From the NCBI GenBank assembly GCA_902589725.1, contig CACITU010000005.1, positions 1 through 64,000 on the forward strand: a stretch of 64,000 nt of DNA, given 5' to 3'. The stretch is from an uncultured Pelagibacteraceae bacterium (GTDB taxonomy: Bacteria > Pseudomonadota > Alphaproteobacteria > Pelagibacterales > Pelagibacteraceae). A program made the translations under genes and the position numbers. The notes beneath the pieces were generated by a model that saw only the letters and a list, made by a program, of their open reading frames with translations, was not told the origin of the DNA and did no database searches. Below are positions 1 to 64,000 of the stretch, piece after piece. How positions within the stretch are numbered: position 1 is the first letter of the stretch; every line of letters begins with the position of its first letter.

Positions 1-335
1 ACTGTATCTGAATTAAAAATTAAAAAATCATTTTCATTAGAGTATTTTATCATATTTTGAATACCTCCCCCTGTATCTAAAATCTGCTTACCATCCTCAA
101 TTATTTTGATATCTAAATTAAAGTTTTTTTTATGTAAAAATTCAGAAAATTGTTCTTTCAAGTAAAAAGTATTTATTAAAATTTTTTGAATACCCAATTT
201 TTCAATCAAATTAATGCATCGTTCTAACATACTAACATCTTTAATCTCCAATAACGGCTTAGGGGTATTTAAAGTAATTGGATTTAATCTTTTACCAAAA
301 CCTGCACATAAAATTAAAGCTGTATTTATTTTCAC
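1..335 (-). CDS. murU: Nucleotidyltransferase, MurU-like (partial, 3' end outside window)
   Basis: The reverse strand reads from a GTG codon as VKINTALILCAGFGKRLNP, the nucleotide-binding signature of sugar-1-phosphate nucleotidyltransferases (LCAGxGxRL), followed by TPKPLLEI and, near the window edge, TGGG. It starts 4 nt after the stop of the phosphotransferase gene, so the two are translationally coupled. An anomeric kinase next to such a nucleotidyltransferase is the AmgK-MurU pair, in which MurU makes UDP-MurNAc from MurNAc-1-phosphate in cell-wall recycling. The family is clear. The MurNAc specificity is inferred from the neighbour, and a mannose-1-phosphate guanylyltransferase remains possible. 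The gene runs off the left edge and was absent from the ORF track. Confidence 0.75.
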   Translation of the reverse strand, partial: MKINTALILCAGFGKRLNPITLNTPKPLLEIKDVSMLERCINLIEKLGIQKILINTFYLKEQFSEFLHKKNFNLDIKIIEDGKQILDTGGGIQNMIKYSNENDFLIFNSDT

Positions 336-339
336 AAGT

Positions 340-1284
340 CTACCTTATAAATTTTGGAAAATTTTTTTTTAATAGTAACATCAAATTGTTAAATTCATTT
401 TGCTTTTTAATTCTATGATTAATCATTTTCCAGGCGTAGGGAATTAATTTAAGATATTTTTTTTTATTATCTCTAACAGCTAAACGCGTAAATATACCAA
501 TTATTTTTAAATTCCTCAAAACAGATAATATTTCGAAATCTTTTTTAAATTTTTCTAAATCAATTTTTTTGTTTGTTTTAATGTAAAATCTAAATACTTT
601 TTCCTTTAATTCATTAGATGTGTTTAATCTTACGTCATCAATTAGGGATGCTAAATCGTAAGCTCTATTACCAACTAATGCATCTTGACTATCAATAACT
701 GCAATTTTTTTATTATAATACATTAAATTTGAAACATGAAAATCTCTATGAACGAATGTAACATTTTTATAATTTAATTTTGATAACAAGTTTTTTATCT
801 CTAATTTAAATTTTTTTTTAAATTTTATACTTTTTAATCTAGACAGTATTTTTGGTGCATACCAGTCACAAAAAAGTATAGTTTCATCAATTAATATTTT
901 GTTATTGTATTCTTGAATTTTATATAATTTATTTTTAAAATTTTTTACTTTTTTATCTTTTATTGATTGTATTTTATTTAAGATTTTTATTATCTTTTTA
1001 AAAAAGATATATTTATTATTCCTTTTGTTTTTTAAAATTTGGAACAGAGTTTGCTCTCCAAAGTCATTTATCTCTATACAATTGTTAATGTAGTTTTCGC
1101 TTAATAGATTTGGTGCTAAAATTTTATTTTTAACTAAAATTTTATTTATCGCATCATAAATTAAAAGATTTTTTAACTTTTCTTTCTTAGATATTACTAA
1201 AATTGATTTATTTTCTCTGTTTCTGTAAAATTTTCTAAAAGATGCATCACCTTTTATTTTTTTTAATTTTGCTAAACTTTTCAT
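340..1284 (-). CDS. amgK: Aminoglycoside-phosphotransferase-family sugar kinase, AmgK-like
   Basis: A 314-residue APH-fold kinase. The catalytic loop FVHRDFHVSNLMYY (HxDxxxxN) lies near residue 180, and the metal-binding AVIDSQDA follows about 15 residues later. In Pseudomonas and Caulobacter relatives AmgK phosphorylates MurNAc/GlcNAc at the anomeric carbon and feeds MurU. Here it lies between tsaE (16 nt upstream) and the murU-like gene (4 nt downstream), an order common in alphaproteobacteria. The sequence is very Lys/Asn-rich, in line with base composition. The family is certain; the substrate is inferred from the gene pair. Confidence 0.78.
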   Translation of the reverse strand: MKSLAKLKKIKGDASFRKFYRNRENKSILVISKKEKLKNLLIYDAINKILVKNKILAPNLLSENYINNCIEINDFGEQTLFQILKNKRNNKYIFFKKIIKILNKIQSIKDKKVKNFKNKLYKIQEYNNKILIDETILFCDWYAPKILSRLKSIKFKKKFKLEIKNLLSKLNYKNVTFVHRDFHVSNLMYYNKKIAVIDSQDALVGNRAYDLASLIDDVRLNTSNELKEKVFRFYIKTNKKIDLEKFKKDFEILSVLRNLKIIGIFTRLAVRDNKKKYLKLIPYAWKMINHRIKKQNEFNNLMLLLKKNFPKFIR

Positions 1285-1300
1285 CGAAGTAAGTTTTAAT

Positions 1301-1750
1301 TTAAACCTTTATATCTACACTTCTATCATTTAAATCATTCAAATAATTAAAAGTTAAAGCTATAAATTTTAAATCTTGATTATCAGCAATCAATTGTGGC
1401 CATTCTATAAGCGTTATTAATTTATTATCTTTTTCAAAAATATCTAAATTATTGATATCTTCTTTCCTATTAACTCTAAATAAATCATAATGTTTTATTC
1501 TTATATCTTTCACCTGGTACTCATTTAATAAACTAAAGGTAGGGCTAGTAATTTCTGTTTGTATTAAATTATTTACTTTTTGATACTCATTTATAAAATA
1601 TTTAACAAAAGTGGTTTTACCAACGCCCATCTCTCCATATAATAAAACAAACTCACCACCTTTTAAATATTTTGTAAATTCTTTAGCTAATTCTTTAGTT
1701 AACTTCTCTGAAGTGATATCGATTTTGCTATCTTTAATAGCGATAGGCAT
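1301..1750 (-). CDS. tsaE: tRNA threonylcarbamoyladenosine biosynthesis ATPase TsaE
   Basis: A 149-residue P-loop protein with Walker [15 protein letters not shown], the family signature [12 protein letters not shown] and the later IEWPQ motif. TsaE is the ATPase that works with TsaB and TsaD to install t6A37 on ANN-decoding tRNAs in the cytoplasm. The track ORF begins at a TTG inside ahcY. The ATG at 1750 (MPIAIKDSK) is preferred because it gives the normal family length and overlaps the ahcY stop by only 17 nt. No other Tsa gene is in the window. Confidence 0.92.
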
Positions 1751-3020
1751 CTGGTTTGAAAGGACCTTCTGTTCCAACGCTTATATAATCTGCTTGTTCT
1801 TTTGACAATTTTGTTAGTTTTGCACCAACTTTTTTTAAATGCAAAGTTGCTACTTTTTCATCTAAATGTTTTGGAAGTACGTAAACTTTATTTTCATAAT
1901 TTTTATGATTATGCCAAAGTTCTATTTGTGCAATAACTTGATTAGTAAATGACGCACTCATTACAAAACTTGGATGTCCAGTTGCACAACCAAGATTAAC
2001 TAATCTTCCTTCAGCTAAAAGGATAATTCTTTTGCCACTAGGTAACTCAATTTCATGCACTTGAGGTTTTACCTCAGTCCACTTATAATTTTTAAGAGCT
2101 TCAACTTGGATTTCGTTATCAAAGTGACCAATATTACATAAGATTGCTCTATCTTTCATGTCTCTCATATGATCTGCAGTAACAATATCTTTGTTACCTG
2201 TTGCTGTTACTACTATATCAGCTCTACTTATAGCCTCTTCCATTAATACCACTTCATAACCTTCCATTGCTGCTTGAAGAGCACAAATTGGATCAGCTTC
2301 TGTAACTAAAACTCTCGCACCGCTTTGTCTCAAAGATGCAGCACTTCCTTTTCCAACATCTCCAAAACCAGCCACAATTGCAATTTTTCCAGACATCATT
2401 ACATCAGTAGCTCTTCTAATTCCGTCCACTAAACTTTCTCTACATCCATACAAATTATCAAATTTCGATTTTGTAACAGAGTCATTCACATTAATTGCAG
2501 GAACTAAAAGTGACTTATCTTTTTCCATTTTATTTAGTGCTTTAATTCCAGTTGTAGTTTCTTCTGAAACACCCTTAACATCTTTCATTAGATCCTGATA
2601 TTCATTGTGCATGATAGCTGTTAAATCTCCACCATCATCTAATAACATGTTGGGTTTCCAGTCTGGTTTACCAATTATAGTTTGTTTAATACACCACAAA
2701 TATTCTTCTTCTGTTTCACCTTTCCAAGCGTAAACTGGAATGCCAGCTTTTGCAATTGCAGCTGCAGCATGATCTTGTGTTGAAAAAATATTACAAGAAG
2801 ACCAACGAACTTCAGCACCTAATGCAACTAAAGTTTCTATTAGTACAGCCGTTTGAATTGTCATATGAAGACATCCTATAATCCTTGCACCCTTCAAAGG
2901 TTTTTCTTTAGAATACTCTTCTCTTAAAGCCATTAAACCTGGCATTTCACTTTCAGCTATTGATATTTCTTTCCTACCAAATTCAGCTTGAGCTATGTCT
3001 TTTACTTTATAATCTTCCAT
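1734..3020 (-). CDS. ahcY: Adenosylhomocysteinase (S-adenosylhomocysteine hydrolase)
   Basis: A 428-residue NAD-dependent enzyme that hydrolyses S-adenosylhomocysteine to adenosine and homocysteine, closing the methylation cycle. Visible motifs are the substrate region [20 protein letters not shown], the NAD-binding [10 protein letters not shown] and the C-terminal KPDAYRY that completes the neighbouring subunit's NAD site. It lies 42 nt downstream of chvG. No SAM or SAH riboswitch consensus could be found in that short gap, in contrast to metX in this window. Confidence 0.97.
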
Positions 3021-3062
3021 GGCAAGCTTTATACAGCTAAGTATGTATTTATCAAGATATGA

Positions 3063-4604
3063 TTAAACATTGGGAAATCTTATCTCTATCATTGCTCCTT
3101 CTTTATCAATACGATTAGATGCTACAATTTCACCATCGTGAAGTTCAACCAAATTTTTAACTATATTTAATCCTAAACCTGAATGTTCTCCAAATTTTTC
3201 AGGTCTATTACTATAAAATCTTTTAAAAATTCTTGATGTATCTTTTTCTTTAAATCCTTGGCCTTCATCAATAATTTTAATTGATACTTTGTTTTTTTCA
3301 TTAATAGAAACATCAACAAAAACATTACTATTATCTTTGCTAAATGATATTGAATTATCTAACAAATTTGCGATGATTTGTTCGATTCTATTTTCAATGC
3401 CATTAATTAAATATTTATTTTTTCCATCATTTTTGTATTCAATTTTAATTCCTTTTTTGACTTGGTGAATATTATTATAATCATCAACAACAGATTGAAT
3501 AATAGGTTCAATATCAATTTTTTTCATTTTTTCTTTACTTAAAGCTACTTCGTCCTTTAACATTTGAGAATAATCTGTAATTAATCTTTCTATTCTTTGA
3601 ACATCATGACTAAGTATATTCAATAATCTATTTCTTTGTTCGCTATCATTTGTGTCTTGTAAAATTTCAGATGCACTTTTTAAAGATGCTAATGGATTTC
3701 TAATTTCATGAACTAAATCTGTAGAAAAGTTTTCTGCATGTGTAACTCTATTTTGAAGCTCATTTGTCATATCCTCTAAAGAATTAGATAAAAGTCCTAA
3801 TTCATCATTTCTTTTTTTTAAATTTTCAATACCTGGTTTAATTTGACTTTTTTCTTTGATACGAATTGTATATCCAACGAGATTTTGTATTGGTTTAATA
3901 AAATATCTACTTAAAACAAAAGAAAAAATTAATATTACAAATCCTACTGATACAGCTGTTCTTATTACAAATGCTTTTCTCTCATCTATCGCTGTCTTTA
4001 TTTCATTTGCGTTTTCTGTAATAGCTACATAACCAAGATTAATTTCATTCTTTGTAACATTCTTAATTGTTGTTACATTAAATTGATTTAAACCTTCTTG
4101 CGTAAATGTGTAAGGAGCTCCTAAATTTTCAGAACTCGAATAATTTTTCAATATATCTTTGAATGAAACAGGTTTTTTTTCATCAATTTTTATATTTTTT
4201 TCCTCAATAGTTTTTTCTATTTCCTCATTATCTAAACTTTCAAATTCAATTTTATCAAGTCTTGTAGAGAATGATCTTGGATCAAGATCTAATGTATCAG
4301 TGTCTCCAATAAGGTTAAGTTGATCGTCAAAAAATATTACTCTATCTAAATTCTGAAAAATAAACCTTGTAGAAAATAAAAATCTTCTAATATCGTCTGA
4401 TTGGAATTTAACATCCAGCCTTAAAATATTATCAATGGTGTTGTTAATAATGTTTGTGTGGTTTTGAGATTTTTTTTTTATTAAACTTGGCTGAATATTG
4501 TGTAGATATATGAATGTAAATAGTCCAATAATTGTAAAAATTACAAAATTTATAAATAAAAATTTTTTTAATATAGAAAGAGTTTTTAAGTATTTACTAA
4601 ACAT
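3063..4604 (-). CDS. chvG: Sensor histidine kinase ChvG/ExoS-like
   Basis: A 513-residue inner-membrane kinase. It has a TM segment near residues 15-36, a periplasmic sensor of about 170 residues, a second TM near 212-232, a HAMP region, a HisKA motif DLVHEIRNPLASLKS with phospho-acceptor H299, and an HATPase domain with N-box, DEGQGF and GLGLNIVKN. It pairs with the preceding response regulator through a TAATG overlap. ChvG-ChvI is the alphaproteobacterial envelope and acid-stress system. The signal in this organism cannot be read from sequence. Confidence 0.88.
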   Translation of the reverse strand: MFSKYLKTLSILKKFLFINFVIFTIIGLFTFIYLHNIQPSLIKKKSQNHTNIINNTIDNILRLDVKFQSDDIRRFLFSTRFIFQNLDRVIFFDDQLNLIGDTDTLDLDPRSFSTRLDKIEFESLDNEEIEKTIEEKNIKIDEKKPVSFKDILKNYSSSENLGAPYTFTQEGLNQFNVTTIKNVTKNEINLGYVAITENANEIKTAIDERKAFVIRTAVSVGFVILIFSFVLSRYFIKPIQNLVGYTIRIKEKSQIKPGIENLKKRNDELGLLSNSLEDMTNELQNRVTHAENFSTDLVHEIRNPLASLKSASEILQDTNDSEQRNRLLNILSHDVQRIERLITDYSQMLKDEVALSKEKMKKIDIEPIIQSVVDDYNNIHQVKKGIKIEYKNDGKNKYLINGIENRIEQIIANLLDNSISFSKDNSNVFVDVSINEKNKVSIKIIDEGQGFKEKDTSRIFKRFYSNRPEKFGEHSGLGLNIVKNLVELHDGEIVASNRIDKEGAMIEIRFPNV

Positions 4605-5311
4605 TAGCTAACATTCCATCTATATCCACTACCATACCTAGTTTCAATAGCTGAAAAATCAGGATCTACTTTTTTAAATTTTTTTCTAATTCTTTTTACG
4701 TGACTATCAATAGTTCTATCCTCAATATCTGTATCCTCTCGATAAGCTATATCCATAAGCTGAGCTCTTTCTTTAATTATACCAGGCCTCTTTGCTAATT
4801 CTTTAACGATTAAAAACTCAGTTGTCGTCAATTTATCAGGCAACTGTTTTCCATTCCATTCACACTCGAGTTGTGATGGATCTAATTTTAATCTTCCATG
4901 AGATATCAAGCTTTTATTTTCCTCTAGAATATTATTTGAATCTTTTTTTCTTAACTGCACTCTAATTCTTTCAATCAAAACTTTTATAGAAAAACCTCCT
5001 GATTTTTTTACAAAATCATCTGCGCCTAGCTTTAGACCTAACAACTCATCAATTTCATCATCTTTAGATGTTAAAAAAATTACTGGTAATGAAGTTTTTT
5101 TTCGAAGTTTTTTTAGTAATTCTTCTCCATCCATCTTGGGCATCTTTATATCTATGACTGCTAAGTCGGGTGGCATTCTGGTTAAACCGATTAATGCGCT
5201 TTCACCATCAATGTATGTTTGAACTTTAAAACCCTCTTTTTCTAATGCGATACTCAAACTTGTTAAAATATTTCTATCGTCATCTATCAAAGCTATTGTT
5301 TGTTTTTGCAT
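4604..5311 (-). CDS. chvI: OmpR-family response regulator ChvI-like
   Basis: A 235-residue two-domain regulator. The receiver domain starts IALIDDDRNI with phospho-acceptor D54 in VIDIKMP and the conserved Lys in FLTSKDD. The C-terminal OmpR/PhoB winged helix shows DSHVKRIRKKFKK and RYGSGYRW. Its stop codon overlaps the chvG start (TAATG), so kinase and regulator are co-translated. The gene follows polA after about 50 nt on the same strand. Confidence 0.9.
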   Translation of the reverse strand: MQKQTIALIDDDRNILTSLSIALEKEGFKVQTYIDGESALIGLTRMPPDLAVIDIKMPKMDGEELLKKLRKKTSLPVIFLTSKDDEIDELLGLKLGADDFVKKSGGFSIKVLIERIRVQLRKKDSNNILEENKSLISHGRLKLDPSQLECEWNGKQLPDKLTTTEFLIVKELAKRPGIIKERAQLMDIAYREDTDIEDRTIDSHVKRIRKKFKKVDPDFSAIETRYGSGYRWNVS

Positions 5312-5361
5312 AAAGTAGTTTAAAAATACTAAATTGTTCTAATTTGGGCAATGTTATAAAT

Positions 5362-8136
5362 TTAATGTAACATACCCCAATTATCTCCAACATTAATATC
5401 AACTGTTAAAGGAGTTGAAAAAGAATGATAATCACTCTGAGCTACACTTGTCATTTCTTTCTCAATTAATTTAATCATTACTTTTTCATCTTTTTTTGGA
5501 ATTTCAAAAATTAATTCGTCATGAATTTGCAAAAGCATTTTTGAATTAGAATTTTTTTCCTCTGATAATTTCTTATCTAATCTTATCATAGCTAATCTCA
5601 TTACTTCAGAAGCAGAACCTTGAATTGGAGCATTAATTGCAGCACGTTCTTGAAAATTTCTGACATTAAAGTTTTTGTCATTTATTCCATTAAAGTGAGA
5701 TCTTCGTCCAAAAATATTTTTAACATATCCACTTTTCCTACAAAATTTAATTGTATTATCCATGTAAACTTTAATTTCTGGAAACTTAGCAAAATATGAA
5801 TTCAAAAATTCCTCTGCTTCATAGTTAGAAACATTTATTTGCTTGGCTAATCCATATTGCGAAATTCCATAAATAATTCCAAAATTAATAGCCTTAGCCT
5901 TTCGTCTGTGATCTTGATTAACTTTTTTGATATCAATATTAAATATTTGGCTAGCTGTTAAAGAGTGAATATCTTCTTTATTTTTAAAAGCTTTTTTCAG
6001 TTCTTTTACATCTGCCAGGTCTGCTAAAATTCTCATCTCAATTTGATTATAATCCGCAGAAATTAATAGGTGCCCTTTTTTTGCAGTGAAAGCTTTTCTT
6101 ATATCTTTTCCGTCTTCTGATTTAATTGGTATGTTTTGTAAGTTGGGATCACTAGATGCTAGTCTTCCAGTCGTTGTAGCAGCCAGCAAAAACGAAGTGT
6201 GAACTCTTTTTGTATTTGGGTTTAAATGTTCAGGTAAAGCATCTGAATAAGTATTTTTTAATTTTGAAACTTGTCTCCAGTCTAAAATTAATTTTGGAAA
6301 TTCATGACCTTTGAATGCTAAATCCTCTAAAACACTTGCACTTGTTGCAAAACTTCCTTTTTTAGTTTTCTTTAAACCAGCTATTTTCAAGTCATTATAA
6401 ATTATTTCACCTAATTGCTTTGGAGATGCGATATTGAACTCTTTTTTAGAAATTTTAAATACCTCTTTTTCAAGTTTTTGGATTTTTTTTTCAAATTTAG
6501 ATGAAAGAGATTTTAAAAACTTACTGTCAATTTCAACTCCTTCTATTTCCATAAATGCAAGAATTTTAATTAATGGCTTTTCAAAAATTTCATAAATATT
6601 GATCATTTTCTCTGATTTTAAATTTTTGACAAATTTCTTGTATAATCTAAAAGTAACGTCAGCATCTTCAGCCGCGTAATCCTTTGCTTTATCTAATTCT
6701 ACTTCACTAAAATTAATTTCTTTCTTACCTGTGCCTACCATCTCTTTAAAAGAAATAGTTTTATGTCCTAAATGAATTTCTGATAAAGTATCCATATTAT
6801 GTCTATTTTTTCCAGAATCTAAGACATAAGACATCAGCATTGTATCTTCCATTGATGAAAGTGTTATTCCACACTTATAAAATACGATAAAATCAAATTT
6901 TATATTTTGACCTATTTTTTTAATACTAGGATCTTCTAATATTTTTTTTAATTTTTTAATTACTGTTTCTTTTTTAAGACACTTGGGTGACTTATGACCA
7001 ACTGGTATGTAACATGCTTTTCCAATTTTAGAGCAAAGAGAAATACCTACTAAATCTGCTTGGTGAGGATCTAATGAAGTGGTTTCCGTATCTACCGCGA
7101 CTTCACCAACTTCTTCTGCCTCCTCTATCCATTTATCAATTTCATCTAAACTATTAATTAAATAATAATTTTTGTTATTTATCGTTTGTTGTTTTTCTAG
7201 ATTTTGATTTTCAATCTTATTACTATCTAGTTCAGGTTCTCCATAAGCAGAAATTGCAGAGCTTAACAACCTATTAAATTCCATTTCTCTTAAAAATTTA
7301 TATAATTTATCTTTATCTATATTTTGCAATTTAAATTCACTTAACTCCCTATCAACAGGGGAGTTGTGATCTAATGTTACAAGTTTTTTACTTATTAATG
7401 CTTTATCCTTGTTCTCAAGTAATGTTTCTCTTCTTTTATTTTGCTTAATCTCATGTGCAGATTTTAGCAAGTTTTCTAAAGTGCCATATTTATTAATTAG
7501 CTCTGCGGCTGTCTTAACACCTATCCCCGGAACACCAGGAACATTATCACTACTATCTCCTGCTAAAGATTGTACATCAATAACTTTTGAAGCATCTACT
7601 CCAAACTTTTTTACAACATCATCATCACTTATAAATTTATTTTTCATAGGGTCAAAAATTCGAACCCCTTTTTTGTAAAGCTGCATTAAATCTTTATCTG
7701 ATGAAACAATTGTAACCTTTGCACCCTTTTTAAGAATTTGATCAACATATGTAGCTATTAAATCATCTGCTTCGTAATTAGGAAGATCCACAGATGGCAA
7801 ATTAAATGCCAGGACTGATTTTCTTATATATTCAAATTGTGGAGCTAAATCGTCAGGCGCCTCAGATCTATTAGCTTTATAATCACTATAAATTTCATTT
7901 CTGAAAGTTTTTCTTGCTGAGTCGAATATTACTGCAAAATGTGTTGGTTTTTGCAAGTTTTGATTGGATTTTGAATCTTCTAATAATTTAAATAACATAC
8001 TGCAAAAACCACTTACAGCACCTGTTGGAAGACCATCACTTTTTCTACTTAATGGAGGTAAAGCATAATAAGCTCTAAAAATATAACCAGAGCCATCAAT
8101 CAAATAAAAATGATCTGTTTTTTGAATTTTATTCAT
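5362..8136 (-). CDS. polA: DNA polymerase I
   Basis: A 924-residue full-length Pol I. Residues 1 to about 290 form the 5'-3' exonuclease (LIDGSGYIFRAYYALPP, SSDKDLMQL, GDSSDNVPGVPGIG). The 3'-5' exonuclease begins near 340 and keeps its metal ligands (VAVDTETTSLDP, KIGQNIKFD, AAEDADVT), so proofreading looks intact. The polymerase domain shows TTTGRLASSDPNLQNIP, motif A SADYNQIEMR, O-helix RRKAKAINFGIIYG and motif C QIHDEL near residue 870. It serves Okazaki-fragment processing and repair. The gene diverges from bioY across a 113-bp AT-rich gap. Confidence 0.97.
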   Translation of the reverse strand: MNKIQKTDHFYLIDGSGYIFRAYYALPPLSRKSDGLPTGAVSGFCSMLFKLLEDSKSNQNLQKPTHFAVIFDSARKTFRNEIYSDYKANRSEAPDDLAPQFEYIRKSVLAFNLPSVDLPNYEADDLIATYVDQILKKGAKVTIVSSDKDLMQLYKKGVRIFDPMKNKFISDDDVVKKFGVDASKVIDVQSLAGDSSDNVPGVPGIGVKTAAELINKYGTLENLLKSAHEIKQNKRRETLLENKDKALISKKLVTLDHNSPVDRELSEFKLQNIDKDKLYKFLREMEFNRLLSSAISAYGEPELDSNKIENQNLEKQQTINNKNYYLINSLDEIDKWIEEAEEVGEVAVDTETTSLDPHQADLVGISLCSKIGKACYIPVGHKSPKCLKKETVIKKLKKILEDPSIKKIGQNIKFDFIVFYKCGITLSSMEDTMLMSYVLDSGKNRHNMDTLSEIHLGHKTISFKEMVGTGKKEINFSEVELDKAKDYAAEDADVTFRLYKKFVKNLKSEKMINIYEIFEKPLIKILAFMEIEGVEIDSKFLKSLSSKFEKKIQKLEKEVFKISKKEFNIASPKQLGEIIYNDLKIAGLKKTKKGSFATSASVLEDLAFKGHEFPKLILDWRQVSKLKNTYSDALPEHLNPNTKRVHTSFLLAATTTGRLASSDPNLQNIPIKSEDGKDIRKAFTAKKGHLLISADYNQIEMRILADLADVKELKKAFKNKEDIHSLTASQIFNIDIKKVNQDHRRKAKAINFGIIYGISQYGLAKQINVSNYEAEEFLNSYFAKFPEIKVYMDNTIKFCRKSGYVKNIFGRRSHFNGINDKNFNVRNFQERAAINAPIQGSASEVMRLAMIRLDKKLSEEKNSNSKMLLQIHDELIFEIPKKDEKVMIKLIEKEMTSVAQSDYHSFSTPLTVDINVGDNWGMLH

Positions 8137-8249
8137 GAAGTAATATTAAATATTATAATGATAATATAATCTGTATATAAAAAAATTTACTTTCAATTAT
8201 TATAACAATTATAAGTAGATAATTTTTATATTTTGAGTATTATTTAACA

Positions 8250-8801
8250 ATGGAATTAACAAAAAATCTCTCACAAGCTAAACTATTTAAATCTCTGGTT
8301 GTTATTGTTCTTGGTTCAATAGCACTAACTATATCTGCAAAGATCAAAATTCCTTTCTATCCGGTTCCTATGACTATGCAAACATTTGTTGTATTATTTT
8401 TAGGAATAAGTTTAGGACATAAAATTGCACTAGCTACAATTGGTCTGTATTTAATAGAAGGAATTGCAGGGCTTCCCGTATTTTCAAATTCTCCTGAAAA
8501 AGGTGTTGGATTAGTTTACTTTACAGGGCCAACTATGGGTTACTTAATTGGTTTTTTAACAGCTTGTTACTTAGCTTCTAAAATAAAGATTGATGATAAT
8601 TTTTTCATAGTCTTATTTAAGTTAATTATTGCAACTTCAACAATTTATATTTTGGGTCTAATTTGGCTTGGGGCATTGATTGGATGGGATAAGCCAATTT
8701 TTGCTTTAGGTGCAAAACCGTTTCTATTAGCCGAGATTTTTAAAATTATGCTTTTAGCTCTTTTGACTAAGCAAATAATTAAAATTAAAAAATTTATCTA
8801 G
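8250..8801 (+). CDS. bioY: Biotin transporter substrate-binding component BioY
   Basis: A 183-residue integral membrane protein with about six hydrophobic segments and the BioY signature PFYPVPMTMQTFVVLFLG plus GPTMGYLIGF. BioY is the S-component of an ECF-type biotin uptake system or a stand-alone importer. No bioM/bioN genes are adjacent, so it may act alone or with a shared ECF module. Its end overlaps the convergent regA stop by 8 bp, leaving no room for a separate terminator. Confidence 0.9.
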   Translation: MELTKNLSQAKLFKSLVVIVLGSIALTISAKIKIPFYPVPMTMQTFVVLFLGISLGHKIALATIGLYLIEGIAGLPVFSNSPEKGVGLVYFTGPTMGYLIGFLTACYLASKIKIDDNFFIVLFKLIIATSTIYILGLIWLGALIGWDKPIFALGAKPFLLAEIFKIMLLALLTKQIIKIKKFI

Positions 8802-9357
8802 GTGATCTTTTAGAAAGAATCCTTTGAAGAGTTCTTCTGTGCATTTTAAGTCTTCTGGCTGTTTCTGAAACATTCCTATTACATAACTCGAAAACTCTAT
8901 GTATATGTTCCCACTTAACTCTGTCAGCCGACATGGGGTTTTCTGGTGGAGCAGCTTTTTTTGAAGGATCTGCCAATAATGCTTTCTCTACATCTTCTGC
9001 ATCAGCAGGTTTGGCTAAATAATCTATAGCACCTTCTTTGATTGCAGCTACTGCCGTTGGAATATTTCCATAACCAGTTAACATGATAATCCTACTATCA
9101 CTATTTGAAGACTGAATTTCTTTTACGACTTCTAGTCCATTACCGTCAGCAAGCCTTAAATCTACAACCGCAAAACCAGGTTTTTTAGTTTTTACAGATT
9201 CAACTCCCTTTTGCACACTCTCAGCTTGAAAAACTTCAAATCCTTTTTTTTCCATCGCTCTTGCTAAACGCTCACGGAAAGGATTATCATCATCCACGAT
9301 TAATAATGATTTATTCTCAAAATCGCTAAGATTCTGTAGTTTTGCTTCTTCTTTCAT
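8794..9357 (-). CDS. regA: ActR/RegA/PrrA-type redox response regulator
   Basis: A 187-residue regulator. The receiver domain has the acidic pocket LLIVDDDNPFRERLA, phospho-acceptor about D66 in VVDLRLADGNGLEV, MLTGYG and the Lys in YLAKPAD. A short linker with prolines leads to a Fis-type helix-turn-helix (NVSETARRLKMHRRTLQRIL), the hallmark of RegA/PrrA/ActR. In relatives this regulator answers to the membrane kinase RegB/PrrB and controls respiratory and redox genes. No kinase gene is adjacent. Confidence 0.92.
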   Translation of the reverse strand: MKEEAKLQNLSDFENKSLLIVDDDNPFRERLARAMEKKGFEVFQAESVQKGVESVKTKKPGFAVVDLRLADGNGLEVVKEIQSSNSDSRIIMLTGYGNIPTAVAAIKEGAIDYLAKPADAEDVEKALLADPSKKAAPPENPMSADRVKWEHIHRVFELCNRNVSETARRLKMHRRTLQRILSKRSPR

Positions 9358-9429
9358 GACCTTTATATGGGGTCTCTGCAGAATATTACAATATATGAAT
9401 TTTACGCATTTCTGGCTTGAATTATTTGC

Positions 9430-9457
9430 TTTACATTGGTGTTGTTTACTTTATATG
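9430..9457 (+). promoter_or_regulatory. Putative sigma-70 promoter of the polyamine cluster
   Basis: TTTACA (9430-9435) and TATATG (9452-9457) are separated by 16 bp in the 168-bp gap between divergent regA and the decarboxylase. A long T/A-rich leader follows. This is a consensus match by eye in very AT-rich DNA, so confidence is limited. Confidence 0.35.
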
Positions 9458-9512
9458 CCAAAAAATATTAAAGTTTTTTTTAAAAAGACTTTTTTTTATT
9501 AAATTTTTTTTT

Positions 9513-9517
9513 GGAGG
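9513..9517 (+). promoter_or_regulatory. Shine-Dalgarno site that fixes the decarboxylase start
   Basis: GGAGG lies 8 nt before the ATG at 9526. The track ORF starts at a TTG (9511) that overlaps this ribosome-binding site, so the ATG is the real start. Confidence 0.85.
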
Positions 9518-9525
9518 CATTTAAA

Positions 9526-10710
9526 ATGCAAAAATTTAAATCAGTTGAAGAATTAGTAAATCAATTGAAACCTGAAAAACCAGTTTACTGTATAAGAAAA
9601 AATTCCATAAAATCTGCTGTTAAGTTTTTCTTAAACAAATTTACAGGTAAAGTTTTATATGCAGTCAAAACCAATCCACACCCTGAGATTATCAAAACGA
9701 TCATAGAAAGTGGAGTTGAACAATTTGATGTTGCATCAATTGAAGAAATTAAAAATATTAGAACTTTTAGTAATACAGCTAAATGCTCTTATATGCATAC
9801 TGTTAAGAGTAGAGAAAGTATAAAAGAAGCATATTTTAATTATGGTGTAAAAACTTTTTCTTTAGATACTAAAGATGAACTTATTAAAATAATTGAAAGC
9901 ACAAATAACGCTAAAGATTTAGAATTATTTGTAAGAGTTGCTGTTTCAAATGAACATGCAGAAATTGATTTATCAAAAAAATTTGGTGCGCTAACTTCTG
10001 AAGCAACAGGTTTATTGAGACTAGTAAAACAGCATGCTAAAAAGATTGGTTTAAGTTTTCATGTTGGCTCACAATGTATGCATCCAATTTCTTATTCAAA
10101 AGGTATTAGTGAAATTGGAAATATAATTAAGAAGACAAAAATTATTCCAGATTATATAAATGTAGGTGGGGGTTTCCCTACAATCTATCCTGACTTAATT
10201 CCACAATCTCTAGATAATTATTTTAATGAAATAAATAAGAGTTTAGAAAATTTAAAGCTTGAAAAACTTCCAGAAATTATTTGTGAACCTGGTAGAGCTT
10301 TAGTTGCTGAAAGTGGTTCAACAGTTGTGAGAGTTAATTTAAGAAAAAAACAAAAGCTTTATATAAATGATGGTACCTATGGAACCCTTTTTGATGCAGG
10401 TACACCAAATATTGTATTTCCATCTAGAATGATTAAAGAAAATTCTAATAAGATAATTTCAAAAAAATTAACTGCTTTTGATTTCTTTGGACCAACTTGT
10501 GATAGCATGGATTATATGAAAGGTCCTTTTTTGCTTCCAAATAATATTAAAGAAAATGACTATATTGAACTTGGTCAACTTGGTGCATACGGATTGACAT
10601 TTAGAACTCAATTTAATGGTTACTACTCAAATGAAATTTACGAAGTTGAAGATAATCCAATAATGACATTGTATGATAAAGACATTAATAAAGCTAACAT
10701 GGTAGCTTAA
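9526..10710 (+). CDS. Ornithine/lysine decarboxylase, PLP fold-type III
   Basis: A 394-residue alanine-racemase-fold decarboxylase of the eukaryotic-ODC type. PLP-binding K48 is in YAVKTNPHPE. Other motifs are FHVGSQ, the glycine loop GGGFP, CEPGRALVAESG and the active-site Cys segment FGPTCDSMD supplied across the dimer. It decarboxylates ornithine to putrescine and, in some relatives, lysine to cadaverine; the two cannot be separated here by eye. It overlaps the downstream deoxyhypusine-synthase-like gene by one base (TAATG) and leads a three-gene polyamine operon. Confidence 0.9.
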   Translation: MQKFKSVEELVNQLKPEKPVYCIRKNSIKSAVKFFLNKFTGKVLYAVKTNPHPEIIKTIIESGVEQFDVASIEEIKNIRTFSNTAKCSYMHTVKSRESIKEAYFNYGVKTFSLDTKDELIKIIESTNNAKDLELFVRVAVSNEHAEIDLSKKFGALTSEATGLLRLVKQHAKKIGLSFHVGSQCMHPISYSKGISEIGNIIKKTKIIPDYINVGGGFPTIYPDLIPQSLDNYFNEINKSLENLKLEKLPEIICEPGRALVAESGSTVVRVNLRKKQKLYINDGTYGTLFDAGTPNIVFPSRMIKENSNKIISKKLTAFDFFGPTCDSMDYMKGPFLLPNNIKENDYIELGQLGAYGLTFRTQFNGYYSNEIYEVEDNPIMTLYDKDINKANMVA

Positions 10711-11753
10711 TGTCTAGTCAAAAAAATCCAGGTCATAACAGTAAAAGAGATTTCTTAAAAAATCCTGTTGAACATATCGATATAACTTCTTTTGATAGTA
10801 GAAAAATTATTTCCTCAATGGAAAAAATGTCATTTGTTTCTAGAGAAACTGCAAATGCTGCTAATATTTATAACGAGATGCTTAAAGATAAAGATTGTAC
10901 AATTTTCCTTACTTTAGCGGGATCTACTTCGGCAGCTGGATGTATGAACATTTATAAAGATTTAGTTAAATATAATATGGTAGATGCAATCGTTGCAACA
11001 GGTGCCTCAATAGTAGATATGGATTTTTTTGAAGCTCTTGGTTTTAAGCATTATCAAGGTTCACAATTTCAAGATGATACTGAGCTTAGGAATAACTATA
11101 TAGATAGAATTTACGATACTTACATAGATGAGGAAGAGCTTCAAATGTGTGATAAAATCATATGTGAAATCGCTAATAACTTAGAAGCGAGAAGCTATAC
11201 CTCAAGAGAATTCATTTATGAAATGGGAAAATATTTAAAAAATAACTCAAAGAAAAAAGACTCTTTAATTGAAACTGCTTTTGATAACAATGTTCCTATT
11301 TTTTGCCCTGCTTTTACTGACTCGAGTGCAGGATTCGGGCTAGTTATGCATCAAGAACAAAATCCAAAAAAACATATGACAATAGATTCAGTTAGAGAAT
11401 TTAGAGAACTAACAGAAATTAAAATCAAATCTAAAGGATCTGGATTATTTATGATTGGTGGTGGTGTGCCAAAAAACTTTATTCAAGATACTGTTATTTG
11501 TGCTGAACTATTAGGAAAAGATGTAGATATGCATAAATATGCTGTTCAAATTACTGTTGCTGATAGTAGAGACGGTGCTTGTAGTAGCTCTACATTAAAA
11601 GAAGCGAGTTCATGGGGTAAAGTAGATGTAGCGAAAGAACAGATGGTGTTTGCGGAGGCAACTAGTGTTTTACCATTAATTGCTAGTGATGCTTATCATA
11701 AAGGTGAGTGGAAAAACAGAACAAGAAAAAACTTTACAAAAATTTTTGAATAA
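10710..11753 (+). CDS. Deoxyhypusine-synthase-family protein (probable polyamine aminobutyltransferase)
   Basis: A 347-residue member of the deoxyhypusine synthase family. It shows an NAD-binding-type core (LTLAGSTSAAG, ATGASIVD, IGGGVPKNF) and the C-terminal ASSWGKV, whose lysine (about K304) matches the catalytic Lys that forms the aminobutyl imine in the eukaryotic enzyme. Bacteria lack eIF5A, the eukaryotic substrate. The position between ornithine decarboxylase and agmatinase suggests transfer of an aminobutyl group to a small polyamine, as in the plant homospermidine synthases derived from this family. The family is clear; the acceptor is inference. Confidence 0.85.
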   Translation: MSSQKNPGHNSKRDFLKNPVEHIDITSFDSRKIISSMEKMSFVSRETANAANIYNEMLKDKDCTIFLTLAGSTSAAGCMNIYKDLVKYNMVDAIVATGASIVDMDFFEALGFKHYQGSQFQDDTELRNNYIDRIYDTYIDEEELQMCDKIICEIANNLEARSYTSREFIYEMGKYLKNNSKKKDSLIETAFDNNVPIFCPAFTDSSAGFGLVMHQEQNPKKHMTIDSVREFRELTEIKIKSKGSGLFMIGGGVPKNFIQDTVICAELLGKDVDMHKYAVQITVADSRDGACSSSTLKEASSWGKVDVAKEQMVFAEATSVLPLIASDAYHKGEWKNRTRKNFTKIFE

Positions 11754-11755
11754 AA

Positions 11756-12631
11756 TTGAAATATCTATCAAATAAAAACGGGTTTTTAGGAATTGATAAT
11801 AAATTTAGCTTTAAAGAAAAAGCTGTAATTGTTCCATTTGGTTTAGAAAAAACTGTTAGTTATGGAGGAGGAACAAGAAATGGACCTAAAGAAATTATAA
11901 AAGCATCTCATCAAGTTGAGCTATATGATGAAGAGCTTAACTGCGAACCCTATAAAAAAATAGGTATTAAAACTTTAAAACCATTTAAAATTGATAAAAA
12001 TATCAAAAAAGCACTTAATAAAATCTCAATGATTAATAAAAAAATTTTAGATAAAAAAATTTTTCCAATGACTTTAGGTGGGGAACATTCAATAACATCT
12101 GGATGCATTGTTCCTTTTACTAAAAAATATAAAAATATTTGTCTTTTGCATTTTGATGCTCATGCAGATTTACGTCAAAGCTATAATGGAGAAAAATTTT
12201 CACATGCCTCAGCCATTAGAAGGTGTTTGGATTATAAAAATGTTTCTTTAATTTCATTTGGAATAAGAAACATTTCGGAAAGTGAAATCCCATTTTTAAA
12301 AAAGAATTCTTCAAGAATAAAAATTTTTTGGGCAAAAGATAAAAATAAATGGAATTTGTCTAAATTTAAAAAACTGATTAAAAACAAAACAGTTTATTTA
12401 ACATTCGATGTAGATGGACTAGATTCAAGTATTATGCCTGCAACTGGTACACCTGAACCAGGAGGACTTTTGTGGGACGAAACATTAGATATAATAAGAA
12501 TTGCGGCTAAAAACTCTAAAATTGTTGGTGCAGATATTAACGAACTGTCTCCAATTAAAGGATTTAATTCTTATAATTTTCTTGTTGCAAAATTAGCTTA
12601 TAAAATTTTATCTTATAAATTTTTATATTAA
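11756..12631 (+). CDS. speB: Agmatinase / ureohydrolase-family protein
   Basis: A 291-residue ureohydrolase with the dinuclear Mn motifs GGEHSIT, HFDAHADLR and TFDVDGLD, followed by PATGTPEPGG. It probably hydrolyses agmatine to putrescine and urea, supplying the preceding deoxyhypusine-synthase-like enzyme; other guanidino substrates are possible. It starts at TTG 11756, 2 nt after the upstream stop. Its stop shares the palindrome TTAA with the convergent yhhQ stop. Confidence 0.85.
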   Translation: MKYLSNKNGFLGIDNKFSFKEKAVIVPFGLEKTVSYGGGTRNGPKEIIKASHQVELYDEELNCEPYKKIGIKTLKPFKIDKNIKKALNKISMINKKILDKKIFPMTLGGEHSITSGCIVPFTKKYKNICLLHFDAHADLRQSYNGEKFSHASAIRRCLDYKNVSLISFGIRNISESEIPFLKKNSSRIKIFWAKDKNKWNLSKFKKLIKNKTVYLTFDVDGLDSSIMPATGTPEPGGLLWDETLDIIRIAAKNSKIVGADINELSPIKGFNSYNFLVAKLAYKILSYKFLY

Positions 12632-13182
12632 ACTTTAATTGGTTTAATAATTTTCAATAACATTCTAAATGGTATCAACATTATTATAGCAACTAAAATT
12701 TTAACTGCTAAATCTCCAAGAGATAAAGTAACCCAAGGTACCCCTGTTGCATAAAATGATATTGAGAAAAATAAAAATGTGTCGACTGTTGATCCAATCA
12801 AAGATGAAGTTAGTGGAGCTACAAACCACTCTTTTTTTCTTAATCGATCAAAAATTTGAATGTCTAACAATTGAGCAGTAATAAAAGCTACCCCTGATCC
12901 AATTGCAATTCTAACAGAGATCAAATCTGCAAAATCAGTTGAAAATATCAATGTAAATATAATTCCTATTATAAAGCCCAAATATACAATTTGTCTTGCT
13001 AATAATTTACCATACGATCTATTCGCTAAATCTGTTATTAAAAAAGCTATTGGGTAACTAAAAGCTCCATAAGTTAAAATCTCATTTAATCCATAATAGT
13101 TTATTGGAAACTGAACTAAATAATTAGAAGATACTACAACAACCCCCATCATTATAGATAGAGTGATAAATAATTTGTTCAT
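12628..13182 (-). CDS. yhhQ: Queuosine precursor transporter, YhhQ/VUT family
   Basis: A 184-residue, about six-TM protein with the family signature LTYGAFSYPIAFLITDLANRSYG and the later SGVAFITAQLLDIQIFDRLR and GSTVDTFLFFSISF. Characterised members import queuosine precursors such as preQ0. The track ORF begins at TTG, but the ATG at 13182 overlaps the rpmB stop (TGATG) and gives the usual N terminus. Confidence 0.88.
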   Translation of the reverse strand: MNKLFITLSIMMGVVVVSSNYLVQFPINYYGLNEILTYGAFSYPIAFLITDLANRSYGKLLARQIVYLGFIIGIIFTLIFSTDFADLISVRIAIGSGVAFITAQLLDIQIFDRLRKKEWFVAPLTSSLIGSTVDTFLFFSISFYATGVPWVTLSLGDLAVKILVAIIMLIPFRMLLKIIKPIKV

Positions 13183-13493
13183 CAAGCTGATTTAGCTAAA
13201 GGTTTCTTTTTAAAAGGGGATTTAATTAAAACTACTTTTTTTAACTTTTTTAATCTAGGAGATAAATTTTTATTTTTTACAGTTTTTAAAAATTCATCAA
13301 AACTACCTTTTTTGTCAACTGACCTTACACCTGAATTGCTTACAGTAAGTTTTAAACTTCTTCCTGTAAGCTCACTAGTAAATTTTACTTTTTTTAGATT
13401 AGGTAAAAATCTTCTTTTAGTCTTATTGTTAGCATGACTAACATTATGACCCTTCATTGGAATTTTACCGGTAAGTTCGCATTTTTTTGACAT
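13182..13493 (-). CDS. rpmB: Ribosomal protein L28
   Basis: A 103-residue L28 starting [29 protein letters not shown], the family N terminus. The track ORF carries a spurious extension of 34 residues; the ATG at 13493 is the true start. The C terminus is Lys-rich. It sits between pyrD (52 nt upstream) and yhhQ (TGATG overlap). Confidence 0.96.
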
Positions 13494-13545
13494 AATAACA
13501 GTGCCTATATAAGGGGAGATATTGAAGGCGTCAAGTTTAATACAT

Positions 13546-14598
13546 TTAAGAAACAGTTTTATTTCCAACAATTTCTGTGAAATTTTTGACACCATCTCTG
13601 ATTAGTAATTCTTTTAGGTCTTTTTTAATCATACCAGCAATATTGGGTCCTTGAAATACCATTCCAGTATACAACTGAACATAATCAGCTCCTAATAAAA
13701 ACTTATCATAAGCTGCTTTACCTGAGTCAACGCCACCTACTCCAATTATTTTAATTTTACCTTTTATTAAATTATAGAACTTACTTATTAAAAGATTTGA
13801 TTTTTTTTCAATAGGTTTTCCAGATAAACCACCTTTTTGATGTCTCTGTATATTTTGAAGTGTTTCCCTAGAAGCTTCAGACGTATTTGAAATTATTATT
13901 GCGCTTATTTCATTTTCTAAAAGTATTTCTGAAATTAAGTCAATTTGATTTTCGCTTATATCTGGTGAAATCTTTACAGCTACAGGAATTTCAGATTTTA
14001 ATTGTTTTTTTTTCTCTGTGATAGATTTTAATAGCTCTTTCAATTTATTCTCATCATGAAAATTTCTAAGATTTTCAGTATTTGGTGAAGAAATATTAAT
14101 TGTTATATAATCTGCAACTTCAGAAAATTTTTCTAATCCAATTAGATAATCATTCAATCTATCATTAGAATCCTTGTTTGGACCTACGTTTACACCTAGT
14201 ACACCTAGTTTTTTATTAGATTTTATTCTGTTTAATATTGTATCTGATCCATGGTTGTTAAAACCTAACCTATTAATTAATGCTTGATCTTCTACCAATC
14301 TAAACACTCTTGGTTTTTCATTCCCATATTGTTTTAATGGTGTAACCGTACCTACTTCAACAAATCCAAAACCTAACTTAAATAAAGGGTTGTATACCTC
14401 GGCATTCTTATCGAAACCTGCCGCGATACCTATAGGATTATCAAGATTTATATTAAATAGTTTTGTTTTTAAAATAGGATCATTTTTGTTTTCATCAAAT
14501 ATATTTGAAACTAAATTAAGTTTGAGTGATTGAATTGCTAAAAAATGTGCTTTTTCAGGATCTATTTTAAATATTAATGTTCTTAAATTAGAATACAT
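13546..14598 (-). CDS. pyrD: Dihydroorotate dehydrogenase, class 2 (quinone)
   Basis: A 350-residue membrane-associated flavoenzyme that oxidises dihydroorotate to orotate in pyrimidine synthesis. The N-terminal helix seen in class 2 enzymes is present ([18 protein letters not shown]). Other motifs are [39 protein letters not shown] with the class 2 catalytic Ser, and [10 protein letters not shown] for FMN phosphate. The start overlaps the lysK stop (TAATG). Confidence 0.96.
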
Positions 14599-16160
14599 TA
14601 TTTCAATTTACTAATTATCAACTCTTTTGTTTCGTTAACACCGAAAAAACTTATAAAAAAACCCATTCTAGGTCCATTTTCATCTCCAAATACCACTTCA
14701 TAAATTAATTTAAACCAATCTCTTAAGTTTTCTGCATACCCATTCTCTTTACCTGTTGAATATATTAATGTTTGTATATCCTCAGGAGACATCTGATCAT
14801 TACATTGTTCTAAAGTTTTAACTAAAGCTTGTAGAGCTAATTTTTCATTTTCAGATGGATTTTTATATTTTTTTTGAGCCTTAATTACGTCATTAAAATA
14901 CTTGATTGCATAACCAACTAGTCCATCAAAAATTGGAAAGTTTTTTTCATAAATGTTAGATTTATATTTTTTAACAAACTTCCATAGTAAATCTTTGTTA
15001 TCAGCATTGCTTGTTTCAACTAAATTCAACAACATAGAAAAAGACATAATCATTTCTTCTTTTGGAATATTGCCATTATGAACATGCCAAACAGGATTCA
15101 TTACCAATTGTTGTTCTGTTTGTTTTTTTGATTTTTCAATATTATCAAGGTACTCATCTACAGCTTTTGGTACTATTTCATTATAAAGTTTTTTAGCTCT
15201 TTTTGGATTTTGATACATGTATAAAGATAAGCTTTCAGGTGAGGCATATTTTAACCACTGGTCGATGGTAATACCATTTCCTTTTGATTTTGAAATTTTT
15301 TCACCTTTTTCATCAAGAAATAATTCATAAGCAAATCCAGATGGATGTTTTTTACCAATTAAATTTATAATTTTAGTTGATAAAATTGCACTCTCAATAA
15401 GGTCTTTTCCATACATTTCAAAATCTATATCTAGAGCATACCATCTCATTGCCCAATCAACTTTCCATTGTAATTTACAATTTCCATCCAAAATACTAGC
15501 TTCTAATTTTTTACCCTTATTATTAAAAATTATTTTAGAATTTTTTTTGTCAATTTCTATAACTGGAATTTCGAGAACATGACCTGTATCTGGACAAATA
15601 GGTAAAAAAGGACAGTAAGTTTGTTGACGTTCTTTGCCTAAAGTTGGAAGTATAATATTCATTATACCATCATAGTTTTCTAAAATAATTTTTAAAGTTG
15701 GGTTGAAAAAACCACCTTTGTATAAAGATGTTGAGCTTTTAAAACTGTATTTAAAATTAAAACTATTTAAAAAATCTTTTAACATTTCATTATTATGTTC
15801 TCCAAAACTTGCAAATTTTTCAAATGGATCTGGAACTTGTGTTAATGGTTTATGTAGGTTTTTATTTAGCAATTCCTGATTAGGAACATTATCGGGAACT
15901 TTTCTTAGACCATCCATATCATCAGAGAAAGTAATTATTTCTGCTGGTAAATCCGTAATTTGTTTTAAAGCATTAACCATCATTGAGGTCCTTGCAACTT
16001 CTCCAAATGTTCCGATATGAGGAAGCCCACTTGGGCCATATCCTGTTTGAAGAGTAATTTTACCTTTTTTATCAATAAATGATTTTCTCTCACGAAGCAT
16101 TTTTTTTGCTTCAACGAAAGGCCAAGCACTTGTTTTATCTAAAATTTCTTTTTTAATCAC
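14598..16160 (-). CDS. lysK: Lysyl-tRNA synthetase, class I
   Basis: A 520-residue class I (archaeal-type) LysRS with the HIGH-like GYGPSGLPHIGTFGEVAR near residues 41-57 and the KMSKS-like EKISKSKGNGI. Class I LysRS is typical of alphaproteobacteria, unlike the class II enzyme of most bacteria. It starts at GTG 16160 and is translationally coupled to pyrD. It diverges from trkH across 91 bp. Confidence 0.95.
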   Translation of the reverse strand: MIKKEILDKTSAWPFVEAKKMLRERKSFIDKKGKITLQTGYGPSGLPHIGTFGEVARTSMMVNALKQITDLPAEIITFSDDMDGLRKVPDNVPNQELLNKNLHKPLTQVPDPFEKFASFGEHNNEMLKDFLNSFNFKYSFKSSTSLYKGGFFNPTLKIILENYDGIMNIILPTLGKERQQTYCPFLPICPDTGHVLEIPVIEIDKKNSKIIFNNKGKKLEASILDGNCKLQWKVDWAMRWYALDIDFEMYGKDLIESAILSTKIINLIGKKHPSGFAYELFLDEKGEKISKSKGNGITIDQWLKYASPESLSLYMYQNPKRAKKLYNEIVPKAVDEYLDNIEKSKKQTEQQLVMNPVWHVHNGNIPKEEMIMSFSMLLNLVETSNADNKDLLWKFVKKYKSNIYEKNFPIFDGLVGYAIKYFNDVIKAQKKYKNPSENEKLALQALVKTLEQCNDQMSPEDIQTLIYSTGKENGYAENLRDWFKLIYEVVFGDENGPRMGFFISFFGVNETKELIISKLK

Positions 16161-16251
16161 GAATATATCTTTTATAAAAATCTTAAATTGGCGATTTTAT
16201 TAATTCTTATAGAGTTGAAATTTATTTACCATAAAATAATGTTCTTTCAAA

Positions 16252-17691
16252 ATGTCTAATTATAAAACTGTTTTTTTTACACTTGGAATTTTGCAAATAA
16301 TTTTAGGGATCTCAATGTTCATCCCTATAATTGCTCAATTTATTTATTCTGAAATAGATTCATCATTTTTTGGTGCATCTATTGTGACAATAATTTTTGG
16401 ATCATTATTTTTTCTTTCAAATCTAGACCACGACAAAAAGTTAAATTTACAACAAGCTTTTTTATTAACCGCTTTGTCTTGGTTAAGTATTGCTATTTTT
16501 GGATCTTTACCATTTATATTTTCGACTATGGAGCTTTCAATTACTGATGCTTTTTTTGAGAGTATGTCAGGAATTACAACGACTGGATCTACAATTATTT
16601 CTAATTTAGAGAATACACCAAAAGGAATTTTGTTATGGAGAGCATTGCTTCAATGGTTGGGAGGAATTGGTATTATTGTAATGGCAATTACTTTAATGCC
16701 CATAATGAATGTTGGTGGTATGCAATTGTTCAAAATTTCTAGTAACGACTCATCTGAAAAAATTCTTCCTAAATCAAAAGAAATAGCTTTACGACTAATT
16801 TATATTTACTCAGGATTAACAGGTATTTGCGCATTTTCATATTGGTTATTTGGCATGGGAAAATTTGATAGTTTAACCCATTCAATGACAACAATAGCAA
16901 CTGGTGGATTTTCAAATTACAATCAATCCATAGGATACTTTAATAGTGTGCCTATAGAAATATCCTCAATGATTTTTATAGTTTTAGGAAGTATTCCTTT
17001 TATTGCATATATTAAATTCATAAGTGGAAATAAAAAAATATTTTTGAATGATATCCAGATTAGAACATTTATTAAAATAATAATTGTAAGTGTTATTATA
17101 TTATCAATTTATTTGTTTTTTAATAATATCGAAAATTTTAGCTTAAGATCTGTTTTTTTTAATACCATTTCAATATTAACTGGCACAGGTTATGTAAATG
17201 CTGAATTTGATAGCTGGGGAAGTTTTCCCATAACTATATTTCTTGTTCTCATGTTTATAGGTGGTTGTGCTGGATCCACTACTTGTGGAGTGAAGATTTT
17301 TAGAATTCAAATATTATATTTATTTATATTAAATCAATTAAAAAAAATTATTTACCCAAAGGGAGTATTTGTAATTAAATATGACCAAGGATCAGTAGAT
17401 GATAAATTTATTGCATCAATTATTTCATTTATCTATTTTTATTTTGTTATATTTTTTATTTTAGCTGCATTATTATCGTTAACTGGTTTAGATTTTATTA
17501 CTGCTATTTCTGGAGCCGCAACATCAATATCAAATGTTGGTCCTGGATTGGGTCCTATTATTGGGCCTAATGGAGATTTTTCAGCTTTACCAGACATTTC
17601 AAAATGGATCTTAACTGTAGGTATGATTTTAGGTAGACTTGAGTTATTTGCGATATTAGTATTGTTCTTACCATCTTTTTGGAGAAATTAA
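16252..17691 (+). CDS. trkH: Potassium uptake protein TrkH
   Basis: A 479-residue Trk/Ktr channel-like subunit with four repeated membrane-pore-membrane units. Filter-like segments are visible as SGITTTGST, ATGGFSNYN, LTGTGYVNAE and SNVGPGLG. It moves K+ across the inner membrane and normally needs the cytosolic gate TrkA, which is not adjacent. Its 3' end carries the ribosome-binding site of the next gene. Confidence 0.92.
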   Translation: MSNYKTVFFTLGILQIILGISMFIPIIAQFIYSEIDSSFFGASIVTIIFGSLFFLSNLDHDKKLNLQQAFLLTALSWLSIAIFGSLPFIFSTMELSITDAFFESMSGITTTGSTIISNLENTPKGILLWRALLQWLGGIGIIVMAITLMPIMNVGGMQLFKISSNDSSEKILPKSKEIALRLIYIYSGLTGICAFSYWLFGMGKFDSLTHSMTTIATGGFSNYNQSIGYFNSVPIEISSMIFIVLGSIPFIAYIKFISGNKKIFLNDIQIRTFIKIIIVSVIILSIYLFFNNIENFSLRSVFFNTISILTGTGYVNAEFDSWGSFPITIFLVLMFIGGCAGSTTCGVKIFRIQILYLFILNQLKKIIYPKGVFVIKYDQGSVDDKFIASIISFIYFYFVIFFILAALLSLTGLDFITAISGAATSISNVGPGLGPIIGPNGDFSALPDISKWILTVGMILGRLELFAILVLFLPSFWRN

Positions 17692-17693
17692 TT

Positions 17694-19070
17694 ATGGATC
17701 AAATTAAAAAACAATCATGGCTTAACTCTCTATCAGTTTACAAGGATATACGTATGGTAAGAATTCTTTTATTGGGTTCAATAAGTGGATTCCCTTGGGT
17801 ATTGATTGCAAGCAGTTTAAGTCTATGGCTCAAAGAGGAAGGTCTTAGTAGATCAACAATTGGGTGGGCAGGACTAATTTTTGGAGTATACGCCTTCAAT
17901 TATTTATGGGCTCCTATTGTAGATAGAATTCAAATTCCAATACTAACAAAAAAACTAGGTCATAGAAGAGGCTGGATAGTTTTTATGCAACTTATTATTT
18001 TAGTAAGTTTAATAGTTTGGAGCATAATAAATCCTACGGAAAATTTAGCATTATTAATTTCAGTTGGATTAATTATTGCTATTGCATCAGCTACACAAGA
18101 TATAACTGTAGATGCTTTAAGAATTGAACAAATAAATGAAAATGAGGGAAAATCTATGGCTGCTGGTGCAGCTATGGCTGTTGTTGGATGGTGGACTGGC
18201 TATAAGTTAGGAGGAGTTGTTGCTTTGTTTACAGCTGAATATTTTGAAAATTTAGGTGTTACAGATTATTGGCAAGCTACTTTTTTGGTTCTAGGTATTT
18301 TAATTATTTTAATGAACATAGGGTTAATGTTTGTTCATGAACCAATTGAGACAGATAGACAAGCAAAACAAAGAGAGACAGACAAATTGATAGAGGGAAA
18401 ACTTGGTACTAGCAATATAATTACAAACTTTATTGCTTATATTACGGGAACCATTGGTGGTCCTATCATCAGTTTTTTTAAAAAGAATGGTTTTGCTATT
18501 GCACTAGGAATTTTGGGCTTTGTCTTCTTGTTTAAAATAGGTGAAGCTTTCATGGGAAGAATGTCTATTGTCTTTTATAAAGAAATAGGATTTTCCAAGG
18601 GTCAAATTGCGATTTATTCAAAAGGACTTGGTTGGATAACAACAGTTGTGTTTACATTATTAGGTGGAGTAATGGCTATGAGAGCTGGAACAATTAAAAC
18701 AATGTTCTTCGCCGGAGGACTAATGGCTTTAACAAATCTTTTATTTGCAGTTTTAGCATGGACTGGAAAATCAGAAATTCTATTCGCAATTGCTGTAATA
18801 GCTGATGATATTACAGCTGCTTTTGCAACTGTGGCTTTTGTTGCATTTATATCATTACTAGTTGATAGAACTTATACAGCTACACAATATGCACTACTCG
18901 CTTCAATTGGTACTGCTGGTCGAACCACTTTAGCTTCATCTTCTGGAGCTTTGGTTGACTGGTTAAATGGAGATTGGGGAACATTTTTTGTTTTAACAAC
19001 TATAATGGTAATACCTTCATTAATCTGTTTGTGGGTGATAAAAAATAAAATTAAAATTGGTGCAAAATAA
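17694..19070 (+). CDS. AmpG-like major facilitator permease
   Basis: A 458-residue MFS protein with about 12 hydrophobic segments. It resembles AmpG muropeptide permeases in the N-terminal half: FNYLWAPIVDR, then HRRGWIVFMQL, then ASATQDITVDALRIE. AmpG imports GlcNAc-anhydroMurNAc peptides for recycling. The ATG at 17694 follows GGAG inside the trkH end; the track start is a TTG upstream of that site. The stop is overlapped by the NlpC/P60 gene, supporting a shared role. The family is firm; the substrate is inferred. Confidence 0.75.
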   Translation: MDQIKKQSWLNSLSVYKDIRMVRILLLGSISGFPWVLIASSLSLWLKEEGLSRSTIGWAGLIFGVYAFNYLWAPIVDRIQIPILTKKLGHRRGWIVFMQLIILVSLIVWSIINPTENLALLISVGLIIAIASATQDITVDALRIEQINENEGKSMAAGAAMAVVGWWTGYKLGGVVALFTAEYFENLGVTDYWQATFLVLGILIILMNIGLMFVHEPIETDRQAKQRETDKLIEGKLGTSNIITNFIAYITGTIGGPIISFFKKNGFAIALGILGFVFLFKIGEAFMGRMSIVFYKEIGFSKGQIAIYSKGLGWITTVVFTLLGGVMAMRAGTIKTMFFAGGLMALTNLLFAVLAWTGKSEILFAIAVIADDITAAFATVAFVAFISLLVDRTYTATQYALLASIGTAGRTTLASSSGALVDWLNGDWGTFFVLTTIMVIPSLICLWVIKNKIKIGAK

Positions 19071-19806
19071 TTTTTATTTCGTAGGTAATTTTTCAAATAT
19101 CCATAAAAAGCCTTCTAAAAAATCTGAAGTTACTTCACAAATTATCTATGGTGAGAAATTCAAAATTTTATCAAAAAATAAAAGTTGGATTAAAATTAAA
19201 GCTTTATTTGATAATTATGAGGGGTTTATAAAAAATTCAAAATATATAAAGAAATTTACACCATTGTATAAAGTTAGCGTTCTCAAAGCTAAAATTTTTA
19301 ATAAACCAGGAATCACATCAAACAGTTGGCTTCCACTTGCATCTAAATTATGTGTTTTAGCACATAATAAAAATTATATAAAAATTGAAAAAAATAAATG
19401 GATTAAAAAAAAAGATATTAAAAAATTAAATCATAAAGATTTTAACTTTGTAAGAGTATTTAAAAAATTTTTAAATGTGAAATATGTATGGGGAGGCAAA
19501 ACATTTAAAGGTATTGACTGTTCAGCTTTATTACAAATATTTTTTATGTATAATAATTCTTTCTACCCAAGAGATACTAAGGATCAGATCAAATATGCAA
19601 AAATAAAATCAAAAAAAAGAAAATTCAAAAAAGGAGATATTATTTTTTGGAAAGGTCATGTTGCTGTATGTTTAAATTCCAGACAACTAATTCATGCGTA
19701 TGGACCAGAAAAAAAAGTGATTATTATGCCAATTATAGAAACAATCAATAGGATTCAAAGAACTGCTAACCTAGAGGTAAAAAAAGTATCTAGAATAAAA
19801 TATTAA
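19057..19806 (+). CDS. NlpC/P60 peptidase with N-terminal SH3-like domains
   Basis: A 249-residue protein. Residues 1 to about 125 look like two SH3b-type domains (NIHKKPSKKSEV, SKNKSWIKIK). The C-terminal NlpC/P60 domain has catalytic Cys in FKGIDCSALLQIF, His in GHVAVCL and IHAYGPEKK. These enzymes cleave D-Glu-diamino acid bonds in peptidoglycan peptides. No signal peptide is seen, so a cytoplasmic muropeptide-recycling role fits the overlapping AmpG-like gene. The start is TTG 19057 or GTG 19060. The stop shares a TTAA with the convergent gene. Confidence 0.83.
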   Translation: MVQNNFYFVGNFSNIHKKPSKKSEVTSQIIYGEKFKILSKNKSWIKIKALFDNYEGFIKNSKYIKKFTPLYKVSVLKAKIFNKPGITSNSWLPLASKLCVLAHNKNYIKIEKNKWIKKKDIKKLNHKDFNFVRVFKKFLNVKYVWGGKTFKGIDCSALLQIFFMYNNSFYPRDTKDQIKYAKIKSKKRKFKKGDIIFWKGHVAVCLNSRQLIHAYGPEKKVIIMPIIETINRIQRTANLEVKKVSRIKY

Positions 19807-20699
19807 TTTCTTCCAAAGTCAGGCTTGTCTATATCTTGTTTCAATTTGATGATTTTTGACCTTACTTTTTTAGTCTGAATAAGTTTTTTAACAATAGACT
19901 TATTATTTTTCGAATTAATATCTTTTTTAAATTGATTTAAATTTTTTATAAATAAATTTATCGCTTTTGAAATATTATTTTTATTATTAAAAAAAATGTC
20001 TCGCCACATGATTTCATTAGATGCTGCAATCCTAGAAAAATCTCGTAATCCACCAGCGCTATATTTTATTAACTCATAATTTTGTTTTTTCTCAAAATCT
20101 TGTGCAGATTTCACCAGATTATATGCAATTAAGTGTGGTAAATGACTAGTAATAGAAAAAATTTTATCATGTTTTTCAGCACTCATCACAACTACTTTTG
20201 CTCCAATTTTTTTCCAAAACTTAGTTAGAATATTTATATTATTTTTTTTAATATTTTTTTCTTTAATTATTATGCACCATCTATCGGTAAACATATTTTC
20301 TTTACCATGCTCTGGTCCACTGACCTCTGATCCAGCTATTGGGTGACTTTGAACCCAATGAATACCTTTCTTTAAAAATTTATTTATAATTTTAGAAGTT
20401 TCAATTTTCGAAGAACCAATATCTGTAATCAATGTTTTCGATGGTATAAATTTATTAATTTTTAAAATAATATTTTTGTATTCACTCATTGGTGTACAAA
20501 AAATGATTAAATCAGAATTACTTGTACCTTCTTTTAATGATTTAACAATTGTTCCAGGTAATTTTAATCTTTTTATCTTAGCAATATTTGATTTTGATTT
20601 TTCATAGATGAATATTTTTTTTGCTATTTTTTTTTTGCTAATACGCCTTAATAAAGATGAACCTAATAATCCACAGCCAATAATTAAAATATTTTTCAT
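19803..20699 (-). CDS. tyrC: Prephenate/arogenate dehydrogenase
   Basis: A 298-residue NAD(P)-dependent enzyme of tyrosine synthesis, with a Rossmann start IIGCGLLGSSLLRRI and the family motif HPIAGSEVSGPEHG, then SAEKHDKIFSITSHLPHLIAY. It overlaps hisC by 4 nt (ATGA), an arrangement frequent in alphaproteobacteria where the aminotransferase and dehydrogenase cooperate in aromatic amino acid formation. Confidence 0.92.
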   Translation of the reverse strand: MKNILIIGCGLLGSSLLRRISKKKIAKKIFIYEKSKSNIAKIKRLKLPGTIVKSLKEGTSNSDLIIFCTPMSEYKNIILKINKFIPSKTLITDIGSSKIETSKIINKFLKKGIHWVQSHPIAGSEVSGPEHGKENMFTDRWCIIIKEKNIKKNNINILTKFWKKIGAKVVVMSAEKHDKIFSITSHLPHLIAYNLVKSAQDFEKKQNYELIKYSAGGLRDFSRIAASNEIMWRDIFFNNKNNISKAINLFIKNLNQFKKDINSKNNKSIVKKLIQTKKVRSKIIKLKQDIDKPDFGRN

Positions 20700-21781
20700 C
20701 TTTTTAATATTTGCTTAATAACACTCATAAATTTTAAGTTTTCTTTTTTAGATCCAATAGTTAACCTTAATTTATTCTTTATATGATAACCATCTTCTGT
20801 TGATCTTAAAATAATTCCCTTATTTTTAAGTTTTTCATACAAAAATTTTGCTGAATATCTGCATTTTTCAAAATTAAGTAACAAAAAATTTGCTGAAACT
20901 GAATTTGAAAAAATATTATATGTCTCAAGAAATTTCTTAATTTTTTCAGAATATAATAAATTATGTCTAATCGATTTATTTATGAAAGCTTTATCATTCA
21001 GTGACTCAATGGCAGCTAATTGAGCAATACCATTTACATTAAATGGTGGTTTTATAACATTTAGTGCATCAATTATTTTTTTTGATCCATATCCCCAACC
21101 TACTCTCAGAGAAGCTAATCCAAACATTTTTGAAAAAGTTCTAAGGATGAAAACATTGTTTTTATTTTTAAACAAATCTAAGCCTGAGGTATAATCTTTA
21201 TTTTTCATATATTCTGCATAGGCATCATCTATAACTAGTAAAATTTTTTTATTTAATCTTTTTCTTAATTCTAAAACTTCTTTTTTCGTTAAGTAAGTTC
21301 CTGTAGGATTGTTTGGGTTAGCTATAAACACAATTTTAGTTTTTTTGGTTATATTTTTTAAAATTTCATTTACTGAAACTTTAAAATTAATTTCTTTTGC
21401 AAATACAACTTTTGCACCTACAATTTTTGAGTAAATTCTGTACATTAAAAAACTGTACTCTGGTACCACAACCTCATCTTTTGGGTTTAAAAATAACTGA
21501 CAGAGCATTTGAATAACCTCATCTGAACCAGCTCCACAAATAATTTTCTCAGAATTACATTTATAAGCTTTAGATATTGCTTTTCTTAAACTTTGCGATT
21601 TTCCATCTGGATATTTATCTAAATTCAGATTTTTATTCGATATTATTTTCTTTGCTTTAGGGCTCATACCTAAAGCAGATTCATTTGCAGAAAGCTTAAT
21701 TACGTTCTTTAGTTTCTTAACTTTTGATTTACCAGGTTTATAAGCCTCAATTTTAAATTTTTTGAAATTTGGAGTTATCAT
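20696..21781 (-). CDS. hisC: Histidinol-phosphate aminotransferase (HisC family)
   Basis: A 361-residue fold-type I PLP aminotransferase with SANESALGMSPKA, the cofactor motif FIANPNNPTGTY, DDAYAEY, PLP-binding K218 in LRTFSKMFGLASLRVGWG, and a C-terminal LRLTIGS. It serves histidine synthesis and, given the adjacent prephenate dehydrogenase, probably tyrosine/phenylalanine transamination. It diverges from the riboswitch-controlled metX over 190 bp. Confidence 0.93.
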   Translation of the reverse strand: MITPNFKKFKIEAYKPGKSKVKKLKNVIKLSANESALGMSPKAKKIISNKNLNLDKYPDGKSQSLRKAISKAYKCNSEKIICGAGSDEVIQMLCQLFLNPKDEVVVPEYSFLMYRIYSKIVGAKVVFAKEINFKVSVNEILKNITKKTKIVFIANPNNPTGTYLTKKEVLELRKRLNKKILLVIDDAYAEYMKNKDYTSGLDLFKNKNNVFILRTFSKMFGLASLRVGWGYGSKKIIDALNVIKPPFNVNGIAQLAAIESLNDKAFINKSIRHNLLYSEKIKKFLETYNIFSNSVSANFLLLNFEKCRYSAKFLYEKLKNKGIILRSTEDGYHIKNKLRLTIGSKKENLKFMSVIKQILKR

Positions 21782-21854
21782 TTTTTTTAATTTATGTGCT
21801 CTTTATAGATAAAATTACAAAATTTTATAGAGAATAAGAGGATTTTTTAAAAAA

Positions 21855-21883
21855 TTGACATAATAAATAAGTTCTAGTAAAAA
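21855..21883 (+). promoter_or_regulatory. Sigma-70 promoter of metX
   Basis: A perfect -35 TTGACA (21855-21860) is followed after 17 bp by TAAAAA (21878-21883); TAGTAA at 21875 is an alternative -10. The implied transcription start, about 21889, coincides with the first base pair of the SAM-II riboswitch, which supports the assignment. Confidence 0.65.
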
Positions 21884-21889
21884 AATTAT

Positions 21890-21940
21890 GCGCTGATTTA
21901 ACTGAATTGCGAGCGCTTAAAAAAAACCGCTAAAATAGTT
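21890..21940 (+). promoter_or_regulatory. SAM-II riboswitch upstream of metX
   Basis: The segment follows the SAM-II consensus. Stem P1 is GCGCT (21890-21894) with AGCGC (21912-21916). The loop reads GATTTAACTG, followed by AATTGCG and the conserved GCTAAA at 21929-21934. The loop bases AACT (21900-21903) can pair with AGTT (21937-21940) to form the H-type pseudoknot. SAM-II binds S-adenosylmethionine and represses methionine genes in alphaproteobacteria. The metX ATG is 31 nt further on, consistent with translational control. Confidence 0.93.
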
Positions 21941-21971
21941 TTTTTTCTCACAATTCGAAACAGCTAAAACT

Positions 21972-23087
21972 ATGAATACTGAGAAAAACATTAAAACTTT
22001 AATTGTAAAGAAACCACTAAAATTAGACTGTGGAAAGACCATAAGAGATTTTCCTGTAGCCTATGAAACTTACGGTTCACTTAATTCAAAAAAAGATAAT
22101 GCAATATTAGTTTTTCATGCTCTAACAGGAGATCAATTTGTAACCGGAATAAACCCTGTTACTAACAAAGAGGGTTGGTGGAGTTATGCAGTAGGTCCTG
22201 ATAAGGCTATCGATACAAATAAATATTTTGTTATTTGCTCTAACGTAATTGGTGGATGTATGGGATCATACGGACCAAGTCATAAAGATCCTGATCAAAA
22301 AATTTTTGGAACAAATTTTCCAGTTATTACAATTAATGATATGGTAAATGCTCAATATAATTTACTCGATCATTTTGGTATAGATAAATTATTTTCTATA
22401 ACTGGAGGTTCAATGGGAGGTATGCAGGTCCTTCAGTTTATCAGCAACTTTCCTGATAAATCTAAAACAGTGATACCAATAGCAACTACATCCAGTCATT
22501 CAGCACAAAATATTGCTTTTAACGAACTAGGCAGACAAGCTATTACAGCCGATAGTAACTGGAAAGAGGGGAACTATACATCAAACGATACTAATCCTGG
22601 AAAGGGATTAGCTGTAGCTAGAATGGCAGCACATATAACTTATTTATCTAAAAAAGGTTTGCAGGAAAAATTTGGAAGAAAGTTACAAGAAAGAGAAGAT
22701 CTTAAATTTGGATTTGATGCTGATTTTCAAATAGAAAGTTATTTGAGATATCAGGGCTCAGTATTCGTAGATAGATTTGATGCAAATAGTTATCTTTATA
22801 TAACAAGAGCTATGGATTATTTTGATTTAGCTAAGCAATTCAATGGTAATCTTTCAGAAGCATTTAAAAATACAAAAGCGAAATTTTTTATAATTTCATT
22901 TACTTCAGATTGGCTTTATCCAACCCAAGAAAACAAAGATATTGTGATTGCTTTAAACTCAATAGGATCAAATGTCGGATTTGTAGAAATTGAGTCAGAT
23001 AAAGGTCACGACTCCTTTTTACTAGACGTTCCTGATTTCTTAAGTGCACTTAAAAACTTTTTAGATAAATCTTACGAAGAAAATTAA
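21972..23087 (+). CDS. metX: Homoserine O-acyltransferase MetX
   Basis: A 371-residue alpha/beta hydrolase that acylates homoserine at the entry of methionine synthesis. The nucleophile S147 lies in TGGSMGGMQVLQF, the Asp is in FTSDWLYP and the His in DKGHDSFLLD. Acetyl- versus succinyl-CoA preference is not evident by eye. It is controlled by the upstream SAM-II element and followed 2 nt later by metW, the usual alphaproteobacterial pair. Confidence 0.95.
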   Translation: MNTEKNIKTLIVKKPLKLDCGKTIRDFPVAYETYGSLNSKKDNAILVFHALTGDQFVTGINPVTNKEGWWSYAVGPDKAIDTNKYFVICSNVIGGCMGSYGPSHKDPDQKIFGTNFPVITINDMVNAQYNLLDHFGIDKLFSITGGSMGGMQVLQFISNFPDKSKTVIPIATTSSHSAQNIAFNELGRQAITADSNWKEGNYTSNDTNPGKGLAVARMAAHITYLSKKGLQEKFGRKLQEREDLKFGFDADFQIESYLRYQGSVFVDRFDANSYLYITRAMDYFDLAKQFNGNLSEAFKNTKAKFFIISFTSDWLYPTQENKDIVIALNSIGSNVGFVEIESDKGHDSFLLDVPDFLSALKNFLDKSYEEN

Positions 23088-23089
23088 TT

Positions 23090-23686
23090 ATGAAAAATGA
23101 ATTTCAGGTAATAGCAGATTTAATTGAAAAAGATAAGAAAGTCTTAGATGTAGGTTGTGCTGATGGAACTTTGATGAAATTTTTGAAGGATAATAAAAAC
23201 ATAAATATAAGAGGATTAGAAATTTCAAAAGAAAAAGTGCAAGAATGCATTGCAAAAGGTTTAACAGTAATTGAAGGAAATGCTGAAAAAGATTTAAAGC
23301 AATTTCCAGACAAATCATTTGATTATGTTGTTTTAAGTCAAACCCTACAAGCTTTTCTTAATCCTGAATTAGTTTTAGATGAACTTTTAAGAGTTGGAAA
23401 AAAAGCAATAGTTACAATTCCTAATTTTGGATACTGGAAAGTAAGATTTCACTTATTATTAAAAGGCACAATGCCAATCACTAAAACATTGCCAGATGAA
23501 TGGTATAACACACCAAATTTACATATGTGTACAATCAAAGATTTTTTTCACTTTGTAAAGTCAAAAGATATAAAGATTTTTAAATCACTCGCTTTAAATA
23601 ATCTTAATTCATCAATAATAAGTGAGAGTAATTTAGGGGTTAAAAATTTGTTTGCAGATCTAGGTATATTTTTGATAGAAAAATAA
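23090..23686 (+). CDS. metW: Methionine biosynthesis protein MetW
   Basis: A 198-residue class I methyltransferase-like protein with the SAM motif VLDVGCADGTLMKFL and a later DYVVLSQTLQ. MetW is paired with MetX and is thought to be required for homoserine acylation in such organisms; its own methyltransferase activity is unclear. It lies between metX and gloB with 1-2 nt gaps and so should share the SAM-II control of metX. Confidence 0.93.
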   Translation: MKNEFQVIADLIEKDKKVLDVGCADGTLMKFLKDNKNINIRGLEISKEKVQECIAKGLTVIEGNAEKDLKQFPDKSFDYVVLSQTLQAFLNPELVLDELLRVGKKAIVTIPNFGYWKVRFHLLLKGTMPITKTLPDEWYNTPNLHMCTIKDFFHFVKSKDIKIFKSLALNNLNSSIISESNLGVKNLFADLGIFLIEK

Positions 23687-23687
23687 A

Positions 23688-24407
23688 ATGCGTATCGAAA
23701 TTATACCTTGTCTTCAAGACAACTACAGCTATTTAATAATAGACGAAAGTAACAAATTTGCGTGTGTTGTAGATCCCAGTGAGTCTGAACCAATAATAAA
23801 TTTTCTAAAAAATAAAAATATAAAATTAAAATATATTCTTAATACTCATCATCATTATGATCATATCGGAGGAAACCAAGAATTAAAAAAAAAATATGGG
23901 TCAGTTGTTGTGGGTTTTAAAGGAGACTCAAAAAGAATACCTGGGATAGACGTATTGTTAGAAAACAATCAAATATGGAAAGCTGAAAACTTTGAAGCTA
24001 AAATTATGCATATACCTGGACACACATCAGGCCATATTTGTTTTAATTTTTTTAAAGAAAAATTAGTTTTTACTGGAGATACACTTTTCTCACTTGGCTG
24101 TGGAAGAATATTTGAAGGCTCTTATGAAGAAATGTTTGAGTCTTTGAACAAAATTAAATTATTACCAAAAGAGACAAAAATTTATTGTGGTCATGAATAC
24201 ACTCTTAATAATGCAAAATTTTGTAAAAAATATGATTCTGAAAACAAAGATTTACAAAAAAAAATAGAAAAAATAGAAAAATTAAGAGAAAATGGAATTC
24301 CTACCATACCCTCAACTTTAAAAGAAGAATTGGATTGCAATATATTTTTAAGAGCAAAAGATCTAAAAACCTTTTCAAAATTAAGAGATTTTAAGGATAA
24401 TTTCTAA
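23688..24407 (+). CDS. gloB: Hydroxyacylglutathione hydrolase (glyoxalase II)
   Basis: A 239-residue metallo-beta-lactamase-fold enzyme. The dinuclear metal motif is NTHHHYDHIGG, with further ligands in IPGHTSGH, FTGDTLFSLGCGR and YCGHEYT. It hydrolyses S-lactoylglutathione in methylglyoxal detoxification. It starts 1 nt after metW and may be the last gene of the metX transcript. Confidence 0.93.
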   Translation: MRIEIIPCLQDNYSYLIIDESNKFACVVDPSESEPIINFLKNKNIKLKYILNTHHHYDHIGGNQELKKKYGSVVVGFKGDSKRIPGIDVLLENNQIWKAENFEAKIMHIPGHTSGHICFNFFKEKLVFTGDTLFSLGCGRIFEGSYEEMFESLNKIKLLPKETKIYCGHEYTLNNAKFCKKYDSENKDLQKKIEKIEKLRENGIPTIPSTLKEELDCNIFLRAKDLKTFSKLRDFKDNF

Positions 24408-24417
24408 TTAATTCGGC

Positions 24418-24445
24418 TTGACTAAAGGCTGACTACAACTATATT
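24418..24445 (+). promoter_or_regulatory. Putative promoter of rplU-rpmA-obgE
   Basis: TTGACT (24418-24423) and TATATT (24440-24445) are 16 bp apart in the 64-bp gap before rplU. Both hexamers are one base off consensus, and the position suits the start of a ribosomal protein transcript. Confidence 0.55.
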
Positions 24446-24471
24446 GCGGTAACTTTAAATTAAACCATACA

Positions 24472-24870
24472 ATGTCATACGCAGTAATAAAAACAGGTGG
24501 AAAACAGTATAAAGTAAAATCTGGAGAAATTCTAAAGATTGAAAAACTACCAGATTCTAAACCTGAGACTAAGATAGAGTTTAGTGAAATTTTGGCATAC
24601 GGTGATGACAAATCAATTGAAATTGGAACTCCAAATGTTGAGGGTGCAAAAGTAGAAGCTAATTTAATTAAAAATAGTAAAAATAGAACTATTTTAATTT
24701 TTAAAAAAAGAAGACGACAAAATTCAAGAAGAAAAAATGGGCATAGACAAGAATATTCTATGATAAGAATTAACAAAATTTTTTCAAAAGATGGTAAAGT
24801 GTTATCAGAAGCTGAAAAAATTTCTAAAACTTCAAAAAAAGAAGAAGTTAAGGAAGCAGTAAGCAAATAA
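24472..24870 (+). CDS. rplU: Ribosomal protein L21
   Basis: A 132-residue L21 beginning SYAVIKTGGKQYKVKSGE and carrying the RNA-binding KKRRRQNSRRKNGHRQEYS. It has a Lys/Glu-rich C-terminal extension past the usual length of about 103 residues, common in alphaproteobacterial L21. It is followed by rpmA after 14 nt. Confidence 0.97.
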   Translation: MSYAVIKTGGKQYKVKSGEILKIEKLPDSKPETKIEFSEILAYGDDKSIEIGTPNVEGAKVEANLIKNSKNRTILIFKKRRRQNSRRKNGHRQEYSMIRINKIFSKDGKVLSEAEKISKTSKKEEVKEAVSK

Positions 24871-24884
24871 TTATTAGGTAGATT

Positions 24885-25139
24885 ATGGCAACAAAAAAAG
24901 CAGGTGGATCATCACGAAATGGACGAGATAGTGCCGGTAGAAGACTTGGTGTAAAAAAGTATGGTGGTGAAACAGTAATTCCTGGAAACATAATTGTTAG
25001 ACAAAGAGGAACTAAGATTTTTCCAGGTGAAAATGTTGGTATGGGTAAAGATCATTCAATATTTTCAGTTGTTAAAGGAAAAGTTGTATTCAAAAAATCT
25101 AAATCAGATAGAACTTTCGTTTCTGTAAAGCCCAATTAA
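24885..25139 (+). CDS. rpmA: Ribosomal protein L27
   Basis: An 84-residue L27 with N terminus [20 protein letters not shown], which reaches the peptidyl-transferase centre, then GVKKYGGE and [10 protein letters not shown]. No N-terminal cleavage extension of the Firmicutes type is present. It lies between rplU and obgE. Confidence 0.98.
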
Positions 25140-25155
25140 TAGTACAACCAATTAA

Positions 25156-27250
<2,095 letters not shown>

Positions 27251-28501
27251 ATGATTAAATATATGAATTTAATTGGAAGAAAAGCTCGAAAAGCTAGTGA
27301 GTATAAAATTACAACTAAGGTAAAAAATAAAGTTTTAAATGATTATGCGAAATTAATTAAGAATAAAAAAAAATTTATTATTAATCAAAATTCAAAAGAT
27401 ATTGATTTCGCAAGAAAAAAAGGGTTAAAGGAAAACTTAATCAAAAGACTTCATTTAAATGAAGATAAATTAAATGGAATTATAAATTCTATTTTAAAAA
27501 TAGTTAAACTAAGAGACCCTATAGACAAAACTTTAGACAAATGGAAAAGACCAAATGGTTTGAATATAAAAAGAGTATCAATACCAATTGGAATAATTGG
27601 GGTTATTTATGAAAGTAGACCAAATGTAACTTCAGATGTTGCTAGTCTTTGTTTTAAATCCGGAAATGTAGTGATTTTAAAAGGAGGCTCTGAAGCTATA
27701 AATTCTAATAAAGCTTTAGCTAAGTTGTTTAGAAAAGCACTTAAAAAAAATAAAGTTGATGAAAACTTTATACAGTTTATCGATTCAAAACAAAGGAGGC
27801 TTGTAGATATTATGCTTTCTAAGATGAAGAAATATATCGATGTCATCATACCTCGTGGTGGAAAAAATTTAGTTAAAAAAGTTTTAGAATTGTCCAAAGT
27901 ACCTATAATTGGGCACCTAGAGGGACTTTGTCATACTTATATAGATAAAGATGCAGAATTGAAAATGGCTAAAGAAGTTGTCTATAACGCTAAATTAAGA
28001 AATACAAGTATATGCGGTGCAACTGAAACTATTCTTATACATAAAAATATAGTCAAAAAATTTAGTAATACTATTTTGCAGGAACTTGAAAATAGTGGTT
28101 GTAAAATAATTGGCGATAAGATTTTGAAGAATTATTACAAAGGTCAAGTTTATCCTGCAAAAGAAAAAGATTGGTCAACTGAATATTTATCATCAATTGT
28201 ATCCGTTAAAATTGTTAAAAATTCCGAAGAGGCAATTAAGCATATTAACAAATATGGAACTATGCACACTGACTCCATAATTACAAAAAATAAAAAGACA
28301 GCAAAATATTTCTTAAAAAATGTTAAAAGCTCAATTGCAATGCATAATACCTCGACTCAATTTGCTGATGGTGGTGAATTTGGATTTGGTGGAGAAGTTG
28401 GAATTTCTACTAATACTCTACCACCAAGAGGTCCTGTAGGTTTAAATCAATTGATTTCATATAAATATGAAATCACTAGTAATGGTAGAATAAGAAATTA
28501 A
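27251..28501 (+). CDS. proA: Gamma-glutamyl phosphate reductase
   Basis: A 416-residue aldehyde-dehydrogenase-superfamily enzyme that reduces glutamyl-5-phosphate. It has PIGIIGVIYESRPNVTSD, the catalytic Cys in NTSICGATETILIH, and FGFGGEVGISTNTLPPRGPVG. The start follows the proB stop without a gap; the Met at residue 5 is an alternative start. Confidence 0.96.
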   Translation: MIKYMNLIGRKARKASEYKITTKVKNKVLNDYAKLIKNKKKFIINQNSKDIDFARKKGLKENLIKRLHLNEDKLNGIINSILKIVKLRDPIDKTLDKWKRPNGLNIKRVSIPIGIIGVIYESRPNVTSDVASLCFKSGNVVILKGGSEAINSNKALAKLFRKALKKNKVDENFIQFIDSKQRRLVDIMLSKMKKYIDVIIPRGGKNLVKKVLELSKVPIIGHLEGLCHTYIDKDAELKMAKEVVYNAKLRNTSICGATETILIHKNIVKKFSNTILQELENSGCKIIGDKILKNYYKGQVYPAKEKDWSTEYLSSIVSVKIVKNSEEAIKHINKYGTMHTDSIITKNKKTAKYFLKNVKSSIAMHNTSTQFADGGEFGFGGEVGISTNTLPPRGPVGLNQLISYKYEITSNGRIRN

Positions 28502-28502
28502 A

Positions 28503-29024
28503 TTGAATAACACAAAAATAAAAATTGGTGTATTGGGTGGATCATTTGATCCCGCTCATAAAGGACACTTAGCAATTTCGAAAGAAGCAAAGAAACGATT
28601 CAAACTCAAAAAGGTTATTTGGGCAATTACAAAAAAAAATCCATTTAAAAAAGATAGCAAAACTTCAATTGCTCAAAGAATTAAATATTGTAAAAAAATA
28701 ATTGGTACAAATTCATTTATTAAGATCAAATTTTATGAAAAAATTATTAAATCAAATAAAACTATAAATTTAATCAATTATTTAAAAAAAAATAAAAGCA
28801 TTGAAATTTATTTTTTAATGGGTGCCGACAACCTTATTAATTTTCATAAATGGTATAAATATAAAATAATTTTAAAAAAATGTAATATTCTAGTTTTTGA
28901 CAGGCATGGATATAAAAAAAATTCTTTAAAATCAAAGACATTTAAGCAAATGGGTAAGGCCAATCTAGAGTTTATTGAGTTTAATAAAGTCAACATTTCA
29001 TCTTCTCAATTAAGAAAAATTTGA
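28503..29024 (+). CDS. nadD: Nicotinate-nucleotide adenylyltransferase
   Basis: A 173-residue nucleotidyltransferase that adenylates nicotinate mononucleotide for NAD synthesis. It has GVLGGSFDPAHKGHLAIS (HxGH) and FLMGADNLINFHKWYKY. It starts at TTG 28503, one base after the proA stop. The protein ends right after the ISSSQLR motif, where most NadD proteins continue for another 10-20 residues, so it is a compact form. Confidence 0.9.
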   Translation: MNNTKIKIGVLGGSFDPAHKGHLAISKEAKKRFKLKKVIWAITKKNPFKKDSKTSIAQRIKYCKKIIGTNSFIKIKFYEKIIKSNKTINLINYLKKNKSIEIYFLMGADNLINFHKWYKYKIILKKCNILVFDRHGYKKNSLKSKTFKQMGKANLEFIEFNKVNISSSQLRKI

Positions 29025-29041
29025 TAATCTAAAATCAATCA

Positions 29042-29392
29042 ATGGACAAAATTTCAGATTTAAAAGAAATTGTAATCAGCACACTAGATCTCAATAAAGC
29101 TCAAGACATTGTAACTATTGATCTTAAAGACAAAAGTTCTATGGCTGATTACATGATCATTGCAAGTGGAACTTCATCTAGACATATCCAATCTTTATCT
29201 GAGCAAGTTTTAGAAAAACTAAAAAATAATGGTGTAAAAGATTCTAAAATTGAAGGCAAAGAAAGTGCTGAATGGAAACTTGTTGATGGGATTGATTTGA
29301 TTATTCATATTTTTCATCCAGAAAAAAGAAAGTTTTATGAATTAGAAAAAATTTGGTCAGAGTTAATTCCAAAAGAAAAAGTGATGATATGA
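29042..29392 (+). CDS. rsfS: Ribosomal silencing factor RsfS
   Basis: A 116-residue RsfS/Iojap protein with DIVTIDLKDKSSMADYMIIASG, SSRHIQSLSEQV and EWKLVDGIDLIIHIFHPEKRKFYELEKIW. It binds L14 and blocks subunit joining under starvation. Its end overlaps the ctpA start by 4 nt (ATGA). In many alphaproteobacteria rlmH sits between these genes; it is absent here. Confidence 0.95.
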   Translation: MDKISDLKEIVISTLDLNKAQDIVTIDLKDKSSMADYMIIASGTSSRHIQSLSEQVLEKLKNNGVKDSKIEGKESAEWKLVDGIDLIIHIFHPEKRKFYELEKIWSELIPKEKVMI

Positions 29393-30528
29393 AAAAAATT
29401 AAAATTTTATTATTGATTTTATTTTCTATTTTTTACTTAAACAAAAACGTTATTTCAGCTGAAATTGATATTTATAAAAAAATTGATCTTTTCGGTGAAG
29501 TTCTAGAAAAGATTAATAAAGAATATGTTGATGATTTTAATCAATCCGACAGTATGGACGCTGCAATCAATGGACTTTTACAATCGTTAGATCCTTATTC
29601 ATCCTACATGTCCCCTAAAATTTTTGAGGAAATGCAAACAGAAACCAGTGGCGAGTTTGGTGGATTAGGAATTGAGGTCAGTATGGAGGCTGGTGTGGTT
29701 AAAGTAATTTCGCCAATAGATGATACACCTGCATCAAGGGCTGGATTAAAAGCTGGTGATTACATAGTCAAAATAAATGATGTTCAAGTTCAAGGAAAAT
29801 CATTAAGTGAAGCTGTTGATTTAATGAGGGGACCTGTGGGTTCCGGTATAGAATTAATAGTAAGACGAAGAGGTGAAAAAAAAGCATTAACATTTAATAT
29901 AATAAGAGAAGTTATTCAGGTTAAATCTGTAAAATCTGAAATTATAAATGAAAACATTGGATACATCAGGCTTACTTCGTTTAACGATAACAGTAGTGAT
30001 CAAATAGAAAAACAAATAAAAAAACTTAAAAAAGATAAAAACGTAAATTCATTTATTTTAGATTTAAGAAATAATCCTGGAGGTCTTTTATCTCAGGCAA
30101 TAAAGATCTCAGATTTTTTTCTAGAAAATGGAGAGATAGTTTCAACAAAAAGCAGAACAAAATCTGAAAATAGAAAATGGTTTGCAAAAAAAGGAGATAT
30201 TACTGACGGAAAAACATTATTGGTTTTGATTAATTATGGCTCAGCATCTGCATCTGAAATTGTTGCTGGAGCTTTAAAGGATCACAAAAGAGCAATTATC
30301 ATTGGTGAAAATAGCTTTGGTAAAGGTTCAGTCCAATCGATTATTCCTTTAAAAAATCGTGGAGCTATAAGATTAACTGTCGCAAAATATTATCTTCCTT
30401 CTGGAAAATCTATCTCTGAAGTAGGTGTTAGACCAGATATAGAAGTAAATGAAGAAGGTGATGATTTTAGAATAAAAACTGATACTGACAATCAATTAAA
30501 CTACGCTATTAAGTTACTTAACGGATAA
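29389..30528 (+). CDS. ctpA: C-terminal processing peptidase (S41), CtpA
   Basis: A 379-residue periplasmic protease. The signal peptide is KKIKILLLILFSIFYLNKNVISA. A PDZ domain covers about residues 85-165 (GGLGIEVSMEAGVVKVISP, SRAGLKAGDYIVKI). The S41 catalytic Ser is in SASASEIVAGALKDHKRA and the Lys in ENSFGKGSVQ. It trims C termini of envelope proteins. The ATG at 29389 is chosen over the upstream track start because it begins the signal peptide and overlaps rsfS by ATGA. Confidence 0.94.
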   Translation: MKKIKILLLILFSIFYLNKNVISAEIDIYKKIDLFGEVLEKINKEYVDDFNQSDSMDAAINGLLQSLDPYSSYMSPKIFEEMQTETSGEFGGLGIEVSMEAGVVKVISPIDDTPASRAGLKAGDYIVKINDVQVQGKSLSEAVDLMRGPVGSGIELIVRRRGEKKALTFNIIREVIQVKSVKSEIINENIGYIRLTSFNDNSSDQIEKQIKKLKKDKNVNSFILDLRNNPGGLLSQAIKISDFFLENGEIVSTKSRTKSENRKWFAKKGDITDGKTLLVLINYGSASASEIVAGALKDHKRAIIIGENSFGKGSVQSIIPLKNRGAIRLTVAKYYLPSGKSISEVGVRPDIEVNEEGDDFRIKTDTDNQLNYAIKLLNG

Positions 30529-30529
30529 T

Positions 30530-31003
30530 ATGAATAAAAATTTTAAAGATTTACCACTGAGAAGTGGGGTCGGAATAGTATTATTGAATAACCAAAATAA
30601 AGTATTTGTTGCAAAAAGAATAGATAATCCTAAAAATTTTTGGCAAATGCCTCAGGGCGGTGTTGATGAGGGAGAGGATTATTTAAAAGCAGCATTTAGA
30701 GAATTGGAGGAAGAAACAAGTATCAAAAGTGTAGAACTTATAAAGGAACTCGATGGTACATTGACTTATGATTTACCTGATCGATTACTAGGTATTATTT
30801 GGAAAGGTAAGTACAAAGGTCAAAAGCAAAAATGGTTTTTAATGCGATTTATTGGAAATGATAATGAAATAAATATTAATACATCTAATCCAGAGTTTTT
30901 GGATTGGAAGTGGATTGACTTAGATTTAATTACTGATGTTGTAGTTGATTTTAAACATCATGTTTACAAAGAACTTAAAGAAAAAGTTAAAAAATTAATT
31001 TAG
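30530..31003 (+). CDS. rppH: RNA pyrophosphohydrolase RppH
   Basis: A 157-residue Nudix hydrolase with RSGVGIVLLNNQNKVFVAKR, the substrate motif FWQMPQGGVDEGED, and a Nudix box ending AFRELEEETSI, then YDLPDRL and GQKQKWFLMRF. It removes pyrophosphate from 5' ends of mRNA to start decay. The 3' end overlaps the convergent atpC stop by 9 bp. Confidence 0.93.
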   Translation: MNKNFKDLPLRSGVGIVLLNNQNKVFVAKRIDNPKNFWQMPQGGVDEGEDYLKAAFRELEEETSIKSVELIKELDGTLTYDLPDRLLGIIWKGKYKGQKQKWFLMRFIGNDNEININTSNPEFLDWKWIDLDLITDVVVDFKHHVYKELKEKVKKLI

Positions 31004-31386
31004 AGATTTTAAAACTTCAACTTTTTTATCTGCTAAATACTTAGATTGATCATTAATATCGGTTTTATTAGCCTCTTCTTCTGCCTCTTTAAGTAAATCT
31101 TGTTGCTTTGATTTATCCATATCCGTAAGATTAAAAATTGTACTTGTTAAAATAGATAAATTATTATTTTTAAACTCAACAATCCCATCTTCAACATAGT
31201 AGTTTTCGTCACCTGATTTTGATAAAATCTTAATTATCCCAGGTTTCAAAAATGAAATAATAGAAATATGATCCTTCAATATTCCCATCTCTCCTTCAAA
31301 AGCAGGGACCACAACTTCTGAAACATCATCTTTTACTAAAAAAGATTTTTCAGGATTTACTATTTCAACTTTAAACTCTTCGCTCA

Positions 31387-31387
<1 letters not shown>
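30995..31387 (-). CDS. atpC: ATP synthase F1 epsilon subunit
   Basis: A 130-residue epsilon subunit. The N-terminal beta-sandwich is evident (VVVPAFEGEMGILKDHISIISFLKPG) and is followed by a short, charged C-terminal helical part. It couples rotation to the c-ring and can inhibit hydrolysis. It is the last gene of atpHAGDC, overlapping atpD by TAATG. Confidence 0.94.
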
Positions 31388-33680
<2,293 letters not shown>

Positions 33681-33686
33681 AAATTA

Positions 33687-35222
33687 TTAAGATTTAAAAT
33701 TTCCTTTTAATTGAGTGACTACCTCAACAAGTAATTTTTCTTTATCTTCCTCAAGTTTTCCTGAAGTTAAAATTGACTCTATAATTTCAGGCTTATCTGA
33801 TTTACATTTTTCAATAATCTTACTCTCAAATTCGGCAACATCTTTTAGATCAATATCATCTAGATAACCTTTTACTCCGCAAAATACTGAAATAACTTGT
33901 TCCGCAACAGTCATAGGTGAATATTGTTTTTGTTTTAAAAGTTCAGTTAATTTAGAGCCTCTATTTAAAAGTTGCTGAGTAGATGCATCTAAATCAGATC
34001 CAAATTGAGCAAAAGCTGCCATTTCTCTGTATTGTGCTAACTCTAGTTTCATTGAACCAGAAACTTTTTTCATCGCTTTAGTTTGAGCTGATGAACCAAC
34101 CCTAGATACTGATAAACCTACATTAATTGCAGGTCTTATTCCCTGGTTAAATAGTTCTGTTTCAAGGAAAATTTGTCCGTCTGTAATTGAAATAACGTTA
34201 GTTGGAATGAACGCAGATACGTCTCCACCTTGTGTTTCAATAATTGGAAGAGCAGTAAGTGATCCACCACCATGTTCATCACTTAATTTTGCAGCTCTCT
34301 CAAGCAATCTGCTATGAAGATAAAATACATCTCCAGGATAAGCCTCACGTCCTGGAGGTCTTCTTAATAGCAATGACATTTGTCTATAAGCAACTGCTTG
34401 TTTAGATAAATCGTCATAAATTATTAACGCGTGCATTCCATTATCTCTAAAATACTCACCCATAGCACAACCTGTATACGGTGCTAAAAATTGTAAAGGA
34501 GCGGAGTCAGATGCAGTAGCAGCAACAATTGTTGTGTACTCCATAGCTCCAGCTTCTTCTAATGTTTTTTGAATTTGTCTTACTGTTGATCTTTTTTGTC
34601 CAACTGCAACATATATACAATACAGTTTTTGTTTTTCATCTCCAGATTCATTGATTTTTTTTTGATTAATAATTGCATCTACTGCAACTGCTGTTTTACC
34701 GGTTTGTCTGTCACCAATAATTAATTCCCTTTGCCCTCTTCCAATTGGGACCAGACTATCAATTGATTTAAGGCCAGTTTGCATTGGTTCACTCACTGAT
34801 TGTCGTGGAATAATACCAGGAGCTTTAACTTCAACCCTGCTTTTTTTAATTCCTTTATCTAATGGTCCTTTTCCATCAATAGGATTTCCTAAACCATCCA
34901 CTACTCTTCCTAATAATTCTTTTCCAACTGGAGTGTCAACAATATTACCAGTCCTTTTTACTACATCACCTTCTTTAACATTTCTATCATCACCAAAAAT
35001 TACAACACCAACATTTTCACTTTCTAAATTTAGAGCCATACCTTTTGAACCATCTGCAAACTCTACCATCTCACCAGCTTGGACATTATCTAAACCATAA
35101 ATCCTAGCAATACCATCCCCAACTGATAAAACTTGACCAACTTCTGTGACTTCTGCTTTATCACCAAAATTTTTAATTTGTTCTTTTAATATTTTTGTAA
35201 CTTCTGAAGGATTTATTTCCAT
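33687..35222 (-). CDS. atpA: ATP synthase F1 alpha subunit
   Basis: A 511-residue subunit with Walker [58 protein letters not shown], and the alpha-beta interface [18 protein letters not shown]. It supplies the non-catalytic nucleotide sites and structural partner of beta. It begins directly after atpH. Confidence 0.99.
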
Positions 35223-35780
35223 TTATGCCTCTATCATTCTATTTTCGATTTGTTGTAATTTATTTTTAATAGAGGTGTCAACCATAGTGCTTCCAACTTG
35301 TACCACCAAACCTCCTATTAAACTTTTGTCATGTTTGTAGTTTAATTTTATTTTTGAGCTAAAATTTTTTGTTAACTCCTCTGTAATTTTTGAAATTTCT
35401 TCATTAGATAATTCTTTTGCTGACTTTAATTCTGCCTTAAGTTCCCCTCTTTTTCTTGAACAAATTTCAATAAAACTTTTAAGGATTCGCTCAATAAAAA
35501 AGAAACGTCTTTTTTGAATTAAGAAACTTAAAAAATTTTTAAATAAAGACTCAAATTTGTTATTTTCTGAGATTGTGTTAATTACTTGTAATAAATCTTC
35601 TTGGCTTGTGGTTGGATCTTTAATCAAACTAGAAAAATCATCACTTTGTTCAATTAAACTAAGAATAGATGAAGACTGATCTTCGATCTGACTTAAAAGG
35701 TTGTTTTCTTCTGAAAGTTCAAAGAGGGCAAGAGAATATCTTTCAGCAGAAGTTATTGAAAATCCGGTGTCCTTACTCAA
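35223..35780 (-). CDS. atpH: ATP synthase F1 delta subunit
   Basis: A 185-residue stator subunit, first gene of atpHAGDC. It has the N-terminal helical bundle (ERYSLALFELSEE) and the C-terminal KIKLNYKHDKSLIGGLVVQVGSTMVDTSIKNKL family signature. The start is TTG 35780, supported by AGAGGA about 6 nt upstream. The 108-bp gap before priA holds the promoter of the ATP synthase operon; no clear consensus hexamers could be settled there. Confidence 0.93.
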   Translation of the reverse strand: MSKDTGFSITSAERYSLALFELSEENNLLSQIEDQSSSILSLIEQSDDFSSLIKDPTTSQEDLLQVINTISENNKFESLFKNFLSFLIQKRRFFFIERILKSFIEICSRKRGELKAELKSAKELSNEEISKITEELTKNFSSKIKLNYKHDKSLIGGLVVQVGSTMVDTSIKNKLQQIENRMIEA

Positions 35781-35888
35781 CTTGGTTCCTCTGTAATGTT
35801 GATGATTATTTTAAAATCACGCCCTGAATAACATATGACCCTAATGTCTTCAAGTAGCGGATTCGCAAAAAATGCCTCTTTTTTGTAG

Positions 35889-37844
35889 TTAATTGAAGTT
35901 AATTGGGTCAACATCAACTGAAAGTTTTATTCCAGATGAAAATTTATAATTTGGAATAATTTTAGCAAGAGAACTCTGTAGTTTGATAGATTTTGAGCCT
36001 CTTATTAAAAATCTGATTCTAAATTTTCTTTTTAATCTAAATAATGGAGCATTCACTGGACCTAGTATCTTTCCTTCTACTTTAGTTTCAACGAATGCTT
36101 TAAAATTAATAGCTTCTTTTTCTAATTTAATTTCATTATCTCCCGTTAATATTAAAGAAATAAATCTTTGAAATGGAGGTAGTTTATTTTTTTTTCTTAT
36201 CTCCAGTTCTCTTTCTAAAAAAATATCTGGGTTTTTATTTGTAATTTCTGAGATCATCTTAGTATTATTTTCATAGGTTTGAAAATATACGGTTGCTGGT
36301 TTTCCAGTTCTACCTGCACGCCCTGATAGCTGATGATAAAGCTGTAAGTTTTTTTCTGCACCTCTTAAATCGTGTCCTTGAGATGAAAGATCAATATCAA
36401 CAACTACAATGCAATTTAAGCTTGGAAAATGAAAACCTTTTGAAATTAACTGGGTTCCAACTAAAATGTCTATTTCATTTTTGGTAATTTTGTCTATTTT
36501 TTCTTTAGAGTCTTTTTTGTTCATAGTGTCGCTTGAAAAAATTTGTATTTTTTTTCCAGGAAATTTTCTTTTTACTTCCTCTGAAATTCTCTCAACACCA
36601 GGACCACTGAAAATGAATTCACAGTTTCCTTCTTTTGTACAATTTCTTTTAAGATCAGATCTGTAACCACAATAATGGCATAATAAGTTATTTTTATTTT
36701 TATGATAAACTAAATTGATGCTGCAATTTGGACATGTAAAACTTGTAAAACACTTATTGCATAAGGTATTTGGAGAAAAACCTCTTCTATTTAAAAAAAA
36801 TAAAACTTGATCTTTTTTTTTCAAATGTAAATTTACTTTTTCAATAATTTTAGTTGATAGCCATGACTGCTTTTCAAGTTTTGTATTATTTAAATTAATA
36901 ATTTCATAATTAGGTAGAGGTGCGTTTTGATATCTTTCATTTAATCTAGAAAACTCATATTTACCTTTTTTAATATTTTCAAAAGTTTCTATAGAAGGTA
37001 CAGCAGTAATTAAGTTTATTGGAATATTTTCAAAAGAAGCTCTAGAAATTGCCATATCACGAGCATTGTAAGTTATACCTTCATCTTGTTTAAATGATTG
37101 ATCATGTTCTTCATCGACAATTATTATTCCTAATTTTTTAAATGGTAAAAACAGTGAGGATCTTGCGCCAATTATTATTTTTATTTTACCGTTTGAAACT
37201 CCACTCCAAATTAACTCTTTCTTTTTTTTTGAAATACCCGAATGCCAAACCGCAGGTTTAAAACCAAAGAAATCTAAAAATTTTAATTCAAACTGACTAG
37301 TCAGACCTATTTCTGGTAATAAAATTAATCCTTGAAAACCCCTTTCTATCAAAGGTTTTAATGCCTCAAAATAAACTAAAGTTTTGCCTGATCCAGTTGT
37401 GCCTTGCAAAACATGAACTCTAAACTTTTTGTTTGAAATATTCATTTTTTTTAAAGATTTTTTTTGATCACTAGATAACTTGATTAAATTTTCTTTAATT
37501 TTGCTATCAAATATTTGATAATTTTGAGTTTCTTTATTCTCTATTGCTTTACTGCTCAAGAGTACCAATTTTAATGCCATGCCCTTTGGTATAAGATTGT
37601 ATTCTGCAAACCAATTTAAAAAATTTATTGTGTTTTTTTTTAATGGAGTTACGTCTAATTTTTTTATTATATTTTTAGTTTTAAAATTTTTATTTTTGTT
37701 TTTTTCAAATTGATCCCAAACAACACCAATAATTTTGGATTTTCCAAAAGGCACCATGACATAATCACCAACATTAAGACTTAAACTGCTCTCATAAGTG
37801 AAAGGATGATTAAAAATATTAGGTAAAAGAATCGGATATTGCAT
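35889..37844 (-). CDS. priA: Primosomal protein N' (replication restart helicase PriA)
   Basis: A 651-residue superfamily 2 helicase, somewhat shorter than the E. coli protein (about 730). It has an N-terminal 3'-end-binding domain (YVMVPFGKSKIIGVVW), Walker A GTTGSGKTLVYFEAL, Walker B IIVDEEHD, zinc-binding cysteines (CNKCFTSFTCPNC, LLCHYCGYR) and motif VI QLSGRAGRTGK. It reloads DnaB at stalled forks. It follows the pilin array after about 100 bp containing a probable terminator. Confidence 0.95.
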   Translation of the reverse strand: MQYPILLPNIFNHPFTYESSLSLNVGDYVMVPFGKSKIIGVVWDQFEKNKNKNFKTKNIIKKLDVTPLKKNTINFLNWFAEYNLIPKGMALKLVLLSSKAIENKETQNYQIFDSKIKENLIKLSSDQKKSLKKMNISNKKFRVHVLQGTTGSGKTLVYFEALKPLIERGFQGLILLPEIGLTSQFELKFLDFFGFKPAVWHSGISKKKKELIWSGVSNGKIKIIIGARSSLFLPFKKLGIIIVDEEHDQSFKQDEGITYNARDMAISRASFENIPINLITAVPSIETFENIKKGKYEFSRLNERYQNAPLPNYEIINLNNTKLEKQSWLSTKIIEKVNLHLKKKDQVLFFLNRRGFSPNTLCNKCFTSFTCPNCSINLVYHKNKNNLLCHYCGYRSDLKRNCTKEGNCEFIFSGPGVERISEEVKRKFPGKKIQIFSSDTMNKKDSKEKIDKITKNEIDILVGTQLISKGFHFPSLNCIVVVDIDLSSQGHDLRGAEKNLQLYHQLSGRAGRTGKPATVYFQTYENNTKMISEITNKNPDIFLERELEIRKKNKLPPFQRFISLILTGDNEIKLEKEAINFKAFVETKVEGKILGPVNAPLFRLKRKFRIRFLIRGSKSIKLQSSLAKIIPNYKFSSGIKLSVDVDPINFN

Positions 37845-37858
37845 ATTTTTATAATATG

Positions 37859-37899
37859 AAAAAAAATTAAAGGTGTATTTAACTTTTTAACTTATACAC
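37859..37899 (-). terminator. Putative intrinsic terminator of the pilin array
   Basis: Read on the minus strand, GTGTAT and ATACAC form a stem around a 15-nt loop, followed shortly by a run of eight T. It sits 50 bp downstream of the last pilin and before priA. The stem is short and AT-rich, so strength is uncertain. Confidence 0.4.
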
Positions 37900-37948
37900 T
37901 TAAACATTGAAACAAAAGAATTTAATTAATAAATTTCTATTAAGTATA

Positions 37949-38449
37949 TTAATCGGACCATTTCACTTCATCGTAAATTAATTCAGTATCAGTTATATAT
38001 GTTGAGAAAGTACAAAAACCTCCAGTCTTTTGCCAAACGTAAGTCCATCCAATTTTTCCATAATTACAACATTTTCCAGCCCAAGCCTGATTATCTTGAT
38101 CTTTTCCTATTTCAACTGAAGTGGCATAAGGAGATTTAATTTGTTTAAAATGGTGCTGAAACGCTGGACAATCAAAAGCTGAATTTTTAGTACTAAAAGT
38201 TTGTAAATTGCCTCCATTAATTTTTCTACTTATGCTTCCATTTATATCAAATGCAGTTACCATTACCTGAAACTCCTTTACCATCAATTTATGATTTTGT
38301 TTCGCAACATTCTTTTTTGCACTTGTGGTATACCCATTATAAGCAACCACACCTACAGCAGCCAAGATACCTATTATTGCTACAACAACTAGAAGTTCTA
38401 TGAGTGTGAAACCTTTATGTTTTATCGAGTTAATCAAATGTAACTTCAT
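37949..38449 (-). CDS. Type IV pilin, paralogue A (last of array)
   Basis: A 166-residue prepilin. The leader MKLHLINSIKHKG is followed by mature N terminus FTLIELLVVVAIIGILAAVG with Glu5, the class III prepilin signal cut by PilD. The N-terminal helix is shared with the other array pilins. The C-terminal domain (from about residue 45) is diverged, with cysteines at FDCPAF, GKCCNY and GFCTFS, and the family motif SPY. It overlaps the preceding pilin by 20 nt. The specific role is unknown; it could be a minor subunit or alternative major pilin. Confidence 0.9.
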   Translation of the reverse strand: MKLHLINSIKHKGFTLIELLVVVAIIGILAAVGVVAYNGYTTSAKKNVAKQNHKLMVKEFQVMVTAFDINGSISRKINGGNLQTFSTKNSAFDCPAFQHHFKQIKSPYATSVEIGKDQDNQAWAGKCCNYGKIGWTYVWQKTGGFCTFSTYITDTELIYDEVKWSD

Positions 38450-38891
38450 AGTTTTTCCCCCTACACCTTGTTCTTATGTAATTGTCATAAGTTGATAACA
38501 TGCCATCTTTGTATGGTACTCCATTCCAAGTTACATACTCAACATTGCCATGATAAGTTGGGTTATATGGATCTTTTACAATATTGGTAAGATGTTGCCC
38601 AACTGCCGCTATCAATTTTTTAGGACTTGTGGCGTTAGAACAGTTATACTTAACTTTTGCTCCAGGTGTATTTTTCCAATATTGTCCTTTTAATTCGATT
38701 TCGCTTTCAATTTGACATAATGCATATTTCTCATTGATTAACTTAGACCACAATTGAAAGTTATTTTTACAAACAGACTCTTTTGCGCTCGCCGTATACC
38801 CATTATAAGCAACTACCCCTACTGCAGCTAGAATACCGATGATTGCTACAACAACCAAAAGCTCAATTAATGTGAATGCATTTTTTTTCAT
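38430..38891 (-). CDS. Type IV pilin, paralogue B
   Basis: A 153-residue prepilin with a short leader, MKKNA, before FTLIELLVVVAIIGILAAVG; the -1 residue is Ala rather than the usual Gly, which can be tolerated by PilD. The first 30 mature residues match the pilin at 41092 although about half of the compared codons differ. The diverged head has four cysteines and the motif KDPYNP. It is followed by paralogue A with a 20-nt overlap. Confidence 0.9.
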   Translation of the reverse strand: MKKNAFTLIELLVVVAIIGILAAVGVVAYNGYTASAKESVCKNNFQLWSKLINEKYALCQIESEIELKGQYWKNTPGAKVKYNCSNATSPKKLIAAVGQHLTNIVKDPYNPTYHGNVEYVTWNGVPYKDGMLSTYDNYIRTRCRGKNYEVTFD

Positions 38892-38913
38892 AAAAAAATT
38901 CTATCACTTTACA

Positions 38914-39489
38914 CTATGGGCTGCTATATTTTGTGTTTGATCCGGTATTGACAGAACTATAAGTAGTATTAGCTCCTGTATTAACTGAAGTCCAAGTAGT
39001 GTTACATCCTGTATTTACATTTGTATATTTTGTATTACTTCCAACTTTCACTGGCGTCCATGTAGTCCCCATGTTTGTAGTTACAATTTTTTTCTGAGGA
39101 GCAGAGTAAAAGCTAACAGAATAATTACCTTTGGAAGGGCTACTGATAGAAACAGATCCTTGAGAACACGGAGATTTATTTATCAAAGTAGAACCATAAG
39201 GGTTGGACATTTTTAAATTATTTGTGATAAAGGCGCTTATTGTATTAATGGATGGAGAGTTTGAATTACCGCATTTATGATTATTAAATACCGTAGCAGA
39301 ACTATCTAATTCACACTTCATAAACTCAAACATTAGAGCTTTATTGATATTTGTGTAGTTTAATTCAGCTGTCTTGGCTTTTGCACTTTTTGTATATCCA
39401 TTATAAGCAACTACTCCAACTGAAGATAATATTCCAATGATTGCTACTACAACTAGGAGTTCAATTAAGGTAAAACCTTTTTTATTCAT
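38914..39489 (-). CDS. Type IV pilin, paralogue C, with repetitive C terminus
   Basis: A 191-residue prepilin (MNKKG then FTLIELLVVVAIIGILSSVG). The globular part has MKCEL, a second Cys in NHKCGN and the family motif SNPYGS. The last 45 or so residues are four imperfect 11-residue repeats of the form VNTGxNTxY/WxS, a Ser/Thr/Asn-rich surface tail not seen in the other pilins. It starts by TAATG overlap with paralogue D. Confidence 0.9.
   Translation of the reverse strand: MNKKGFTLIELLVVVAIIGILSSVGVVAYNGYTKSAKAKTAELNYTNINKALMFEFMKCELDSSATVFNNHKCGNSNSPSINTISAFITNNLKMSNPYGSTLINKSPCSQGSVSISSPSKGNYSVSFYSAPQKKIVTTNMGTTWTPVKVGSNTKYTNVNTGCNTTWTSVNTGANTTYSSVNTGSNTKYSSP
38917..39051 (-). repeat. Four imperfect 33-bp tandem repeats inside pilin C
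   Basis: The 3' end of the pilin gene encodes about four copies of an 11-residue unit (VNTGCNTTWTS, VNTGANTTYSS, VNTGSNTKYSS and a degenerate first copy). The period is exactly 33 bp, so copy-number change would keep frame. Confidence 0.8.
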
Positions 39490-40052
39490 TACTTAAATGG
39501 TATCTTAATAGTATCGGTAATTTTAGTTGTTTCATCCATTAAATAACTTGTAAGCGTAAGAATTCTATATCCATCTATCCATTTATGTTCAATCCAAGTT
39601 TTTCCAACCCAATAGGCAGGATGATATTTGGCTTCTTTTCTAGGCGCCCCCCACCAAGCAGCTCCTGCATCATTAGGTAAAACTGTGCCATTATGAGTCC
39701 ATGGTTTATAAAAGCTAAAACTTTGAATTACAGGATCTCTTAATCCTAAAGCCAAAAAATGCACTTGAAGTTCGTTACTAAATGCTGAACGACATCTTAT
39801 TTTTCTTTCTCTAAAAGTTTTTCCCCCTGATCTCTCATATCTTATAACTTCATAATCTCTGCCACCTGATAAATGACAGTCAGCGATTTCAGCTTTTATT
39901 AATTCTTTTATTTTTTGATGATTTGATTTAATAATCGCATTTTTAGCTCCATCAGTGTATTTTCCATATGCAACAATTCCTACTGCAGATAGAATACCAA
40001 TGATGGCTACAACGACTAAAAGCTCAATAAGAGTGAAACCTTTTTTATTCAT
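39489..40052 (-). CDS. Type IV pilin, paralogue D
   Basis: A 187-residue prepilin (MNKKG, then FTLIELLVVVAIIGILSAVGIVAYGKYTDGAK). The head is the most diverged of the array: it is rich in Trp and basic residues (YWVGKTWIEHKWIDGYR) and has two cysteines (ADCHLS, KIRCRS) and LRDPV in place of the NPY motif. It overlaps the upstream small membrane protein gene by ATGA and the downstream pilin by TAATG. Confidence 0.9.
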   Translation of the reverse strand: MNKKGFTLIELLVVVAIIGILSAVGIVAYGKYTDGAKNAIIKSNHQKIKELIKAEIADCHLSGGRDYEVIRYERSGGKTFRERKIRCRSAFSNELQVHFLALGLRDPVIQSFSFYKPWTHNGTVLPNDAGAAWWGAPRKEAKYHPAYWVGKTWIEHKWIDGYRILTLTSYLMDETTKITDTIKIPFK

Positions 40053-40252
40053 ATAAAAATTTTATAATAAAAATATACAACCCAAAGAAAAAAAGTAAAT
40101 AAGCTAGAAAATATTAAAGCTAAACCAACTAAAGTATCTTGATTAACTTTTTTTCTCCATTTTTTCGGAAAAAAATTTAAAGAATATGCATAAATAATTA
40201 TAAAAATATTTAATCCTGTAACAATAATATTTAAATATAAAAATATTTTCAT
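40049..40252 (-). CDS. Small two-TM membrane protein of the pilin array, unknown
   Basis: 67 residues with two hydrophobic segments (about 3-25 and 44-65) separated by a basic loop PKKWRKKVNQDT. Nothing recognised. It overlaps pilin D by ATGA and follows pilin E by 9 nt, so translation is coupled to pilins. A pilin-assembly accessory is possible; there is no direct evidence. Confidence 0.7.
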   Translation of the reverse strand: MKIFLYLNIIVTGLNIFIIIYAYSLNFFPKKWRKKVNQDTLVGLALIFSSLFTFFLWVVYFYYKIFI

Positions 40253-40261
40253 TAACTTACT

Positions 40262-40648
40262 TTAACAATTTGAAGTAGTTAACTTATTCTTTTCGTTTAG
40301 AGTTAAAGTACAATTTGAAGATTTATGTTTTGCTTGGATACTTAAAGTATCACTAGAGGCATTACCAGTTATAGTATAATTATAATTTTGGTCTGATAAA
40401 TCATCAACACCATCAAAAAGTTCATTGATTATATTATTTAATGATGAGTTGTAATAATAACTACCATTATTAGACTTATACTCTTGTTCTGCTAAATATA
40501 TTGAGCTGAGACTTATTTCTGCTTGTTTTTTTTCTGCTGAAGTTTTGTATTTTCCGTATGATACTATACCTATTGCAGAGAGAATTCCTATGAGTGCAAC
40601 TACAACCAAAAGTTCTATTAATGTAAAACCTTGGCTGTAGCGCCTCAT
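40262..40648 (-). CDS. Type IV pilin, PilE-like paralogue E
   Basis: A 128-residue prepilin (MRRYSQG, then FTLIELLVVVALIGILSAIGIVSYGKY). Unlike its neighbours it has the classical PilE/PilA head: AEISLSSIYLAEQEYKSNNGSYY and a closing Cys pair (SSNCTLT and the terminal TSNC) resembling a D-region disulfide. It lies 6 nt after pilin F. It may be a canonical minor or core pilin. Confidence 0.9.
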   Translation of the reverse strand: MRRYSQGFTLIELLVVVALIGILSAIGIVSYGKYKTSAEKKQAEISLSSIYLAEQEYKSNNGSYYYNSSLNNIINELFDGVDDLSDQNYNYTITGNASSDTLSIQAKHKSSNCTLTLNEKNKLTTSNC

Positions 40649-40654
40649 TTAAAT

Positions 40655-41092
40655 TTAATCTACGCTTATCGTAGCAGTTAGCTGATCAGATGAACCACAA
40701 CCTGTTTTCGTACAAGTTTTAACTGTTATAGTTGAACCAGATGAGCTTAAGCTAACCTGACCTGCAACAAATCCACCAGCTTCTTTAACAGCTGGCTCAG
40801 AAGTGTTGTAAGGATTTTTGTCAGTCATTGTATTTTTTGCTCCAGTAACTGCTTTTGCAGCTGTTGCAGGACATTTCTGATTAGTTCCCATAAATTCGTC
40901 TTCGCCTAAAGAACATTTTTGAATTTCTGCTGAAATATATTTAACAGCTTGTGAATGCATTGTTTTTGCTGCATTTGCTTTTGCAGATGCGGTATAACCA
41001 TTGTAAGCCACAACACCTACTGCAGCTAAAATACCTATTATCGCTACAACTACTAGTAGCTCAATAAGTGTAAAACCTTTGTTTTTTTTCAT
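40655..41092 (-). CDS. Type IV pilin, paralogue F (candidate major pilin)
   Basis: A 145-residue prepilin (MKKNKG, then FTLIELLVVVAIIGILAAVGVVAYNGYT). The head holds KYISAEIQKCSLG, NQKCP, KNPYNTSEPAV and a C-terminal Cys pair (KTCTKTGCG). It is the first gene after a near-consensus promoter and has a good AGGAG ribosome site, so it should be the best expressed pilin. Its head resembles the pilin at 62082 (KNPYxxSEPAV). The major-pilin role is inferred. Confidence 0.9.
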   Translation of the reverse strand: MKKNKGFTLIELLVVVAIIGILAAVGVVAYNGYTASAKANAAKTMHSQAVKYISAEIQKCSLGEDEFMGTNQKCPATAAKAVTGAKNTMTDKNPYNTSEPAVKEAGGFVAGQVSLSSSGSTITVKTCTKTGCGSSDQLTATISVD

Positions 41093-41122
41093 GCGACTCC
41101 TATTCTTAAAAATATGAGGGTA

Positions 41123-41151
41123 ATTCTAAAATCTATGGTTTTAAATGTCAA
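41123..41151 (-). promoter_or_regulatory. Near-consensus sigma-70 promoter of the pilin array
   Basis: On the minus strand, TTGACA (41151-41146) and TAGAAT (41128-41123) are separated by exactly 17 bp, in the 87-bp gap between pilC and pilin F. AGGAG precedes the pilin ATG. This is among the best promoter matches seen in the window. Confidence 0.75.
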
Positions 41152-41179
41152 ACACCAAAAAGTCTTAGATATTGGTAGT

Positions 41180-42412
41180 TTAATTAATAATTGCACCAAC
41201 GTTGAATATTGGGGCATACATAGCAAGCATTAAGCCACCAATAGTAATTCCCATAAATACGATCATTATGGGCTCAATTAAGCTTGAAAGATTACCAACC
41301 GCTACATCAAATTCCTCTTCATAATAAGTTGCAACAGAACCAAACATATCGTCAAGACTACCTGTTTGCTCTCCTACTGCAATCAATTGACTAAAAGTGG
41401 AAGGAAAAATTTTTTCTTTTCTAAATAAATCTGTCAATGTTTCTCCAGAAAAAACACCTTTCTTAATATTTTCAAGTGACTCGACTACAATAACATTATC
41501 AGTTACTGATTTTGCAATATCAATACTTTCTATTAAATCGACACCTGCTTGATTAAGATTACCAAGAACCATCGAAACTTTAGCAAGAATAGATTTTTGC
41601 AATAGGTTTCCAAAAACTGGTAACTTTAAAGTAAATGCATGCCAAGATTTTCTAAAGTTATAACTTTTTGCTATGAAAAATTTCATTAATACAACAATTG
41701 CTATAATTGAAATAAACATTATCAATCCACCCGCTGATCTTAGAAAAGTACTCATAGACATAATTACAGCAGTTGGAGTTGGTAAATCATCTCCCATACC
41801 CATTCCCTCATACATATTTACAAAGGTTGGAACAACATTCATTAACATAAAAATTGTAACACCTATTGCAACTGTGAACAAAACTCCAGGATAAAAAAAA
41901 GCACTTTTAATTTGAGATTTAATTTTTTCTTTTTTTTCTAAATTAAGAACAATTTTTTGTAAAAATATATCTAGTTTTCCACTAGCTTCTCCTGCTTTAA
42001 TCAAATTAACCACAACTGTATCAAATACTTTTGGATGTTTTTCAAAACATTTTGATAATGCATTTCCAGCTTCAAGGTCTTTTTTTATGTTTTCTATGAT
42101 TGTTTTCATTCCCTTAGATGCTGTTTGTCCAATCAACATTTCAAGTGTATTTAATACTGGTAAACCAGCTCTTAACATTGTAGCAAATTGTTTACAAAAA
42201 ACTAAAATATCTTTAGCTTTAACTCCTGTTCCAAATGAAAAAGAGGTTTTTTCTTTTTTTTTGATTTCTTTCTTTTTTTTTGTTTGAACTAATTTTGTAA
42301 TGATTACTTTTTGTTCTTTTAATTTATGAGCTGCTTCAGAATTATTGAGTGCCTCAATTTCTCCCTCTACATATTTTCCATAAGATATACCTTTGTATTC
42401 AAAATTAAGCAT
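41180..42412 (-). CDS. pilC: Type IV pilus inner-membrane platform protein PilC
   Basis: A 410-residue GspF/PilC protein with two repeated cytoplasmic helical domains (FCKQFATMLRAGLPVLNTLEML; KVSMVLGNLNQAGVDLIESIDI) and three TM segments. It ends with PIMIVFMGITIGGLMLAMYAPIFN. It connects the motor ATPases to pilin assembly. It overlaps pilB by TAATG. Confidence 0.95.
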   Translation of the reverse strand: MLNFEYKGISYGKYVEGEIEALNNSEAAHKLKEQKVIITKLVQTKKKKEIKKKEKTSFSFGTGVKAKDILVFCKQFATMLRAGLPVLNTLEMLIGQTASKGMKTIIENIKKDLEAGNALSKCFEKHPKVFDTVVVNLIKAGEASGKLDIFLQKIVLNLEKKEKIKSQIKSAFFYPGVLFTVAIGVTIFMLMNVVPTFVNMYEGMGMGDDLPTPTAVIMSMSTFLRSAGGLIMFISIIAIVVLMKFFIAKSYNFRKSWHAFTLKLPVFGNLLQKSILAKVSMVLGNLNQAGVDLIESIDIAKSVTDNVIVVESLENIKKGVFSGETLTDLFRKEKIFPSTFSQLIAVGEQTGSLDDMFGSVATYYEEEFDVAVGNLSSLIEPIMIVFMGITIGGLMLAMYAPIFNVGAIIN

Positions 42413-44112
42413 TAATTCGATTGAAGTACTCTTTCAAATTCAGAATAACACAAATCTCCACTTAATAAGAGATCATGTCCCATTTCTTGCATAGTTCTAA
42501 AACCATTTTTTTTAGCAATAGCATTTAGCTCTGCTTGACTCATGTCAGATAAAATTCCATGCTTTAGTTCTTTGTCAATTTCAAGAATTTCATAAATACC
42601 CATTCTTCCTTTAAATCCAGTGTTTCCACATTGGTCACAACCTTTACCTTTATAAATTTTTGCTCTTGCAGACTGTTCAGGTAAAAACCCAATCGCATTT
42701 AATAATTTTGGTGTAACATTTTCATCTATAATTGCACACTCTGAGCAATTTTTTCTAGCTAATCTCTGTGCCATAATCAAAGTTAGTGCAGCTGAAATTA
42801 GGTAATTGGGTGTTCCCATATTTAAAAGCCTAGTAATAGAACTTGGAGCATCATTTGTGTGAAGTGTACTGAATACCAAATGTCCAGTTAGAGATGCTTT
42901 TAACGCTATGTCCACTGTTGCTTTATCCCTTATCTCTCCAACTAATATCACTTCTGGATCTTGTCTAAGAAAAGATCTTAGTGCTGACTCAAAAGTAAAG
43001 TCTATAGCTTCTTTTACCTGAACTTGACCAACACCCTCTAATTCATATTCGACTGGATCTTCAGCTGTTAAGATATTCATACCAGGCTTATTGATATGTT
43101 TTAAAACACTATAAAGTGTAGTTGTTTTTCCACTACCAGTTGGCCCAGTTACTAAAACCATGCCCTGAGGAGAAGTTATAGCTTTAGTTAATTTTTCTAA
43201 ATCTTTTGCCTCGAAACCTAGTTCACTTAATTTTTTTTCACCAGCCTCTTTATTTAAAATCCTCATAACAATTCTTTCATTATTTTTGGTAGGTAGTATC
43301 GAAACCCTTAAATCCACCTCTTTTGTATCTGATTTAAAAGTACTAGCTCCATCTTGGGGCAGTCTTCTTTCTGCAATATCTAATTTACTTATTATCTTCA
43401 TTCTTGTTACAACTGCATTATAATTTTCATAAAGAAATGAGGAATAATCTTTCATAACTCTTAAAATACCATCCACTCTAAATCTTACTTGCGCACTATC
43501 TCTAAAGCATTCAATGTGAATATCACTAGCACCTAAATTAATTGCTTCTGTAATTAATTTATTTCCAAACACTATAACTTCAGAACCTACCTCAACTAAT
43601 TCATCTTTATTTTTTTCAATTTTTTCAACTTTCACATTGGTAGATGAAATTTTTTTATTTTCTAATTTTTTAAGTCTAGCTATGAAATCATTTATATTAG
43701 AAATTGAAGCAGCATAAAGCTCTGGCTCCATCTGGGTCATAGTTTTTAAATTCTTCATCAAGCTCAATTTAGAACCATCTGGAATAGCTATTTTCAATGT
43801 TGATCCTGTAATTTCAAAAGGAACAATATGATTGTCCTCCACAAATCTTAAATCAAGAATTTTTTTTATTTTTTCGTCAATTTTTTTCTCATTTAGATCA
43901 ACAATATCTAGTGAGTATGAATTTGATAGCAATTTAAGAATTTTTTCTTCATTTGTAAGTTTCAATTCAATTGCTGTTTCAATTTTTGTTTTACCAATTT
44001 CTTTACTAGTATTATTTATCTTAGATATAGAACTATCATTTAATGCATCGTGGTCTAAAAGCATATTTAAAATGCTTTGTTCACTCTTATTATCTAAATT
44101 AATTTTTGTCAT
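42412..44112 (-). CDS. pilB: Type IV pilus extension ATPase PilB
   Basis: A 566-residue GspE-family hexameric ATPase. The N-terminal domain covers roughly residues 1-150. The motor core has Walker A TGPTGSGKTTTLYSVL, the Asp box TAEDPVEYELEGVGQVQV, Walker B DPEVILVGEIRDKATVDIA and the His box TGHLVFSTLHTNDA. A tetracysteine zinc site (CSEC and CDQCG) identifies it as PilB/GspE rather than PilT. It powers pilus polymerisation. Confidence 0.96.
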   Translation of the reverse strand: MTKINLDNKSEQSILNMLLDHDALNDSSISKINNTSKEIGKTKIETAIELKLTNEEKILKLLSNSYSLDIVDLNEKKIDEKIKKILDLRFVEDNHIVPFEITGSTLKIAIPDGSKLSLMKNLKTMTQMEPELYAASISNINDFIARLKKLENKKISSTNVKVEKIEKNKDELVEVGSEVIVFGNKLITEAINLGASDIHIECFRDSAQVRFRVDGILRVMKDYSSFLYENYNAVVTRMKIISKLDIAERRLPQDGASTFKSDTKEVDLRVSILPTKNNERIVMRILNKEAGEKKLSELGFEAKDLEKLTKAITSPQGMVLVTGPTGSGKTTTLYSVLKHINKPGMNILTAEDPVEYELEGVGQVQVKEAIDFTFESALRSFLRQDPEVILVGEIRDKATVDIALKASLTGHLVFSTLHTNDAPSSITRLLNMGTPNYLISAALTLIMAQRLARKNCSECAIIDENVTPKLLNAIGFLPEQSARAKIYKGKGCDQCGNTGFKGRMGIYEILEIDKELKHGILSDMSQAELNAIAKKNGFRTMQEMGHDLLLSGDLCYSEFERVLQSN

Positions 44113-44113
44113 A

Positions 44114-45670
44114 TTACTGTATTACTCTTGGAGCTATAAATATTAACAACTCTTTCAATTCATCAGTTTTGTTTTTACCTTTAAATAAATTACCTACTAC
44201 AGGAACATCGCTTATACCTGGTGTTTTTGTGTTAGTATTATTTTTTGTATTTTTCTTTATTCCACCTATTACAACAATGTCTCCATCTGTAACTAATAAT
44301 TTTGTTTTAATCTCATTAGTTGATATTCCTGGTTCATCTGCCCCAGCAATAGTTTTTGGAGCGTCATTATTAACTTGAATATCTAATAATACATTACCAT
44401 CACCTATGATACTTGGTGTTACAGTTAAAGAAAGTGCCGCTTCTTTAAATTCTGTTGTTGTGGTTCCATCCGAAGTAGTTTGGTATGGAATTTGATCTCC
44501 TTGGGTAATAGTTGCTTCTTGGTTGTTTAAAGTGAATACACTTGGAGACGATAAAATCTCGTTTAATCCTAAAGACTGAAGCGCCTCTAATTCAATCTTT
44601 AATACATCTGCTCCCATCATTTTAATAATTCCTATTCCACTAGTTGCACCTGTAATACTATTGTTTGTTACCGTTCCTGCTGCGGCGCCTAAAGTTACTC
44701 CAGCTGATGTTGTTGCAGCTCCACCAATTGTTCCTGAAATAGTAGTAGATGATGAGTCTCCTGTACCTTTCTTTGTCATGGCACCAATTCTACTACCCAG
44801 TGCTTTTGCAAAAGTAGACGTTACATCAACTATGAATGCTTCAATTAAAACTTGTTTAGTTTTTACATCTATTTCCTTAATAACAGAATCAATAACATCT
44901 AGATCCTCTTTTTGACCTCTAACAATTATTGATCTAGTTGTGTCTTCTACTGTTATTTTTAAATTATTCATTACTGCTGCGCCCTCTTCTCCTTGGCTTG
45001 CAAATAGATCTTCCAAGGTGGTTTTTGCTTGCTCCGGACTGATATAATATAATCTGAAAATTTCAGCTAATATAGGTTCTACAGACTCTTCCAGTTCGAT
45101 TTTTTTCTTTAAAACCTCTGCCCTTGCAGATTTTGCTGTTTCTTGCTCCGTAAGTTTTTCAGGTGTGTGAACTCTAATTATACCATCGGTAGCATTGATA
45201 TCTGCAACAAGTGTTTTCATATCAAGAATAGTTTGGAATGCTGTATCCCAACTCACACTATCAATTTTTGCAGTCACGGTTCCACTGACTTCATCACCAA
45301 CCAATATGTTTATATTTCCTAGCTCAGCCATCAACGACATTACATAACTAAAATCAAGGCCTTGAAAATTGATACTAATTTTTTGTTTTAAATTTGTAAA
45401 ATCATCAGGAATAGAGACATAATTTTTTACATTCTGGGTAGTAATTGTTTTTCTCTTAGTTTTAACATTATTAGAATTTTCTATTGGTTTAGGACCATCT
45501 TTTACTTTCTTCTCTATTTGTTTTTTTCCATCACTAATCACCTTGGAAGTATCAATTAATGGTTTTTCACCATGAACATTAACAGTAGGTTTCGTTGTTT
45601 CACATCCTACAATAAATAAAACAATAAAAAATAAGCTAAAAATTTTTATTACTAATTTCATTTTATCCAT
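44114..45670 (-). CDS. pilQ: Type IV pilus secretin, lipoprotein PilQ/MshL-like
   Basis: An outer-membrane secretin of about 518 residues. It opens with a lipoprotein signal (FFIVLFIVGC, lipobox Cys), then an STN-type domain (INFQGLDFSYVMSLMAELGNINILVG), an N1-like domain (FRLYYISPEQAKTTLEDLF), and the secretin barrel ending PVVGNLFKGKNKTDELKELLIFIAPRVI. A lipid anchor resembles MshL/BfpB-type secretins; classical PilQ has no lipobox and has AMIN domains, which are absent here. Met 45661 is an alternative start. Confidence 0.92.
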   Translation of the reverse strand: MDKMKLVIKIFSLFFIVLFIVGCETTKPTVNVHGEKPLIDTSKVISDGKKQIEKKVKDGPKPIENSNNVKTKRKTITTQNVKNYVSIPDDFTNLKQKISINFQGLDFSYVMSLMAELGNINILVGDEVSGTVTAKIDSVSWDTAFQTILDMKTLVADINATDGIIRVHTPEKLTEQETAKSARAEVLKKKIELEESVEPILAEIFRLYYISPEQAKTTLEDLFASQGEEGAAVMNNLKITVEDTTRSIIVRGQKEDLDVIDSVIKEIDVKTKQVLIEAFIVDVTSTFAKALGSRIGAMTKKGTGDSSSTTISGTIGGAATTSAGVTLGAAAGTVTNNSITGATSGIGIIKMMGADVLKIELEALQSLGLNEILSSPSVFTLNNQEATITQGDQIPYQTTSDGTTTTEFKEAALSLTVTPSIIGDGNVLLDIQVNNDAPKTIAGADEPGISTNEIKTKLLVTDGDIVVIGGIKKNTKNNTNTKTPGISDVPVVGNLFKGKNKTDELKELLIFIAPRVIQ

Positions 45671-46082
45671 CAATTTCTTGAATTAAATTATTCATGTATA
45701 CTTGATAAAATTTGTTATTTTCATCTTCTACAATTACATAAGATCCAAAAATTTCTACAATCGAAACATTTGAATTTAGTTTTTGATCCTCTTCAAATTT
45801 AAAAACATTTCCATCTGGTCTAGACAGAATTGCAAATTTTTTACTTTTACCAATTATTGTACCAACAAGTCTCATTCCATTTAAAATTCCAGCTTCACTA
45901 TTTTGATCATTTGTATCTGTATCTATACTGTTTTGATTTTGGCCTACTGCAGCATTCCCTTGAAATGGATCAATCGCTGGTAGTTCTTCGTCATCTAACT
46001 TAACTTTTTCTTCTGACGACACATTATTAAAGTTCAAAAGAACCAATGTTAGTATAAAAACTATTAATTTATTTATATTCAT
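45663..46082 (-). CDS. pilP: Pilus alignment protein, PilP-like
   Basis: A 139-residue protein with an N-terminal hydrophobic signal (KLIVFILTLVLLNFNNVSS), an acidic low-complexity stretch with DPFQGN, and a C-terminal small beta domain (GMRLVGTIIGKSKKFAIL, FGSYVIVEDENNKFYQVYM) resembling PilP/GspC HR domains, which contact the secretin. Its position between pilO and the secretin supports this. It overlaps both neighbours by 8-14 nt. Confidence 0.8.
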   Translation of the reverse strand: MNINKLIVFILTLVLLNFNNVSSEEKVKLDDEELPAIDPFQGNAAVGQNQNSIDTDTNDQNSEAGILNGMRLVGTIIGKSKKFAILSRPDGNVFKFEEDQKLNSNVSIVEIFGSYVIVEDENNKFYQVYMNNLIQEIDG

Positions 46083-46731
46083 CTGGTAGACCTACTATTG
46101 ATATTGTTCCTTTTGATATTACCTTTCCTTGAACATCTTTTAAAACATCAATTTCCTCTTTATCAAAATTTATAACTTTTGACGAACTTGCTAAAGATCT
46201 TTTAAATTTTAAATAACCAAGAAAATTACCCATTATTTCATACTCAACTGGTATTTTGAAATATAATGCATTTTGCTGGCCATCATTATTCTCATTTTCA
46301 CTAGAATTTTCAGTGTTTGAATTTGAAACTGCAACTGGATCTGCTTTTTTTAAATTTACTATTGATAAACCATTAGCTAAAGCAAAATTGCTTATATTTT
46401 GATAAAGGTCCTCCACTTCTTTTTTGCTATGAAAAAGTTTGCTATTTTTTTTGAATTCAGGTTCAAGCTTTTTAATAGTTTTTTTCAAAGTAACAATATT
46501 GGTCTTAAATTCTTCTATTTTATTTTTATTTTCATTCATGATTAAAATTTGCTCATTTTGAAACTTCACTGTTGGTGAAACAAAAAAATAATAAATTATT
46601 AAAAAAATTAAAATTGAAAGAAAACCTATACCAAACTTGATGAGAAGCTTTTTATTGCTCATCAGATCCATTCCTTTTAGTTTTTCTACTAAATCTTTTA
46701 CATCTAAATTTTTTAAACTTCCTAAATCCAT
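46069..46731 (-). CDS. pilO: Pilus alignment protein PilO
   Basis: A 220-residue bitopic protein. TM segment near residues 32-50 (IGFLSILIFLIIYYFFV), a periplasmic coiled coil (about 55-120), a low-complexity SNTENSSENENNDGQQN spacer, and a ferredoxin-like domain with YFKIPVEYEIMGNFLGYLKFKRSLA. This matches PilO, which pairs with PilN. It lies one base after the PilM-PilN fusion. Confidence 0.87.
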   Translation of the reverse strand: MDLGSLKNLDVKDLVEKLKGMDLMSNKKLLIKFGIGFLSILIFLIIYYFFVSPTVKFQNEQILIMNENKNKIEEFKTNIVTLKKTIKKLEPEFKKNSKLFHSKKEVEDLYQNISNFALANGLSIVNLKKADPVAVSNSNTENSSENENNDGQQNALYFKIPVEYEIMGNFLGYLKFKRSLASSSKVINFDKEEIDVLKDVQGKVISKGTISIVGLPDEYK

Positions 46732-46732
46732 A

Positions 46733-48970
46733 TTAACTTTGTTTTAATTTACAAAGAATTGTAAACCCTTTCTTGTTACTATTGCTATCCTGATTATCAA
46801 CTTTCATTGCAACCAATGAGGCTTGATCTATCAAAGATTTTTCATTTAGATTAGAAATAAAATTTAAAATATCTTGATCTGAAAAAGCCATTCCTTCAAT
46901 TGTTATATTTGATGAGCCATCAAAACTCATTTTTGAAAAATTTACTCTTAATGGAACACTTCTAGTAATTTGTGCTAAAGCTTTATAAGAAAGAACTTGG
47001 TTTGAGTTTACAAGTTTTCCAAGCTCCAATGACTTATCCATTTCTCTTTTTTGTTTTATTAATTTTGAAAACTGGCCATTATAATTATCAAATTCCATTT
47101 GAATTGAATCAAACTCTGCTAAAATTTTCTTATTTTTGTTTATTTTTAATACTGATAGTCCTATCAAAGATATATAAATAACTGCTATTGCAATTGCTAA
47201 ACCTTTAAATGCAAATCCAGAAAGAAATTTTAACCTTCCCTGTTGTCTAACTGCATCTCTATTAGGTAATAAGTTAATGTTCTTTACGGCTGTTACAAAC
47301 TTATAATATCCAAATACATCTAATTTTCGATAAGCAAGACCAATCACAGCAGCTAAGTTTGATCTATTATCTATATTAGTCTTTTCTGCATTGTAAGATG
47401 GTATTGCAACACCTTCTAAAGGATCAAAAAGAGAAAAACCAACAGTTGGCAAATTTTTTTTAAATGAAGGTATGATTGTATTGATATTTTTTAATGAACT
47501 AACAACTTGAATATTATTAATTTTATTTTCGTGTTTAGCTTCATAATCACCTATCGCCTGTTTAACTTGCATAGAGTATCTTCGAATGACAGCTTCAGAT
47601 TCGTCGTTAGTTGGCCCATCTGTAATGTTGGAAATTAAATCTTTTTCTGGCTGTCTTAAAAAAACATCAGTAATTACAGGTGTGTTGTTGTGAATAATCA
47701 TCAAATAATTTTCATCATCACTAATTTCCAATATTGCTGAATTACTATTTTGATCTATTGATTTAAATTTTGTATTGTCATGAGCATTTTTTAGAGTAAA
47801 ACACTTCACATCAACAATTACAGGATTCAAACCTGCTTTTTTTGCTATTGCAGAATATGCATTTACATCTGAAAGTTTTGAAGCTACAAATAATATTTCC
47901 ATTGTATTTGTTTTTGAATTTCTGTTAATTACTTGATGGAAAACTGAGTAGTCGTTTAAATTATCTGCTAACTGAACTAAATTTTCCCAAAGAGAATCGG
48001 TTTCAATTGCTTTTTGAAGTTCATCGTCACTCATAAGAGGACTTGTAACAACCCTGATAATTGCACTTGTAACCGGTATTGATAATGCAATATTTTTTGA
48101 GGTAATTTTTGCATTTGACATGGCTAAAGATATTTCTTCAGCAACATAATCTTTACTCTCTAATATATTGTCTTGAACTTTGTCTTTGTCTAACAATCTG
48201 TAGGAAAATTTATCTAAAATCCACTTTTCGTCTTTATCCTGACTTACTTGACAAACTCTAATTGCATCTTTTGATACATCTAATCCAGCTATTTCTTCAC
48301 CTGCAACACTTAATTTAGAAACTCTTGATTTAAAAAAATTATTAAAAAAAGATTTTACTTTGTTTTTTGATTTTTTTTCTTGAGAGCTATCATTAGTGCT
48401 CTCTTGTGGATTATCTATTTTAGATTTTCCCAATTTGATATTTTTTAATTTATCAAACATTGATAATTTAAATACTTTTTTAGAGCTTAAGTCATCATTT
48501 AATTGATTAAATGCGTCTGAAGACCTATCAAATGCTGATTCTTGATTAATATTACTGCCTTGTAACTGAATATTTTCATTTATCTCTTTTTCTTTAGCCT
48601 CTAATTCAATTTTGTTTTCATTTTGAGCTTCTATTTGAACATCATCAAACCATTTCTCTAAAATTGGGATAGCTTCATCTAAATCTTTAGTCCCAGATGA
48701 AGAAATTTTTTGTTTTCCATTTATATAAAGTCTACCAACCCAGTTTTTTGACTTTAATTCGCCTTTATATTTGTCTTGTCTGACATAAATATGCAATCTT
48801 CCATCTTTTTTATGAATTACCTCATTTAAATTTTTATCTTCTTGAATATTATCCTCTTGTTTTTTCAAGTTTGTATCATTTTCAACCTCTAATTTAACTT
48901 GTTCATTAGAATCATTATTACTTTCAGCTGTATTTGTCTGATTTTCTAATTTTTTATCGTCTTCATTCAT
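46733..48970 (-). CDS. pilM: PilM-PilN fusion with N-terminal integrase-arm-like domain
   Basis: 745 residues. Residues 1-53 are an acidic disordered head. Residues 54-112 (KKDGRLHIYVRQDKYKGE, then NWVGRLYINGKQKISSSGTK) have the strands-plus-helix look of an AP2/integrase-arm DNA-binding domain. Residues 113-221 are a charged linker. About 222-545 form an actin-like PilM (EEIAGLDVSKDAIRVC, IALSIPVTSAIIRVV). From about 558 a PilN follows (VKNINLLPNRDAVRQQ, TM near 590-610, periplasmic ferredoxin-like end). PilM and PilN are normally separate. The first domain is assigned by eye and could instead bind protein. Confidence 0.85.
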   Translation of the reverse strand: MNEDDKKLENQTNTAESNNDSNEQVKLEVENDTNLKKQEDNIQEDKNLNEVIHKKDGRLHIYVRQDKYKGELKSKNWVGRLYINGKQKISSSGTKDLDEAIPILEKWFDDVQIEAQNENKIELEAKEKEINENIQLQGSNINQESAFDRSSDAFNQLNDDLSSKKVFKLSMFDKLKNIKLGKSKIDNPQESTNDSSQEKKSKNKVKSFFNNFFKSRVSKLSVAGEEIAGLDVSKDAIRVCQVSQDKDEKWILDKFSYRLLDKDKVQDNILESKDYVAEEISLAMSNAKITSKNIALSIPVTSAIIRVVTSPLMSDDELQKAIETDSLWENLVQLADNLNDYSVFHQVINRNSKTNTMEILFVASKLSDVNAYSAIAKKAGLNPVIVDVKCFTLKNAHDNTKFKSIDQNSNSAILEISDDENYLMIIHNNTPVITDVFLRQPEKDLISNITDGPTNDESEAVIRRYSMQVKQAIGDYEAKHENKINNIQVVSSLKNINTIIPSFKKNLPTVGFSLFDPLEGVAIPSYNAEKTNIDNRSNLAAVIGLAYRKLDVFGYYKFVTAVKNINLLPNRDAVRQQGRLKFLSGFAFKGLAIAIAVIYISLIGLSVLKINKNKKILAEFDSIQMEFDNYNGQFSKLIKQKREMDKSLELGKLVNSNQVLSYKALAQITRSVPLRVNFSKMSFDGSSNITIEGMAFSDQDILNFISNLNEKSLIDQASLVAMKVDNQDSNSNKKGFTILCKLKQS

Positions 48971-48994
48971 AGAAAGTTTTAAATAATTTATTTT

Positions 48995-49024
48995 AATTTA
49001 CTTGATTTGGATAAGATATGTCAA
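48995..49024 (-). promoter_or_regulatory. Putative promoter of the pilMN-O-P-Q-B-C operon
   Basis: On the minus strand TTGACA (49024-49019) and TAAATT (49000-48995) are 18 bp apart, about 25 bp before the ATG. The -35 is perfect. The first TTTGTGTTAGAG repeat ends 5 bp upstream of it, where an activator would bind. Confidence 0.6.
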
Positions 49025-49028
49025 TATA

Positions 49029-49060
49029 TTTGTGTTAGAGTTAATTATTTTGTGTTAGAC
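49029..49060 (-). repeat. Direct-repeat pair 1 (TTTGTGTTAGAG), promoter-proximal
   Basis: Two copies of the 12-mer TTTGTGTTAGAG, at 49029-49040 (exact) and 49049-49060 (last base C), in the same orientation and 20 bp apart start to start, i.e. about two helical turns. In the operon's orientation the motif reads CTCTAACACAAA. They lie directly upstream of the -35 box of pilMN and are candidate regulator-binding sites. Confidence 0.9.
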
Positions 49061-49146
49061 TACTAATCAATTGTAATTTTTTTCTTAAATTAACAAAAAA
49101 GCATGTAAAATAGTGTATTTTAAATATATTGGATATTTTTAATATT

Positions 49147-49179
49147 TTTGTGTTAGAGTAATTGAGCTTTGTGTTAGAG
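49147..49179 (-). repeat. Direct-repeat pair 2 (TTTGTGTTAGAG)
   Basis: Two exact copies, 49147-49158 and 49168-49179, same orientation, 21 bp apart. The phasing matches pair 1, and the pair lies 98 bp further upstream of the pilMN promoter. Confidence 0.9.
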
Positions 49180-49252
49180 TTTTGAGAAACAATTAGTAAA
49201 AATTTAATATAAAAAAAAAGCTTAATTTTATTGGTTTTTTAAAAATATTATT

Positions 49253-49264
49253 TTTGTGTTAGAG
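49253..49264 (-). repeat. Fifth copy of TTTGTGTTAGAG, at the pilY1 end
   Basis: One exact copy 10 bp beyond the pilY1 stop codon and 85 bp from pair 2. It is followed only by the end of pilY1, so the array fills the intergenic region from edge to edge. Confidence 0.9.
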
Positions 49265-49274
49265 TTTAACCAAT

Positions 49275-52200
49275 TTAATAATTTTCAATCCATTTTTCAA
49301 GTTGGATTTCTGTTCCTGTATCTTTTGCCTCAGATTTTCCTGTAACTAAATTATCTTTTGAAGTAAATCCACTAATATTCTTATTAGCCTCTCCAGATAT
49401 TCCAACGTATAAATTATCTCCTTGTTTTACAACTTTTGATAGAACTCCTTTACCAATATTTACATTTAATAATGATTTTCCACATTTTGAATCGTAAGCT
49501 GTTAATATTGCTTTTCCCGTATTACACACATTTGTGCTCGTTGTAGGTTCATAAATAGGGAAATAAACTCTATCTTTGTCTACTGTTGGTTCAGCAGTTA
49601 ATTTTTGAAAGTTTTTTAAGTTCACATACCAACCAAGATCACTATTGCTAGGACAAGTTGGTGTTGTTTTACATTTTGAAATATCTCCTGGTGTTCCAAC
49701 ATCAACATAATTCGGAAAATCTTTATCTTTAATGCCATAAACTCTATTTTGAACTTGATTTGATTGTTCATAAAGTTTTTGTGTGTTTCCTGTTCCAAAA
49801 TATAACCAAAGATTGTTATCATTATTAATTGTTACTTCTGGTCGTGTAAAAATGTATCTTCCATTATCTGACGTTGATTGAGAATTAAATAATGTCGTTG
49901 AAGAAATTTTTGAAATTACATTATTTGTTAAAGAAAAATTTTCAGTTAAATTAATTTTAGTTATTTTTCCCTCGAGATCAGAAGCATAAATTATTGCCCC
50001 ATCATAATTTGCTTTAGCAGTACTATCTGCTGTTATTACACTAAGGTCAGCAGGTAAAGCATTTATAATATCTGTTTTATTAACCTTGCTTGCAATAATT
50101 GTTACATTGCTAGGAGCTCTTTCAAAATTTAATTTAAGATTGGACATTGTATTTCCATTCAATGTTCCTGTTACAGTATATTTAATATCTCCAGCACCAC
50201 TAACTCTAATCTTGCAACAATTAACATCATAAGAATTTAATCCATACTGGCCTAAACTAAACTCAGTCTTAGTATTTCCATTAGGTATTCCAAAAACATA
50301 ATTATGCATAACATTTACTTGGTCTGATATATTTATTTCTTTTAATAATTTTCCCTCATTTTCAATATCCATAACATAAACTGCAGAACCTATATCAGGA
50401 TTTACTGAAGCATTGTAACCAGCACCAAACACAGCTACCCATTTATCATTTCCACTAACTTTAATTCTAATAATTCTTGGTGTTGACCAAGTCTCACCTA
50501 ATTTACTATAATTTAAGTCAGCAGCTATACTTCCAGATCCATAACTATAAATATTTTTAGCACCTGTAGAGTCCCAGTGGCTTATTTCTCTATTTGATGG
50601 ATCATTTTGAATTGCAAATAAATGTTTAGGATTATTAACATCAGTTATGTCAATAGAATAAATTGCATTTCCACCTGCCCCTATTCCACCAATTAAAATG
50701 GTTCGCCATCTTGGATTACTAGCTCCATCATTTGGAGTATCATCAAAGTAAATATCTTTAACGACCGGAGATCCATCAATACCATATATTGCATTAGTAA
50801 CATTTGCTGTTGATGAAGGTATTCTTTCTAAATTTCCAAGAATTACAGGAGGTATGTATCCCCACAATTCTTCACCATCAGATGCTCGAAAAGCGTGCAA
50901 AATACCATTATTAGCACCTGCTAAAACAACCTCGGTTCTATTACTGCAAACTCCACCACAACTTGAGCCATTTTGAAAATTATTATAATTCTTTTGAGTT
51001 CTGTAATATGCATCGGTTTTATTAAAATTAGCATTTCCAGTATCTGATGTTGGTGCCTCAGGTGCTCCTACTACTACCAATTCTGAATGATAAATATCTG
51101 CAAGTTTATGCATACTCTCTGTTTTATTTCCATCTCCATCTTGATCGTAAGTATCAACCCCTCTGATAAAATTTATTAAATTATCTACTTCGGTATTTGT
51201 AGGTGACTGGCTAGGAAACATTAAAGCTTTTAATTCATCTCTATTAGATGTTGTAAAATTATTAAAGCCAGTAGAACTTATTCCAGAGGTCCAAATTTTT
51301 CTTGATGATGCAGATTTATTATTTAGTTTATCTCCAGCATCCCATTGTTCTGCACCAAATGTTCCATTTGTATTAAGTTTATATTTCTTAAGTCTGCCCT
51401 TCCATTGTTTATTTTTTTCGTATTCAAATGTTGCTTGATAAATAAAATTACCTCTAGTCACATCAGACATTACAGCGGGTGTTGTAAATGTAAGTCTTCC
51501 TGAAATAGCCTGCTTAATCGCATCAGTAAGTTTAGCTAGTAGATCAGTCTCATTCTCTGCATACAATGGCGCTTTAGTCCCTCCTTTTTCTGCTAAAGTT
51601 TTGTAATTATTATTTGCTCCACCTAAAGCAAACCCTACTGCAAAAGTTTTTACGTTATCTGATTTATTTAGTATATTTGCTATTTGAAGAACTGAGCTAT
51701 GGCTACGCCAATATCCGTCACTAATAACTATTAAAAAATTTTGAGAACATGTTTTGTCCCAATTTGCTACTTGACCACTCCTAAAATAATCTCTTGCTCT
51801 ATTTAGAGCATTATTTAAATTAGTTCCTCCACTTGCATAAATACCATCAACATTTGTATAAATCTCTTTTGCTCCAGTATCGCTAATTTTAACTCTTATT
51901 CTTGTTCTACTTGAATAAGTGCTTCCCCATTCCATTAAACCAAAATTTGCTCCAGATGTTAAATCTGTATTTGATACAATTTTTTTAATTACTTTTTTTG
52001 CAGCCTCTAATCTTGTTCTTGATCCTCCAACTGATAGGGTTTCTGATCCGCTGGTATTATATTTTCTAACTGTAAAATTGTAATAATCGGTTACATAAAT
52101 ATTATCACTTGAGTCTATTTCAATTCCGTAAGGATATCTAAACCCTCCAGATGTTGACCATGATCCTACTAATTTACTTTCACTACAAGTATCTGGATTA

Positions 52201-53024
52201 ATTTTATATACAGCGTGTTGAGATACTGAAGTATAATAAACATTGCCTGCACTATCCCATGCAGTATCCGTGGGTCTATTTGCATTGCAATTTCTTACTC
52301 TATTATTCGCATATGGACTGTTTTGAGCGACTAATTGGTGTCCTGATCTATAGGCTATTCTAACTTGATTTTTACTATAATTTGCATAAGCAATTCTTGT
52401 TCCTGATCTATTCCAGCTCATACCCCATATAAAACTATTTCCTGCTCCTTCGTTGTTGTAGGCGTTTCTTCCTGGATTAGGGTACATGCTAGATTTGTAA
52501 TGACTTGCAATCATTTCTACACTTCTTGGTCCTCCACTTGCCCAAGCCCATCCTCCACCGACCGCCATAGCAGTCGGATAAGATCTTAAGAGCGAATTAT
52601 GTCTTGTAGTTCTGCAAGCACCATCTAATGATAGGGTAACAAACCTACTATTGTTTGTATCTGAAATATAAATCAGATCTCCATCAATATCGAATTGTCT
52701 TGCATTTCTCCATTGAGAACAATTACTCCCGTAACCACCAAAAGATTTTAAATATTTACCTGTGCTATCAAATTTTTTTATTCTATTATTCCAATATTCA
52801 AGAACATAAATATTTCCAAACCTATCCACATTTACATCTACTGGATAATGAATTTGAACAGCACCTGCTAATCTTGCAGACATACTGCCTGAATTATCAA
52901 GCATAATTAAAATGTTTGCTGGTATGTCAGATGTACCTGTTCCGGGTGGAGGATTTTTACCTTTCACCTCAGTAAAAAATAAAGATAAAAATAAACTAAA
53001 TATTATTGTTGAGAGTCTAACCAT
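49275..53024 (-). CDS. pilY1: PilY1-like pilus tip adhesin with split VWA and NHL propeller
   Basis: 1249 residues. Signal peptide 1-22. The VWA domain begins NILIMLDNSGSMSA (MIDAS Asp43), is interrupted by an NHL-like propeller at about 56-335 (VDVNVDRFGNIYVLEYWNN, GIEIDSSDNIYVTDYYN), and resumes to about 510 with GGTNLNNAL and LIVISDGYW. The C-terminal half is the PilY1/PilC propeller (VVLAGANNGILHAFRASDG) with a calcium loop DQDGDGN. PilY1 caps the tip and mediates adhesion. It overlaps the upstream gene by 22 nt. Confidence 0.9.
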   Translation of the reverse strand: MVRLSTIIFSLFLSLFFTEVKGKNPPPGTGTSDIPANILIMLDNSGSMSARLAGAVQIHYPVDVNVDRFGNIYVLEYWNNRIKKFDSTGKYLKSFGGYGSNCSQWRNARQFDIDGDLIYISDTNNSRFVTLSLDGACRTTRHNSLLRSYPTAMAVGGGWAWASGGPRSVEMIASHYKSSMYPNPGRNAYNNEGAGNSFIWGMSWNRSGTRIAYANYSKNQVRIAYRSGHQLVAQNSPYANNRVRNCNANRPTDTAWDSAGNVYYTSVSQHAVYKINPDTCSESKLVGSWSTSGGFRYPYGIEIDSSDNIYVTDYYNFTVRKYNTSGSETLSVGGSRTRLEAAKKVIKKIVSNTDLTSGANFGLMEWGSTYSSRTRIRVKISDTGAKEIYTNVDGIYASGGTNLNNALNRARDYFRSGQVANWDKTCSQNFLIVISDGYWRSHSSVLQIANILNKSDNVKTFAVGFALGGANNNYKTLAEKGGTKAPLYAENETDLLAKLTDAIKQAISGRLTFTTPAVMSDVTRGNFIYQATFEYEKNKQWKGRLKKYKLNTNGTFGAEQWDAGDKLNNKSASSRKIWTSGISSTGFNNFTTSNRDELKALMFPSQSPTNTEVDNLINFIRGVDTYDQDGDGNKTESMHKLADIYHSELVVVGAPEAPTSDTGNANFNKTDAYYRTQKNYNNFQNGSSCGGVCSNRTEVVLAGANNGILHAFRASDGEELWGYIPPVILGNLERIPSSTANVTNAIYGIDGSPVVKDIYFDDTPNDGASNPRWRTILIGGIGAGGNAIYSIDITDVNNPKHLFAIQNDPSNREISHWDSTGAKNIYSYGSGSIAADLNYSKLGETWSTPRIIRIKVSGNDKWVAVFGAGYNASVNPDIGSAVYVMDIENEGKLLKEINISDQVNVMHNYVFGIPNGNTKTEFSLGQYGLNSYDVNCCKIRVSGAGDIKYTVTGTLNGNTMSNLKLNFERAPSNVTIIASKVNKTDIINALPADLSVITADSTAKANYDGAIIYASDLEGKITKINLTENFSLTNNVISKISSTTLFNSQSTSDNGRYIFTRPEVTINNDNNLWLYFGTGNTQKLYEQSNQVQNRVYGIKDKDFPNYVDVGTPGDISKCKTTPTCPSNSDLGWYVNLKNFQKLTAEPTVDKDRVYFPIYEPTTSTNVCNTGKAILTAYDSKCGKSLLNVNIGKGVLSKVVKQGDNLYVGISGEANKNISGFTSKDNLVTGKSEAKDTGTEIQLEKWIENY

Positions 53025-53533
53025 TCTCCTACTTTTTCATTATAATTTTCTATTGTTGACAAATATAATTTATTTGTAATTTCAAGAATTTCGACATGAC
53101 CATCATGTATGTCTGTAACCATGTATTCAATTACTTCAATATTTTTATCCCAAATGTTATTTCCTCTCCATCTTGTTTTAGGCATTCCTTCTGGAAGATT
53201 AAATTTTCCGTATTTCTTCATAGCAAAATCCATTAAATTTCTATCTTCCATTAACGGACGATATAATTGAATTCTAGAAAGTTTATTATCTACATATAAA
53301 TAAATTAATTTAGTTCCCCATAGTTTTTTACTTGTCTCACAAACATCTTCGATTGGTATAATTAAATTTTCACCACCAAATCTATCTGGCAAAAGTAATG
53401 GTGCTAGAGATGCACTATTTAATTTGACTTTTTCTTTTGGATCTCCAAAGTTAGCAATTTTAAAATTACATGCCTCTGCAATAGATCCTAAAATAAAATA
53501 AATTATGAATATTTTTAATAAATTTTTTTTCAT
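53003..53533 (-). CDS. Exported protein of the minor-pilin operon, unknown
   Basis: 176 residues with a signal peptide (KKNLLKIFIIYFILGSIAEAC). The mature part has two cysteines (EACNFK, EDVCETS) that could form a disulfide, and a mixed alpha/beta pattern. No recognised domain. It overlaps pilX by ATGA and pilY1 by 22 nt, occupying a place in the pilVWX-Y1 order not filled in standard operons. It may help fold or anchor PilY1, but this is only context. Confidence 0.75.
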   Translation of the reverse strand: MKKNLLKIFIIYFILGSIAEACNFKIANFGDPKEKVKLNSASLAPLLLPDRFGGENLIIPIEDVCETSKKLWGTKLIYLYVDNKLSRIQLYRPLMEDRNLMDFAMKKYGKFNLPEGMPKTRWRGNNIWDKNIEVIEYMVTDIHDGHVEILEITNKLYLSTIENYNEKVGEWLDSQQ

Positions 53534-54090
53534 TGAGAAGATATTGTAACTGTAGCTTCAAGAGAAACTATTTTGTTTTTATTATTTTTACATAAAATTT
53601 TTCGAGCATCACAACCACAAGAATAAATAGTATAATATGTTTTATTTGTGCCTGGCTTTTTTATTGCAGAAGAGCTATTGCCATTTTTATCTGGTGCATA
53701 AGCTATAAAGTACTCAAAACTAAAATTTTTAAGTCTACTTGTCTCTCCTGCCTCTGTACCTGAAATCATTTCACTCATCGTTTTTCTATTTGTTGTAAAT
53801 CCTTTATTGCCATTAAAATTCGGCAGAAAATCAGGAGTACACCAAATTAAATTTTTATTAAGATTTACTTGTGGACCTTGATTGAATGTGCTTATGTTAC
53901 TTCTCATCCATCTTTTTGCATGGGCAATTCCACTTTCTGCTGCATAAAAAGTCTGTTGAGATTTATCTTTTTCGTCGTTATCTCGAACTTCTGATGTTGT
54001 AATACCAACTAAAGTAGCTCCCATCAGAGTCATTACTACTAAAAGTAAAAGAGAAATGGGTAATGCAAAACCTTTTTGTTTGTAATTCAT
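53530..54090 (-). CDS. pilX: Minor pilin PilX
   Basis: A 186-residue prepilin-like protein starting MNYKQKGFALPISLLLLVVMTLMGATLVGITTSEVR with QTFYAAESGIAHAKRWM, the PilX N-terminal signature. It lacks Glu5 of ordinary pilins (Ile there), as in PilX/GspK tip subunits. Cys residues near the end (YSCGCDARKILC) are numerous. It is translationally coupled to pilW by 4 nt. Confidence 0.9.
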   Translation of the reverse strand: MNYKQKGFALPISLLLLVVMTLMGATLVGITTSEVRDNDEKDKSQQTFYAAESGIAHAKRWMRSNISTFNQGPQVNLNKNLIWCTPDFLPNFNGNKGFTTNRKTMSEMISGTEAGETSRLKNFSFEYFIAYAPDKNGNSSSAIKKPGTNKTYYTIYSCGCDARKILCKNNKNKIVSLEATVTISSQ

Positions 54091-54974
54091 TTATTGTATC
54101 CCGATCCAACTGATATGCTTTGTCCAGATGAAGCAACAGCAACTTGCGGTATAGCCAAATTTCTAGTGTGCACACTTACAAAATAAGTCTCACGATGATA
54201 TTTGTCAGGATTTGATATTGTAATATTACTTCCGTAAGGAATTTCACCATTTCTAATCACTAATCTTCTTGCTTTAGGATAGACCTCTTTTGGAGATCTC
54301 ACAGTTAAATAAATTTCGACAGTATGTACCTTTTTCATATTTTTTTTACTTTCAGATTGTCCACCTTTTGTATTTTCTAGATTACTGCATGAAGTACAAA
54401 CAGGAAACACAACATTACCCTCTATATCCTTAGGTATAACCTGAAAATCCTCTACATATGGAATTAAAAGCTCTTCATCTGCGACCATATTATAGGTTCT
54501 TGTCCATTGAGGACAACCTCTGGAAGGATCGTGCCCTATTGGATTTATTACAACATCTCTTATTAAATAAAAATCATTACTATCTTGGTATTTTTTTAAC
54601 TCGTATTTTACTCTTTTTTGATCTTTAGCTGAGATTGAATAATAAAGATGTAAAGCATCTGCTTGTTTATGTTTTCCAGCTCTTTGATTTCTAATATCAC
54701 CATGTGTAATTCCTATCAAATCAATTTGAGCATTATTTAATTTTGAACAATTGGCACTTTCAAAATCAACATGATAATAACCAGTGTTACGTAAATCAGC
54801 AGTAATAAGGGAAAGCGCTTCTCTTGCAGATTTATTAACAGTTACTTTTTGAGAAACAGATGCGTATGATTTATTATAATAGTTATAAGCTGAAAATGCT
54901 GCAACAATCGAAATTAATCCTATTACCATTGCAACTAAAGTTTCTGTTAAAGTAAATCCAGATGTTTTTTTCAT
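54087..54974 (-). CDS. pilW: Minor pilin PilW
   Basis: A 295-residue prepilin (MKKTSG, then FTLTETLVAMVIGLISIVAAFSAYNYY) with AREALSLITADLRNTGYY, the PilW-type second helix. Its length suits the large minor pilin PilW that with PilV, PilX and FimT primes assembly and carries PilY1. The head has a CTSC pair. Stop/start overlaps join it to pilV and pilX. Confidence 0.9.
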   Translation of the reverse strand: MKKTSGFTLTETLVAMVIGLISIVAAFSAYNYYNKSYASVSQKVTVNKSAREALSLITADLRNTGYYHVDFESANCSKLNNAQIDLIGITHGDIRNQRAGKHKQADALHLYYSISAKDQKRVKYELKKYQDSNDFYLIRDVVINPIGHDPSRGCPQWTRTYNMVADEELLIPYVEDFQVIPKDIEGNVVFPVCTSCSNLENTKGGQSESKKNMKKVHTVEIYLTVRSPKEVYPKARRLVIRNGEIPYGSNITISNPDKYHRETYFVSVHTRNLAIPQVAVASSGQSISVGSGYNK

Positions 54975-55438
54975 TATTTAATTAAAACTCCTAAATATTT
55001 TTTTCTTTTACCTTTTCCTGTTTTAAATTTTAGTCTTCCAGCACCATCTTTAAAAAAAGTTTGTTTTGAATCACCGGTATAACACTTTGGTTTTTTATCT
55101 TTATAACCAGAGCCCGTATCATATTTTATATAATTTTTTTCATTAAGTTTATTTCTCCATTTATCTTTATTTTTTTTATGCAGTTCTGATCCTCCTTGAT
55201 TGCTGTAATAACAGTTACTTTCATTAAATCCGCCATATGAAGATCTATTGTTGTAATCACCCAACATATCCTCAACAACCATTTCAGATAAAAAATTAAT
55301 TTTGTTTTTTTCTATAGTCCTATCCGCAACATTAATTGAAAAGGATGAAAGCTGGAGCATTGCTACAAAACCTATGCCGATAATGACTAAACAAACTAAA
55401 GACTCTAAAATTGAAATTCCTTTTATATTTTTATCCAT
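54974..55438 (-). CDS. pilV: Minor pilin PilV
   Basis: A 154-residue prepilin with leader MDKNIKG and mature ISILESLVCLVIIGIGFVAMLQLS. The +1 residue is Ile and Glu5 is kept, as expected for PilV-type subunits. The ATG at 55438 is preferred to the TTG one codon earlier. It overlaps fimT by 8 nt. The Lys-rich head is short. Confidence 0.87.
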   Translation of the reverse strand: MDKNIKGISILESLVCLVIIGIGFVAMLQLSSFSINVADRTIEKNKINFLSEMVVEDMLGDYNNRSSYGGFNESNCYYSNQGGSELHKKNKDKWRNKLNEKNYIKYDTGSGYKDKKPKCYTGDSKQTFFKDGAGRLKFKTGKGKRKKYLGVLIK

Positions 55439-56126
55439 CAATTTTTTTCCATTTATTTGACTTTTTGTTATATTTATAAACTTTAATATTCACAAATCTG
55501 TCCCAAGTAATTCGATACATAATATCATGTTGCGCACCTTCTTTACAGTTTCGAGCTGTGGAATGATTTTTTGAACAAAATAAGTAGTAATCATAATATT
55601 TACCAGTTGAAGGGTCTCTTACATTAACATTTTTTGGATTATTGTTTTCATGTCTAATTGTGCCATCTTTGGTGATACATATTAAAGAAAAATGTTTTGG
55701 TGATGGATGATTTGAACTAGGATATACGTGGGAACTTGAGTTGTTATTCCTGCTGCCAATTTCTAGATTAGGAACTCTGCTAGTATTCTGAGATGTATTC
55801 GGTTGTTGATATCTGCAAACTCTGTTGTTTTTAAAATAATTATTTGATCCAACTTTTTTGTAAGTATTAAAAAAATTTTTAGTAGACATTGAGTATGTGT
55901 GTACTCGTGTATTGAGTGCCACTTGATGCATTCCATACTCTCCACTCTGAATTTCATTTTTACGCTCATTAATATAATTGATGACATCATAAACATCTTT
56001 TTTAACTGCTCGATCATCTATCCATTTTGAAATATTAGGATAAGCAACAACCGTAAATATTCCTAAGATTGCTATAACAACTAATAACTCTAAGATTGTG
56101 AAACCTTTAATTGTTTTTATCTGCAC
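55431..56126 (-). CDS. fimT: Minor pilin FimT/GspH-like
   Basis: A 231-residue prepilin. The start is taken as GTG 56126 because GGAG lies 9 nt upstream and it yields leader MQIKTIKG before FTILELLVVIAILGIFTVVAYPNISKWIDD. The track start lies within pilT. The family assignment rests on the N-terminal helix and second helix YDVINYINERKNEIQSG. It overlaps the pilT end by 20 nt and opens the minor pilin set. Confidence 0.85.
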   Translation of the reverse strand: MQIKTIKGFTILELLVVIAILGIFTVVAYPNISKWIDDRAVKKDVYDVINYINERKNEIQSGEYGMHQVALNTRVHTYSMSTKNFFNTYKKVGSNNYFKNNRVCRYQQPNTSQNTSRVPNLEIGSRNNNSSSHVYPSSNHPSPKHFSLICITKDGTIRHENNNPKNVNVRDPSTGKYYDYYLFCSKNHSTARNCKEGAQHDIMYRITWDRFVNIKVYKYNKKSNKWKKIDG

Positions 56127-57117
56127 TTGAAATAACTCCTGTACCAACTAAATCCTCTATAGATTTTTCCATAGTCATCATGCCTTCTCTTTGTGCTGTT
56201 TGCATAACACTTGGGATCTGATGGATTTTAGCCTCTCTAATTAAATTTTTAATAGGAGCATTACAAACCATAACCTCGAAAGCTCCAACACGCCCTGAGC
56301 CATCTTTTTTCTTAAATAATTTTTGTGTTACAACCATTTTAAGTGACTCAGCTATTTGAGCTCTTATTTGACCTTGTTGTTCAGGTGGAAAAACATCAAT
56401 TATTCTATTAATTGTATTTGGAGCACCACTAGTGTGAAGTGTTCCAAAAACTAAATGACCTGTTTCAGCAGCAGTTAGAGCCATTCCAATTGTCTCCAGA
56501 TCTCTTAACTCACCTACTAAAATAACATCAGGATCTTCTCTCAGAGCACCTTTTAGAGCATGTGCAAAACTTTCAGTTTGTTTTCCTACCTCTCTTTGAG
56601 AAACAATGCTCTTTTTATCATTATGAATAAATTCTACTGGATCTTCAATTGTAATAATATTTGATTGTCGTCCCTCGTTAATCTGATTAATTATTGCTGC
56701 AAGCGTAGTGGACTTTCCAGACCCAGTTGGACCTGTAACCAAGACTAATCCTTTATGTGTATCTAACAATTCATATAAAATTGGAGGCAAATTTAAATTT
56801 TCCATTAGTGGAATTTTAGTTTCTATTCTTCTCAAGACAGAAGCAGTTCCATTTAAAGTTTTGTAAAAATTTGCTCTAAATCTAAGTTCACCTAGCATTA
56901 CTGCTGTATCTAATTCTTTTTTTTTTTCAAATAATTTGATCTCCTCATCAGTGCAATTCTTCTTTAACAATTCATTTAAGTTTTCATCAGTAATTTTACT
57001 ATCAGGTTCAATTATAATATCTCCTAATGCACGATAAGCTATATCCGATCCACCCCTTAAGTGAAAATCAGAAATATTTTTGTTTTCATTAGCTAGTTGT
57101 GTAATTTTTTCTAACAT
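56107..57117 (-). CDS. pilT: Type IV pilus retraction ATPase PilT
   Basis: A 336-residue PilT with Walker A TGPTGSGKSTTLAAI, Walker B DPDVILVGELRDLETIGMA, His box TGHLVFGTLHTSGAP and the diagnostic C-terminal APIKNLIREAKIHQI (AIRNLIRE motif). It lacks PilB's zinc motif. It drives depolymerisation and retraction, so pili here should be dynamic. It lies 47 nt after pilD. Confidence 0.96.
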   Translation of the reverse strand: MLEKITQLANENKNISDFHLRGGSDIAYRALGDIIIEPDSKITDENLNELLKKNCTDEEIKLFEKKKELDTAVMLGELRFRANFYKTLNGTASVLRRIETKIPLMENLNLPPILYELLDTHKGLVLVTGPTGSGKSTTLAAIINQINEGRQSNIITIEDPVEFIHNDKKSIVSQREVGKQTESFAHALKGALREDPDVILVGELRDLETIGMALTAAETGHLVFGTLHTSGAPNTINRIIDVFPPEQQGQIRAQIAESLKMVVTQKLFKKKDGSGRVGAFEVMVCNAPIKNLIREAKIHQIPSVMQTAQREGMMTMEKSIEDLVGTGVISSADKNN

Positions 57118-57164
57118 ACTTAATTTTAATGTTAATTATAATTTAATTATAAATTGAAATAAAT

Positions 57165-57941
57165 TCAAATAAGTAAAATTTGATAAATTTTATCTCCATA
57201 AAAATAGTAAAAACAAGATGATATCAAAATATAGGGTCCAAATGGTATTTCTGCTTTCAAATTTCTAGTTTTGTTTATTAATGACGGAAGGACTATTAAA
57301 AGCGCTATAATTGACGAAAAAAACAATATTAATGGAATAGATTTTAAGCCAAAAAAGGTTCCAATTGCAGCCATAAGCTTAGCATCACCCAAGCCCATAG
57401 CATCAAGATTTTTTAATTTTTTATATAGAAAAATAATTATCCATATAGTTAAGTAACCAACTGCACCTCCAATTATGGATTGTTCAATATCATAATTAAA
57501 ATTTAAATTTTTTATAGGAGTAAAATTTTTTAACAAACCAAGAAAAATTAAACTAAAATTTAATATATCCGGGATTATAAAGTGTTTTAAATCAATAAAG
57601 AAAATTATTAAAAATATAATTAATATTAGATTAATTAAAACAAAATCAAAATAATTATTAGTGAATAGATAAATTACAATAAAAAAAACTCCTGTAATTA
57701 ATTCAACAAAAAAATAATTTGCAGAAATTTTTGTATTACAGTGTCTACATTTTCCTCTAAGTAAAATAAATGAAAGAAGAGGGATATTATCATACCAAGA
57801 GATTTTTTTTTTACATTTTGGACAGTTTGACCTTCCAAAAAAAATTGTTTTATCTTTCGGCAATCTAAATATGCAAACGTTAGCAAAACTCCCAAAAATT
57901 AATCCGATAAAAAAAACAGTAAATATTTCAAAAGTAAACAA
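57165..57941 (-). CDS. pilD: Prepilin peptidase / N-methyltransferase PilD
   Basis: A 258-residue inner-membrane aspartic protease. The N-terminal methyltransferase zinc site has four Cys (CPKCKKKISWYDNIPLLS, CRHCNTK). The catalytic Asp motifs are IDLKHFIIPD and GLGDAKLMAAIG. It removes leaders from all the pilins of this island and methylates Phe1. The start appears to be TTG 57941. Confidence 0.94.
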   Translation of the reverse strand: MFTFEIFTVFFIGLIFGSFANVCIFRLPKDKTIFFGRSNCPKCKKKISWYDNIPLLSFILLRGKCRHCNTKISANYFFVELITGVFFIVIYLFTNNYFDFVLINLILIIFLIIFFIDLKHFIIPDILNFSLIFLGLLKNFTPIKNLNFNYDIEQSIIGGAVGYLTIWIIIFLYKKLKNLDAMGLGDAKLMAAIGTFFGLKSIPLILFFSSIIALLIVLPSLINKTRNLKAEIPFGPYILISSCFYYFYGDKIYQILLI

Positions 57942-58032
57942 AAGCTAAAGATTAATTAGTCCAACCAAATTTATTAAATTTGCGTAGCAATAAGAAAAAA
58001 ACAACTGCCCATTTTCAAAAACTGCCTCTAAA

Positions 58033-58272
58033 TTATTTGTGTAAATTGCTATTTTCATTTTCATTATTATTGTAAAATATTTTTTTTATACTTTGTGGCT
58101 TCCATATGAAATAAAATAAATAAGGTGTAACAGCTGGTACAAAGCCAAACCATATCCATTCATCCCATCTAAAACTTTTATCTCCTTTAGAAATAATTCC
58201 ATTTACCCATACTAAATATCCAACTAGAACTATCCAAAAAAGAGAAATTGTTAAAAATATTTTAGATTTCAT
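58033..58272 (-). CDS. Small membrane protein near pilD, unknown
   Basis: 79 residues. One TM segment at about 5-24, a Trp-rich middle (FRWDEWIWFGFVP), a second hydrophobic segment, and a polar tail NNNENENSNLHK. Nothing recognised. It lies between pilin G and pilD with gaps of 67 and 91 bp; the upstream gap has no clear terminator. It could be pilus-associated by context only. Confidence 0.6.
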   Translation of the reverse strand: MKSKIFLTISLFWIVLVGYLVWVNGIISKGDKSFRWDEWIWFGFVPAVTPYLFYFIWKPQSIKKIFYNNNENENSNLHK

Positions 58273-58339
58273 ATGTAAAAATAATTTTAAACTAAAGAAA
58301 TATTAAGACAAGTTTAAAGGCTTAAATAAATCATATCTT

Positions 58340-58879
58340 TTAAGGAACTATCAAATCTTTCCTTGAGTATCTGTTTGACCAATTACCGCTATAATCATTA
58401 TCATGTCGCATTTCTAATCTCATAATTTTAGGTGATCCAGAAACATTCGTAATAAATATGTAACCAGCTCGCTGAACTAATTTTGTTGATGGATATCCAG
58501 AATTAGAACAATGAAGAACATATTCACTATCTTGATTATTCTTTATAAAATAATCATTATATGGATTTTTCCATTTCAAAGATTTAAAATGAGCTGTTAA
58601 AATATGACAGGCACCTAAGGGACTATTATTACAATATCCATTAGTAACATCTTTAGAATTTCCAGATTGATCATTCATAATAACTGGTTCACCTAAATCA
58701 CATTTTGTATAATTTAAAGAAATAAAATTAACAATTTCATTAAAATTGTATTTAACTGCATTTTTTTTCGCACTGACTGTATACCCATTATAAGCAACCA
58801 CTCCCACTGCAGCTAAAATACCTATGATGGCTAAGACAACTAATAGTTCTATTAATGTAAAGCCTCTATTTTTCTGCAT
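58340..58879 (-). CDS. Type IV pilin, paralogue G
   Basis: A 179-residue prepilin (MQKNRG, then FTLIELLVVLAIIGILAAVGVVAYNGYTVSAK). The head has TKCDLG, CNNSPLGACH, the family motif WKNPYNDY and VLHCSNS, so several disulfides are possible. It follows the autotransporter-like gene by 6 nt and so belongs to the same transcript. Confidence 0.9.
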   Translation of the reverse strand: MQKNRGFTLIELLVVLAIIGILAAVGVVAYNGYTVSAKKNAVKYNFNEIVNFISLNYTKCDLGEPVIMNDQSGNSKDVTNGYCNNSPLGACHILTAHFKSLKWKNPYNDYFIKNNQDSEYVLHCSNSGYPSTKLVQRAGYIFITNVSGSPKIMRLEMRHDNDYSGNWSNRYSRKDLIVP

Positions 58880-58885
58880 AGAAAA

Positions 58886-61600
58886 TTATTCATTTTTGAT
58901 ATTTTGGATTAATAATTTATTTTCAGTTCTAAGTTTTTGATTATCTTTAATTAATTGTATTATTAATTCTTTCATTACTTGATTTTCTTTGTTTAACTTG
59001 TTTGCTATTAATGCAAGTCTTTCATTTTCTCTTACAACCTGAAGCTGATCAAATAATTTCTCAAGCTCTGGATCTAATTTTTCCTCTTCTTTTCTTTCCC
59101 TTGCTATTTTTTTGGCAATTCTTTGAATTTTTTTACTAATTGATAAATTTATATTGTTACTCATCAAGTTATCCTGATTACTGTGTTCAAAATTCAAACT
59201 TATGCCAATATCCTCTGTATTTTTTGTTAACGATAAACCAACTTTTTTTGTAACTGCTCCATTCATGCTATGATTTTGAGATATATCCTCTTTTAGTCCT
59301 GCACCATTAATATCATTCATTTTTACTTTATCACTTAAAGTTTTATTGAAAGCTAAACCTATATAAGGTTTTAAAATAAAACCATTTTCATTATTAATCG
59401 AATAATTAACCTCGAAACCACCTCCTAAAACTTGATCGATTGCCTCATCAACAGATAAATCACCATGAATAAACTTTGATAAATATTTTGGAAGTCTATG
59501 AGCTCCATATTCTCCAATTATTGTCAAAGATAACTCGTTATTTTTTTGAACTTTTCTAGTTAGTTTATAATTGGAATGTAATGCTAAAAACTGACCTATA
59601 AAATTGTTTCTTATTATTTGATTAGACTCAGTTTCAATATCAGTAATTTTATTACTAGAAATACCAATCAATGGCTTTATTGAAAAATTATCAATATTTG
59701 TTTTTATATCATAACCAAAAGCTAAGTTTTCGCTTTTGCTTTTTTCTCTACTATTGAAATTAGCATTTTGCTCAAAATAAGTTAAAAAAGCTCTTGTCTT
59801 TTCCTCCTCATAATCATTTTTTAAAAAATAACCAGATATTCCTTTTGTAGTATTGTTATAAATATTATTTCTTTTAGATTGAGTATAAAATGTTGATCTT
59901 TCTTTTATATCACTTAATGATTTAAAAATATTATTTATAGTATTACTAAAAATTTCTGTTCTGTATTTTTTATTATTACTTACAACATCTAATTCTTCTC
60001 CATAAATTCTTAAATAACCATTGGTTTCTGAATTATCTGAGTCTAAATTTTTATTAGCATCTAATATTTGATATGTATCATTTCCACACAAATTGTTTGT
60101 TATTGTAATATTTGTTTTTCCATGTAATTCAATATCTTGATCTTTTGAAATACTACAATCTAATGTCATTGTGGTAGTGGTACTATTTAATTCAATTTCA
60201 CCAACATAAGTACCCTCACTTTTAGTAACTATTTCTAATCCTGTGTTATTTGAATTTGCCATGACAATAGAATTGTCACCTCCCGAAATAGTTCCAGAAT
60301 TATTAATCGTTAAGCCATTAAAATTTTTATTGTCGTGATAATCTCCAACTTTAATTCCATCTGCGTCACCATTGGATGCACTAATAGTTCCAAAATTATT
60401 TAGAACTACATTTTCACCAGCCTCTGCAGACGTAGAACTGTTTCCAAATCCTATACCAAAGTGATTCTGATCATGTTCACCTGTTACTGTAATGGTGCCA
60501 TGATTATTTATAGTTAGGTTTTTTGTTCTACCAGCTCCTATACCGCCTGTTGTTGATGTTATTGTTCCTGTATTATTGATAGTTGTTCCGCCTGTATTTC
60601 TAGCTACTTGTATTGCTGCTCCAAATGCAGACTCTATAGTTCCACTATTAGTAATTGTATGTGAGGCATCACTATCTCCCTGTCTATCAATAAGAACTGT
60701 ACCAGTGTTAGTGCCAGTATTTGTCGAGCTAATTGTTCCTGAATTTGTAAAGGTAACGCCAGAACACTCTCTACAATAAATACTATTTCTATCTGAAGTT
60801 ATCGTTCCACGATTATCTATTGTAAGATTTGATCCAGATTCTGTGTCTATGCCATACCTGTTTGCACTTTCAATTGTTGCTCCTTGATAATTTATAATTT
60901 CACTATCAGTGAGAAATTTTCCTATTATTGGATGTGTGCCTGAGGTGGTTTCGATTATTCCACCATCATGGTTGTAAATTTTAACTCCTCTACTTTTTTT
61001 ACCTTCCCCTCCACTACCTAACCAGATTGTATTATTTAGTGAAGTGATTGTTCCATAATTATTTAATATAAGTCCAACTGCAGTTGATCCTGATGTTGAT
61101 AATGTAGATTGACAATTGCTATTGTTTCCACCCTGATCGCACCAACCAATATTTCGTCCTTCAATTGCATTAGCTCCCTCAGCACTTATTGTGGCCCCAG
61201 AATTATTTGTAATCGTAACATTTTCTGCATAATCCAAATATATAGCTTCATTGTTATCTGAGTTGATGGTTCCACTATTAGTTATCGTAGTGTCAAGTGA
61301 AGACTCAGCATATATTGTTTTTTGCTTATTAGAATTATTGGCTGTTTCAATTGTTCCGTTATTTGTTATCTGTACTCCTTTTTCATCTTCAAGATCTACA
61401 CTCTTATGATCATTAACCGATATTGATCCCGCAGATGTGACTATAAGAGTATCATTATCTTGACATGTTTGTTGACCTGTAATTGCTACAGATACAGTAT
61501 CATCACAATTTAAAGCAATACCAACAAAACCATATGAGGGATTTATAGTCAAAACTAAAAATTTAAAAAAGAAATAAAATATAAATATTATTTTTTTCAT
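58886..61600 (-). CDS. Autotransporter-like adhesin with C-terminal coiled coil
   Basis: 904 residues. Signal peptide near 1-24. The passenger, to about residue 540, is built of many beta-helix repeats around ITNSGTI/ITSxxNxI. From about 590 to 820 alternating strands resemble an autotransporter barrel (GISGYFLKNDYEEEKTRAFL, IKPLIGISSNKI, FILKPYIGLAFNKTL). Unlike normal autotransporters it does not stop at the last strand but adds about 83 residues of coiled coil (KENQVMKELIIQLIKDNQKL). It starts by TAATG overlap with pilin H. It is probably a surface adhesin. Confidence 0.75.
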   Translation of the reverse strand: MKKIIFIFYFFFKFLVLTINPSYGFVGIALNCDDTVSVAITGQQTCQDNDTLIVTSAGSISVNDHKSVDLEDEKGVQITNNGTIETANNSNKQKTIYAESSLDTTITNSGTINSDNNEAIYLDYAENVTITNNSGATISAEGANAIEGRNIGWCDQGGNNSNCQSTLSTSGSTAVGLILNNYGTITSLNNTIWLGSGGEGKKSRGVKIYNHDGGIIETTSGTHPIIGKFLTDSEIINYQGATIESANRYGIDTESGSNLTIDNRGTITSDRNSIYCRECSGVTFTNSGTISSTNTGTNTGTVLIDRQGDSDASHTITNSGTIESAFGAAIQVARNTGGTTINNTGTITSTTGGIGAGRTKNLTINNHGTITVTGEHDQNHFGIGFGNSSTSAEAGENVVLNNFGTISASNGDADGIKVGDYHDNKNFNGLTINNSGTISGGDNSIVMANSNNTGLEIVTKSEGTYVGEIELNSTTTTMTLDCSISKDQDIELHGKTNITITNNLCGNDTYQILDANKNLDSDNSETNGYLRIYGEELDVVSNNKKYRTEIFSNTINNIFKSLSDIKERSTFYTQSKRNNIYNNTTKGISGYFLKNDYEEEKTRAFLTYFEQNANFNSREKSKSENLAFGYDIKTNIDNFSIKPLIGISSNKITDIETESNQIIRNNFIGQFLALHSNYKLTRKVQKNNELSLTIIGEYGAHRLPKYLSKFIHGDLSVDEAIDQVLGGGFEVNYSINNENGFILKPYIGLAFNKTLSDKVKMNDINGAGLKEDISQNHSMNGAVTKKVGLSLTKNTEDIGISLNFEHSNQDNLMSNNINLSISKKIQRIAKKIARERKEEEKLDPELEKLFDQLQVVRENERLALIANKLNKENQVMKELIIQLIKDNQKLRTENKLLIQNIKNE

Positions 61601-62082
61601 TAATCTAAAATTATATCACCACTACAAAGGTGATTATCTTCTTCGCATCTAGTTCCAGAACATGGAGTTTGAACACAAGTCATTACTTCAATTTTTAATC
61701 CAGGTGATAACATTCTATTATATCCAACGTGATCATCGATAGTTATTCCTCCACCATGGGTTACAGCCGGTTCTGATGGAAAATACGGATTTTTAAATCC
61801 TGATAAAGATTTTTCCACAGCTTTTGCAACAAAGTCTTTCCAGTTGTTTAAACCTTGTTTTGAACAATCTAATTCATTATTCATTGCAGTTGCTGCACCT
61901 GTTGAACATTTCATAACTTCACTTGTTATATATTTAACTACATTTTTATGGTTCGTTGTTGCTGCCGATTTTTTTGCACTTGAAGTATAACCGTTATATG
62001 CAACTACACCTACTGCAGCTAAAATACCGATAATTGCCACAACAACTAGGAGTTCAATAAGAGTAAAGGCTTTAATTCTCAT
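61600..62082 (-). CDS. Type IV pilin, paralogue H
   Basis: A 160-residue prepilin (MRIKA, then FTLIELLVVVAIIGILAAVGVVAYNGYTSSAK; -1 Ala). The head (KYITSEVMKCSTG, LDCS, KNPYFPSEPAV, Cys-rich end) parallels pilin F. The ATG at 62082 is chosen over the upstream TTG of the track because it gives a normal short leader. It is the first gene of the island, 49 bp after lpdA, and overlaps the adhesin gene. Confidence 0.88.
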   Translation of the reverse strand: MRIKAFTLIELLVVVAIIGILAAVGVVAYNGYTSSAKKSAATTNHKNVVKYITSEVMKCSTGAATAMNNELDCSKQGLNNWKDFVAKAVEKSLSGFKNPYFPSEPAVTHGGGITIDDHVGYNRMLSPGLKIEVMTCVQTPCSGTRCEEDNHLCSGDIILD

Positions 62083-62131
62083 ATATTTAATGAAATTTAA
62101 CAAATTTTTGAAAGTAAAAAAAATTATTTTT

Positions 62132-63532
62132 TTAAGAGTGTATGGCTCTTTTATCTACTGATAAAGCGGCTTCTTTAACTGCTTCTGAAAAAGTTGGATG
62201 AGCATGACAAGTTCGGGCAATATCTTCTGCACTTGCACCAAATTCCATTGCAACACCGATCTCTGCAATTAATTCTCCTGCATGAGGCCCAATTATATGT
62301 GCTCCTAATACTTTATCAGTTTGTTCATCTGCCAGAATTTTAACAAATCCTTCTGCATCATCTATGGCCTTTGCTCTTGAATTTGCCATAAAAGAAAATT
62401 TTCCCACTTTATATGTTTTGTTTAACTCTTTTAATTGTTCCTCAGTTTTACCAATTGAGGCAACTTCTGGTGTTGTATAAATTACTCCTGGTATTGTATC
62501 ATAATTAACATGTCCAGACTGTCCTACAATATTTTCTGCAACTGCCATACCTTCATCCTCTGCTTTATGCGCAAGCATTGGACCAACAATTACATCACCT
62601 ATAGCATAAATATTTTCTACATTTGTCTTAAAATTTTTATCAGTTTTAATTCTATGGCTTTCATCAAGATTTACTCCTACAGACTCTAAATTTAAACCAT
62701 CAGTGTTAGGTTTTCTTCCAACAGAAATTAAAACAACATCACACTCAAAATTATTTTTTTTACCATCTTTATCTATTGTTGAAACTACTGCGCCCGCTGT
62801 ATTTTTTTCAATTGTTTCGACTTTATTTTGCATATTAAATTTCATTCCTTGTTTTTTTAAAATTTTCATAAATTCTGAGGAGATTTCTTTATCCATTCCT
62901 GGAGTAATATGATCTAAAAATTCAACAACTTGAACTTCTGCTCCAAGTCTTGACCATACAGATCCCATTTCTAATCCTATATAACCTCCCCCAACTACAA
63001 CCATTTTCTTAGGTACCTTTTCTAACTTTAGAGCACCTGTTGATGAGACAATTGTTTTCTCGTCAATTTCTATTTTTGGTAATGAAACTGGTACTGATCC
63101 TGTAGCGATAACTATTTTTTCTGTTTGGATAATAATTTCTTTATTTTTATCATCCTTAATTAAAATTTCATTTTTAGATTTAAAACTTCCGTGTCCTTTA
63201 AAGTAAGTAACTTTGTTTTTTTTTAAAAGAAATTCGACACCTTTTGTAAGAACTGTTACAGCTTTATCTTTACTCTTCATCATTTTTTCTAAATTTAATT
63301 TAACTTCACCAACTTCAATACCTTTGTTTGCTAAATGTTTAACTTTGTGAAATTCCTCAGATAAATTAAGTAAGCTTTTTGATGGGATACAACCAATATT
63401 AAGACAAGTGCCTCCCAAAGATCCTCTGGACTCTATACATGCTGTTTTTAATCCTAATTGAGCAAGTCTGATAGCACAGACGTAACCACCAGGTCCTCCT
63501 CCAATAACAACAGCTTGAAATTTTTCTGACAT
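62132..63532 (-). CDS. lpdA: Dihydrolipoyl dehydrogenase
   Basis: A 466-residue FAD enzyme, the E3 of 2-oxoacid dehydrogenases. It has [18 protein letters not shown], the redox disulfide [19 protein letters not shown] site [35 protein letters not shown] and the C-terminal catalytic [10 protein letters not shown]. It follows the E2 gene directly, so it belongs to the 2-oxoglutarate dehydrogenase cluster. Confidence 0.97.
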
Positions 63533-64000
63533 TTAAATATCCAAAAATAACCTTCTAGGGTCTTCTAAATTTTCTTTAATCATTTTAAGAAAAGACACAG
63601 ATTCTTTTCCATCAATGATTCTGTGATCATATGATAGTGCTAAATACATAATTGGTCTTATTTTAATTTCACCATCTATAACGACTGGTCTTTCTACTAT
63701 GTTATGCATACCTAACACACCAGATTGAGGTAAATTTAGTATTGGAGTTGAAAGCATAGACCCATAAACACCTCCGTTACTAATTGTGAATGTCCCACCT
63801 TGAAGATCTTCGATAGTTAATTTTCCATCTCTTGCTTTTTCAGAGATTTCTTTAATGTTTTTTTCTATATCAGCAAAAGATAACTCATCTACATTTCTTA
63901 AAACTGGAACAACTAAACCTTTTTCTGTTCCTACTGCAAAACTAATATTGTAATAATTTTTATAGATAATTTCATCTCCGTCTATTTCAGCATTCACTGC
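63533..64000 (-). CDS. odhB: Dihydrolipoyllysine-residue succinyltransferase, C-terminal part
   Basis: The last ~155 residues of an E2 acyltransferase; the 5' part is outside the window. It includes [34 protein letters not shown], and the catalytic [11 protein letters not shown]. The VNAEIDGDE stretch and the lpdA neighbour favour the 2-oxoglutarate (OdhB/SucB) over the pyruvate enzyme. Confidence 0.9.

Follow-up and report, generated by a model that had tools for sequence, protein, structure and literature searches.

The array of short direct repeats upstream of pilM in the window (the whole 64,000-nucleotide stretch of DNA analysed here) is probably bound by a DNA-binding domain of integrase origin at the N terminus of the PilM-PilN fusion protein, and the pilMNOPQBC operon would be regulated through this binding. 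On the sequence evidence, the components of this reading carry different weight: that the PilM N-terminal domain binds the array sites is highly probable, that such binding regulates the protein's own operon is likely, and that the sign of this regulation is repression is mildly favoured. We lean, to a similar degree, toward a picture in which the inner-membrane platform of the pilus may itself act as the transcription factor, having captured an arm-binding domain together with its sites, so that an intasome-like loop would convey the assembly state to the DNA without a separate regulator. Every part of this arrangement is of a known kind; a search of open-licence papers returned no description of the combination and no report of a DNA-binding PilM.

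The repeats and the elements next to them are as follows:

49029..49040, + strand: arm-type-like site TTTGTGTTAGAG, an exact copy and the closest of the five to the pilM promoter
49049..49060, + strand: arm-type-like site TTTGTGTTAGAC, the final C being the sole mismatch; 20 bp from the 49029 copy
49147..49158, + strand: arm-type-like site TTTGTGTTAGAG, an exact copy, 98 bp from the 49049 copy
49168..49179, + strand: arm-type-like site TTTGTGTTAGAG, an exact copy, 21 bp from the 49147 copy
49253..49264, + strand: arm-type-like site TTTGTGTTAGAG, an exact copy, 85 bp from the 49168 copy
49222..49240, + strand: IHF-like element TTAATTTTATTGGTTTTTT, one mismatch from the core TTGATTTTATTG common to relatives; a putative IHF site
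48995..49024, - strand: predicted pilMN promoter TTGACA-18-TAAATT, a consensus match only, shuffles giving a similar number of sites in the region

The preliminary description of this DNA had reported five copies, four exact and one with a single mismatch, in one orientation within 236 bp; their positions and + strand orientation were re-found, and re-measurement returned the same spacings of 20 and 21 bp for the two pairs. The 98-bp spacing, which counts against the preferred reading, corresponds to a non-integral number of helical turns. Since pilM lies on the - strand, the motif as read toward the gene is CTCTAACACAAA. By chance, 11.3 matches per 64 kb are expected for the 12-mer at ≤2 mismatches (window scan), so five copies with 0-1 mismatch in 236 bp are far beyond chance. 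The absence of a full copy elsewhere, first noted by eye for the window, extends to the genome: the 11-mer TTTGTGTTAGA has five exact occurrences in the 1,203,512-bp assembly (85% complete), all inside the gap upstream of pilM, so that the motif, rather than being common across the genome without relation to pilus genes, is unique to this place. A tandem or simple-repeat artefact was ruled out, the spacers between the sites being unrelated and the sites recurring across genera.

The array occupies an intergenic gap of 304 bp (48971-49274) bounded by the pilM start on one side and the stop codon of a PilY1-like gene on the other, both genes being on the - strand. This gap had been called the only large one; it is the largest in the ORF list, but other gaps of about 150-210 bp exist. 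The PilY1-like protein (49275-53024), encoded immediately upstream of the array, has a VWA domain and NHL repeats. In the predicted promoter, TTGACA lies at 49024-49019 (- strand), followed by an 18-bp spacer and TAAATT; the box that had been placed 5 bp from the nearest copy is indeed present, at a measured distance of 4 bp, and is also found in locus L085. The single site orientation and the adjoining TTGACA promoter are specific to one lineage (the window and L085-L087), in which the sites end just upstream of the predicted -35, whereas most relatives outside it have both site orientations and a promoter at another position. With all sites upstream of the predicted promoter and pointing in one direction, as in the window lineage, activation would also fit.

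When 297 genomes of the same family were scanned for the exact word, 27 were found to hold 2-5 clustered copies, and in these genomes the clusters sit directly upstream of pilM whatever the next gene upstream, be it a PP2C-type phosphatase, an MFS-type transporter (both names read off the sequence), a divergent pilT or PilY1. The array is kept upstream of pilM in six SAR11 genera despite this change of neighbours; the lack of conservation in close relatives that would have spoken against a regulatory role is thus not what we see. The arrays comprise 4-9 copies of [T/A]TTGTGTTAGAG preceding pilM, typically 7-8 sites arranged as opposed groups: a pair of minus sites spaced 21 bp, then after ~85 bp 1-2 minus sites, after 24 bp 1-2 plus sites, and, ~117-128 bp beyond these, three plus sites ending near the ATG. 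The consensus derives from 472 sites in 63 non-redundant arrays, with positions 2-11 conserved at 97-100%, values favoured by the selection of sites at ≤2 mismatches; the spacers between sites diverge among relatives. Spacings between adjacent sites of the same orientation fall near integral helical turns in most lineages (R=0.81 at 10.6 bp, and 0.74 without spacings ≤30 bp), a statistic drawn from homologous arrays that are not independent. By eye, many relatives show a TTGACC-17/18-TATAAT-like promoter ahead of the three plus sites, which would place these sites at about +1 to +57. A conserved stretch resembling TTGACCCA...TGAGCATACAACTTATAAT lies directly before the three plus sites in the arrays of relatives such as L137, L130 and L145, and probably comprises the pilM promoter and some further element. 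Larger pilM upstream regions, with 12-14 sites across ~830 bp, as if extended or duplicated, occur in L148 and L184 (G026). In L197-L199 and L201-L204 the array is flanked by divergent pilT and pilM genes and could control both operons.

The core TTGATTTTATTG, usually located between the sites, is present at ≤2 mismatches in 58 of the 63 arrays, with a mean of 1.73 per array versus 0.59 in mononucleotide shuffles, 45% of which contain at least one. Its complement resembles an IHF site (an A-tract followed by WATCAA). The genome of the window encodes three proteins of the HU/IHF family, and the neighbours of two of the genes (rpsA-like; plsX/merR-like) would fit ihfB and ihfA.

The candidate binder of the array is encoded directly downstream of it, at the head of the operon:

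46733..48970, - strand: PilM-PilN fusion of 745 aa with an extra N-terminal region (PF11104 at residues 229-432, PF05137 at residues 665-742)
48635..48823, - strand: PilM residues 50-112, integrase N-terminal (arm-binding-type) domain, by identity to integrase N termini
47147..47203, - strand: single transmembrane segment, residues 590-608, by hydropathy maximum
41180..46731, - strand: remaining operon, with PilO, a gene at the PilP position, the secretin PilQ, PilB (T2SSE with MshEN) and PilC (T2SSF), by Pfam

From its N terminus, the fusion therefore consists of the arm-binding-type domain, a linker and the PilM domain, followed by a single transmembrane segment and then the PilN domain, an arrangement in which the N-terminal domain should be cytoplasmic and the PilN domain periplasmic. 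Pfam identifies only PilM_2 and PilN in this protein, with no recombinase catalytic domain carrying the tyrosine nucleophile and no match to a winged-helix (Trans_reg_C) domain; the gene at the PilP position (45663-46082) is likewise without a Pfam match. At its N terminus the protein is ~170 residues longer than the domain-less PilM of locus L067. The PilM-PilN fusion is present in L067 and other domain-less SAR11 loci too, and may be older than the domain.

The domain is compact and nearly invariant among PilM proteins, whereas identity in their core drops to about 50%. In the genome of the window, PilM holds its only copy and the only site cluster adjoins the PilM gene. Searched on its own, the domain gave no match in Pfam or among PDB sequences and weak matches only in PHROGs, one of them an HNH endonuclease family. 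Weak similarity to phrog_17986, a phage family of unknown function, was seen for all 11 PilM N-terminal domains tested (best E 0.0003), and this family is a possible phage relative of the domain. AF2 models of the domain (pLDDT 83-85) consist of sheet strands followed by a C-terminal helix; in Foldseek searches against the PDB, the best integrase match of one model was 3jtz, the arm-type binding domain of the HPI integrase, at a TM of ~0.5 and a nonsignificant E of 1.2, and 3jtz was absent among the 50 matches listed for a second domain model. Against BFVD, Foldseek returned intron/homing endonucleases with a probability of 0.98-1.00.

The domain and the array occur together. In the first set of pilM loci, the array was present at 8/8 domain-bearing loci versus 0/9 domain-less ones, and 22 further domain-less loci had no array. 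Scanning GTDB genomes for the domain yielded 181 loci, and the 80 that were retained are all from SAR11 (Pelagibacteraceae, Candidatus Pelagibacter or Pelagibacterales); sites lie upstream of pilM at all 75 loci with readable upstream DNA, the other 5 of the 80 ending too near the gene. In the draw of 297 genomes, 36 have the domain, and at least two exact copies of the word are found in 27 of these versus 0 of the other 261; most of the remaining domain genomes have variant arrays rich in TTGTGTTAGAA-type sites or arrays cut by a contig end (G240). The resulting Fisher value of 6e-31 is overstated, since the domain and the array follow one clade-level change and the counts are not independent. 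In trees of the PilM core, domain-bearing sequences form two deep clades and domain-less sequences one (the first tree shows L156 and L099 as domain-less, most likely owing to interrupted frames, with ORFs of 249 and 257 aa), for which the simplest reading would be that domain and array were lost together once or gained together twice. The case is strongest in the link to integrases and in how nearly invariant domain and sites have stayed through deep divergence.

Heterobivalent integrases keep an arm-binding domain at their N terminus. Three SAR11 tyrosine recombinases of 418-425 residues carry the PilM-type domain in this position, with 55-59% identity to the domain of the window over 67-68 residues; PF00589 and PHROG integrase matches were obtained for the two recombinases tested, the third being 69% identical. 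At L195, L196 and L205/L235 (genomes G149, G199 and G429), small elements beside tRNA-Leu(CAA) combine a tyrosine integrase with an adjoining serine resolvase; in G199 the domain occurs in the integrase only. Copies of the array word, TTGTGT[T/A]AGAG, with 1-2 changes flank each integrase gene on either side, and the noncoding flanks hold TTGTGTAAGAG, TTGTGTTATAC, ATGTGTTAGAC and similar words, amounting to 3-5 matches at ≤2 mismatches versus ~0.2 expected (shuffle p of 0.0003-0.0007 per element, values that are not independent, the three elements being related to each other). One of these variants, TTGTGTAAGAG, doubles as a site in the pilM arrays of L035 and L198. The N-terminal domain of such integrases binds arm-type sequences (PMC2951348), and the presence of the same word at integrase flanks and in pilM arrays links the domain to the word independently of pilM. 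A related integrase was found in 3 of 397 genomes and is absent from that of the window. The viral contigs searched contained neither the domain nor the integrase, and the phage records searched yielded no match to the integrase; a phage source of the domain was rejected on these negatives.

Several other explanations of the repeats have to be considered. A separate, dedicated transcription factor might occupy them, the extra domain of PilM serving, for example, dimerisation or protein contact; tandem direct repeats ~21 bp apart do resemble response-regulator operators of the LytTR kind, and in the window lineage the array abuts the TTGACA box. We regard this as unlikely, as the array is found only with the PilM domain and the integrase relatives of that domain have the same word alongside, two links that a separate factor would leave unexplained. 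Direct repeats at 21 bp point most readily to LytTR proteins; none was found in the 85%-complete genome, where a control search was positive, and a LytTR regulator was rejected. The dedicated regulator of pilus assembly first proposed for this DNA accordingly stands as far as the array is unique, pilus-linked and conserved, but its binder is most economically PilM's own domain, with no sign of a separate factor. It is also quite improbable that the array binds PilM for a purpose other than transcription, tethering the pilus locus, and with it the chromosome, to the membrane machine or positioning that machine: the predicted membrane anchoring of PilM-PilN and the single large, centromere-like multisite cluster per genome would suit a tether, yet the array is invariably placed just ahead of pilM, and in many relatives a promoter-like element falls within it, as regulation predicts.

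The integrase link itself raises the prospect of an attachment site or mobile-element remnant still used by integrases, with the PilM domain as a passenger. The integrase flanks hold the same word, and the opposed groups of arm-like sites, together with an IHF-like element, are reminiscent of attP; against this, a related integrase is rare and missing from the genome of the window, tRNA genes are lacking near the six pilM arrays examined, and the near-invariance of sites and domain through deep divergence indicates selection at pilM. With no core site identified at pilM arrays either, we consider this very unlikely, and an att site was rejected on the lack of tRNA genes and the rarity of the integrase. 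Still less likely is a role at the RNA level, with the repeats bound by a protein or an sRNA in the pilM leader or at the 3' end of pilY1. Most lineages do have three sites downstream of the promoter-like element that would hence be transcribed, but the occurrence of both orientations in one array (the ground on which an RNA element was rejected) and the helical phasing fit duplex DNA, and the sites of the window lie upstream of its predicted promoter.

Under the preferred reading, binding of the array by the PilM domain, regulation would proceed as follows: (i) several membrane-anchored PilM-PilN molecules would bind along one face of the DNA at the phased sites; (ii) IHF or HU would bend the array into an att- or intasome-like loop that lies next to the pilMN promoter or covers it; (iii) the output of pilMNOPQBC would track the amount of free, unassembled PilM-PilN, giving negative feedback; and (iv) as PilM-PilN is predicted to span the membrane and should dock PilO/PilP, the assembly state of the pilus, sensed through PilN, could be passed straight to the DNA, in the manner of ToxR/CadC. 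If this is true, a structural part of the pilus nanomachine reads its own promoter directly through a DNA-binding domain captured from a mobile element, and does so in SAR11, a group of bacteria that ranks with the most abundant and the most streamlined and has few regulators. It would offer a candidate answer to how SAR11 pili are controlled, assign a DNA word to a domain without a Pfam family, and provide a natural case of a domain and a site array gained or lost jointly.

To set this arrangement against known systems, canonical type IV pili share with SAR11 the PilM_2 and PilN domains and the operon order M-N-O-P-Q, and differ from it in the PilM-PilN fusion and in the added domain of DNA-binding type; we know of no such addition to a canonical PilM. 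The heterobivalent tyrosine-recombinase integrases (lambda Int, Tn916 Int, KplE1 IntS) resemble it in a homologous N-terminal domain and the same DNA word, both seen in the SAR11 integrases, and likewise in a multisite phased array with an IHF-like element. Unlike them, the PilM fusion is without a catalytic or core-binding recombinase domain, and unlike integrase att sites, the pilM arrays are without a tRNA (six examined) or an identified core site. KplE1 IntS represses its own promoter, which overlaps its att sites, through sites of this kind (PMC2951348), as is proposed for PilM-PilN. The ToxR family of membrane-bound regulators, as presented in PMC5430869 and PMC7496328, offers in ToxR/CadC the same layout of a DNA-binding domain in the cytoplasm, a single transmembrane segment and a periplasmic domain that is predicted for PilM-PilN, and action at few promoters, as would also be expected here; the DNA-binding domain is a winged helix there and of integrase type in PilM, and the sensor part of PilM-PilN would be a component of the pilus machine, its regulatory role being putative. 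In plants, AP2 and ALOG are described (PMC3537659) as factors derived from DNA-binding domains of mobile elements, ALOG from those of tyrosine-recombinase type. They represent the same reuse of a recombinase-type DNA-binding domain in a host protein, whereas the PilM case is bacterial, is fused to a part of a membrane nanomachine and has its sites concentrated at its own gene.
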